Assembly: GCA_017450695.1 (NCBI GenBank)
Contig: JAFSTA010000252.1
Coordinates: 1-40,756 of the forward strand
Direction: 5' to 3'
DNA length: 40,756 nt
Source: Kiritimatiellia bacterium
Lineage (GTDB): Bacteria; Verrucomicrobiota; Kiritimatiellia; RFP12; UBA1067
Of the stretch, positions 1-40,756 are shown in pieces (the first letter of the stretch is position 1; each line of letters starts with the position of its first letter). The position numbers and the translations under genes are program-made. The notes below the pieces were generated by a model, which saw only the letters and a program-made list of their open reading frames with translations, made no database searches and was not told where the DNA came from.

Positions 1-1007
1 ACCTCGGAGAAGTCGCGAATTTCGCGTCCGGTCAGTTTGGTGAACGCGCCGGGAGTTTTGCAGGTCTCCTGCACGTAGGCGCGGTAACGCGCCTGCAGTT
101 CCGGCGTGACGCGGACGCGCAACAGGCGGCGCGGGTAGGCGGCGTGGATGAAGGCATCCCACTGCGGACAGGCGGGATCGGCGAAACGCGCCAGCAGGCC
201 GTGCGCGACCTGATTCGTTCCCGCCTGATGCCGCAGGTAACTCTCCCACAACGGACGCGACTCGTAGGGAACGGTGCGCGACATCGGCGTGTCCGCCGTG
301 TCGCGGTACCATTTTTTGAACGACTGGTACAGCTCCATCTTCGGGTCGTTCACCGCGTAGTCCCAGGTGGGGTGGTGGAGCGGGGCGCGCTGCTGCGCCA
401 GCATCCGGATTCCGAAGAAGCTGGAATAGCGGATCGGCCATTCGGTGTTGAGCAGGGCGAGCGCGGCATCGCGACGCTGCGTCGCGGACATCCGCGCGAA
501 GGCGGCGGGATCGCGCTGGCGCACGCGCTCCTCGAAGGAGCGGCGGACAAAGCCCGCGACATCCCGCGCGTCGAACGAGCAGACCGAATTGCGGATGTCG
601 TACGAACGGTTGAACGTGGCGTAGTCCTCCGCCATGCGCTCCCAGCGGGTACGCGTGGCGGAATCGTCCAGTCCCGCCAGTTCCCGCGACGCGAACACGG
701 TCGCCTCCGGGTCGCGCGAGACGACGATCCAGCTGCTCCAGTGTTTCGGCGCATCGGGATAGACGGTCTCCGGGAAACGCGGATAGCAGCTGGCGACGTA
801 GCGCATATACCGGTCGTTGCGGTCCCAGACCGCGCGGAGGAAGGGCGCGAAACGGTAGTAGTCGTACCCGCCCGTCAGCGAGGCCGTCACCATCACCAGA
901 AACGGCCACACCATCGTGATGCCGCCGAGGATCAGCAGACAGTAAACCAAGGCGAGAAAGACTCTCGCCTTGGCTGTTTTGCGTTCAACTGGTAGCAGGA
1001 CTGCCAA
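1..1007 (-). CDS. Sugar ABC transporter permease, MalG-like (CUT1), N-terminal part
   Basis: The frame is open from a TTG at 1007 to the left edge (335 codons), so the gene is partial. After a short basic N-terminus there is one membrane segment (about residues 16-40) ending in PFLVMVTASLT. This resembles the first helix of MalG-type permeases, where a PF/W-M-x-x-SL motif leads into the periplasmic loop. The following 290 residues are hydrophilic and aromatic-rich and contain no further helix. Such a large extracytoplasmic insertion between helix 1 and 2 is inferred from family variants; ordinary MalG proteins lack it. The EAA loop and remaining helices would lie outside the window. The TTG directly follows the TAA stop of the upstream MFS gene, in the same frame, with an AGAAGG ribosome site 5 nt before it. 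Some other membrane-anchored protein with one N-terminal helix remains possible. Confidence 0.6.
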   Translation of the reverse strand, partial: MAVLLPVERKTAKARVFLALVYCLLILGGITMVWPFLVMVTASLTGGYDYYRFAPFLRAVWDRNDRYMRYVASCYPRFPETVYPDAPKHWSSWIVVSRDPEATVFASRELAGLDDSATRTRWERMAEDYATFNRSYDIRNSVCSFDARDVAGFVRRSFEERVRQRDPAAFARMSATQRRDAALALLNTEWPIRYSSFFGIRMLAQQRAPLHHPTWDYAVNDPKMELYQSFKKWYRDTADTPMSRTVPYESRPLWESYLRHQAGTNQVAHGLLARFADPACPQWDAFIHAAYPRRLLRVRVTPELQARYRAYVQETCKTPGAFTKLTGREIRDFSE

Positions 1008-2264
1008 TTACGCCTTCTCTACGGTGCGGGGCTGGAAGAGAACCGCCATCAGCACCATCAGGACGGCGGAGATGCCCAGCGCGATCAGGTACGGCTGCGT
1101 CCAGTTGTGGACCTTCACGGTCTCCGCCACGTTCTGCGCGTTGGTGATCGTCTTTTCCACGAGGTTCGCGTCCAGAATCTTCTGGAAGACCCAGTTGGAG
1201 AGGAGTGTGCCGCCACCGAACATGATCAACCCGATGAGACCCTGCGCCTGTCCGCGCAGTTCGGCGGGCGCCGCCGCATCGACGTACATCTGGCTGCCGA
1301 CGATCAACAGACCGAAGATCAAGCCGTGGATCAGGATGCCGCCGAAGTCCATCGCGTCACAGCAGGTCGAACCCAGATAGAACGAACCGTAACGGAAGAC
1401 CAGCGCGCCGAGACCGATGACCATCGCCCACTTGTAGCCGGCCTTCTTGAGGATGAACGGGATCATCAGCATGAAGATCAGTTCGAAAACCTGACCGAGG
1501 TTCATCGTCAGCGTGATGAACTTGAAGCCCTTCTCATCCAGGTAGGCGCCGTTATAGACGTTGTACCACTGAAAGGGAACCATCGCCAGCAGGATGAGGA
1601 TCGAGAAGACCGCGAAGTCCAGGCGCTTGAAGAGAACCAAAGCCTTGAGGCCGAGCGCGTCGGCGATTGACATCGGCGTCCCCTTCGCCTTGGGCGGGGT
1701 GGCCGGCAGGAAGAACGCCAGGAATCCGCCAAGGACGGAGGCAATCGCGCCGCCGAGGAAGATGTTGGAGGTGAGGTCGAAGTTCTCAATGCCGAAGCAC
1801 TTCGTTCCGATGATGGAGAAGACGGCGGAGGCAACCCAACCCAGCGAACCGAAGACACGGATCTGCGGGAACGCCTCGGTCGTGGAGTTCGCCATCGCGA
1901 TGGTGGCGGTCAGCGACCACGTCGGCATGTAGAAAAGCATGACGAGCAGGAGGCAGATGAAAAGCATCTTCGGATCCTGAATCTTCCATGCCCAAAGCAA
2001 CAGCGCGGCACCGGCGAAGTTGCAGATGGCGAGAACCTTCTCGCTGTTCAGGAAACGGTCGGCGAACATTCCAAACAACGGCGAGGAGATCGTGCCGAAG
2101 GCCATGATCAAACCGCACCAGAAGGCCCATTGCGCACCGTCGGGCATTTTCCCGACGTAGGCGAACATCGGAATGAACCAGACCGGCAGCATCATAAACT
2201 GCAAGAACATCATCGCGCTCAACTTGATGCGCGTACCCATTGACATGGACGAACTCTGTGACAT
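1008..2264 (-). CDS. MFS transporter, nucleoside:H+ symporter (NupG/XapB) family
   Basis: A 418-residue protein with about twelve hydrophobic segments and no signal peptide. The N-terminal half carries the family pattern of a helix-2/3 loop (GMFADRF) and a helix-5 region with FPQIRVFGSLGW, typical of nucleoside:H+ symporters (PF03825). In PVC bacteria such proteins are often linked to sugar or oligosaccharide uptake, so the substrate is open. The ATG at 2264 has AAAGGAAA six bases upstream. It is the first gene of an operon whose next gene starts at the base after its stop. A strong promoter overlapped by an inverted repeat lies 60-85 bp upstream. Confidence 0.85.
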   Translation of the reverse strand: MSQSSSMSMGTRIKLSAMMFLQFMMLPVWFIPMFAYVGKMPDGAQWAFWCGLIMAFGTISSPLFGMFADRFLNSEKVLAICNFAGAALLLWAWKIQDPKMLFICLLLVMLFYMPTWSLTATIAMANSTTEAFPQIRVFGSLGWVASAVFSIIGTKCFGIENFDLTSNIFLGGAIASVLGGFLAFFLPATPPKAKGTPMSIADALGLKALVLFKRLDFAVFSILILLAMVPFQWYNVYNGAYLDEKGFKFITLTMNLGQVFELIFMLMIPFILKKAGYKWAMVIGLGALVFRYGSFYLGSTCCDAMDFGGILIHGLIFGLLIVGSQMYVDAAAPAELRGQAQGLIGLIMFGGGTLLSNWVFQKILDANLVEKTITNAQNVAETVKVHNWTQPYLIALGISAVLMVLMAVLFQPRTVEKA

Positions 2265-2320
2265 AACCGTTTCCTTTCTGATTGGGGAACATCCCCGCCC
2301 TGTTTGACTGAACGGGTGAA

Positions 2321-2349
2321 ATTATCCCAATTCTCGGAATCCGTGTCAA
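2321..2349 (-). promoter_or_regulatory. Sigma70-type promoter of the MFS/ABC operon
   Basis: Reading on the minus strand, a perfect TTGACA (2349-2344) is followed after 17 bases by GATAAT (2326-2321), about 57 bases before the start codon. Confidence 0.75.
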
Positions 2350-2370
2350 TCCGATTCTTGGAGGGATTCC
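2336..2370. promoter_or_regulatory. Inverted repeat around the MFS promoter -35 box, candidate operator
   Basis: GGAATCC (2336-2342) and GGATTCC (2364-2370) form a 7-bp inverted repeat, 28 bp centre to centre. It encloses the TTGACA box. A direct repeat TCCGATTC occurs at 2350 and 2368. The position is that expected for a repressor site; the protein is unknown. Confidence 0.4.
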
Positions 2371-2406
2371 GATTCGTCGCGTCCTTGTGGGAATGTCAGT
2401 TTTGTT

Positions 2407-2640
2407 TTGCCTCGCGCAGAGACGCGGAGACGCAGAGGGGGAACAGGACCCCAAATCGGGGAAGTAACAGGAGTGCCGTTTCCCCGAAAAGCCGCGTCAG
2501 CGGCGATTGAACCATTTCACCTTTTCACTTACTCCTGACGGCTGAGTCGCTTTGGTCCCTTCCGTCTCTTTGATCCCTTTTGCCTCCCGAAAAGCGACAA
2601 GCGTGTCGCCTCCCCAAAACAGGCGGCGTCAGCCCCCTTC
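2407..2640 (+). repeat. Intergenic mosaic-repeat fragments
   Basis: The 458-bp spacer between rpsG and the MFS gene holds no gene. It contains pieces of the mosaic family seen intact at 20591, 36970 and 38251: a CGCAGAG-rich segment (2407-2440), the words AACAGGAGTGCCG and TTCCCCGAAAA (2468-2492), and GCGTCAGCGG. The variant AAGCGTGTCGCCTCCCC follows at 2600. The words are shared with other spacers but the order differs. Confidence 0.6.
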
Positions 2641-2664
2641 TTTTCAGCCTCTCAGAAAAAGCGA

Positions 2665-2694
2665 GCGGGCGGTCTCGGATTCGAGACCGCCCGC
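2665..2694 (-). terminator. Rho-independent terminator of rpsLG
   Basis: GCGGGCGGTCTCG and CGAGACCGCCCGC form a perfect 13-bp stem with loop GATT. On the minus strand it is followed within four bases by TTTTT. It lies 29 bp after the rpsG stop. Confidence 0.9.
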
Positions 2695-2722
2695 GGTTCT
2701 GTAGCGAATTGACAGGGAACGA

Positions 2723-3196
2723 TTACCAGGCGTAATGGGCGAACGCCTTGTTGGCCTGCGCCATCTTGTGGGTGTCATCACGCTTCTTGATGACATTGCC
2801 CTGCCCGTTGAACGCATCCAACAGCTCCAGCGCAACCGCCTTCGGCATCGGCGTACCGCGACGCGCACTGGCGTACTGGGACATCCAGCGGAGCGCAAGG
2901 GAGAGCTGACGCACCTCGCGGATCGGGACGGGAACCGGGTAGGTCGTGCCGCCGACGCGACGGGACTTCACTTCGACTTTCGGCTTCATGTTGGCGATTG
3001 CCGTGTTCAAAACTTCCAAGGGATCCTGATCCGCCTTCGCCTTCCGAAGTTCCTCGATCGCGCCGTACACGATCCGCTCCGCCGTGGACTTCTTGCCATC
3101 GCGCATCAGCGCATGCACCACGCGGGCCACCAGTTCGCTCTTGTACTTCGGGTCAATCGGGGCGACCCGTTTCACTGCACCATGTCTTCTAGCCAT
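2723..3196 (-). CDS. rpsG: 30S ribosomal protein S7
   Basis: A 157-residue protein of the usual S7 length. It starts MARRHGAVKR and carries the S7 signature region around DPKYKSELVARVVHALMRDG. It has the VGGTTYPVPVPIR segment and the conserved helix RWMSQYASAR. S7 nucleates assembly of the 30S head on 16S rRNA and contacts E-site tRNA. It follows rpsL by 8 bp in the classical str order. The transcript ends at a strong terminator instead of continuing into fusA and tuf. Confidence 0.98.
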   Translation of the reverse strand: MARRHGAVKRVAPIDPKYKSELVARVVHALMRDGKKSTAERIVYGAIEELRKAKADQDPLEVLNTAIANMKPKVEVKSRRVGGTTYPVPVPIREVRQLSLALRWMSQYASARRGTPMPKAVALELLDAFNGQGNVIKKRDDTHKMAQANKAFAHYAW

Positions 3197-3204
3197 AATC
3201 CGCC

Positions 3205-3585
3205 TTAGTTCTCTTTCTTCTCGCGTTTCATACCATACTTCGAACGGCTGCGGTTGCGGCCATTCACGCCCAAGCTGTCCAAGCAGCCACGGATGATGTG
3301 GTAACGGACACCGGGAAGGTCTTTCACACGACCGCCACGAACGAGGACAACGCTGTGCTCCTGCAGGTTGTGCCCTTCTCCGGGGATATATGCGGTCACT
3401 TCATACCCTGTGGTCAAACGCACACGGGCCACCTTGCGCAAGGCCGAGTTCGGCTTTTTCGGAGTCTGCGTCTTCACCACCAAACAAACGCCACGGCGTT
3501 GCGGACACCCCTTCAGCGCAGGGGATTTGCTCTTCTTCTGCGCAGGGGTACGCCCCTTGCGCACTAACTGATTGATAGTCGGCAT
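3205..3585 (-). CDS. rpsL: 30S ribosomal protein S12
   Basis: A 126-residue S12 starting [12 protein letters not shown]. It has the decoding-centre loops [17 protein letters not shown] and [18 protein letters not shown], followed by [13 protein letters not shown]. The lysines that are commonly replaced in streptomycin-resistant strains are present (in PKKPNSA and GRVKDLPG), so the protein looks streptomycin-sensitive. The ATG at 3585 has AAAGGA upstream. It is the first gene of the short rpsL-rpsG operon and has its own promoter about 40 bp upstream. Confidence 0.98.
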
Positions 3586-3623
3586 TGATTCTTTCCTTTA
3601 GAATTCGCTACAAACGTTTGGTC

Positions 3624-3652
3624 AATATACCATTTTTCCCGGGGATAGGCAA
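3624..3652 (-). promoter_or_regulatory. rpsL promoter
   Basis: On the minus strand TTGCCT (3652-3647) is followed after exactly 17 bases by TATATT (3629-3624). The predicted start site is near 3617, giving a leader of about 30 bases. TTGCC plus TATA-type boxes recur at several promoters in this window. Confidence 0.75.
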
Positions 3653-3923
3653 GAGGGAATTTTTCCAAATTTTTTGTTCGCTTATTGGCGCTAGTGGATG
3701 GCGGAAGTGGGCATTTGCTGTCAGCCTTGACCCCGTCGCCCGCACCATACGCAGGAATGTACAGGAGGGCAAGTTTTGTTTTGCCTCACACGGAGGGCGC
3801 TTCGCGCCAACAGGGAAACGTGACACTTCGACTCGTCTCGTGTCTCATCTCTCACGCCCCGCGTGTCCCCTGTCTCGTGCCTTTTACTTCACGCGGAGCC
3901 GCAGGGAACGCAGAGAACGGGAG

Positions 3924-3944
3924 GGGCAACGTCCCCCGTTGCCC
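3924..3944. repeat. REP-like hairpin, copy 1
   Basis: GGGCAACG (3924-3931) and CGTTGCCC (3937-3944) form a perfect 8-bp stem. The flanks GAGAACGGGA and GAATTG match, in reverse orientation, those of the hairpin at 7392-7411. Confidence 0.6.
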
Positions 3945-4008
3945 GAATTGTGGGGGTGCGCCTGCCTGTCCTCCGTAGCCTTGCGCAGGAAGGAGCGCAA
4001 CCGCAATG

Positions 4009-4044
4009 TTGAACACGCCTACCCGGCTGAACACGCTTACCCCT
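4009..4044 (-). repeat. 9-nt-phased tandem repeat, copy on minus strand
   Basis: Four 9-base units, read on the minus strand, alternate a GGGTARG-type word with CGTGTTCAR. The array is followed by CATTGCGGTTGCG, almost the same word that ends the array at 23607-23678. Confidence 0.6.
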
Positions 4045-4072
4045 CTGGCGGCGTCAACTCCCCTACCCTGCC

Positions 4073-5374
4073 TTACTGCACACAGGTCGGGAGCCAGGTC
4101 GCGATCTGCGGGAAGCAGACGAGCAGGGCTGCCGCCACGAAGAGCGCAAGCAGGAACGGTACGGTTCCCTTGAAGATCGTCTGGATCGGAATCGTCCGGT
4201 CGATGCCGTTCACGACATAGACGTTGACGCCGACGGGCGGCGTGATGACGCCCATTTGCGTGACGACCACGACCAGCACGCCGAACCAGATCGGGCTGTA
4301 GCCGAGCTTGAGGATCACAGGATAGAAGATCGGGACGGTCAGCATCACCAGCGCCAGCGAGTCCACGAAACAGCCCGCCAACAGGTAGAAGATGGAGACC
4401 AGCAGGATCACGCTCCAGGACGGCACGGAGAGGTTCGAAAGCCAAGTCGCGAGATGCACCGGGATCCCCGTCACCGCAAGGAAATGTCCGAAGACCGTCG
4501 CTCCTGCTACGATGATGATGACCATGCAGGAGGTACGGATCGTCTCTTTCATGGCGCGTCGGATCATCCGCCAACTCGCCTTCCCGCTGAACAACGCGAT
4601 CAGGAGACTTCCCAGCGCGCCGATGGAGGCACCTTCGGTGGGGGTGAACCATCCGGCGAACATTCCGCCCATTACGAGCGCAAAGAGGAGTAACGTCTCG
4701 ATCACGCCCTTGAGCGAGGCAAAACATTCGCGAAGCGGATACTTCGGGCGTTCCGGCGCGTAGTTGGGCCGCAGGATGCAGAGGCCGCAGATCACGAGAC
4801 AAAAGAGTCCCGCGATCAACAGACCGGGCAAGACACCTGCAACGAACAACTTGCCGATCGACTGTTCCGTCAGGATACCATACACGATGAAAACAACGCT
4901 GGGCGGGATGAGCATGCCGAGTCCCCCACCCGCCGCCACGACACCACCGGCCAGTTCGGGATCGTACCGGAAGCGTTTCATTTCGGGCAGAGCGACTGCC
5001 GCCATCGTCGCGGAGGTCGCGGGACCGGATCCGCAAATCGCGCCGAATGCGGCACAGGCCCCGACCGTCGCCATCGCCAGCCCGCCAGGCAACCGGCCAA
5101 ACCAGTGGTTGGCTGCATTGAATAACTTGGTGCTGATGCCCGAATGGAAACAGACCTGCCCCATGAACACGAAGAGCGGAATCACGGTCAGCCCATAATT
5201 CATAAAGGTGTCGAGAAAATCGGCTGACAACACCGCAAGCGCCGCGTGGGGCGACACCACCGCCGCGAAGCCGACGACGCCCACGATGGCCATCGCGAAG
5301 GCGACCGGAAGACTGGCGATCAGCAACACGACCATGACCAGCAGGCCGACAATACCACAAGTGATGGGATCCAT
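4073..5374 (-). CDS. dctM: TRAP transporter large permease (DctM family)
   Basis: A 433-residue protein with about twelve membrane segments and the DctM features GSGPATSATMAAVALPEM and PTEGASIGA. It is the ion-coupled membrane subunit that moves an organic acid or sugar acid inward in exchange for the sodium gradient. The frame is open further upstream, but the ATG at 5374 is chosen. It falls 2 bp after the DctQ stop, and the protein then begins with the expected hydrophobic helix MDPITCGIVGLLVMVV. It is the last gene of a P-Q-M operon. The substrate cannot be read from sequence; uronates or other carboxylates are usual for the family. Confidence 0.93.
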   Translation of the reverse strand: MDPITCGIVGLLVMVVLLIASLPVAFAMAIVGVVGFAAVVSPHAALAVLSADFLDTFMNYGLTVIPLFVFMGQVCFHSGISTKLFNAANHWFGRLPGGLAMATVGACAAFGAICGSGPATSATMAAVALPEMKRFRYDPELAGGVVAAGGGLGMLIPPSVVFIVYGILTEQSIGKLFVAGVLPGLLIAGLFCLVICGLCILRPNYAPERPKYPLRECFASLKGVIETLLLFALVMGGMFAGWFTPTEGASIGALGSLLIALFSGKASWRMIRRAMKETIRTSCMVIIIVAGATVFGHFLAVTGIPVHLATWLSNLSVPSWSVILLVSIFYLLAGCFVDSLALVMLTVPIFYPVILKLGYSPIWFGVLVVVVTQMGVITPPVGVNVYVVNGIDRTIPIQTIFKGTVPFLLALFVAAALLVCFPQIATWLPTCVQ

Positions 5375-5376
5375 GG

Positions 5377-5865
5377 CTACAGCAACTCCTCTCTCGGACG
5401 AATCAAATGGAAGAGTGAGACAACGGCAGTCAACGCACAGGCGGCGGCGATTACCCAGGCAACCCAGTAGGTCGGGCATTGCAGCGTAGGCGTCACCTCG
5501 CCGTCACGCAGCAGACTCTGCCCGCGCTGAACGAACCCACACGCCGCGAAGCTGAACGCGATGACCTGGAGGGTACGCATGACGCTATCGACAATCATCC
5601 GGTTGCGGTAACTGAGCTGGTGGAAGAAGTGTTCAATGGCGACGTGCCCCTTGACCGCCGTCGTGATCGGCAACGCCGCCGCAATGGTGATGCCCCCCGC
5701 GAGACGCACCATGTCATACGCCCCCGGTACGCTCAGTCCGAACCGGCGCAACAGGACGTCCGTGCAGGTGACTAGCATCATAAAACCGATGCCGACGCCG
5801 GCCAGCCAGGAAGACCAGATGACGACCTCCCGCAGCCAACGCCACGATTTTGTTTTTCTGCTCAT
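5377..5865 (-). CDS. dctQ: TRAP transporter small permease (DctQ family)
   Basis: A 162-residue protein with four predicted membrane helices, the normal size for a DctQ subunit. It contains the conserved [10 protein letters not shown] motif after helix 1 (about residues 33-42). It pairs with the large permease in the membrane. The ATG at 5865 overlaps the stop of the binding-protein gene by ATGA, and GGAG precedes it, so translation is probably coupled. It ends 2 bp before dctM. Confidence 0.92.
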
Positions 5866-6923
5866 TGTTTCGCTCCCATTTCCCGATGCGCCTTCTCAAC
5901 CGCGTCGAGCAGGTCTTTCAAAAATGCCTTGCCGGGCAATCCTTTCGCCTCCGCCTTCTCCGCGAAGTCGGCTAGCACGGGCTTTACGCGCTCCTGCCAG
6001 CGGGCCGTCTCCTCGGACGGCAGCTTGTAAATTTCCTTGCCGTGTTCCTTCAGCCAGTCGATGGAGACCTGATCCGCCTGGTTCCAGCCCGCGCCGTGGC
6101 GGTCGATCCACTCCGCGCTGACCTCCTCGAAGATCCGCTGGATGTCGGGGGGCAGACTCTCCCACCGCTCCTTGTTCATCGTGACGTACATCGTGGTGGT
6201 GTAGCCGGTCGCGGGCGTATCCACAACCGAGTTGATGACCTCGCCCTGCTTCCACCCCTTCAGCGTCTCGATGGGACAGAACGTCGCTTTCACAACACCT
6301 TTCTGCAACGCCTCGTAGGTGTCGCCCTGCGGCATCCCGATCGAGTTGCCTCCCAACAGGTTCACGATTTTCACGCAGAGTCCCGTCGCGCGCACGGTCA
6401 GCCCCTGCAAGTCTTCCAACTTGCGCACGGGGGGAACAGTCGCCACAATGCCAGGCCCGTGGGCATGGACATAGAGCAGGTGCGTGTTCTCGATTTCCTT
6501 CGGACGGTACTTGCGTATCAGCTCATTCGTAATGCGCGTGGCGGAAATACCGTCCGGGTAGCCGACGGGGAGGTCGAATCCTTCAATGAGAGGAAAACGC
6601 CCGCGCGTGTACGCGAAGCAACTCATACCGAGGTCAGAGATACCGTCCATCACGCCGGAATAGCACTGGTCGGCCTTGGTCAGGATTCCGCCGGGGAAGA
6701 TACGGATCTCCACGCGCCCTCCTGAACGCTTCTTGATTTCATCCGCCCACTTGCCGGCCTCGATCGTCTGGATATGCGTAGGCGGGAAGAAAATGCTGTA
6801 GTTCAGCCGGATCACCTGCTGCTCCCCACTGCGGGAACAGCCTTGCAGGAACGCGGCCAGCCCCAGCAGGACTGACACCACCCACATGCGGCTTTCACCT
6901 TTCGTATGTGAATTGAATTTCAT
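5862..6923 (-). CDS. dctP: TRAP transporter substrate-binding lipoprotein (DctP family)
   Basis: A 353-residue exported binding protein. A 17-residue earlier start is possible, but the ATG at 6923 has GAGGTG upstream and gives a clean lipoprotein signal ending LAAFLQGC, with Cys about 28. The mature part has the DctP pattern: an RIFPGGIL strand near residue 80, the ligand-arginine region [13 protein letters not shown] near 180, and [14 protein letters not shown] near 205. It captures the substrate outside the membrane and hands it to DctQM. It is first in the operon and has its own promoter. Confidence 0.93.
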
Positions 6924-6980
6924 CGGCACCTCATTTCGGCAAGCGTGTCCCGACAGGAATATCCTTGCCAACGGCCCAAG

Positions 6981-7008
6981 AGTATATCAAAATTTCATAC
7001 ATTCGCAA
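6981..7008 (-). promoter_or_regulatory. dctP promoter
   Basis: On the minus strand TTGCGA (7008-7003), 16 bases, then TATACT (6986-6981). The predicted leader is about 50 bases. Confidence 0.5.
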
Positions 7009-7028
7009 AGAGCAAGTGTGACGAAAGA

Positions 7029-7090
7029 GCCGATATTCTTCCTAGATGTGAACCACGGAAATCACGAAACAGATAGATGAGGATGAGGCT
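7029..7090 (+). repeat. Partial copy of the mosaic repeat
   Basis: The segment from GCCGATATTCTTCC through AACCACGG and AACAGATAGATGAGGATG matches 20722-20785 with few differences. It carries only this middle part of the long block. Confidence 0.7.
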
Positions 7091-7210
7091 GTTGTTCCTG
7101 TATCCCCCAGTTGGCCGGTATCACACTTTGCAAAATGTGATACCTACAAAGAAACAGAGGCGGAATCGAAACTTCTGATTTTCCGTGTACTAGGGTAAAT
7201 GAGGTTGACT

Positions 7211-7320
7211 GTGTGATTGTTCACCAATCGCACTTGGCACAATTGCCCACAAATCGCATCTGTCCATTTGTATTTGTGGCATGGGCGGTATTTTTGAATA
7301 GTTGGGTTTTGTGAACAATG
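7211..7320. repeat. MITE-like palindromic element, copy 1
   Basis: The ends are GTGTGATTGTTCAC (7211-7224) and GTGAACAATG (7311-7320), so TTGTTCAC/GTGAACAA is an 8-bp terminal inverted repeat. The interior is AT-rich and full of CACAA/TTGTG words. A second copy of the same length and ends lies at 35197-35311. No coding capacity is seen. Confidence 0.6.
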
Positions 7321-7343
7321 AAGTGATCGGCAAACATTCTAGG

Positions 7344-7370
7344 CGTGTTAAGCCGGTTCAGCGCGTTACC
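7344..7370 (+). repeat. 9-nt-phased repeat, short copy
   Basis: Three 9-base units beginning with the anchor CGTGTTAAG, then CCGGTTCAG and CGCGTTACC. The anchor is shared with the arrays at 20570, 23634 and 38735. Confidence 0.5.
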
Positions 7371-7391
7371 GAAGTGCGCCCATCCCCATTC

Positions 7392-7411
7392 GGGCAACGA
7401 GGACGTTGCCC
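7392..7411. repeat. REP-like hairpin, copy 2 (inverted)
   Basis: GGGCAACG, loop AGGA, CGTTGCCC. On the minus strand it is preceded by GAGAATGGGGA and followed by GAATGGGG, matching the copy at 3924. It lies about 115 bp after the stop of the GH36-GH127 gene and could end that transcript, although no T tract follows. Confidence 0.55.
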
Positions 7412-7525
7412 CTCCCCATTCTCCGCGCCTCCCAATCGGGGGATCTCGAATTCGACTCTTTGTGGACTCTAAGGGGTAGGGCTTTGGACACATGGTTCGC
7501 CATTCTGGTGGTCGTGTGTACGACC

Positions 7526-10500
7526 TCACGGACGCACAAGCCACAAACCGAAGAGACCGCCAGCCGTGTTTCCAGGCTTCGGCACGAAGCGTATTTCCAC
7601 GCTCTTCTTGCCCGCGAGAATCTCGGCGGGAATGGCCGTCTCCGTGAACACGAATCCGGACCTTTTATTGTCCACAAGATTCTCGGTACGCACCATCTTG
7701 CCGTCCACCAGCACGTCGAACATGCGCTTCCCGCGTTCGCGCGCAAGGTATTTCGCCACAAGGGTACGTCCGCCGGGTGCGTCGCCAACAGCAAGGCGGA
7801 AGCTGAAGAAGCCGCCATTCCCCGCATGGCGCCATTTGTATTCATGGTACTCGCCATAGAGGCCGGTGCCCCATTCGGTATTCTCGCCCGCAAGACCGTG
7901 AGCCGTCTCGCTCGCGGCATCGCCAATCAAGACAGAGTCAACTGCCCGCCGTGCAAGTTCCGTTTCGCGCTCGTGCGCCTCGGCGAACGCCTTTTCCTCC
8001 TCCGGGGCAGCAAGTCGCCAGTACATCGTGTAGCGGCTGAAGTGGAGGTCATAAATTGGCTTGAGCAGGATGTCGCTACCCTTCAGACGGAACGCAATCG
8101 CGCCACCTGTCGTGCGTTCGAGGCAACCTGCGGGATCGGTCGCGGCCGCTACGGGAACCTGCGGCATCGGCAACGCTTTTCCGAGCCTCCAGCTCGATGT
8201 CGGACTCGACGGCGGATGGGCGATGTAGTCGCTTTGCTTCAATCCTTCGCTCCCGAGGTCACCTACGAGAAGCGTAGGACCGTAGAAGAACGCAACATAC
8301 TTCTTCGAACCGGGCAGGTATTCGGCGCGGAGCGACATCGGGAACTCGATGTCCATGCGGTCACCCGCCTTCCATTCGCGCTCAATGCAGACATCGGCAT
8401 CGCCATCTGGAATCATGCGCCAGATTACCCGCGCGCCGTTCACGTACACCGCAAAATCTTTTCCCGCCCAGAACGGACGGCGCACCTTCACCGTGAACTT
8501 GGGATCCTTGCCCACCTTCTCGATCTTGACGCATGATGACTCTCCGTAGGGAAACGCCGTCTCCTGGTGGAGCTTCACGCCACGAGCCTTCCAGTCGAGC
8601 GTCGCAGGCGCGAAGAGCTGTACTGCCACCGCACGTTCGTCCGGCGCGTGGGTGAACACCATCTGGCCGTACTTGCCGGGCGCCTCGAATCCGGTACCGG
8701 TGCAACACCACATGGAGTCGAACTCGTCGGAGTACGTACGCGACGCGCCGGGCTTCGGCGGGGTGTAGTAGATGGTACGGCCGAGGATCGGGTCATGCGT
8801 GGAGAGCAGATGGTCGAAGAGGACGCGCTCGTAGAAGTGGATTTTCCCCGCCGACGGTTCCGTCTCGAACAGAGCCTCAGTCTGGCGCAGCATGTTCACG
8901 GAGTTGCACGACTCCGGCCCACCGTCCAGGAAAAGCTTCTTCGCAAAGTCCTCCTTCGGGAACAGATGTTCACAATGCGAGTTGCCGCCGTTCGCCCAGG
9001 CATGGTCGCTGGCGAACGCATTCCATGCGTTGACGATCGAACGGTGCAGGCGCTCTTCGCCCGTGATGCGATAGACTCGCTCGAACCCGGTGAACTTCGG
9101 AATCTCGTTGTTCGCGTGGTGGAAACACAGGTGAGCCACATTTCCGTCCGCGAGCGGCGCGAGCATCCTCTCGTGGCAGAGGCGGCGCGCCCAGCGACGG
9201 TATTTCTCGTCGCCTGTCATCTGGAATGCGTAGGCAAACGTCTCCGGCAACGATCCGTGTTCGCAGTCGAGCACCTTCTGCAGCTGCACGTCGTCCAACT
9301 TTTCGACGATGGTGTTGCCGAACCAGTCGGAGAGACGCAGAAACACGCCCTTCGCCTTTTCGCTGTCCGTCGCAAGGTAAATGCGCCAAAGGCCGAGAAG
9401 AATCTTGTTCATCGTGTAGATGGGTTCGAATCGTCCGTTGATGAACGCACCGTATTCGGTTTTCGGGTTGATCTGGACGTCGATCTTTCCCGATGCAACC
9501 TCGGCGAACACCTTGCGTCCGTCTTTGACAGCAAGCGCGTAGCCGTCGCCATGCGCGTTCTGAACGGCATCCAGTTCATCAACAATGTAGAGAAGCCGTT
9601 TCTTCAGTTCCTCGTCGCCGGTCGCCTCCACAGTCATCGCCGCACCGGCCATGTAGAAGCCGAGGATGTGACCAGCGAGGTCAAGCCTGAGCTTCGGCGA
9701 CTCCCAACCATTGTATGGCTCAGCCTTCGGCTCCAATCCCGCCTCGCTGCGGAAGCGGCTCAAGAGACGGTCGGGGGCAAGGCGCAGAAGGTACTTCCTG
9801 TTCTGCTCCTGCTGCACCTGAAGCGGCCCGCCCGTGAGCCGTATGGCCGAAAGCGGGAACAGGGCCTCGCGTGCGCGTTTCGCCACACCTTCGTCCGTAC
9901 GGCGCTCCTGCCTACGCACCTCGTAGAGTTCGCCGTCACAGCGTTCGGGGAGGATGGCTTCGAAGCCATCCTCTTCGAGTTCACGGCCCGTCATCTCCGC
10001 CCAGCACTCGCCTTTCGCGCCCTTCAGGATGACGTACTTCGCTTCGGGATCAAGTCCGCGCACGGTTACGCGTCGCGACTGAACCGCCGCGTTGTGGCGA
10101 AACACGCCCACCAGTCCGCCGCTCTTCGTCTCGGTGTTGATGCGAGAGAAGCCGTCCCACGTACCCTCCTGCGGCTCTCCGAATCCGGGAAGGTCCTGGC
10201 GGAACGACATATATGCGTGCCGCGCCTCAAGCCCCTTGAGCCATCCCGACCACTCCCGGTATTCCGCCCTTTCGTCCGGCGTGAGCTGACGCGGGTCGCC
10301 CAGCATAATGGGAAGCGTCCCCGCGAGCGACTTGAAGGCGAGCAGATGGCGCGGCCCGTTCATGTGGAGGTTACCGATCACCAGCGACGTCGCCGGCAAC
10401 GCGGGCGTGCGCCCCCACGCAAGGCTGCGCACACAGAGCTGTCCGTCCTCGTTGGACTTGATGTTAGAGAGCCAATTACCCTCGGCATGCTTCGCAATGC

Positions 10501-12028
10501 CGTAGTCCATGAGGAAGGTCTTGCCCGCCGTCTCGAACGTGCAGTCGATGAAGAGGTCCGGTGCAGCCTCGTGCAGTTCGTCGAAGAGCTTCATGCAACT
10601 TGCGTAGATTTCCGCGTAGGAATCCTCGTGTCCGGCGTGTCCGGGATGGTCTTTCGCGTAACAGCCCGTCCGCTCATCGCCATAGACGTAGGCACTTGTG
10701 GCGATGGCGAGATCGAGCTTCACGTAGGCCAGACCGTGGTCCCTCACGAGACCGAGGATCCTGTCGCGGATGTATTCGCGCCACGGCGTCGCCATACAGG
10801 CCGTACGCGTATTCCCGTTCATGGTATGCAGGTTGGAGAGATTCCCCGCCTTGTCCTTCACGAACCATTCGGGATGCTCTTTCATGGGCGCGGACGAGGG
10901 ATCGGCCCAGGCGAGCGACAGCCAGAGTCCCGGCCTCATGCCCTTCGACTTGATGTAGTCGAAGGTGGGCTTCAGCCCGCCGGGGAACTTCTTCTCGTCA
11001 ACGGCCCAGTCACCCCTGCCGTACTTGCCGTCGGAGATGTTGATCTGCCAGCCGTCGTCGATGACGAACTCCTCGATTCCGCACTCCGCCGCCGCGTCGG
11101 CGAGTTCGCGGATGAGCTTCGCGTCGATATGCGTGGTAAACGGCACCCAGGTGTTATAGACGAACATGGGCTTCTTCGGTATCGCCTCCACGCGTACGCC
11201 CATATACTTGCGCACGTAGTCAGAGACCGCTCCCTCCACGGCGCGCGAGGGATCGGCGCACTTGGAATAGGGGGCTGTGAACACGGGCATGGCCGTCCAC
11301 TTCTCACCGGGTCTCAGGCGTTTGCTGAACGGATAGCGTTCGCCGGTGTGCGGCGTACCCGAAACGATAAAGCAGCCGTCCTGAAACGCCGTCGTGCGTT
11401 TCATGGTCGAGACGCCTTCGTTGCCGACGGCGATGCCGCACCGCATCGAGTAGTCGTGTACCACGACGAGCGGATCGTTCCAGTCGCCGATATAGACGCT
11501 GCCCTCCTCCCGGTAGCGTGCAAAGCGGCGCATGACGCGGGAGTTAATACATCCCAGCGTCGCGAGACGAAACGTTTCCACATCGACGTCCGTTATACAG
11601 AATTTCTTATCCGTCTTGTTCACGACGGCGAGCGTCTTGCGCACGAGTGCGAGGCCGGGATACGTGGTGTAGGCGAGTTCAATGCCGACACTGCCATCGG
11701 CGGAAACGCCGGTGACGGTCACGGTACACGATCCGTCCTTCGCCTTGTTCTTCGCGACCGCAACATCCTTCCACTCCGACCATCCGGCATACATCTTTCC
11801 ATCTACGCGAAACGCGAACTCGGGCGATCCGTTGCGCATGAACTCCGTGCCGTCGGCTGTCTTGTACGAACGGCCCAACAGTTTGCCGCCTCCGTTGTCA
11901 AGCGTCCGCGAGACAGCCCCGTCGGCGACCTTCAGCAGACCGTCGGCTGTGGCATCAAGCGCGATCCCCATGATGAGCGCGCCGCATACAATTACACGCG
12001 ACACCACTTTGGATTTCCAGTTGTTCAT
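7526..12028 (-). CDS. Secreted fusion: GH36-like alpha-galactosidase + GH127-type beta-L-arabinofuranosidase
   Basis: A 1500-residue protein with a signal peptide (residues 1 to about 29). Residues about 30-700 are a melibiase-type unit: a beta domain, then a barrel with FVIDDGWQ (about 322) and GLWLSLAWADP. YVKLDLA near 437 holds the expected nucleophile Asp, and SNED near 526 is the candidate acid/base. Residues about 725-1300 are a GH127/DUF1680 unit. It has the candidate acid/base Glu in CEHLF, then ESCNSVNML (about 1040) and WCCTGTG (about 1106). These are the Glu-Cys and Cys-Cys zinc and nucleophile residues of HypBA1-type enzymes. A C-terminal beta domain ends the protein. All key residues are present in both halves. 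The ATG follows AAGGAGG and overlaps the preceding mini-ORF stop. It is last in the GH97 operon. Single-activity relatives are known; the fusion is unusual. Confidence 0.88.
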   Translation of the reverse strand: MNNWKSKVVSRVIVCGALIMGIALDATADGLLKVADGAVSRTLDNGGGKLLGRSYKTADGTEFMRNGSPEFAFRVDGKMYAGWSEWKDVAVAKNKAKDGSCTVTVTGVSADGSVGIELAYTTYPGLALVRKTLAVVNKTDKKFCITDVDVETFRLATLGCINSRVMRRFARYREEGSVYIGDWNDPLVVVHDYSMRCGIAVGNEGVSTMKRTTAFQDGCFIVSGTPHTGERYPFSKRLRPGEKWTAMPVFTAPYSKCADPSRAVEGAVSDYVRKYMGVRVEAIPKKPMFVYNTWVPFTTHIDAKLIRELADAAAECGIEEFVIDDGWQINISDGKYGRGDWAVDEKKFPGGLKPTFDYIKSKGMRPGLWLSLAWADPSSAPMKEHPEWFVKDKAGNLSNLHTMNGNTRTACMATPWREYIRDRILGLVRDHGLAYVKLDLAIATSAYVYGDERTGCYAKDHPGHAGHEDSYAEIYASCMKLFDELHEAAPDLFIDCTFETAGKTFLMDYGIAKHAEGNWLSNIKSNEDGQLCVRSLAWGRTPALPATSLVIGNLHMNGPRHLLAFKSLAGTLPIMLGDPRQLTPDERAEYREWSGWLKGLEARHAYMSFRQDLPGFGEPQEGTWDGFSRINTETKSGGLVGVFRHNAAVQSRRVTVRGLDPEAKYVILKGAKGECWAEMTGRELEEDGFEAILPERCDGELYEVRRQERRTDEGVAKRAREALFPLSAIRLTGGPLQVQQEQNRKYLLRLAPDRLLSRFRSEAGLEPKAEPYNGWESPKLRLDLAGHILGFYMAGAAMTVEATGDEELKKRLLYIVDELDAVQNAHGDGYALAVKDGRKVFAEVASGKIDVQINPKTEYGAFINGRFEPIYTMNKILLGLWRIYLATDSEKAKGVFLRLSDWFGNTIVEKLDDVQLQKVLDCEHGSLPETFAYAFQMTGDEKYRRWARRLCHERMLAPLADGNVAHLCFHHANNEIPKFTGFERVYRITGEERLHRSIVNAWNAFASDHAWANGGNSHCEHLFPKEDFAKKLFLDGGPESCNSVNMLRQTEALFETEPSAGKIHFYERVLFDHLLSTHDPILGRTIYYTPPKPGASRTYSDEFDSMWCCTGTGFEAPGKYGQMVFTHAPDERAVAVQLFAPATLDWKARGVKLHQETAFPYGESSCVKIEKVGKDPKFTVKVRRPFWAGKDFAVYVNGARVIWRMIPDGDADVCIEREWKAGDRMDIEFPMSLRAEYLPGSKKYVAFFYGPTLLVGDLGSEGLKQSDYIAHPPSSPTSSWRLGKALPMPQVPVAAATDPAGCLERTTGGAIAFRLKGSDILLKPIYDLHFSRYTMYWRLAAPEEEKAFAEAHERETELARRAVDSVLIGDAASETAHGLAGENTEWGTGLYGEYHEYKWRHAGNGGFFSFRLAVGDAPGGRTLVAKYLARERGKRMFDVLVDGKMVRTENLVDNKRSGFVFTETAIPAEILAGKKSVEIRFVPKPGNTAGGLFGLWLVRP

Positions 12029-12105
12029 TCATCCTCCTTGCCTGATTTACTTAGTTCCAGCATCCAGCCGAGCGAGAGCATGGCACAAAGTGCAGATTGC
12101 TTCAT
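12025..12105 (-). CDS. 26-residue ORF, possible gene scar or leader peptide
   Basis: Starts with ATG at 12105, eight bases or so after GGAGAAGG and 5 nt after the stop of the DUF6067 fusion gene. It ends TGA overlapping the ATG of the next gene (ATGA). The peptide begins like a signal sequence, MKQSALCAMLSL, and continues GWMLELSKSGKEDE. The words GWMLELSK also stand at the DUF6067-GDPD junction of the neighbouring gene, there with different synonymous codons. It may be the two ends of a deleted gene, a coupling ORF, or noise. Confidence 0.4.
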   Translation of the reverse strand: MKQSALCAMLSLGWMLELSKSGKEDE

Positions 12106-12110
12106 CCGTG

Positions 12111-15100
12111 TTATTCCTTCTCCTGGGTGACATGATCGTCCTTGCCACGCAAAAAAGAAGCGGCGGCGGCAGGATGGTCGGTGTTGAGATAGTCCAGCCC
12201 AAGTTCCTGCGCCAGCTCCCACGCCTCCTTGTTGTCGGGGAAACCCCACAGACGGTAAGGAACGCCTTTGGCGTGGGCATGTCTGGCGGCATCGCGGATC
12301 TTGTCCTTGTCGGTTTCCGTCATCGCGCCGGAACGCCACGTGGTGTAGATGCGCGCATGGTCGCTGATCCACGAAACGCGCTTGTATTGTCCGCCGTCAA
12401 GCTTTCTGGAGGACGGAACACTGAAGAAAACAAAATCAGGATATGCAAGGAAATCCTTTATCTTGGAAATATCGCCGCCTACGCTCAACCTGACCGCCGA
12501 AGGGTTTCTGCCGATGTCAAAACATTCGCGGAACCCCTCCTGCTCAATCATCGTCAACAAGGCGTCAAGTGCCGGCTTCCCGTCCTTGAGATCGATAACC
12601 AGCTGAAGAGGCTTCCCGTTCGCGTACGCGCACCCGCCGTTTTTACGCACGACCTCGCGCAACGGCTCCAGGTAGAGGCGGCGGAGCGTGTTCTCTTTTT
12701 TCAGCTCTTTGCGAGAATGCGCCACCAGCAAATCACCGTCCACCCAAAACACGTCGGCCTCGATGGAGTCCGCTCCCGTCTCGTATGCGCCCCAGAACGG
12801 ACGCTTCTGTGCGTAGTCGTTGTGCGAATGGATCATGATCCGTTTCGAGAGCTCCAGCATCCAACCACGTTTGGGCGGAATGGGAATCGGCTCGCCGATG
12901 CGGAACGACCGCGCCTCTTGGAAGCCAGGAATCGGACGCGCCTCAAGCTTCATTGTCTGCGCCCGGTTTCCGAGCCACCTTCCGTCAATCTTGAGGTGTA
13001 CGGTGCGCGGCTTCGTCGAGAAGTTGCCGACGGCGATGAGCGCCTTGCCGCCGCGTAGGAACGCCGTCGCCTTCACATCGGGCGAATCGGTCTTCACAAA
13101 CGCGGATCCCTCCCAGTAGCCGGACATCCTCGCGTCCTCGATCCCGAAGTCCGCCCATGCCTTCCAGATCGCGCCCGGATTCTCCGCGAGACTCCCCTTC
13201 CCGTACCAGCGGCGGGTCGTACCATAGACCGCGCCGAGCCAAGGATTACCGCCGCCCTGCAGCATCTCGCCCATCTGCCCGAACGGAATCCCGGAGAACG
13301 TCACGAACCAGGTGTCGGAATCCATCTGGTCGTACTTGAACGACTCGCCGAACCAGATGCGGTCGATGTACGGGAAGAACTCCGTGTACTGGTTCATCGG
13401 TCCCTTGGAGTAACCAGTGTTGGAGTGGAGATCGACGAGCGCGCCGGGACGGTACTTCTCGATGATGCGACGCACCCGCTTCATCACCGTGCGGTCAAAG
13501 GCCACGTCGTCCATGTAGATGCCGTCGATCTTGTAGTTCTCGAACATCCAGCGCAGGCCTTCGAGATAGTAGTTGATCCACCGCGAATGGTGGCTGAGGA
13601 CGAACGCCGCATCCACATAGCTGCCGTCCCACATCCTCACGTACCACGCCGGACGGTATCCCTCGCCCACATGCTCCCAGAGCCACGGCGCACCGTGCGC
13701 ATTGCCGGGCGCGACGATCTCCCCGCCGAGACTCCTCAACGCCTGAAGCTCCGCGACATGGTTGGAGAGTTCCCGTATCGTGTAGTACAGCTTCACCTTG
13801 CGTCCCTTCTCATGCTGCGCGGCGACGTAGTCCTTCAGCTCCTTCTGCACGACGAACGGATAGTTGATCACGGGATTCAGCAACTGCGCGTGGTGGATGT
13901 TCACGATGTTCGCCCCATACGCGGCGGCCTCGTCGAACCGCGCCAGATCGGCGTGGAAGTACCGCTGCGAAAAATGCTTCTTCAGGTCAAGCGGCTTGAC
14001 CGGCGTGATGTTCAGATCAAACTCCCACTTGCGCGGCACTGCGGGAAGCGAAGTCTCGCCCGTACGGGCAACAACCGTCATCCCATCCGTGCCGCCGACT
14101 TCAATCCGCCCCTTGCCGCCGTTTGCCCACGCCTGCGGCGGCGCGTAGTGATACGACCTGTCCGCAATCAGCGGACCGTGGTACGCGCCGCCCCGGAACT
14201 CCACGTGCAGTCCCGCCTCCGGCCCGCCAGTCCAGTAGCTGTCATAGTAGCCGACCTTCCAGTCCCATGAATACGACTGCGGACGCTTCCCCCCGTCGTT
14301 CCATTGATACGCCGCGCCCATCATGTATTCCGACGCATACGGCGTGTACTCCATGATGAGCCGCACGTCCTTTACGGGAAGATCGCGCTTCGCCTCGTCC
14401 GCCACTTCCACGATGTACCGAATATGCCCGTCGAACTCCATCCGCCCCTTCACTGCGAACGCGATGCCGCCCGCGCGAGACTTTGCTGTCCACGCGACAT
14501 GCCCCGCCGTCGCACTCTCCAGCGAGAACTCTCCCGCACCGATTTCCGTCTCGCCCTTCTCGGTTACGACGGCAAAGCGTATCGGTGACTTCAGCACCTC
14601 TCGTCCATTGACCTTGATCGACGCCGGGAACCCGCTCTCCGCCAACATCACCGTCTTCCCCGATGCTGCCACCGCACGCGCCTCGCGATTGAACACCATC
14701 TCGCCGTAAGGTTTGGTGGGCGTGTCACCCTCGCCAATGCGCGAGTTGAGCCACCTGAGGCGCGAGTGTCGCCACAGTTCGCCGTCGCCATGGTCGCGCA
14801 CCGTCTCGTCCGCAACCGTTATCGCAAGCGAAATCTCTCGCGGGGCGAGCCCCTTCGCCGAAAGTGTTGCCATGCCGCGATAGACACCGGGAGTGGCGTC
14901 GGGCGGAATCATCACGCCGCACCAGAGCGGCTGTACGCGGTCCTCGGGAACATTCAGATCAATCTTCATCTGCGAGCCGTCCCAGTTCACCCCCACGGTG
15001 TTGAAACAGGTAATCGAGGCAGCGGAAATGGGAGGGACGCGCTTCGTCGCGTCCGTCGAATCTAAAACAAGATCCGAGAACTTCACCTGTACGCCCTCCA

Positions 15101-15863
15101 CCGCGCCGCCGGGCGTCCACAAGGCAATCTGCCACACGTAGTATTCATCCTTGAGAGCCGTGCCCGCGAACGAGTTCCGCGCCTCGACACCCTTCGCCCA
15201 CTTCACGGGAAGCCACGAGGCGGGATGGATCGGATTCGTGCGGTCTTCGGTGAACACCACAGGATTCTCGGGATGCGCACGGCGTAAGGCGTCTGTCTCC
15301 GCCACCGTGGCGCGGAGCCCCATCGGTGTCCATGCCTCGAACGCCGTGCGGCTCTCGAAGCGCAGGACATCCGCCTCGACTGGAGGACGGTATGCGTCGA
15401 ACGAATCAAGCCACTTATTGCCTTCCGAGTAATCCGGCTTCAAGTAGTCGTTCCAGAGCGGCTGGCTGCGTCCTTCGCTCGATCCCTTCCGCAACCGGTA
15501 CGGCATGTAGTAGATGAAGTATTCGCCCGTGCCCGACAACGGCTCGAACAGCACCTCGCCGCGTTCCGCCGTCACGTTGCGGGCGACGACATGCGCGACA
15601 TCCTTGCCGGTCGCGGCATCCCGCACGACGACGCGCTTGATATCCGGCTGCGGATCGGTACGCCGCCACTCAAGGATCGCGCGCGCCACCCTGACGGATT
15701 CGTTCACGCGCACGACCGCGCGGTGGTTGCCGAGTCCGTCCGCCGGCCACGGCTTCTCCGCCACCGTGAACGGCACGTCGCAAAACGCGATTCCCGCAAC
15801 TGCGACCGACATGCAGAGAATCGACTTCCCTACAATTCCACACATGCAATGATCAACTTTCAT
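12111..15863 (-). CDS. Secreted fusion: DUF6067 glycosidase-like protein + GDPD-like phosphodiesterase domain
   Basis: A 1250-residue protein with a signal peptide (about 1-30). Residues about 40-600 are beta-rich. A TIM-barrel part follows (about 620-920) with KIDGIYMDDVAFDRT near 780, whose Asp pair lies where related barrels keep catalytic acids. A short C-terminal beta domain ends in RGWMLELSK at about 1007. This is the architecture of DUF6067-type glycosidase-like proteins, whose activity I cannot state. Residues 1009-1250 are a second unit like glycerophosphodiester phosphodiesterases. Its HSHNDY, SIEADVF and LLVAH supply the His, Glu/Asp and His of that active site. The ATG at 15863 has AAGG seven bases upstream. 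It is the middle gene of the GH97 operon, 70 bp after GH97. Confidence 0.75.
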   Translation of the reverse strand: MKVDHCMCGIVGKSILCMSVAVAGIAFCDVPFTVAEKPWPADGLGNHRAVVRVNESVRVARAILEWRRTDPQPDIKRVVVRDAATGKDVAHVVARNVTAERGEVLFEPLSGTGEYFIYYMPYRLRKGSSEGRSQPLWNDYLKPDYSEGNKWLDSFDAYRPPVEADVLRFESRTAFEAWTPMGLRATVAETDALRRAHPENPVVFTEDRTNPIHPASWLPVKWAKGVEARNSFAGTALKDEYYVWQIALWTPGGAVEGVQVKFSDLVLDSTDATKRVPPISAASITCFNTVGVNWDGSQMKIDLNVPEDRVQPLWCGVMIPPDATPGVYRGMATLSAKGLAPREISLAITVADETVRDHGDGELWRHSRLRWLNSRIGEGDTPTKPYGEMVFNREARAVAASGKTVMLAESGFPASIKVNGREVLKSPIRFAVVTEKGETEIGAGEFSLESATAGHVAWTAKSRAGGIAFAVKGRMEFDGHIRYIVEVADEAKRDLPVKDVRLIMEYTPYASEYMMGAAYQWNDGGKRPQSYSWDWKVGYYDSYWTGGPEAGLHVEFRGGAYHGPLIADRSYHYAPPQAWANGGKGRIEVGGTDGMTVVARTGETSLPAVPRKWEFDLNITPVKPLDLKKHFSQRYFHADLARFDEAAAYGANIVNIHHAQLLNPVINYPFVVQKELKDYVAAQHEKGRKVKLYYTIRELSNHVAELQALRSLGGEIVAPGNAHGAPWLWEHVGEGYRPAWYVRMWDGSYVDAAFVLSHHSRWINYYLEGLRWMFENYKIDGIYMDDVAFDRTVMKRVRRIIEKYRPGALVDLHSNTGYSKGPMNQYTEFFPYIDRIWFGESFKYDQMDSDTWFVTFSGIPFGQMGEMLQGGGNPWLGAVYGTTRRWYGKGSLAENPGAIWKAWADFGIEDARMSGYWEGSAFVKTDSPDVKATAFLRGGKALIAVGNFSTKPRTVHLKIDGRWLGNRAQTMKLEARPIPGFQEARSFRIGEPIPIPPKRGWMLELSKRIMIHSHNDYAQKRPFWGAYETGADSIEADVFWVDGDLLVAHSRKELKKENTLRRLYLEPLREVVRKNGGCAYANGKPLQLVIDLKDGKPALDALLTMIEQEGFRECFDIGRNPSAVRLSVGGDISKIKDFLAYPDFVFFSVPSSRKLDGGQYKRVSWISDHARIYTTWRSGAMTETDKDKIRDAARHAHAKGVPYRLWGFPDNKEAWELAQELGLDYLNTDHPAAAASFLRGKDDHVTQEKE

Positions 15864-15933
15864 CTTTTTGCCTTGAAATTTGTTGCCTAAGACGTATTAG
15901 GGTGTACACCTTGTGTGTCAAAAGGTGCGGCCC

Positions 15934-17919
15934 CTAGAACGGCGAGAGGCGGGCGGCAAATCCGCCGCCGGGGGCGAGAACAGCCTGTAGCGGCTCGCCG
16001 GATTTGACATTGAACGTGCGGCGAACATAATGCTCCGCGTTCACGTTTGCATCCGGCGCATCCTCGAAAACCTCCACCTTCCACATCCCGCCGCCGAGGA
16101 AATCGGTTGGCAGAGAAAGCTTGCGCGAGTCCCAGTTCGTGATCGCGCCGAGCCACCACACCTTCCCCTTCCGGCGGGCGACTGCGGCATACTCCCCGAT
16201 CTCGCCCGCAACGCCTCTCGTCTCGTCCCACACCGTGGGGACCTTCGTGAGAAACGCCGTGCATTCCGGCGCGGTACGGTACTGCGTAGGCGAGTCGCAG
16301 AGCATCTGAACGGGAGCCTCGAAGAGCGGGAAGAGCGCGAGCTGGTGGCAGCGTGTACCATAACAGGCGTTGGGTTCCTTTCCCTTCTGGAAATCGGGCG
16401 CGTCGAAGGCTCGGTTGCGCATCGCGCCGGGCGTGTAGTCCATCGCGCCGGCAATCATGCGCGTGAACACGAGATTCACATCGTTCTCAGTAACCACCTT
16501 CCGTCCGCCGATGGAGTGCCCCTGCTCAAGCCCGTACACGCCCTCGTAGTTGAGGACGTTCGGGAAGGTGCGGCAGAGACCGGTGGGCTTGTGGATGCCG
16601 TGGTACATGATGACGAGCCGCCGCGCCGCCGCGTCTGTCGCGGTCTCTTCGAGGAAGCGTTCGAGCTGCTGGTCGTCGCGGTTCATGAAGTCCACCTTGA
16701 ATCCCTTGGCTCCCATCGCCGCGTAGCGGTCGAAAATCCGAAGCCGCGCCTCGCGGTCGATGAGCGGCGCCCATGCCGCCCAAAGGATCACGCCCACGCC
16801 CTTCGCCTTCGCGTACTGGATCACGCCGGGCACGTTCACCGCCTCGCGCGGACGGTCGAGGTCGAGATGTTCCGACCATCCCTCGTCCATGATGATGTAC
16901 GAGATTCCGTTCGCAGCCGCGAAGTTCACGTACTCCTTGTACGTCTCGTAGTTGCAGCCCGTCTTGAGCCCCGGCACGTCGGTGATCTTGAAACCGTTCC
17001 ACCAGTCCCAGGCCACCTGCCCCGGTTTCACCCAAGACGAGTCCTTCAGGCGGCTCGGTTCGGCGAGGGCATAGACGGCGTCGCTCTCCACGAGACCGGC
17101 CGGCGCGTCGGCGAGAACGAACACGCGCCACGGGAACGCGCGCGTTCCCTTCGTCTTCGCGAGGTACGGATAGCGTGACTTCACGTTCGTCATGCGCCGC
17201 CCCTTCTCGACGTCCTTCGGTACGCCTGCCTGCCACGAGCGCAACATGTTTCTGTCGCCGCTGCGCCTGAAGAAGTTCAGTCCGGGATAGTCGAGCAGGT
17301 TCGACTCCGTCACGCACACCACGCCGACACCGCGCACCGTCGCCGTGAACGGAGTCATCACGATCTGCGGGTGGCCGGACTTCACGCTTTCCACCGGGCC
17401 GATCTTCGCGGGCTTCTCCCATCCCGTCTGGAAATGCCCCTCCTGCGTGTAGCACAACTCCGCGCCTTCAGGGAAACAGACGTTGGTGTCCTCCGCCGTC
17501 ACCGTGATCTCGTCCGGGAACGCCGTCTCGAACCGCCACGCCACGCCGTCGTTTCGCGCATGAAGGACGAGCGCCCATTCGCCGAAATCTACCCTCGTCT
17601 CGTTTGCGGCGAGATCAACAGCCGCCTTCTTGTAGAGCGGCGTGGCCACGCGCCCCTGAATCTGGCGCTTCGTCTCCTTCGGCGCGACTCCGGCGCGGCA
17701 GCCGTTCATGCGGCCGTGCTCCCGAGTGGTGAGGCCGATCCACGTGTCATCGATCACCGTCTTGCCGCGCCTCAGCACACGGTAGCGAAGGCTGTTCTCG
17801 GCGGTCAACAGCCTGATCTCGTTCAGGCCGTCTGGCGACTTCGCGTTGAACGTGCCGGGCAAAGGTGCCGCAAGCGTGGTGCATACGGCGGCAAACATGA
17901 GTATCAATTGACATTTCAT
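15934..17919 (-). CDS. Secreted GH97 glycoside hydrolase, probable retaining alpha-galactosidase
   Basis: A 661-residue protein, the usual GH97 length. The ATG at 17919 is preferred over an upstream frame extension because AAAGGAAA precedes it and it gives a signal peptide ending TLAAP. An N-terminal beta super-sandwich (SPDGLNEIRL, IGLTTREHG) is followed by a barrel with YIIMDEGWS near 345. GFKVDFMNRDDQ near 409 has an Asp at the nucleophile position of retaining GH97 enzymes such as the Bacteroides alpha-galactosidase. Inverting SusB-type enzymes use glutamates instead. It is first in an operon with two fusion enzymes and has a clear promoter. Confidence 0.9.
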   Translation of the reverse strand: MKCQLILMFAAVCTTLAAPLPGTFNAKSPDGLNEIRLLTAENSLRYRVLRRGKTVIDDTWIGLTTREHGRMNGCRAGVAPKETKRQIQGRVATPLYKKAAVDLAANETRVDFGEWALVLHARNDGVAWRFETAFPDEITVTAEDTNVCFPEGAELCYTQEGHFQTGWEKPAKIGPVESVKSGHPQIVMTPFTATVRGVGVVCVTESNLLDYPGLNFFRRSGDRNMLRSWQAGVPKDVEKGRRMTNVKSRYPYLAKTKGTRAFPWRVFVLADAPAGLVESDAVYALAEPSRLKDSSWVKPGQVAWDWWNGFKITDVPGLKTGCNYETYKEYVNFAAANGISYIIMDEGWSEHLDLDRPREAVNVPGVIQYAKAKGVGVILWAAWAPLIDREARLRIFDRYAAMGAKGFKVDFMNRDDQQLERFLEETATDAAARRLVIMYHGIHKPTGLCRTFPNVLNYEGVYGLEQGHSIGGRKVVTENDVNLVFTRMIAGAMDYTPGAMRNRAFDAPDFQKGKEPNACYGTRCHQLALFPLFEAPVQMLCDSPTQYRTAPECTAFLTKVPTVWDETRGVAGEIGEYAAVARRKGKVWWLGAITNWDSRKLSLPTDFLGGGMWKVEVFEDAPDANVNAEHYVRRTFNVKSGEPLQAVLAPGGGFAARLSPF

Positions 17920-17942
17920 CTGGACATTTCCTTTCGGGCGGT

Positions 17943-17972
17943 AGTATAGCAAAACCACGGCACTTCTGGCAA
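17943..17972 (-). promoter_or_regulatory. GH97 operon promoter
   Basis: On the minus strand TTGCCA (17972-17967), 18 bases, TATACT (17948-17943). The predicted leader is under 20 bases yet still holds the ribosome site. Confidence 0.65.
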
Positions 17973-18044
17973 TGCGCTGTCGGCGAGCGCATCTCCAGAA
18001 TTCACCGTAGTCCAGTCCCACCCAAACACCACCTCACCATCCAC

Positions 18045-18240
18045 CCCCGCCATGCCGAATACCTGATTCCCTGCCGAACACCAAATTCGCCCCTATGCAG
18101 AACTGTTCCCAAGCGCCGTGTGTCAAAATGGTCTTGCCGATCAGTTCTAAGTTCTGAGCGAGTTGTTCAAGGAAGCGGTACTCCTGCGGTTTCGCCGCGA
18201 AATAGACCTTCGGTCCGGCTGGTACGCCGAATGGGGCTAC
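18045..18240 (-). pseudogene. Possible gene remnant
   Basis: The spacer 17973-18389 has no intact gene. On the minus strand, one frame reads about 65 residues without a stop, with protein-like composition including KVYFAAKPQEYRFLEQLAQ. It lacks a good start and I recognise no family. It could be a decayed gene or chance. The left part of the spacer also has small inverted words such as GGGCTACGCCC. Confidence 0.25.
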
Positions 18241-18389
18241 GCCCCTAAGTTGGCAAGAGGACGGCCCTAAGTTGACTTAGCCGCGTAACGGCATTTAGTC
18301 CTGCAGAGACGCTTCGCTACAAAGGAGCACTTGACTCCGCAAAGCGAGGCCGCCTCTTTTACCGCCGACTAATTTTTGAAAATTCAGTA

Positions 18390-18418
18390 TTGACAGGGTT
18401 CAATTATTATAGTATAGT
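18390..18418 (+). promoter_or_regulatory. tRNA promoter
   Basis: TTGACA (18390-18395), a 17-base spacer, TATAGT (18413-18418). Transcription is expected to start near 18425, about 30 bases before tRNA-Asn. This is the strongest consensus promoter in the window. Confidence 0.85.
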
Positions 18419-18453
18419 ACATCCCACTTTTGTTCACGCAAGTGAGATTTTGT

Positions 18454-18528
18454 TCCGGTGTAGCGCAGTGGTAGCGCAGGTGGCTGTTAACCACTTGGTC
18501 GCAGGTTCGAATCCTGCCACCGGAGCCA
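18454..18528 (+). tRNA. tRNA-Asn (GTT)
   Basis: A complete cloverleaf with acceptor TCCGGTG/CACCGGA, D stem GCGC/GCGC, anticodon loop CTGTTAA (anticodon GTT), T arm GCAGG TTCGAAT CCTGC, discriminator G and encoded CCA. It is transcribed with tRNA-His 30 bp downstream. Confidence 0.95.
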
Positions 18529-18558
18529 TTTTCTTATGCGGGGCAACAAGTTCTCGGT

Positions 18559-18635
18559 GTTGGGATTAGCTCAGCTGGTAGAGCGTCAGATTGTGGATCT
18601 GATGGTCGCGGGATCATACCCCGCATCCCAACCCA
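18559..18635 (+). tRNA. tRNA-His (GTG) with atypical T-loop
   Basis: Acceptor TTGGGAT/ATCCCAA with the extra 5' G-1 opposite C73, the identity element of tRNA-His, and encoded CCA. Anticodon stem TCAGA/TCTGA has loop TTGTGGA (anticodon GTG). The T stem GCGGG/CCCGC is intact but its loop reads ATCATAC instead of TTCRANY. Bases 54 and 58 are therefore A and T rather than T and A. A run of T follows the CCA. Confidence 0.9.
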
Positions 18636-18663
18636 TTTTTTATACCCGCCTTTCAGCCCCCCA

Positions 18664-18719
18664 CTTCTCTGCCTGTCAGCCTCCCCGCTTCTCAGCTTCT
18701 CAGCTGGCGCGAAGCGCCC
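18664..18719 (+). repeat. 8-nt-phased tandem words
   Basis: Seven consecutive 8-base units, including CTTCTCAG twice in a row, CCTCCCCG, CTGGCGCG and AAGCGCCC. Related 8-nt text occurs at 2643-2658, 23706-23745 and, inverted, 32416-32455. Confidence 0.55.
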
Positions 18720-18734
18720 ACCGCTATTTTCCCT

Positions 18735-18762
18735 TTGCCTCGTCGCAAAAAATGCGTATAAT
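18735..18762 (+). promoter_or_regulatory. GH29 fucosidase promoter
   Basis: TTGCCT (18735-18740), 16 bases, TATAAT (18757-18762). The start codon is 39 bases further on. Confidence 0.65.
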
Positions 18763-18800
18763 GAAAGCGTCTCAACGAAGAAAGGATGGGGAATGTGGTG

Positions 18801-20537
18801 ATGAAAAATAAGATTGATGGGAATCCGTGTGGAACTCTGCTTCGCGTTGCAGGAATGGCATTGCTCGTGCTCGTCTTTTGCCGGGTGGTGTCGGCAGAAA
18901 ACGCGGCCCCTGCCGACGAGCTGGCGCGGCGCGGGGAGAAGAAGACCGAGAGCGTACCCGAAGCGCCGGAAGGATATCGGAGACCGAAGGGCTGGAAACC
19001 TGTTCTCTACCCGAAGAACCTGCGGCAGATCGCGAAGGATCATTCGGCGGAAACGATGGCTCGCGCGAAGGAGCAGATGGTGAAGGTCGATGCCGTAAAC
19101 GCCGCCGGGAAGTACAAGGCAACTGGCGTGTCGATGGATGCGCATCCCTGCCCTGAATGGTTCCTGGACGCGAAGCTCGGCATTTTCATCGACTGGGGAC
19201 TCTGGTCGCTCGCCTCGTGGTGTCCGTACGTGAAGGGGGCGCGGCTGTATCCAGACTGGTATGAGATGCGTTGCCGCCCCGACTATGCCGGTCCAGTCAG
19301 TACGCGTGCCTGGGACTACCATCGGAAGAATTGGGGCGAAGATTTCATGTGCGACCACTTCATAGACCTCTTCCGGGGGACGAAATTCGACGCGCCCTCG
19401 CTCGTGAAGCTCTTCGACGCCTGCGGCGCCAAGTATGTCGTGCCGTTCCTGAAGCATCATTCCGGTTTCTGTCTCTGGGATTGCTCCTACACGTTCCGCG
19501 ATTCGACCGACCAAGGGGCGCACCGCGACTTCGCGAAGGAGATGTCATCAGCCTGTCGCACCCAGGGGTTGAAGTTCGGCGCCTATGTTTCGCAGGCGGG
19601 CGAGTGGGAGTACCCCATCCTCCAGGACGACGGATCGATCAAGATCTGGAAGGAAGCCGCCGCGATGGTCGATTGTACACCAGACATGGAGTGGAAGGCT
19701 TCGGGCAAGATTGCCGTAAAGGACTTCGTGCGTGATTACATCGTGCCGCAGACGACCGAGTTCATCGATCAATACGACCCCGACATCCTCTGGTATGACT
19801 ACGACTGGGCAACCTTCGCCCACGAGAACGGCAGCTACGACATCACCGCTTACTTCTACAACAAGGCGGCGGGACGCAAAGAGGTGGTGTGCAACGACCG
19901 TTACGGCAAGGCAAAACCGGAGGAAATCGCAGGGCGCTTCACCAAGCGTCCACGTAACTGGTTGCGCACCGTACGCGGCGACTTCTTCACGGACGAGTGG
20001 GGAGACACGGAAGAGTGTCTCGACCCGGCGAAATGGCATCCGTGGGAGTCCTGCTCCGGCATCTCCAAGGCATACGGTAACCACTGGCAAGAGACGGCGG
20101 ACATGGTGATGTCCGAACGTGAGTTTGTGATTCATTTCGCGGATATCGTGGCGCGAGGCGGCAATCTGCTCTTGCTCGTGAACCTCGACCCGCAGGGCGA
20201 GATTCCTGCCGTGCAACGGGAACGCCTGTTGCAGATCGGAAAGTGGCTGGAACGGTACGGTGAAGCGATTTACGCGACGCGTATCCTTGCGCCGTACAAA
20301 ACGCCCGCGCTGAATTACGTGCAGTCGAAAGACGGTAAATTTGCGTATGTGATTGTCAAGGATCCAAAACCTGAGATCACGCTGGAATGTGCGCTTCCCG
20401 AAATGTCCCGCGTGACCCTCGTCGGTTCCGACCGGACGCTCGCCTCCTCACGGAGTGAAGACGGGAAAACCCTCGTCAAGCTGCCGCCCGATCTGGTTTC
20501 CTCCCCACTCCCGTTCGCGATCCGTATTCCCCGGTAG
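18801..20537 (+). CDS. Secreted GH29 alpha-L-fucosidase
   Basis: A 578-residue exoenzyme. An ATG at 18786 is also in frame, but it sits directly on the purine-rich AAAGG. The ATG at 18801 is at proper spacing from GGATGGGGA and gives a normal signal peptide ending VVSAENA. The barrel begins PEWFLDAKLGIFIDWGLWS, the hallmark opening of GH29. It continues with YVVPFLKHHSGFCLWDC, which carries the paired His of the substrate pocket. DILWYDYDW near 329 holds the nucleophile Asp, in a slightly unusual setting because a Tyr replaces the usual Gly. The end is a small beta domain. It probably removes terminal fucose from plant or host glycans. It is monocistronic. Confidence 0.9.
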   Translation: MKNKIDGNPCGTLLRVAGMALLVLVFCRVVSAENAAPADELARRGEKKTESVPEAPEGYRRPKGWKPVLYPKNLRQIAKDHSAETMARAKEQMVKVDAVNAAGKYKATGVSMDAHPCPEWFLDAKLGIFIDWGLWSLASWCPYVKGARLYPDWYEMRCRPDYAGPVSTRAWDYHRKNWGEDFMCDHFIDLFRGTKFDAPSLVKLFDACGAKYVVPFLKHHSGFCLWDCSYTFRDSTDQGAHRDFAKEMSSACRTQGLKFGAYVSQAGEWEYPILQDDGSIKIWKEAAAMVDCTPDMEWKASGKIAVKDFVRDYIVPQTTEFIDQYDPDILWYDYDWATFAHENGSYDITAYFYNKAAGRKEVVCNDRYGKAKPEEIAGRFTKRPRNWLRTVRGDFFTDEWGDTEECLDPAKWHPWESCSGISKAYGNHWQETADMVMSEREFVIHFADIVARGGNLLLLVNLDPQGEIPAVQRERLLQIGKWLERYGEAIYATRILAPYKTPALNYVQSKDGKFAYVIVKDPKPEITLECALPEMSRVTLVGSDRTLASSRSEDGKTLVKLPPDLVSSPLPFAIRIPR

Positions 20538-20569
20538 GTACCGTGAGGAGAGCGGGGGCTACGGATAGG

Positions 20570-20596
20570 CGTGTTAAACCAGTTAGCCTCGATTCC
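20570..20596 (+). repeat. 9-nt-phased repeat, short copy
   Basis: The anchor CGTGTTAAA is followed in phase by CCAGTTAGC and CTCGATTCC, and it runs straight into a mosaic repeat copy. Confidence 0.45.
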
Positions 20597-21005
20597 TCGT
20601 TTGGACTCTCACGCAGAGTACGCAGAGAAAGTGTCGAAACAGGGGCTTTTCGCCCCCAAACGCATCCTGTTACGACAGAAAAGCGGTTCACCCAAATGGT
20701 GAAAGTCCATCTTCTTCCAGAGTGCCGATATTCTTCCGAGATGTGAACCACGGAACCCACGAAACAGATAGATGAGGATGTGGCTCCTTCCCCAGTTGTC
20801 TCCCGCTCGAAACTGGCGGCCACGCCGCCTTTCGTGGCTTTTCGTGTCCCGCGTCAGCGGGTTTTCGTGTCCTGACGCGATCCGAAGGATGGCGGGAGGC
20901 GGACCGCGCGTCAGGCTTTCGTGGTCGCTCGAAGCGCCCTCCTCAGCAGATTCCGTGTGTTCCGTGTATTCTGTGGTTTCTAAAAAAAGTCCAACAGAGG
21001 AATGA
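20591..21005 (+). repeat. Mosaic intergenic repeat, full copy 1
   Basis: A 415-bp block filling the spacer between the fucosidase and mutS. In order it contains: GATTCCTCGTTTGG, ACGCAGAGTACGCAGAGAAA, CCCAAACGCA, GAACTGGCGGCCACGCCGC or near variants, GTCCCGCGTCAGCGGG, and TGACGCGATCCGAAGG. It then has ATGGCGGGAGGCGG, CGTCAGGCTTTCGTGG, a 10-nt-phased TTCCGTGTGTTCCGTG run, and GTCCAACAGAGGAA. The same word order recurs at 36970 and 38251. Confidence 0.85.
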
Positions 21006-21008
21006 AGG

Positions 21009-23513
21009 TTAAAAGTTGAAGAGAAGCTGGTTGGAAGGATCGTCTTGCTGTTTGCGGCGGGCAGTGCGGGCGAGTTTGGGGAAGCCGTTGTCGATCTCGC
21101 CCTCTTCCAGGTTGTGCAGGATTTCTTTGGAGCGGGCGACAACTTCGCCCGGCATTCCCGCCAGACGCGCAACTTGGATACCGTAGCTTTTGTCCGCAGT
21201 GCCGGGGGCGATGCGGCGCAGGAAGACAACGGTGTCGCCGTGTTCCCGAACCTGCACCGTGTAGTTGCGGACGCCCGCAAGCGTCAGCGAGAGGTCGGTC
21301 AACTCGTGGTAGTGCGTGGCGAAGAGCGTCTTCGCTTTCACGGAGGGGGTGTTATGCAGGTACTCCGCCACCGCCCAGGCGATGCTGATGCCGTCGAAGG
21401 TACTCGTGCCGCGACCGATCTCGTCCAGCACGATCAGGCTTTTCTTCGTCGCGTTGTTGAGGATGTTCGCGGTTTCCTGCATCTCCACCATGAAGGTGCT
21501 TCGTCCACGAGCCAGGTCGTCCCCCGCGCCGACGCGCGTGAAGACGCGGTCGAGCAACGGGATCTCCGCTTCGCGGGCGGGTACGAACGATCCCATGTGC
21601 GCCATCACTGCGATCAGCGCCACCTGTCGAATGTAGGTGGATTTTCCCGCCATGTTCGGTCCCGTGATCAGCATGATCTGGTTGGTGGTGTTGTCAAGCA
21701 GGGTGTCGTTCGGAACGAACGGTTCCGCATCGGGCAGTTGCTCGATCACCGGATGCCTCCCGTCCTTGATCCGCAGGGTATCTCCGTCCGTCATGCGGGG
21801 GCGGACATATCCCAGCGCCAACGCGCGGTCGGCGAACGCGAGGAGCGTGTCGAGCTGGGCGACGGCTTGCGCGGTCTCCTGGATTTCCGCGGTGTGTTCC
21901 GCGATGCGCGTGCGGATTTCGCAGAACAGCTCGTATTCCAACGCCTGCGACTTCTCCGTCGCGCCGAAGATTTTCTGCTCGTACTCCTTCAGGTCGGGGG
22001 TGATGAACCGTTCGCAGTTCACCAGCGTCTGACGCCGTTCGTAGTAGGGCGGAACGAGCGAGAGTTGTCCCTTCGACACCTCGATGTAGTATCCGAACAC
22101 CTTGTTGTGCCGCACCTTCAACGTCTTGATGCCCGTCTTCTCCATTTCCTCCGCCTGGTACTTGGCTAGCCAGGCGTGGCCCTCCGAGGCGAGCGTACGG
22201 AACTGATCGAGTCCGGCGTGGTAGCCCGAACGGATGATGCCGCCATCCTTCAGCGTCATCGCCGGGTCGTCGCAGATCGCGGCGTGGATCAGATCGACCA
22301 GTTCCGGCAGACCGTGGAGACTTCCGGTGATTTCTCGGATCAGGCTGGTTTCGGCGAACGGCTCAAGCTGGTCGCGGATGGACGGCACGGCGAGAAGAGA
22401 GGCGGCAAGCGCGTTCGCGTCGCGCGCGTTGCCGCGCTCGCTGTCGAGTTTCGCGATCAACCGTTCGAGGTCGCGCACCTGTTTCAGCCTGTCGCGCAAC
22501 GCCCCCAACGTGAGACGTTCGCGGGTAAACAGCTCCACCACATCCTGTCGCGCCCGGATTCCGTCCAGCGAACGCAAGGGGCGCAGAAGCCAGTTTTGCA
22601 AGAGGCGCGCCCCCATCGGGGTACAGGTGTTCCGCAACACGCCCAACAGCGAGGTCTCGATGGAATTCTCGCGTTTGGGAATCATGTCCAAATGGAGGCA
22701 GGTCGTCTCGTCGAGCACGAGAAAGGCGTCGCCGTGACAGACGCGCAGGTTGCGGATGTGTCCGATGGCATGGTGCAGTTCCTCATGCACATATTGCAGT
22801 AACGCCCCGGCGGCGCAGATCAGCGACGGTTCGTTCTCGCATCCGAACCCTTGTAGGGAGTGGACTTGGAAATGGCGCAGGAGCAGTTCGTAGGAGGCCT
22901 CGTACCCCATTGTCCAGTCTTCCACGTTCGTCACGGAACCCGTCACACCGGAGGTGCAAACGGCGCGTATGCGTTCGTCCTGCGCCTGTTCCTTCCCGAC
23001 CAACGTCTCGCTGGGCGCGTAACGGCGCAACAGCTCGATCATCGCAAATTGGTCGGGTGCGGTCTCTACCGTGAAGAATCCCGTGGAAAGGTCCAACAGG
23101 GCGAGGGCGAGGCATTTCTTGTCCGCATAGACGGCGGCGAGGAAGTTGTTCCGCGCCGAATCGAGAATCGTGTCCTCGGTGATCGTGCCGGGCGTCACAA
23201 TCCGCGTGATCTCGCGGCGGACGATCCCCTTCGCCAGCGCGGGATCTTCCATCTGGTCGCAGATGGCCGCCTTGATTCCCGCACGGAGGAGCTTGGCCAG
23301 ATAGGAGTCGAGGGCGTGGTAGGGAACGCCACACATCGGGTAGTCGGAACGATGAGTGAGGGTCAAACCGAGTACGGGGGCGCAACGGATCGCGTCCTCG
23401 AAGAACATCTCGTAAAAATCCCCCAGTCGAAACAGCAGCACGGCGCCTTCCGGCAACTCCTGCTTCATGCGGCGATACTGCCTCATCATGGGTGTCAATT
23501 CGTCTCCGGCCAT
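21009..23513 (-). CDS. mutS: DNA mismatch repair protein MutS
   Basis: An 834-residue MutS. The mismatch-reading motif LGDFYEMFFEDA (F33, E35) is near the N-terminus. The lever and clamp regions follow. The ATPase has Walker A GPNMAGKST near 618, LIVLDEIGRGTSTFDG and FATHYHEL. It recognises mispairs and starts strand-directed repair with MutL, which is not in this window. The open frame extends 56 residues upstream, but the ATG at 23513 with AAAGGA in front matches the family start. It is transcribed alone. Confidence 0.98.
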   Translation of the reverse strand: MAGDELTPMMRQYRRMKQELPEGAVLLFRLGDFYEMFFEDAIRCAPVLGLTLTHRSDYPMCGVPYHALDSYLAKLLRAGIKAAICDQMEDPALAKGIVRREITRIVTPGTITEDTILDSARNNFLAAVYADKKCLALALLDLSTGFFTVETAPDQFAMIELLRRYAPSETLVGKEQAQDERIRAVCTSGVTGSVTNVEDWTMGYEASYELLLRHFQVHSLQGFGCENEPSLICAAGALLQYVHEELHHAIGHIRNLRVCHGDAFLVLDETTCLHLDMIPKRENSIETSLLGVLRNTCTPMGARLLQNWLLRPLRSLDGIRARQDVVELFTRERLTLGALRDRLKQVRDLERLIAKLDSERGNARDANALAASLLAVPSIRDQLEPFAETSLIREITGSLHGLPELVDLIHAAICDDPAMTLKDGGIIRSGYHAGLDQFRTLASEGHAWLAKYQAEEMEKTGIKTLKVRHNKVFGYYIEVSKGQLSLVPPYYERRQTLVNCERFITPDLKEYEQKIFGATEKSQALEYELFCEIRTRIAEHTAEIQETAQAVAQLDTLLAFADRALALGYVRPRMTDGDTLRIKDGRHPVIEQLPDAEPFVPNDTLLDNTTNQIMLITGPNMAGKSTYIRQVALIAVMAHMGSFVPAREAEIPLLDRVFTRVGAGDDLARGRSTFMVEMQETANILNNATKKSLIVLDEIGRGTSTFDGISIAWAVAEYLHNTPSVKAKTLFATHYHELTDLSLTLAGVRNYTVQVREHGDTVVFLRRIAPGTADKSYGIQVARLAGMPGEVVARSKEILHNLEEGEIDNGFPKLARTARRKQQDDPSNQLLFNF

Positions 23514-23539
23514 GTGGCATCCTTTCTTACTTGCCGAGA

Positions 23540-23545
23540 AGTATA
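23540..23545 (-). promoter_or_regulatory. Probable mutS -10 box
   Basis: TATACT on the minus strand, 26 bases before the mutS start. A weak TTTCAC lies at about the right distance upstream. Confidence 0.35.
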
Positions 23546-23606
23546 ACAAAAAAAACGCCATCGGTGAAACCGAAATCACGCAGAAGCGGCAACGGGGCTG
23601 AGTGAA

Positions 23607-23678
23607 CTGGGTGAGCCGGGGATGCCGGGTGGGCGTGTTAGACCGGAGAAGCCGGATAAACCGGACATTCCGGGAAAG
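23607..23678 (+). repeat. 9-nt-phased tandem repeat, long copy
   Basis: Eight consecutive 9-base units, most of the form CCGGRNAAN. The fourth is the anchor CGTGTTAGA, and the next units are CCGGAGAAG and CCGGATAAA. The array is followed by CATTGCGGTCGCG. The phase is kept exactly over 72 bp. Related arrays are at 4009, 7344, 20570 and 38726. Confidence 0.75.
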
Positions 23679-23705
23679 CATTGCGGTCGCGACGGGGCGC
23701 GACCC

Positions 23706-23745
23706 TCCCGTTTCTCAGCTAGCTTCCCCGCTGGCGCGAAGGGAG
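23706..23745 (+). repeat. 8-nt-phased words overlapping the nhaC end
   Basis: TCTCAGCT, AGCTTCCC, CGCTGGCG and CGAAGGGA follow in 8-base phase, matching words in the array at 18664-18719. The right end enters the stop region of the nhaC gene. Confidence 0.4.
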
Positions 23746-25029
23746 GCTGATGGAGATGAGCAAAGCGACCAGCAGGAGGAGGGGATAGTGCAGGTGGCAG
23801 ATGAGGTCGATGGAGGAGAGTGGGGAACCTGCCGACTTCGCCAGCCCAACGGCGATCAGGATCTGCGCACCGTAGGGAATCAATCCTTGGATGACGCAGG
23901 AGCCGCTATCGAGAATGCTGGCGACGCGGAACGGGAGACAGTTGAAGCGGTCCGAGAGTTCCTTCGCGATCGGTCCGGCGATGACAATCGCCACGGTGTT
24001 GTTGGCGGTGAAGAGGTTGATCGCGCAGATCAGGAGCAGGATTCCGAACTCGCATCCGCGCGTCGAGGAGACGGTTCGCTCGATCCTCGTCAACAGCCAC
24101 TGGATACCGCCGTTCTTCCGGATGATCCGCAACAGCCCGCCGGCCAACAGGGCGACGAAGAGCGTTTCGGCCATCCCCAGGGAACCGTCCCCGATACATT
24201 TCAGCGCTCCCCAGAAGTCCAGTTTGCCGAGGAGGATACCAATCGCCGCCGCGATTCCGGTTCCGCAGAAGAGAAGCATCATCACGTTCATTCCGGCAAT
24301 CGCCAGCACGAAAATCAGCACGTAAGGCAGAATCTGCCATAGATGACTCCACGTCACGGATGGCAATTCGGAAGAAACCGCCGGGTTGCCGATCAGGACG
24401 TACAGGACGGTCGCGGCGACCGCGCTGGGGATCGCGATAAGCACATTGGCGAGAAACTTTTGCCGCATCTCGATTCCCTGCGTCCGCGTGGCGGCAATCG
24501 TGGTGTCGGAGATCATCGAGAGGTTGTCGCCGAACATCGCGCCGCCGACTACGGCGCCGATCATCCAGGCTGGCGAGATGCCGAGCGATTCGGTCAGGCC
24601 GAGGGCAATCGGCGTCACGGCGGCGATCGTGCCGCAGCTCGTACCGATCGAAAGGGAGACGAGGCAGGAAAGCACGAACATCCCCGACAACAGAAGGCGA
24701 GACGGGATGGCGATGCGCGTCAGTTCGACCGCCGCCTCCACCGCGCCCATGCCTTTCGCGACCGAGGCGAATGCCCCCGCGAGGATGAAGATCAGGCACA
24801 TGATCATGATGTTCGTGTCGCCCATCCCCTTGGCGTAGTCGTCGATTTTCTCGGCTAGTTTCCGTCGCCTGTTCTGGCAGACCGCGACGGCGGAAGCGAC
24901 GAGAAACGCGATCGGCATCGGGACTTTGTAGAAGTCGTTCGCCCACAACGAAAGACCCAGATAAAAAAGCAGAAAGACGAGAAACGGAAGGAATGCCGAT
25001 GCACGGGGAGTGGGTGAGGTGGCGTCCAT
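23719..25029 (-). CDS. nhaC: NhaC-family Na+/H+ antiporter
   Basis: A 436-residue protein with about eleven membrane segments. It shows NhaC-type motifs SIGTSCGTIAAVTPIALG and GGAMFGDNLSMISDTTIAAT, which form the ion-binding centre, and later NLFTANNTVAIVIAGPIA. It would extrude sodium (or export an amine or malate in related subfamilies). The ATG at 25029 is chosen because it lies 2 bp after the stop of the exonuclease gene and begins MDATSPTPRASAFLPF. It is last in a five-gene operon. Sodium export fits with the sodium-driven TRAP transporter in this window. Confidence 0.85.
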   Translation of the reverse strand: MDATSPTPRASAFLPFLVFLLFYLGLSLWANDFYKVPMPIAFLVASAVAVCQNRRRKLAEKIDDYAKGMGDTNIMIMCLIFILAGAFASVAKGMGAVEAAVELTRIAIPSRLLLSGMFVLSCLVSLSIGTSCGTIAAVTPIALGLTESLGISPAWMIGAVVGGAMFGDNLSMISDTTIAATRTQGIEMRQKFLANVLIAIPSAVAATVLYVLIGNPAVSSELPSVTWSHLWQILPYVLIFVLAIAGMNVMMLLFCGTGIAAAIGILLGKLDFWGALKCIGDGSLGMAETLFVALLAGGLLRIIRKNGGIQWLLTRIERTVSSTRGCEFGILLLICAINLFTANNTVAIVIAGPIAKELSDRFNCLPFRVASILDSGSCVIQGLIPYGAQILIAVGLAKSAGSPLSSIDLICHLHYPLLLLVALLISISLPSRQRGS

Positions 25030-25031
25030 CG

Positions 25032-26159
25032 TTATCCCAGCAATTCTTTCCGCCAACCGGAAGCAAGGGTGTTCTCGGCGCGATCCGTCAAGATCGCCTC
25101 CAGATGGTCGCGGGAAATGACCAGCGGCGGATCAATCCGATAGGGGGCGCAACGGAGGACGATCTCCTCCAGCTGTTGCTTGCATTTCGTGCGCAGGGCA
25201 TCCCGCTCCGCGATGCTGAGCGAGAGGGAATTCCACTGCGGGGCTTCAGACGGATCTTTCGCCACGCCCGTCTTCACGGCCTTGAGCAGCCCCTCCAGAA
25301 TGTCAGGACGATAACGGCGCGTACAATTCGGAAGGCGGCTGAACGCGACCTCGTTTTGGGGACAATAACGGGCGATCTCGACCAGAAGTTCATCCGGGAC
25401 GATAAAGTGGCGGGGACGGTCGTGGGTACGCGCGGTCTCTTCCCGCCAGGCGGCCAACTCCTGCAGAACGGAGAGAAAACGTCCGCGCTTCGGCCGTTCG
25501 GTATCCATCAGTGCCCGCGTAAACCCTTTCACGCGCGACCACATCGACATCGGGTCTTTTCCCCGGTACAGCTCTTCGTTTTCGTACTTCCGGTTTTCCT
25601 CCGCCATCCAGCGCAGCACTGTCGGCGAGGCACACCCGCGCATCAATCGTGCACGGAGTTCGGGCAGGTAGAGCACGTCATCACTTGCGTACTCCAGCTG
25701 CATCGGCGTGAGCGGACGGCGCGTCCAGTTGGAACGCGTCTCCGTCTTCTCCAGACGGATGTTCATCACCGACTCCAGAAGTTTCTTCAGGGAGATCGTG
25801 GAGGAAAAGCCGGAGAATCCGGCGGAAAGACGCGTATCGAAAATATTCCGGGGCAGATAGAGGACGCCGGTCGTGCGTTGAATGCTCTGGACGAGAATCG
25901 TCAAATCCTGCAGCGCGTCATGCAGGATTTTGACCGAGCTTTCCGAAGCGAGAATCTCACCGAAAGGCTGCAACGTCGGCAACTGAATCGGGTCGAGTAG
26001 CCAGCAGGTTCCGTCCGACACCGCGACCTGCACGAGTCCGAGAATCGGATAGTAGGTTCGCTCCCAAAGGAATTCGGTATCGACCGCAACGACAGGTTCC
26101 GAGCGAAGCCTGTCGCAGACGCGCTGCAGTTCCTCCGCAGAGGTGACAAGCTGGCTCAT
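25032..26159 (-). CDS. rnd: RNase D-like 3'-5' exonuclease with HRDC domain
   Basis: A 375-residue protein with a DEDD exonuclease domain: VAVDTEF (D27, E29), ILHDALQDL near 98-106 and YASDDVLYL near 165, so all acidic metal ligands are present. An HRDC-type helical region occupies about 205-290 (RFLSVLQELAAWREETAR, PDELLVEIAR), as in RNase D, which trims tRNA 3' ends. The C-terminal 80 residues are helical. There is no clear ribosome site, and the start lies 3 bp after the preceding gene, suggesting coupling. Confidence 0.92.
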   Translation of the reverse strand: MSQLVTSAEELQRVCDRLRSEPVVAVDTEFLWERTYYPILGLVQVAVSDGTCWLLDPIQLPTLQPFGEILASESSVKILHDALQDLTILVQSIQRTTGVLYLPRNIFDTRLSAGFSGFSSTISLKKLLESVMNIRLEKTETRSNWTRRPLTPMQLEYASDDVLYLPELRARLMRGCASPTVLRWMAEENRKYENEELYRGKDPMSMWSRVKGFTRALMDTERPKRGRFLSVLQELAAWREETARTHDRPRHFIVPDELLVEIARYCPQNEVAFSRLPNCTRRYRPDILEGLLKAVKTGVAKDPSEAPQWNSLSLSIAERDALRTKCKQQLEEIVLRCAPYRIDPPLVISRDHLEAILTDRAENTLASGWRKELLG

Positions 26160-26162
26160 GGA

Positions 26163-26960
26163 TTAGTCCAACACCTTGATTTTGAGATTCCGGTACGAGA
26201 CGTGATCCGTGTGATCCTGCAGCAGGATATGGCCTTCCTTCTGCTCCCCCCAGTTCGCCCACTTCTTGAACTTGCTCTGCGAAACCGCCTTGCGGAATTC
26301 CTCGGAGCCGCGTTCGAACTCCAGTACCTTCTTTCCATTCAGCCAGTGCTCGACGTGGTTGCCCTTGGCGATGATCACCGCGTGGTTCCACTCGCCGACG
26401 GGTTTCGCCTGCGCACCGACGGCGGGCATGACATCGTAGAACGAAGCGACCTTCCGGTTCCCGTCATGTCCGAGTTTGGCGTCGGGATGCAGTTCGTCCA
26501 ACACCTGATATTCCAGCGTCGTGCCGCCGTTGAGGCTTGGATTGAAGAAGTACTTGATTCCGCTGTTCGCCCCGCTCGTCAGCTTGAAATCGACCTTGAG
26601 CGCGAAATTGGCATACTTCGCCTTCGTGATCAAGTCGCCGGGGCGCTTTGCCTCTTCCTTCTTGCTCAGGATGGTCAGTTCGCCATCGCGAATCACCCAG
26701 CCGGTTGCGGGGAACTGGTCGTTACGGACCGTGCGCCAGCCGTCGCCGCTCTTTCCGTCCCAGAGCAGCTTCCAGCCGTCGGCGCGCTCCGCATCCGACA
26801 AGGTGTTCGGCGCGGCCGCGCAGCCACATGCCAGACAGGCGCAAGGCGCACACGTGCATTTCGCCTCGGCCTTCGGGGTCGAGCATTTCCCGTTTTCGCA
26901 AACCGCGAAAATCGAAGTTGCCGCCACGCACAGGGCGGAGAACCATACCAATCGTTTCAT
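26163..26960 (-). CDS. Secreted DUF1080 (3-keto-disaccharide hydrolase-like) protein with Cys-rich linker
   Basis: A 265-residue protein. After a signal peptide (1 to about 19) comes a short stretch with nine Cys within about 27 residues, in CENGK, KCTCAPCACLACGC and nearby. The remaining 210 residues are a concanavalin-like beta sandwich of the DUF1080 family: WKLLWDGKSGDGWR, GELTILSK, NFALKVDFKL, NSGIKYFFNP, GEWNHAVIIAKGNHVEHWLNG and a terminal NLKIKVLD strand. Family members bind or cleave sugars outside the cytoplasm; some act on 3-keto-glycosides. The Cys cluster is not part of the family domain and may bind metal or anchor the protein. It is the third gene of the operon. Confidence 0.85.
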   Translation of the reverse strand: MKRLVWFSALCVAATSIFAVCENGKCSTPKAEAKCTCAPCACLACGCAAAPNTLSDAERADGWKLLWDGKSGDGWRTVRNDQFPATGWVIRDGELTILSKKEEAKRPGDLITKAKYANFALKVDFKLTSGANSGIKYFFNPSLNGGTTLEYQVLDELHPDAKLGHDGNRKVASFYDVMPAVGAQAKPVGEWNHAVIIAKGNHVEHWLNGKKVLEFERGSEEFRKAVSQSKFKKWANWGEQKEGHILLQDHTDHVSYRNLKIKVLD

Positions 26961-26997
26961 CTTTCCTATCTTCCTTTCTTTTAGTCGTCAAAAATCC

Positions 26998-27774
26998 TCA
27001 TAGGGAAAACCACTCGCTGGGCGTGTCTTGCTGCAGGGTTTCCAGCCGCACATCCTGGCGGTTGACCGCGCGCAACGTCTCCAGCATCGTCTCCCGCGCC
27101 AGCTGGTGCGTATTGCACTCGCCGCTGATGTGCGCCAGCAACAGCAAACGCAACTCCGGTGTGATGGAGGACCGTACCAGCGCAGCGGCGTCATCATTCG
27201 AGAGATGACCGCTGTCCCCCTTGATCCGCTGCTTGAGCGACCACGCGCGTTCGGAGTCCATCAGCATCTGCACGTCGTGGTTGCTTTCCAGAATCGCGCC
27301 CGTGCAACCCTGGAATTTCTGCCGGACGAGAATGGTCGCGGTTCCCAAGTCCGTGGCATAGAAGAGGCACGAGTGGTCGTCCGTGATCAGGTAGCCGACG
27401 GGATCGGCGCAGTCGTGCGAGACAGAAAAACTCGTGATCTGCAGGTCGCCGACTGCAAAGGACTGCGAGGTCTCGAAGACCGTCCAGGGCAAATCCTCCT
27501 GGGCCAGATGGTTGATCGCGTCGGACGTCCCCATGTTGGCGAAAAACTCGGCCTGCTGCAACTTGTGGGAGAGGACGCGCGCGGCGCGGCAATGATCGAT
27601 ATGCTCGTGCGTGAACAGGATCGCTTGAATCGCACAGGGATCGACCTGCACCGAGAGGAGGCGCTGGCGCAGCTCCTTGGCGGTGAATCCGGCATCGACG
27701 AGCAAAGTCGTATTCCCCGACCTGATGCAGGTGCTATTCCCGCCGCTACCGCTACCCAACACGCAGATTTCCAT
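26998..27774 (-). CDS. MBL-fold metallohydrolase, YycJ/WalJ-like
   Basis: A 258-residue cytoplasmic protein starting MEICVLGSGSGGNSTCI, the typical opening of the YycJ/WalJ branch. The metal motif FTHEHIDHC (about 54-62), FSVSHDCADPVGY, YATDLGT and LLLAHIS supply the His/Asp ligands for two metals. Members are related to nucleases and are linked to DNA replication or repair and cell-wall signalling in Firmicutes. The role here is not certain. The ATG has GGGGAG upstream. It follows the hypothetical gene by 11 bp. Confidence 0.88.
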   Translation of the reverse strand: MEICVLGSGSGGNSTCIRSGNTTLLVDAGFTAKELRQRLLSVQVDPCAIQAILFTHEHIDHCRAARVLSHKLQQAEFFANMGTSDAINHLAQEDLPWTVFETSQSFAVGDLQITSFSVSHDCADPVGYLITDDHSCLFYATDLGTATILVRQKFQGCTGAILESNHDVQMLMDSERAWSLKQRIKGDSGHLSNDDAAALVRSSITPELRLLLLAHISGECNTHQLARETMLETLRAVNRQDVRLETLQQDTPSEWFSL

Positions 27775-27785
27775 CCGTCACTCCC

Positions 27786-28220
27786 CTAAGCGTGCGCCTT
27801 GTCGTCCATCACCAGACGATAAAACTTCAGGAAACACGCAATGACATCCTCCTGCGTCACGGACTTGAGCGGGTAATTCTGCGGATCGTCCCGCAACATC
27901 GACTCGTACTTCAGCGTCCCGGACGCGCCCCGGTTGATCCGGACTTCCGCGCTCGGCAGGATCCCGGTCTGCACATACTTCTTCATCACGCTGAACGCGA
28001 TCTCCTCCGTCTCGCCAGCGCGAACCTGAAGCTTCACGGAGGCGGGCGCAAGCCGCACCTGCGCGTCGCGGTCATGCTTGCCCAGCTCGACAGCCACCTC
28101 TTCCAAGGCGGGCTTCGCCACCTGGTTCAAGAATTCCTCGAACTCCGCGTTTTCCTGTTCCGCGCGCGTCATCCGCGTGCGGCCACTCATCAATCCGTTT
28201 AATTCGCTACGCCAGTCCAC
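27786..28220 (-). CDS. Conserved-looking hypothetical protein
   Basis: A 144-residue soluble protein with no signal or membrane segment and no family I recognise. The first 60 residues are highly charged and helical. The rest looks alpha/beta with EEIAFSVMKKYVQTG and EVRINRG. The start is GTG at 28220 with a strong AAGGAGGT in front, which makes it a genuine gene. It heads the five-gene operon with the metallohydrolase 11 bp downstream, so a role in nucleic-acid metabolism is a guess from context only. Confidence 0.75.
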   Translation of the reverse strand: MDWRSELNGLMSGRTRMTRAEQENAEFEEFLNQVAKPALEEVAVELGKHDRDAQVRLAPASVKLQVRAGETEEIAFSVMKKYVQTGILPSAEVRINRGASGTLKYESMLRDDPQNYPLKSVTQEDVIACFLKFYRLVMDDKAHA

Positions 28221-28298
28221 CGCTCACCTCCTTCTTTCGTGGGAAAGGAAACCCTATCATACCACAAGAATCCCGTCCTGTGTAGAATAATTTGCAAA

Positions 28299-28318
28299 CC
28301 GCGCCGTTTCCGGCGCGG
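28299..28318 (-). terminator. Probable terminator of the GH88 operon
   Basis: CCGCGCCG and CGGCGCGG form a perfect 8-bp stem. On the minus strand the loop is GAAA, a stable GNRA tetraloop. TTTGCAAATTATT follows, a weak T-rich tail. Confidence 0.5.
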
Positions 28319-28366
28319 CACAGAACAGAAACCAGCCGAAAAGCGACAGCCGGATATCGCGAGTCC

Positions 28367-28409
28367 GGGGGCGACTCGGGGGTTCGGGGGTACCACGGGG
28401 GTTCGGGGG
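28367..28409 (+). repeat. G-quadruplex-prone run of five GGGGG tracts
   Basis: Five tracts of five G (28367, 28378, 28386, 28397, 28405) separated by 6, 3, 6 and 3 bases. The word GGGGGTTCGGGGG occurs twice. It lies on the strand opposite to the flanking genes, so their RNA would be C-rich. Confidence 0.7.
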
Positions 28410-28426
28410 TACAGACCCCCGTCCTT

Positions 28427-28468
28427 TGCCTCCCGCTTCCTGCCTCCCGCTTCCTGCCCCCCGCCGCT
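28427..28468 (+). repeat. 7-nt-phased tandem words
   Basis: Six 7-base units: TGCCTCC and CGCTTCC alternate twice, then TGCCCCC and CGCCGCT. The array runs into the stop codon of the GH88 gene. Confidence 0.55.
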
Positions 28469-30449
28469 ACTCCGCCGCGAAGGCGCGGACGCACTCAAAC
28501 CACGCTTCCGGCGTCTGGAAGCGGCCCGCGCCTGTCCAGCCCGCACCGATCCAGTAGGTGAAGGTGGCGGAGGGCTGGAGCAGATAGATGCACCCCTGAT
28601 CGTCGGATGCGATCTGCGTCTTCGCCTTGTCGCCTTTCAGCACGATGGCCGTGAGGATCGAGCCGTTGTCCTTTCCGTCCACGCCGTCCGGCTCGAAGTT
28701 CGCGATGAACCCGTTCGCAAGATCCACCTTCAGGATCCCGTTGTGCTGCCGCTTCGCGGAGATGTCGAGTCCCGGGCCGATCATACGCGCGGGCTGTTCT
28801 CCCTTCGGTGTCACGTCGAAGCGCATGAACGGCGTTCCGGCTGTCACCGTGCCGCGCACGGTGTACGTCTCGTAGTCCAGCTCGAACACAGCCTCCTTCG
28901 CGGTCTTGGAGATGACACGCTGCGCCTTCCAGTTCTTCTCGTGGAACCAGCCGTTGCTGCCCAGAGCACCGATCCCGCCGACGCCGCGACCGGTGGCGAC
29001 CTTGTAGTTGTCCATGCCTTTGCCGCGATTCTTGTGGTAGGAACCTTCCGAGCCGTGGAGCCACTGCTCCAGCACCGGATACGGCACGCACTTGTTGAAC
29101 AGGTCGAAGCCGCTCGACACGAGGCCCTGCCCCTTCGGCGCGGGTTCCATGATTGCAGGCCCGTAGGCGCGCATTCCCCAGTGGTCGTTCTCCCAGTAGA
29201 AGTCGTCCATGCGGTAGGGCGCATAACCGCAATCGACCGACGCTTCCGGACGCGGGGACAGGCGGCTGAAGCGGAGAAGCGCTTCGAGGAAGTAGTAGTC
29301 TCCGTAGTTGAGCGGCACGTTGACCTCGCTGTTTGCCGGCTTGTTCCCGACACCCTGTGTCAGGAGGAAGTTCCCGTTCTCGCCCAACGCGGCGAAATAC
29401 TTGGGGGAGGCGAGCGCGAGCAACTGCTTCACGGCGAAAGCACGGTACGCCTCACCCTTCGGCCATGGCGCGAATCCGGAGAGTTCCAGCAGGGCGCTGG
29501 CGGTGATCGCAGCGGCGGAGGTGTCGCGTTCCTCGTTGGGGATGTACGGCGCCTTGTGGTCCCAGTACGGCACGCCGTCGGCGGGAAGGTTCGGTACGGA
29601 CATCATGTAGTCGGCGCACTTCATGGCTCGCGCCAGATAGGCGGGATCCTTCGTTTCGCGGTACATCATCGTGAAGCCGTAGATGGCCCAGGCGTGGCCG
29701 CGCGACCACGTCCCGTCCGCCGAGGCTCCCTGCCCGGAGCGGTACGAGTTGATCTTGCCGGTATCCTGGTTGTAGTTGAGGATGTGGAACGCGCTGCCGT
29801 CGGCGCGGAAGTGGTGGCGGTCGGTCATGTCGGCGTGCGACTTCGCGATGGCGGCGAATTTCGCATCGCCGCCGTTCTTCGCCGCCCATTCGAGCAGTTC
29901 CAGATTCATCATGTTATCGACGATCACGAGGTATTCCTTCTGATCCCCGATCTTGCCCCAGCTGCGAATCAGCCCCAGTTTTTCGTTGTACCGCTGGGTA
30001 AGAGCCTCGGCGCCGTCCAGCAGGATGCCCTTGTACTCCGGCTTCGGCGCGAGGCGCAGGGCGTTCCCCACGCTCGTCATCAGCATGAAGCCAATGTCAT
30101 GATTACGGGTATAGTGGCGGATCTGATCCTGGATCGCGGTGAACTTCTCGGCGGCAGCCTTCAGGTCTTCCGCCTTGGTAAATTCATACAGATACCAGAG
30201 CGAGCCAGGGAAGAATCCGCTGCACCAGTCCTGCGGCTTCACCGTCACAAGTTTGCCGCCCTGCCACCGCTTGGGGAAACAGTCCTCCGTTCCCTCCATC
30301 TGCTTCACCAGTCCTCGGTACTGGTCCGTTGCGCGCGCGAAGATCCCGGGCAACTGTTTCTTCAAGGCCGCCTCGTCGGCGGGTTCCGTCGCCGCCCGCG
30401 TGAAAATCGCGGACGCCGCCAGCAGTGTCAGTGTCATCAACTTCTTCAT
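28467..30449 (-). CDS. Secreted GH88 unsaturated-uronide hydrolase fused to DUF4861
   Basis: A 660-residue protein with a signal peptide. The ATG at 30449 is chosen because GGAGG lies at the right distance; an ATG 18 bp earlier is weaker. Residues about 30-400 are an (alpha/alpha)6 barrel of the GH88 type: QDWCSGFFPGSLWYLYEFT near 73 with its Asp, HDIGFMLMTSVGNALRL, GTWSRGHAWAIYGF near 246 and NYGDYYFLEALLR. Such enzymes hydrate and open the unsaturated uronic acid left by polysaccharide lyases. Residues about 413-640 resemble DUF4861 (DDFYWENDHWGMRAYGPAI), a beta domain often encoded next to GH88/GH105. The end overlaps a 7-nt tandem array. Confidence 0.85.
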   Translation of the reverse strand: MKKLMTLTLLAASAIFTRAATEPADEAALKKQLPGIFARATDQYRGLVKQMEGTEDCFPKRWQGGKLVTVKPQDWCSGFFPGSLWYLYEFTKAEDLKAAAEKFTAIQDQIRHYTRNHDIGFMLMTSVGNALRLAPKPEYKGILLDGAEALTQRYNEKLGLIRSWGKIGDQKEYLVIVDNMMNLELLEWAAKNGGDAKFAAIAKSHADMTDRHHFRADGSAFHILNYNQDTGKINSYRSGQGASADGTWSRGHAWAIYGFTMMYRETKDPAYLARAMKCADYMMSVPNLPADGVPYWDHKAPYIPNEERDTSAAAITASALLELSGFAPWPKGEAYRAFAVKQLLALASPKYFAALGENGNFLLTQGVGNKPANSEVNVPLNYGDYYFLEALLRFSRLSPRPEASVDCGYAPYRMDDFYWENDHWGMRAYGPAIMEPAPKGQGLVSSGFDLFNKCVPYPVLEQWLHGSEGSYHKNRGKGMDNYKVATGRGVGGIGALGSNGWFHEKNWKAQRVISKTAKEAVFELDYETYTVRGTVTAGTPFMRFDVTPKGEQPARMIGPGLDISAKRQHNGILKVDLANGFIANFEPDGVDGKDNGSILTAIVLKGDKAKTQIASDDQGCIYLLQPSATFTYWIGAGWTGAGRFQTPEAWFECVRAFAAE

Positions 30450-30503
30450 GTGTTTTCCTCCATTCATTCACCTGTTGCGGGAAGTCCGGACCGTTCGTCC
30501 GTT

Positions 30504-32282
30504 CTAGTCCCTTCCAAATTCCGATGCCCTTCCGATCCTGCAGCGAACGGTGAGCGGACCGGTTCCGCGCGCCTCGTAACGCCGGTAATGACCGTTGCGG
30601 TTGCCGTAAAGCTTGTGGGTGTTGAACACCTTGCCGTTCGTCTCGTAACGGCAAGTCCAGCCGTCGAGTGAAACGGAAACGGACGATGCCGTCTCTCGCA
30701 CCTCGGTCTTGCGTTCTCCGTCAAAACGGAAAATCGGCAGCGTCAGCGCCAGTTCGCCCTCGCCCGTGAGCGAAATCGCGACGCCCTCGCCGCCGACCTC
30801 GCACTCCAGTCTGAGATATGGCTCGAATCTCCGCACGACCTCGACCGACATCCTCGCCTTGCCGCCGGCCGCTGTCGCCGTCAGGTTCGTGTATTTGCCG
30901 CCGTAGGAATAGACCCATGCGCCGTCCCGTTTCCAACCGGGCAGGATGGCAAGGGGCGTCGGGTTTGCCAGATCCAGCCGGTAGTTTGGTTTCTTCGCGA
31001 ACGGGACCGAGAGCGCGAGCATCGGCGGCGCCCCGCGACGCTGGATGCGACCGATGCCGCTGCCGTCATAGTGGCTGTCGGCGGGCGCGTCGAACTGCGC
31101 GATGTAACCGCCCGCCTTCAGGAAGGTCATGTGGAACTCGCGGGTGGTGGTGAATGCGGTTGCCTGCGCGTCTTCCGGAAGATCGGAATCGGGAATGCTC
31201 TCGTCCGCGAAGAGGTATCCCAGAAACGCCCACGACCCCATCGTCACCATGTACTTGTCGAAGTATCCGTACCCTTCGCATCCGTAGCGCGAGTCGCGCG
31301 GGAAACGGTTCTTTACGTGATGCAGCGGTTTCGAACGCGTCCAGTAGTCGAGGCTTTCGACCGCGCGCCGCGCCGCCGCGCGGAACCGCTGCGCCCTGCG
31401 CAGGTCGCCGCGTTCCTTGAACCAGGCGGCGTACCATTCGCAGACGGCGCACCAAAAGGTCTCGTTGTGCAAAAACTGGTTGCTCCGTCCTCCGAAGGGG
31501 ATCTCGCCTGTCACGGACTGCATGAAGAGCGTCGGTTCGGCGGAGAGCAGAAACTGCTTTTCCAGAAAGGAGCGCGAGGGACCGTTGTACCCGTAGCGGA
31601 GCGCGAGCATGAACTGGAGGCGCGTCACGCCGTCATAGACCATCGGCTGGTTCGGATCCTGGTACATCCCGTTCGCGTCGAAGAAACGGAGTTGTCCCGC
31701 GAATTGGCGTTCGACGAAATCGGGAACGCCTCCCATTCCCGCATGGCAGCGCAGTTGCTCGCTCGTCCCGGAGAAGACGGCCCAGTTGTGCGCCACCGGA
31801 TCGGTCGGGGCGGGAATGCAGCTGTACGTGGCGTTTGGAACAATCTTGGACAGGTCAGTACGCCATCCGTCCGTCACCTCTTTCGGAAAGAGCTTCGCGC
31901 GTTCGACCTCGCAGAGGCAGAGGATGATTTCCTTGACCGAAAAATCGTTGCCGACGGCATACCCGTTCTTCGCTTTCGCCGTCGGGATCTGGCGGCAGCA
32001 CTCGGTCATCATTGTCCGAAAGAGTTCCTTGTCCTGCGGCGAGGTCAGTCGCCCCGTGGCCAGCAAGACGCCGAGATTGGTCGTCAGACGAGGAAAACCG
32101 TGTTCGGCCAGCCCATCCGTCTGGACACGCTTGAAGTAAGATTCCCGATGTTCCTGCGAATAGGCGGAGACCGCCATCTCCATCAGGTCGAGATACTTCG
32201 CCTTGGAGACCGCGTAACCTTGTTGCGCCCCCAGCAGAAATAGGCCGAGCCATGCACAAATAAACCGGTTTTCTGTTTTCAT
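30504..32282 (-). CDS. Secreted predicted alpha/alpha-barrel polysaccharide-active enzyme, family unassigned
   Basis: A 592-residue protein with a signal peptide (about 1-25). The ATG at 32282 has GGAG six bases upstream; the longer open frame begins with non-signal text. The first 400 residues are helical with NWAVFSGTSEQLRCHAG, YDGVTRLQFMLALRYGY and EIPFGGRSNQFLHNETFW. A beta-sandwich follows, ending CRIGRASEFG. Toroid plus sandwich is the layout of several polysaccharide lyase families, and the GGRSNQF motif is reminiscent of uronate-acting barrels such as the GH154 group. I cannot assign it firmly. It shares an operon with GH88, 54 bp upstream of it, which supports action on uronic-acid polymers. 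Confidence 0.65.
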   Translation of the reverse strand: MKTENRFICAWLGLFLLGAQQGYAVSKAKYLDLMEMAVSAYSQEHRESYFKRVQTDGLAEHGFPRLTTNLGVLLATGRLTSPQDKELFRTMMTECCRQIPTAKAKNGYAVGNDFSVKEIILCLCEVERAKLFPKEVTDGWRTDLSKIVPNATYSCIPAPTDPVAHNWAVFSGTSEQLRCHAGMGGVPDFVERQFAGQLRFFDANGMYQDPNQPMVYDGVTRLQFMLALRYGYNGPSRSFLEKQFLLSAEPTLFMQSVTGEIPFGGRSNQFLHNETFWCAVCEWYAAWFKERGDLRRAQRFRAAARRAVESLDYWTRSKPLHHVKNRFPRDSRYGCEGYGYFDKYMVTMGSWAFLGYLFADESIPDSDLPEDAQATAFTTTREFHMTFLKAGGYIAQFDAPADSHYDGSGIGRIQRRGAPPMLALSVPFAKKPNYRLDLANPTPLAILPGWKRDGAWVYSYGGKYTNLTATAAGGKARMSVEVVRRFEPYLRLECEVGGEGVAISLTGEGELALTLPIFRFDGERKTEVRETASSVSVSLDGWTCRYETNGKVFNTHKLYGNRNGHYRRYEARGTGPLTVRCRIGRASEFGRD

Positions 32283-32378
32283 CCGAGACTCCAACCCGCG
32301 TCCGTTTTCCTTCCGCGCGGGCAATCCGTTCATGTCACGCCCATTAGGATACCATATTTCTACCCTGTTTGAACACTC

Positions 32379-32390
32379 TGGACTAGTCCA
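32379..32390. promoter_or_regulatory. 12-bp perfect palindrome upstream of the uronide operon
   Basis: TGGACTAGTCCA lies just before a possible minus-strand promoter (TTCAAA, 16 bases, TATCCT). A dimeric regulator could bind there; no regulator gene is adjacent. Confidence 0.35.
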
Positions 32391-32415
32391 CTTTTTCAAC
32401 GGTTCGGCAATTCGT

Positions 32416-32455
32416 AAGCGGGGAAGTTGAGAAGCGGGGAGCGGGGAAGTGAGAC
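32416..32455 (-). repeat. 8-nt-phased tandem words, inverted
   Basis: Five 8-base units such as AAGCGGGG, AAGTTGAG, AAGCGGGG and AGCGGGGA. Read on the minus strand they give CCCCGCTT and CTCAACTT, like the CTTCTCAG/CCTCCCCG array at 18664. Confidence 0.5.
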
Positions 32456-32522
32456 ACTTACCGCTTGAGTCCCGTGTATCACTTTGAATCCCTTTGCGTC
32501 GGTCACGCCCAACAGCCGAGGC

Positions 32523-32551
32523 TTGTTTTTCGGGGATGCTTCTGGTACAAT
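32523..32551 (+). promoter_or_regulatory. Promoter of the acyltransferase-like gene
   Basis: TTGTTT (32523-32528), 17 bases, TACAAT (32546-32551), 46 bases before the start codon. Confidence 0.55.
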
Positions 32552-32597
32552 GATTCCGTTGTTTGTCGTGGGTTTGACAGGTTCAGAGGATTACGGT

Positions 32598-33701
32598 ATG
32601 AATGCGGAAAAGAGGTTGTACTCGCTGGATGTCCTGCGCGGGGCGGATATGTTTTTTATCATGGGTGGCGCCTTGCTGATCCGGCGTCTTTGCGTTTGGG
32701 CCGGGACATCCGATTGCTGGCTCGCGAAGCAGATGGTGCATGTGAACTGGACGGGCTTCGCCCAACACGACACGATCTTCCCGCTCTTCCTGTTCATCGC
32801 CGGTGTCGCGTGGCCTTTCTCTTACGCGGTCCAGCGGGAGAAGGGACGTCCCAACTGGTTGATCTCGCTGCGGGTCTTGAAGCGCGCCGCGTTGCTGGTC
32901 TTTCTGGGACTGGTTTACAGCGGCTTCTTCAACTTTGATTTTGCGCACCTCCGCATTCCGAGCGTGTTGGCCCGCATCGGTCTCGGCTGGGCGGGCGCGG
33001 CGCTCCTGTACATCGCCGTGCGCAAGGCGTGGATCCGCGGTTGCATCGCGGTTCTCTTCTCGGTCGGCTACTGGGCGGTACTGCGTTTCCTGATCGCCCC
33101 GGATGCCCCCGCCGGCGCGGATTCCTTCTCGCTCGCGGGGAACTATGCGGGATGGATCGACCGCGTGGTCTTCGGCAAGAACCACCTTTATACGATCAGC
33201 GACCCGGAGGGATTGATCTCCACCGTTTCTGGAATCGTCACCGCCATGCTCGGCGTGTTCGCGGGAGAGATCGTGCGGGCGGAACGGTTCGCGCCGTGGA
33301 AACGCGCGGTCCTGCTCGCCGGTTCCGCCGTGGTCCTGTGCGGACTCGGTTTCGCCTGGCAACCCTGTTGTCCCTGCATCAAGAAGCTGTGGACGCCGAC
33401 CTTCGCGCTCTTTGCGGGAGCCTATTCGTTTGCGGCGCTCGCCCTGTTCTACTGGATCTGCGATGTACAAGGGTGGCGCAAGTGGGGATTCTTCTTCCAG
33501 GTGATCGGTCTCAACTCGATCACGATCTATATGCTGCAGAGAATCGTGAACATGGAATCCGTCTCCAAGTTCTTCTTTGGCGGATTGTCAAACCTCCTGC
33601 CGGAAGCCGCGGGAAAGGTCGTGCTTTCCCTCGGTTACATTCTGGTCTGCTGGCTCGTCCTTCTCTTCCTGCACCGCAAGCATACCTACCTCAAGGTCTA
33701 G
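32598..33701 (+). CDS. Membrane acyltransferase-like protein (NagX/HGSNAT, DUF5009 group)
   Basis: A 367-residue integral membrane protein with about ten helices. It opens KRLYSLDVLRGADMFFIM, the LDxxRG motif of the heparan-alpha-glucosaminide N-acetyltransferase-like family. HDTIFPLFLFIAGVAWPFS follows, containing the active-site His region, then RIPSVLARIGLGWAGAAL. Relatives move acetyl groups across the membrane to sugars or peptidoglycan; the acceptor here is unknown. The frame is open upstream, but the ATG at 32598 is preferred because AGAGGA precedes it and homologues start at this point. Confidence 0.82.
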   Translation: MNAEKRLYSLDVLRGADMFFIMGGALLIRRLCVWAGTSDCWLAKQMVHVNWTGFAQHDTIFPLFLFIAGVAWPFSYAVQREKGRPNWLISLRVLKRAALLVFLGLVYSGFFNFDFAHLRIPSVLARIGLGWAGAALLYIAVRKAWIRGCIAVLFSVGYWAVLRFLIAPDAPAGADSFSLAGNYAGWIDRVVFGKNHLYTISDPEGLISTVSGIVTAMLGVFAGEIVRAERFAPWKRAVLLAGSAVVLCGLGFAWQPCCPCIKKLWTPTFALFAGAYSFAALALFYWICDVQGWRKWGFFFQVIGLNSITIYMLQRIVNMESVSKFFFGGLSNLLPEAAGKVVLSLGYILVCWLVLLFLHRKHTYLKV

Positions 33702-33820
33702 GAGCGAATGGACGATTGTTGAGTTCCCACAGGCAGATTCCTCCGCTTCGCTTTCAGTCGGTACGCGGCTTTTCAGTGGGCTTCTCCCTAGGTTTTGGTT
33801 GGGAGGGTAGGTGGTTGGTA

Positions 33821-33860
33821 ATCGATTGCAGTCGATCGCCATCGATCACCGTCGATCCCA
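33821..33860 (+). promoter_or_regulatory. Four 10-bp direct repeats upstream of the BPL_N gene
   Basis: Four units in exact 10-bp phase share the core TCGAT: ATCGATTGCA, GTCGATCGCC, ATCGATCACC, GTCGATCCCA. They end 32 bp before the -35 box, on one face of the helix, as in activator or repressor arrays. Confidence 0.5.
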
Positions 33861-33892
33861 ACTACTGCTCCAGCCACAGCCGCAAGCCATGC

Positions 33893-33921
33893 TTGCCATG
33901 TTTTTCTCCCTTTGCTATACT
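33893..33921 (+). promoter_or_regulatory. Promoter of the BPL_N lipoprotein gene, predicted leaderless
   Basis: TTGCCA (33893-33898), 17 bases, TATACT (33916-33921). Only six bases separate the -10 box from the ATG at 33928, and no ribosome site is present. Confidence 0.65.
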
Positions 33922-33927
33922 GACCGT

Positions 33928-35139
33928 ATGAAAACTAACTTTGACAAAACCTCGCGTCAGGTTCCTGTTGTGACGCATCTCGCCATTGCGCTTGCATTGG
34001 TTTTCTTCTGTGGGTGCTCGACTGTTTCCCATCTCACCATGCCCGCATCCAATCCGGGGAACCTGCCGCCGCTCAAGGTGGGCGTGTACGCGGACAATGG
34101 ACCGAGCGGCATCGGCGCCGTCGAATGGTTCCGCCTGATCAACGATTCACCCGAGATGGAACTGCACCTTCTGGACGGCGAGGCGATTCGCAACGGCAAG
34201 CTCGACGGACTCGACGTACTGGTCATGCCGGGCGGCAGCAGCTCGACCGAATACCAAACCCTTCGTCCGGAAGGCGTGGAAAAGATGAAGGCCTTCTTCC
34301 GTGCGGGCGGTGGTTACATCGGTACCTGCGCGGGCTGTTCGCTCATGACGGATGATGTCAAAGGACGTGCGTGCGTGATGCCGTGGAAGCGCGTGTCCTC
34401 CGAACCCGCCACCATGTTCCCCACCTTCAACCTGAACGAGAAGGGCGCCGCCGCGCTGGGTTTGAAAGCCGGTTCCCATGTTATTCGCTATCACGGCGGA
34501 CCGTTTCTCGAACCCACCACCAATGTCATCGCCGATGCCAAGATCGAGGTGTGGGGAACGATCGACGCGGAGGCGACGATGAAGGGCAAGGTCGATCCGA
34601 AACGGAAGATGTACGGATCGCCCGCGATCCTTGGCGGAACCTTCGGCAAAGGCAAGGTGTTCATTATCTCGGGACACCCCGAGTATTTCAACAGCACGCT
34701 CTACATCGTTGTCGCGGCGTTCAAGTATGTCTCCGGGCGCGACATCACCTTCCCGACGCGCCCGCGTACCCCTCGCTCCATCGCGGTGGGATTCCTCGCC
34801 TCTGGCATCCAGGGAGTGGAAACGGCGGCAACCGCACTCGATCTCGACGCCGAGAAAGATTTCGACCTCGTGCCGATTGACTTGGACGCCATGCGGCAAC
34901 GTCGGCTTGACCATCTCGATGTCCTCGTACTGGCGAGCAAAAGCTCGCTCAAGAACCCATTCATGAAGAAGTGCATCCACGAGTTCCTCGCGCGCGGAGG
35001 CAAGGTCGTCGGATTCAACGCGGGAGTCAAGGCGCTTCCCGAAGGCGGTATCGCCTGTGAGCCACGTAAAGGAGTGGTGGAAGCCATCCGCAAGCTCTTC
35101 CCCCAACTCCCGCAACTGGCGGAAACGCCGAAAGAGTGA
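33928..35139 (+). CDS. Lipoprotein with BPL_N / class I glutamine-amidotransferase-like domain
   Basis: A 403-residue exported protein. The N-terminus has a hydrophobic segment ending VFFCGCST, a lipobox-like site. Residues about 45-270 match the BPL_N (biotin-protein ligase N-terminal-like) fold: LKVGVYADNGPSGIGAVEW, LDVLVMPGGSSSTEY and YIGTCAGCSLM with a nucleophile-elbow Cys, then IISGHPEYFNS with a His. The remaining 130 residues look like a second Rossmann-type half (LDHLDVLVLASKSS, GGKVVGFNAGVK). Enzyme activity is not established for this family outside the cytoplasm. The ATG at 33928 lies six bases after a strong -10 box. Confidence 0.8.
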   Translation: MKTNFDKTSRQVPVVTHLAIALALVFFCGCSTVSHLTMPASNPGNLPPLKVGVYADNGPSGIGAVEWFRLINDSPEMELHLLDGEAIRNGKLDGLDVLVMPGGSSSTEYQTLRPEGVEKMKAFFRAGGGYIGTCAGCSLMTDDVKGRACVMPWKRVSSEPATMFPTFNLNEKGAAALGLKAGSHVIRYHGGPFLEPTTNVIADAKIEVWGTIDAEATMKGKVDPKRKMYGSPAILGGTFGKGKVFIISGHPEYFNSTLYIVVAAFKYVSGRDITFPTRPRTPRSIAVGFLASGIQGVETAATALDLDAEKDFDLVPIDLDAMRQRRLDHLDVLVLASKSSLKNPFMKKCIHEFLARGGKVVGFNAGVKALPEGGIACEPRKGVVEAIRKLFPQLPQLAETPKE

Positions 35140-35196
35140 GAACCACTCCAGCAAATACCGTCCGCGTTCACGCGGGAATGGAAATGAAGGTAATCG

Positions 35197-35311
35197 TGTG
35201 ATTGTTCACAATTGTCACAATTGTCATCATTGCCACAAATACAAATTGAAATGGCATTGTGATTTGTGACATTGTTTGCATTTGCGGCATTGTTGGTATT
35301 TGTGAACAATG
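35197..35311. repeat. MITE-like palindromic element, copy 2
   Basis: Ends GTGTGATTGTTCAC and GTGAACAATGA match copy 1 at 7211-7320. The interior repeats CACAATTGTCA-type words and can fold on itself (TTGCCACAAAT against ATTTGTGACA). It is joined directly to a mosaic repeat fragment. Confidence 0.6.
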
Positions 35312-35316
35312 AACCG

Positions 35317-35469
35317 AGATTCCTCGTTTGGGTTCTCAAGCAGGGCCGCTGTGGTCGCAGAGTACGCAGAGAAAGTGCCGAAAACAGAGTCTTTTCGACC
35401 TCAAACGCACCCTGTTACGGCAGATTCCGTGTATTCGTGTGTTCCGTGGTTGTCAAAGTGTCCAGAGGT
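35317..35469 (+). repeat. Mosaic repeat, partial copy
   Basis: Has the left words (GATTCCTCGTTTGGGTTCTC, CGCAGAGTACGCAGAGAAA, CAAACGCACCCTG) joined directly to the right words (GCAGATTCCGTG, TTCCGTGGTTGTC). The middle 300 bp seen in the full copies is missing. Confidence 0.75.
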
Positions 35470-35568
35470 TCAATGGTACAATCGTCGCAGACGCGGCGTT
35501 ACATGGTGGGTGATTTGACTTTTCCTCGCACAACATGTTCCCATTCAAGGTGCATCCACAGTTTTGGA

Positions 35569-35597
35569 TTGTACAGTTCGAAATGAAAGAGTACAAT
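35569..35597 (+). promoter_or_regulatory. SQR gene promoter, predicted leaderless
   Basis: TTGTAC (about 35569-35574), 17 bases, TACAAT (35592-35597). The ATG at 35605 is seven bases after the -10 box, so transcript and coding start should nearly coincide. Confidence 0.6.
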
Positions 35598-35604
35598 AGC
35601 GGCT

Positions 35605-36936
35605 ATGTTACACCATGAGATTTCTAGACGTGAATTTATCCAGCGCTCCGCTGCGGCGACCTTGCTGGCGTGCCTTCCGTCGCTTAGCGGCGGCTGTTCC
35701 AAAGATCCGGCATCCGATGTCAATGTCTCCATCTTGATCATCGGCGGTGGCGCCGCGGGCATTTCTGTGGCGGCAAGACTCCGCCGTCGATTGGAAAAGG
35801 CCACGATCACGCTTGTTGATCCCGCCGAGAAACATTTCTACCAACCCGGATTTACGTTTGTCGGTTCCGGTGTTTGGCAGCCGGACGACATCTGGATGCC
35901 GCAGCGCGATCTCATTCCCAAGGGTGTCTCGTGGATTCGCGATACCGTCGTGGCAGTCGAGGCAGACCACAAGGCCGCCGTACTGAAAAGCGGGAAAAAG
36001 CTCGCCTACGATTTCCTCGTCCTTTGTCCAGGACTTCAAGAAAACTGGTCGCTCGTGGAGGGAATCAAAAAGGAAGATCTCGGTGCAGGGAACGCGCACT
36101 CGATTTACGATTTCGAGGGTGCCGCCAAGACCTGGAAGGCGATCGACGAGTTCACGCGGGAAGGCGGGAAGGGACTCTTCACGGATACCTGGACGAAACT
36201 GAAGTGCGGTGGCGCACCGAAGAAGATCTGCCTACTCTCCGAGCATCTGGCCCGCAAGCGTACCACACGTGAATCCTGCCAGTTCCACTACTACACCGCG
36301 TCCAAAGAACTGTATGACGTCCCGCATTTCACGCCGCGGCTCCAAGAGATTTACAAGGAACGGAATGTACCGATCTCGCTAAACTGCCGACTGACGGGCG
36401 TCGATACTTCCGCCAAGAAAGCGCACTTCCTCGATACCGCCACAGGTCGTACGTTTGAAGAGGAGTATGATTTCCTGCACTTCACGCCACCGCAGTCCGC
36501 GCCCGACTTCGTGAAGAAATCGGGATTGGGATGGACGGAAGGGAAACTCGCACGCGAGTCATGGGTAAAAACCGACAAGAAAACACTCGTCCACCTCGAC
36601 CACAGCAACATCATCTGCCTCGGAGACGCGGCGGGAATCCCCACCTCGAAAACCTCCGCCGCAATCCGCAAACAGGCGCCGATCGCGGTTGCGAACCTCT
36701 GTTCTCTGATTGCGGGTAAAGCGCCGGAGGCGGAATACAACGGATATGCCGCCTGCCCGATCATCACGGATTACGGTCATGTAATCATGGCTGAATTTGA
36801 CTACGAAAAAAAGCCCGATTCCTCCTTCCCGTTCTCGTGGATGGACACCTCGCGCGAATTGCGCACCGCCTGGTGGCTGAAGGCGTATGTCCTCAAGCCA
36901 ATGTACTTCCGCCTCATGTTGCGCGGCTGGATGTAA
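35605..36936 (+). CDS. sqr: Exported sulfide:quinone oxidoreductase, SQOR (type II)-like
   Basis: A 443-residue flavoprotein. It begins with a twin-arginine signal, SRREFIQRSAAATLLACL, and then SGGCSKDP, a possible lipid-attachment Cys, so it is probably exported folded with FAD. The mature part has the FAD motif ILIIGGGAAGISVAARL (about 43-59). The redox cysteines are in KLKCGGAPKK (near 201) and YAACPIITDYGHVIMAEFDY (near 383); the latter resembles mitochondrial-type SQOR. The C-terminus WWLKAYVLKPMYFR would sit on the membrane. It oxidises sulfide and passes electrons to quinone. The gene stands alone between repeats. Other sulfur-metabolism genes are not visible. Confidence 0.85.
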   Translation: MLHHEISRREFIQRSAAATLLACLPSLSGGCSKDPASDVNVSILIIGGGAAGISVAARLRRRLEKATITLVDPAEKHFYQPGFTFVGSGVWQPDDIWMPQRDLIPKGVSWIRDTVVAVEADHKAAVLKSGKKLAYDFLVLCPGLQENWSLVEGIKKEDLGAGNAHSIYDFEGAAKTWKAIDEFTREGGKGLFTDTWTKLKCGGAPKKICLLSEHLARKRTTRESCQFHYYTASKELYDVPHFTPRLQEIYKERNVPISLNCRLTGVDTSAKKAHFLDTATGRTFEEEYDFLHFTPPQSAPDFVKKSGLGWTEGKLARESWVKTDKKTLVHLDHSNIICLGDAAGIPTSKTSAAIRKQAPIAVANLCSLIAGKAPEAEYNGYAACPIITDYGHVIMAEFDYEKKPDSSFPFSWMDTSRELRTAWWLKAYVLKPMYFRLMLRGWM

Positions 36937-36969
36937 GCGGAGGGACGGGTTAAGCTGAATTCCTCTGTT

Positions 36970-37437
36970 GAACCACGTTTGGGATCCCACGCAGAGCCGA
37001 AGAGGGCGCAGAGAAAGTGTTGAAAGCAGGGGGAGCCACCCCAAACGCACCGCGTGAAGCGACAGGAGTGCCGCTTCCCCGAAAACAGATGGTGAGGCAA
37101 GACGGACGCGATCCATCCTGCGCAAGACTACGGAGGACAAGAAAGCGGTCCCTCCCGTTCGGAACTGGCGGCCACGCCGCTTTTCGTGGCCTTTCGTGTC
37201 CCGCGTCAGCGGGTTTTCGTGTCCTGACGCGATCCGAAGGATGGCGGGAGGCGGAGACGCCGGGCGAAGACCGCGCCAGCGTGCTTCAAGCCCGTCCTGT
37301 GCCGCCTCACGCCGTGCGCCGTGAGACGGACCGCGGTCAGGCTTTCGTGGTTGCGCGAAGCGTCCTCCGCAGCAGATTCCGTGTATTCCGTGTGTTCCGT
37401 GGTTTTTTCAAATTGTCCAACAGGGGACTATAGGGTT
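36970..37437 (+). repeat. Mosaic intergenic repeat, full copy 2
   Basis: About 465 bp with the same word order as copies 1 and 3: ACGTTTGGGATCCCACGCAG, GCGACAGGAGTGCCGCTTCC, GACGGACGCGATCCATCCTG, GAACTGGCGGCCACGCCGC, GTCCCGCGTCAGCGGG, TGACGCGATCCGAAGG, a C-rich middle, and the TTCCGTGTATTCCGTG run. It ends at GTCCAACAGGGG, touching the vapC stop codon. Confidence 0.88.
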
Positions 37438-37823
37438 AACATGTCCAATAAAGGAATGCGACGGAAATGTTCATCCATCGTTACCAAAGTTGCATCGCGA
37501 AGAAGAGCGACAGACGCAATCCAAATATCGTTGGACGGAATCGGAGTCCCCTGCCCCTTCAGGTACTTGAAAATCTCTGCGTACTTCCGGCTTTCGCTTC
37601 GACCAAGAGCAACGTATTCAACGGACTCGTCCGCAAGGAGCTCGTCCAACAAGGTGCTTTTGGCCCGCCCAGACTTAGTAGATAGGTTAAGGCCTGCTCG
37701 GAATTCCGCATCCACGGGAGCGGGAACAACAAGCCTATCGAATCCGGAGAGCAACTGAGCAACTGGATGCCCCTTTTCAAGAAATGAAATGAGAACATTT
37801 GTATCAATCACAGCCCTTCTCAT
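37428..37823 (-). CDS. vapC: PIN-domain toxin, VapC-like
   Basis: A 131-residue PIN-domain protein. RRAVIDTNVLISFLEKG carries the first acidic residue, VDAEFRAG the Glu, PSNDIWIASVAL the third and TMDEHFRR the fourth, so the metal-binding quartet of an RNase toxin is complete. The ATG at 37823 overlaps the antitoxin stop by ATGA and has AAGGAG five bases upstream; an in-frame GTG six bases earlier is less likely. The stop codon lies at the edge of a mosaic repeat copy. Confidence 0.88.
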   Translation of the reverse strand: MRRAVIDTNVLISFLEKGHPVAQLLSGFDRLVVPAPVDAEFRAGLNLSTKSGRAKSTLLDELLADESVEYVALGRSESRKYAEIFKYLKGQGTPIPSNDIWIASVALLRDATLVTMDEHFRRIPLLDMLTL

Positions 37824-38077
37824 TTCCACTCCTTTGGATCAACCTTTGAAAATTCTGCCGTTGACACAAATTTACGCATGGCATCCGCATCGCGGAACGA
37901 CAGACTCCCCGCGAACCGCATGAATCCCGGCACAGGATGCTCCTCCGTGCGTACGCACAGTGCGCGTGCGAGTAATGACTTTGCGGCACGGTTGAGGCTT
38001 TCTTCGGTTTCAGTAGCATACTTTCGGAGTGCTGCATAGAGAGTGTCATCGATTGCATGAAGTGTGATGGCGTTCAT
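37820..38077 (-). CDS. vapB: Antitoxin, ribbon-helix-helix type (VapB-like)
   Basis: An 85-residue protein. The first 45 residues (NAITLHAIDDTLYAALRKYA, ESLNRAAKSLLARAL) fit a ribbon-helix-helix DNA-binding unit like FitA/VapB antitoxins. The C-terminal tail (MRFAGSLSFRDADAMRKFV) would wrap the toxin. The ATG at 38077 has GAGGAG upstream; the longer open frame is ignored. It precedes the toxin with a 4-base overlap, the usual order for this type, and should repress its own promoter. Confidence 0.8.
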   Translation of the reverse strand: MNAITLHAIDDTLYAALRKYATETEESLNRAAKSLLARALCVRTEEHPVPGFMRFAGSLSFRDADAMRKFVSTAEFSKVDPKEWK

Positions 38078-38092
38078 TGAAAACTCCTCGTT

Positions 38093-38151
38093 GTGGTTCA
38101 TTATTTGAATCAAGTGGTTCACATAATAAACCATTTTACCAGAACGGTCAA
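38093..38151 (-). promoter_or_regulatory. vapBC promoter and likely operator
   Basis: On the minus strand TTGACC (38151-38146), 17 bases, TATTAT (38128-38123). Directly downstream TGAACCAC occurs twice, 21 bases apart, with AT-rich sequence between. Direct repeats at this place are typical of antitoxin autoregulation sites. Confidence 0.55.
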
Positions 38152-38250
38152 CCATGAAACGCACAAAACGTGAACAATGGATTTTTTCGGATTTCAGCAC
38201 ATCCTCTTTTTGAAATGAAAAGAACTTGAACCTCAAACCTCGCTTGATCC

Positions 38251-38700
38251 AGATTCCTCGTTTGGGTTCTCACGCAGAGCCGCTGAGATCGCAGGGTACG
38301 CGGGGAAAGTACCGAAAGCAGGGGGCCACCCCAAACGCACCACAGAAAAGCGACAGGAGTGTCGCTTCCCCGAAAACAGATGGTGGAGCAAGACGGACGC
38401 GCTCCATCCTGCGCAAGACTACGGAGGACAAGCAAGCGGTCCCTCCCGTTCGGAACTGGCGGCCGCGCCGCCTTTCGTGTCCCGCGTCAGCGGGTTTTCG
38501 TATCCTGACGCGATCCGAAGGATGGCGGGAGGCGGCGACGCCGGGCGAGGACCGCGCCAGCATGCTTCAAGCCCGTCCGGTGCCGCCTCACGCCGTGCGC
38601 CGTAAGGCGGGCCGCGCGTCAGGCTTTCGTGGTCGCGCGTAGCGCCCTATTCCGTCTATTCCGTGTGTTCCGTGTTTTTTCAAATTGTCCAACTGAGGAA
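38251..38700 (+). repeat. Mosaic intergenic repeat, full copy 3
   Basis: About 450 bp, very close to copy 2: CGTTTGGGTTCTCACGCAG, GCGACAGGAGTGTCGCTTCC, GACGGACGCGCTCCATCCTG, GAACTGGCGGCCGCGCCGCC, GTCCCGCGTCAGCGGG, CATGCTTCAAGCCCGTCC, and TTCCGTGTGTTCCGTG. It ends GTCCAACTGAGGAA. It lies in the same orientation as copy 2, so the two flank vapBC as direct repeats. Confidence 0.88.
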
Positions 38701-38715
38701 TTTGAAAGTCCCACA

Positions 38716-38797
38716 CCGGGGGAAACCGGGTAAGCGTGTTAGGCCGAGGAAACCGGATAATCTGGATAGTCCGGACAATCCGGCAACCCTGGACAAG
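38716..38797 (+). repeat. 9-nt-phased tandem repeat, long copy
   Basis: From 38726, eight exact 9-base units: CCGGGTAAG, the anchor CGTGTTAGG, CCGAGGAAA, CCGGATAAT, CTGGATAGT, CCGGACAAT, CCGGCAACC and CTGGACAAG. The order around the anchor matches the array at 23607. Confidence 0.75.
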
Positions 38798-38864
38798 CAC
38801 TTTCTTCACGTGAGGCAAAAGACACGCGACATACGCGGCGACATTCCGAATTTCCGATATGCAC

Positions 38865-38899
38865 CTGTCGTCTGTCGCCTGTCGCCTGTCGCGTGTCCT
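38865..38899 (+). repeat. 7-nt tandem repeat
   Basis: CTGTCGT, then CTGTCGC three times, then the degenerate GTGTCCT. It lies between the 9-nt array and the end of the VIT/DUF2135 gene. Confidence 0.7.
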
Positions 38900-38934
38900 A
38901 TCTTCGCGCGAAGCGGTTGGCTACCTGTCAGGCG

Positions 38935-40756
38935 TTACTGCACGAGAATGGTGACATCGCCGCCGGGGAGGATTTCTTCGGCGCGGATGAGCTTGTCGCC
39001 GTCGAAGCGGAGTTTCCAAGTCCTGCCGCCGTCGCGGGCGTATGTCCATTCGGTGTCCGTTTTCGTCTTGGGTTTCCCGAAGGCGTCCTTCACCGCCTTC
39101 TTTGTCATGCCTTTGACGAGTTGTGGTTTGCCGGCACCACCAGGCTGTTTCGCCAGCGATTTGGCATCGACGCCGTAACCGACGATGCCCAGCTCCAGCA
39201 TCTTCTTGGCCTTATCGAGACGGATGGAAAGCGTCTGGCTCTTCTGGTTCGGACGCGCCCAATCGGTGAAGATCGTGGCGGTCACGGTGGCAGGACCGAA
39301 TACGGTCTGCTGATGCGAGGCAAAGTAATGCGCGCGCACGGTATAACCACCCTTCTCTGCCTTACGGATCATGTATTCTTCGGGGCCGTAACCGTCGGTG
39401 ATGTCCTTGGAGACGAATCCTCCCTTGCGGGTGAGGTGCCGCCCGTAGAACGCCTCTTCGCCCGAAGGTTCGGTGACGTGCAGGTCGATGTCGGTCTCGT
39501 CGGCGTCCCACGACATCACGACGCGCATATCGCAGTCGAGGACACCCTGCAGCCGCTTGTCCAGCTTCTCCAGTCTCGGATTTTCGACCTTCCCCCAGTC
39601 CTGCGCGTCGCTCCAGGCGATCAGCGCGTTGTATTCCTCCACCGCGAAGATCGAGATGGATTCCGGGTGACGTTGCCACGGGGTCTTTACCAGTTTGTGA
39701 TAAAGGGCGCTCGCCTCTTCCAGCATCTTTCTGGCTTTCGCCTTGTCGCCCGCCGCAAAGGCCTGGCGTCCCGCCTCGTCCAGCACGAGGGCGAGGTCGC
39801 GGTAACTCTGCGCGTCCTCGCCGCGCAACTTCATCACGCGGCGCAGGGTGGTGATAGCCAGCTCAAAAACACCGGCCTCGCGCAGACGCCACGCCATGAC
39901 ACGCAGCAGGGCGGCATCTTCGATCTTCATTTCCGAAAGATTGGAAATCACGCGCTCTCCCATCTCGCGGTCGCCGGCATGGAAGAACCATCCGGCGCAA
40001 TCAAGGAAGAAGGCTGGCGTACTCGCATACTCCGCACGTTGCGCGAGATAGACGTCACGGGCAGTCCCCTTCTCCGCGCCTTGGAGTTTCGCCAGGTACG
40101 GGACGTCGGGCGACCACGGCTTGACAGCGATGGATGCGGCGATGGCGGAGGGAGGATTGTCGGGCGATTTGGCCTTTGCGAGGGCGGCTGCAGGAGCGGC
40201 GGAACGGGCGGGATGGGCAGCCCTCGCCACACTCGCTTCCGCCACCGCCATTGCCGCGTCGTCTTCAGGGAGACGGAGTGCGGCGCCGGGCGCTTCTTCA
40301 TCACGAGAGAACCGCAACGCCCGCATCAGGCGGTTGCCGACACTGGGACGATCCTCTAGCACCTTGTCACGCGGATCGAGGAACGGATTCTTGGCGTAGT
40401 CGCGCTCCCACCACTCTTTGCGCTCCTTCCACATCCGGATCACGGTGTCGAGGTGGCGTTCCGCCTTTGCGGCGTCAGTGAGGTTGTTCATGCGTCCCTT
40501 GCGCGCCTCCGCCCAGCGTTGGCGCATTTCGGGAAGGGTTGCGGGCGGTTCGATGTCATACTGCAACCACTGGCTGAGGGATTCGAGCACAAGCAGCGAG
40601 GTGGCGGGGCTGACCACGCCGAACTTACGGCCGAGCGACAACAGTTCCTCCGCGTTGTCATCGGCACGCGGGGCAAGACGCGTGACACGAAGGGACGCCC
40701 ATGCGGTCGCGAGCGTGTCGCCACGCGGCGCGTCCTTCTTCGACAGGCTGATCGAA
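38935..40756 (-). CDS. VIT/DUF2135 family surface protein, C-terminal part
   Basis: The frame is open from the right edge (codon ending at 40755) to the stop at 38935, over 600 residues; the start is outside. The first visible part, ending GVVSPATSLLVLESLSQWLQ, matches the segment that follows the von Willebrand A domain in VIT-domain proteins. A Pro/Ala-rich linker and helical repeats that look TPR-like follow. A DUF2135 domain comes next: RVVMSWDADETDIDLHVTEP, GGFVSKDITDGYGPEEYMI, TVTATIFTDW. The last 60 residues (GMTKKAVKDAFGKPKTKT, EWTYARDGGRTWKLRFDG) look like a SmpA/OmlA (BamE-like) hairpin. The function is probably cell-surface assembly or adhesion; this is inferred from domains only. 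Confidence 0.75.
   Translation of the reverse strand, partial: SISLSKKDAPRGDTLATAWASLRVTRLAPRADDNAEELLSLGRKFGVVSPATSLLVLESLSQWLQYDIEPPATLPEMRQRWAEARKGRMNNLTDAAKAERHLDTVIRMWKERKEWWERDYAKNPFLDPRDKVLEDRPSVGNRLMRALRFSRDEEAPGAALRLPEDDAAMAVAEASVARAAHPARSAAPAAALAKAKSPDNPPSAIAASIAVKPWSPDVPYLAKLQGAEKGTARDVYLAQRAEYASTPAFFLDCAGWFFHAGDREMGERVISNLSEMKIEDAALLRVMAWRLREAGVFELAITTLRRVMKLRGEDAQSYRDLALVLDEAGRQAFAAGDKAKARKMLEEASALYHKLVKTPWQRHPESISIFAVEEYNALIAWSDAQDWGKVENPRLEKLDKRLQGVLDCDMRVVMSWDADETDIDLHVTEPSGEEAFYGRHLTRKGGFVSKDITDGYGPEEYMIRKAEKGGYTVRAHYFASHQQTVFGPATVTATIFTDWARPNQKSQTLSIRLDKAKKMLELGIVGYGVDAKSLAKQPGGAGKPQLVKGMTKKAVKDAFGKPKTKTDTEWTYARDGGRTWKLRFDGDKLIRAEEILPGGDVTILVQ

Follow-up and report, generated by a model that had tools for sequence, protein, structure and literature searches.

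A single open reading frame in a 40,756-nucleotide stretch of a Kiritimatiellia genome (hereafter the window) encoded a protein in which a half with the GH36 fold (N36) was followed by a GH146 half (C146). We propose that a ruminant-gut bacterium of the Kiritimatiellae type secretes this protein as a chimeric glycosidase, that the protein arose by a recent in-frame fusion, and that its two halves probably remove two different side-chain sugars from a single plant glycan. Taken as a whole, this proposal was considered fairly probable.

Organization of the Gene

The 1500 amino acids were encoded without a break from an ATG start (7526–12028, reverse strand; ORF translation). A Pfam search of the whole chain placed Melibiase in the N-terminal half and PF07944 in the C-terminal half, and both matches were far above the Pfam cut-off (Table 1). 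The exported single chain with two enzyme domains, as described in the original prediction, was thus real, with an unbroken frame, an export-type N-terminus and both domains matched. The accompanying claim that both catalytic sets were complete held for the C-terminal half and failed for the N-terminal half, which carried Asn522 at the GH36 acid/base position. The dN/dS ratios were 0.15–0.18 for the N-terminal half and 0.12–0.15 for the C-terminal half, which indicated purifying selection on both. The source genome was a metagenome-type assembly of 5.0 Mb in 287 contigs, of which the window was contig 164. Its closest named relatives were Kiritimatiellae metagenome assemblies, mostly from ruminant gut samples.

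Table 1. Features of the fused gene and of its neighbours in the window.
Feature	Residues	Position	Strand	Basis
Signal-peptide-like N-terminus (MNNWKSKVVSRVIVCGALIMGIALDATAD)	1–29	11942..12028	-	Translation; putative cleavage site
N36, GH36-fold half	30–706	9911..11941	-	Pfam, VIA-align, column analysis
Melibiase	284–522		-	Pfam, 89.1 bits
N36 putative nucleophile, end of strand β-4 (K437-L-D439)	D439	10712–10714	-	Column analysis
N36 Glu	E499	10532–10534	-	Column analysis
N36 Asn at the GH36 acid/base position	N522	10463–10465	-	Column analysis
GH36 C-terminal domain	633–690		-	Pfam, weak match
Linker (about QERRTDEGVAKRA)	707–719	9872..9910	-	Resembles neither parent gene
C146, GH146 half	720–1500	7529..9871	-	phmmer, Foldseek
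PF07944, (α/α)6 catalytic domain	729–1121	8666..9844	-	Pfam, 296 bits
C146 predicted acid/base	E1020	8969–8971	-	Alignment to GH146
C146 predicted Zn ligand	E1039	8912–8914	-	Alignment to GH146
C146 predicted Zn ligand	C1041	8906–8908	-	Alignment to GH146
C146 predicted Zn ligand and nucleophile	C1108	8705–8707	-	Alignment to GH146
C146 predicted Zn ligand	C1109	8702–8704	-	Alignment to GH146
PF20736, GH127/146 middle β-sandwich domain	1134–1231	8336..8629	-	Pfam
PF20620, DUF6805 domain	1358–1495	7544..7957	-	Pfam
C146 stop codon		7526–7528	-	
GH123_N-type protein with C-terminal GDPD-like module (upstream, outside the fusion)		12111..15863	-	PF19543, 1102 bits; GDPD_2, 27.7 bits
GH97 protein		15934..18021	-	GH97, 293 bits
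GH29-type α-L-fucosidase		18786..20537	+	PF01120, 256 bits

The C-Terminal Half Belongs to GH146

The C-terminal half had been assigned to GH127, and both phmmer and Foldseek placed it in GH146 instead. Its best solved relative in phmmer was 5opj_A (BT0349, a GH146 enzyme from B. theta; E = 3e-117, residues 722–1484), and GH127 entries matched far more weakly and over part of the chain only. The AlphaFold2 model of this half had a mean pLDDT of 89.5, and ranks 1–6 of its Foldseek matches were all GH146, with GH127 lower. Membership in GH127, which would group this half with HypBA1 and BT3674, was ruled out by these two rankings. C146 was co-linear with BT0349 (5opj, 6yqh, 8qf8) over residues 722–1484 at 31% identity. 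Its identity with the GH127 enzyme HypBA1 (3wkw, 3wkx) was 14% in the fold search, although GH127 and GH146 have clan GH-P and the Zn–Cys mechanism in common (PMC10850190). Judging from the co-linear alignment, the DUF6805 domain of C146 would sit where BT0349 has its C-terminal jelly roll.

In Bll3HypBA1 (8k7x), E694 is the acid/base, E723, C725, C804 and C805 are the Zn ligands, C804 is also the nucleophile, and E578 is essential (PMC10850190); residue roles in the Zn/Cys/Glu centre were also drawn from PMC10728902. In the phmmer alignment, E694/E723/C725/C804/C805/E578 corresponded to E1020/E1039/C1041/C1108/C1109/E923 of C146, which made E923 the counterpart of the essential substrate Glu. 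All six were invariant or nearly so in 21 aligned sequences. C146 kept all the Zn/Cys/Glu catalytic residues of BT0349 and Bll3HypBA1, and the prediction of a complete catalytic set in this half was borne out. Given the fold and the conserved GH146 residues, C146 should be an active retaining β-L-arabinofuranosidase, in which the Zn-bound Cys1108 would attack the anomeric carbon and Glu1020 would act as acid/base, with release of L-arabinose. C146 differs from BT0349 and Bll3HypBA1 in being fused behind a GH36-fold half.

A GH36 Fold with an Altered Active Site

The N-terminal half had been described as a GH36-like α-galactosidase, and the fold was supported. Its model (mean pLDDT 73.9) aligned with GH36 α-galactosidases along its length with a VIA-align Z of about 32; the values for 2yfn were Z 32.6, 609 residues aligned and rmsd 3.7 Å. 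The GH36 layout was present, with an N-terminal β-supersandwich, a (β/α)8 barrel and a C-terminal β domain. N36 residues 25–708 shared this fold with AgaA/AgaB (4fnp/4fnq), LaMel36A (2xn0) and AgaSK (2yfn), and the strand-4 nucleophile and the DDGW substrate motif were also in common. The GH36 KxD nucleophile site was kept, and K437 and D439 were invariant within the clade of N36 relatives. The catalytic Asp expected near residue 437 was identified as D439, the likely nucleophile.

The acid/base site was different. The GH36 WxSD site at the end of strand 6 read W519-L-S-N522 in N36, and the Melibiase profile match stopped exactly at residue 522. The register of Asn522 against Asp was upheld by MAFFT alignments and, at prob 99.9, by hhalign profile–profile comparison with true GH36 of the same order and family. 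The second Asp, placed near 526 in the original prediction, was apparently D528 (in S525-N-E-D), which was replaced in several orthologues (L060, L053, L040). The CxxGxxR motif, which recognizes galactose in GH36 subgroup I (PMC5094572), was not found; N36 had C496-TF-E499-TA-G502 (CxxExxG) in its place. With neither the GH36 acid/base Asp nor CxxGxxR, the α-galactosidase label was unsupported, and on these residues α-galactosidase activity of the N-terminal half should not be assumed. Assignment as a β-L-arabinopyranosidase was rejected as well, with 26 bits against the NCBIfam BAD_1528 model at a cut-off of 1100.

As originally read, the architecture would be a normal GH36 α-galactosidase joined to a GH127 β-L-arabinofuranosidase, acting on a substrate in which α-galactose lies beside β-L-arabinofuranose. 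The fold, the Melibiase match, D439 and DDGW agree with it, but Asn522, the change of CxxGxxR to CxxExxG, and the grouping of the C-terminal half with GH146 by both sequence and fold made it very unlikely.

Since Asn522 occupies the usual acid/base position, proton transfer would have to come from another residue. Glu499 replaces the Gly of CxxGxxR directly after the predicted strand β-5 (493–498), and GH97 provides the precedent that makes it the residue to consider first as an altered acid/base. The GH97 members differ in the strand end that bears the catalytic carboxylate (β-4 Asp or β-5 Glu), and replacement of Gly by Glu where β-5 ends marks a switch of both the catalytic residue and the mechanism (PMC1249566, PMC2670981). 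A Glu has been gained at this strand end in N36 too; however, N36 retains the β-4 Asp and loses the β-6 Asp, and its fold matches GH36, not GH97. The pLDDT was below 50 at the active-site loops 444–459, 500–506 and 522–524, so that the role proposed for Glu499 is a guess from its strand position.

The N36 Clade

Members of the N36 clade were found in 31 of 388 sampled genomes of the phylum (about 8%), and most were stand-alone enzymes. The branch separating this clade from true GH36 was 1.8 substitutions per site long, and the split had a support of 1.0. Asn was present at 522 in all 43 distinct clade members covering the site, as against Asp in all 12 true GH36. In the same 43 members, N522 was accompanied by C411, C456, H461, H464, D495, E499 and R534, an invariant set that occurred in none of the 12 true GH36 of the same phylum.

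The change at the acid/base site has an engineered counterpart: the AgaA D548N–raffinose structure (4fnt) carries the same Asp-to-Asn replacement at the acid/base residue (549 in the numbering of PMC5094572). The N-terminal half might accordingly be a catalytically dead, sugar-binding module that steers the GH146 half. We regarded this as unlikely, in view of the invariance of D439, K437 and D324 across a clade with 20–25% identity, the joint rise of the new polar invariants, and the stand-alone state of most members. What we put forward instead, tentatively and with slightly less than even confidence, is that N36 represents an uncharacterised family of clan GH-D, in which the acid/base has moved from strand 6 to, for example, the strand-5 Glu499, an invariant cluster of Cys and His residues (C411, C456, H461, H464) has newly appeared, and the specificity is not for plain α-galactose. 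The cluster may bind a metal or form a disulfide.

If N36 is such a rebuilt family, the fusion would be its first with GH146. If active, the clade would represent a further rebuilt catalytic centre in the α-galactosidase superfamily, after GH97, and the clade is a larger point of study than the fusion. The Melibiase profile matches these proteins, so annotation by this profile would call them α-galactosidases despite the absent acid/base. In the searched open-access papers, we found no GH36 group described as carrying Asn in place of the acid/base; the Asn522-type clade may already be known elsewhere. A paralogue of N36 in another genome (G002, L040:4566–7382, reverse strand) was 45% identical and had an F5/8-type domain in front; its DDGW substrate motif was altered to FLADWATH, which suggested a different specificity.

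Origin of the Fusion

Among the 162 genomes of the order, N36 and C146 were separate genes in every other carrier, and the fusion was found in 0 of the other 161. The further loci scanned with both profiles, long GH127/146 ORFs of 13 genomes among them, likewise contained no such fusion. The separate genes of relatives were up to 84% (N36) and 88% (C146) identical to the halves in the window, and a scan of the named relatives' contigs recovered separate genes only. The source genome contained no second copy of N36 or C146. Separate genes in all other carriers, together with the lack of second copies, pointed to a young fusion of two co-occurring genes. Both genes were present in 10 genomes of the order against 1.5 expected (p = 8e-9, a value inflated by shared ancestry), and in G055 they were adjacent in reversed order.

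The N36 orthologues had their own stop at residue 706, except that those in L038, L039 and L079 ran on into a GDPD-like module, and the C146 orthologues had their own signal peptide at the start. The blastn similarity to relatives ended at 9920 on one side of the joint and at 9874 on the other, and the linker of about 13 residues was similar to neither parent gene. As judged from these boundaries, the fusion is in-frame and clean at both native ends. A misassembled contig that joined two separate genes might be suspected in a metagenome-type assembly of 287 contigs, with a fusion seen in one genome and known from the assembly alone. However, exactly the stop codon and the signal peptide were removed, in frame and with a short non-homologous linker, and a random join would hardly drop just these two. 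The joint sequence was unique within the source genome, no repeat and no shared 12-mer was found at the joint, there were no leftover copies, and the G+C content was similar in both halves. Misassembly was thus considered highly improbable. Near the joint and inside the N36 coding region, 24 bases (9950–9973) matched the opposite strand of themselves or their neighbour, i.e., were self-complementary.

The pairing had been said not to be known as a described architecture, and no description of a GH36-type domain joined to GH127/146 was found in the searched open-access papers. Among the best-scoring matches listed, the long GH127/146 ORFs (about 970–1670 aa, 13 genomes) contained no GH36 domain, and their partners were GH43, a second GH146, unassigned regions and, in one case, a histidine kinase. 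The architecture is one more lineage-specific CAZyme fusion. Two catalytic units in a single chain, with a different partner, are also known from RgAgaSK (GH36 plus sucrose kinase; PMC7688924) and occurred in a 1497-residue protein of genome G245 (L148:1245–5735, forward strand), another arabinose-related fusion, in which GH43 was joined to GH146. The histidine kinase case was a 1329-residue ORF of genome G152 (L153:4130–8116, forward strand) with a GH127/146-type domain and a C-terminal kinase (HisKA_3, HATPase). The catalytic motifs of its glycosidase domain were intact (PETCN, FWCC, GGNSVGEH), an arrangement that would suit a two-component system with a functional glycosidase domain as its sensor.

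Gene Context and Possible Substrate

Gene context was rejected as a guide to the substrate. The flanks of the separate genes varied by genome (GH29, FGGY kinase, GH43, hexokinase, M3 peptidase, MFS symporter), and no fixed arabinogalactan or extensin cluster was found among the relatives. In the window, the GH97 neighbour (15934–18021) is a better candidate than N36 for the α-galactosidase of the locus, judging from sequence comparison; it scored 600.8 bits against the NCBIfam retaining α-galactosidase model, below the cut-off of 800. With the altered galactose motif, GH97 next door, and no common substrate suggested by the relatives' flanks, no sugar was assigned to N36.

The target glycan would most likely be an arabinogalactan-protein or extensin. 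In arabinogalactan-protein side chains, Gal-α1,3 or Araf-β1,3 can cap Araf (PMC10850190), and in extensin, Ser-α-galactose adjoins Hyp-linked β-arabinofuranosides (PMC8012813). Of two paralogous enzymes, Bll3HypBA1 favours Araf in β1,3 linkage, and Hyp-linked Araf is the substrate of Bll4HypBA1 (PMC10850190). By analogy with these glycans, the earlier suggestion that α-galactose and β-L-arabinofuranose are neighbours in the substrate is plausible, and a secreted enzyme able to remove the two caps would be in keeping with a rumen bacterium.

Two plant-glycan enzymes that are joined here and apart in close relatives point to a shared substrate; the presence of the fusion in one genome only indicates the same pathway more than the same linkage. 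It is conceivable that the halves serve one pathway on different polymers, e.g., GH146 on arabinan and N36 on an unrelated α-glycoside, and were joined for co-secretion only. GH146 indeed has other partners in the phylum, namely GH43 (L148), a GH16-like domain (L050) and a second GH146 (L149), and a GDPD-like module replaces C146 behind N36 in relatives. However, the genes for N36 and C146 co-occur, and adjoin in one relative, and we considered separate polymers somewhat unlikely and action on a single glycan the preferred reading.

The GDPD-like module (HSHNDY motif) corresponded to residues 1008–1250 of the protein encoded at 12111–15863 (reverse strand). In its bacterial family this module swaps partners, being stand-alone or located N-terminally or C-terminally in secreted proteins (L038, L039, L079, L173–L181). 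It followed N36 in three relatives, and the window was the only place where it followed a GH123_N-type protein. In addition, genome G101 had a single open frame (L079:10094–14074, forward strand) that appeared to run from the last part of rpoB into the first part of rpoC, a possible rpoB–rpoC fusion.
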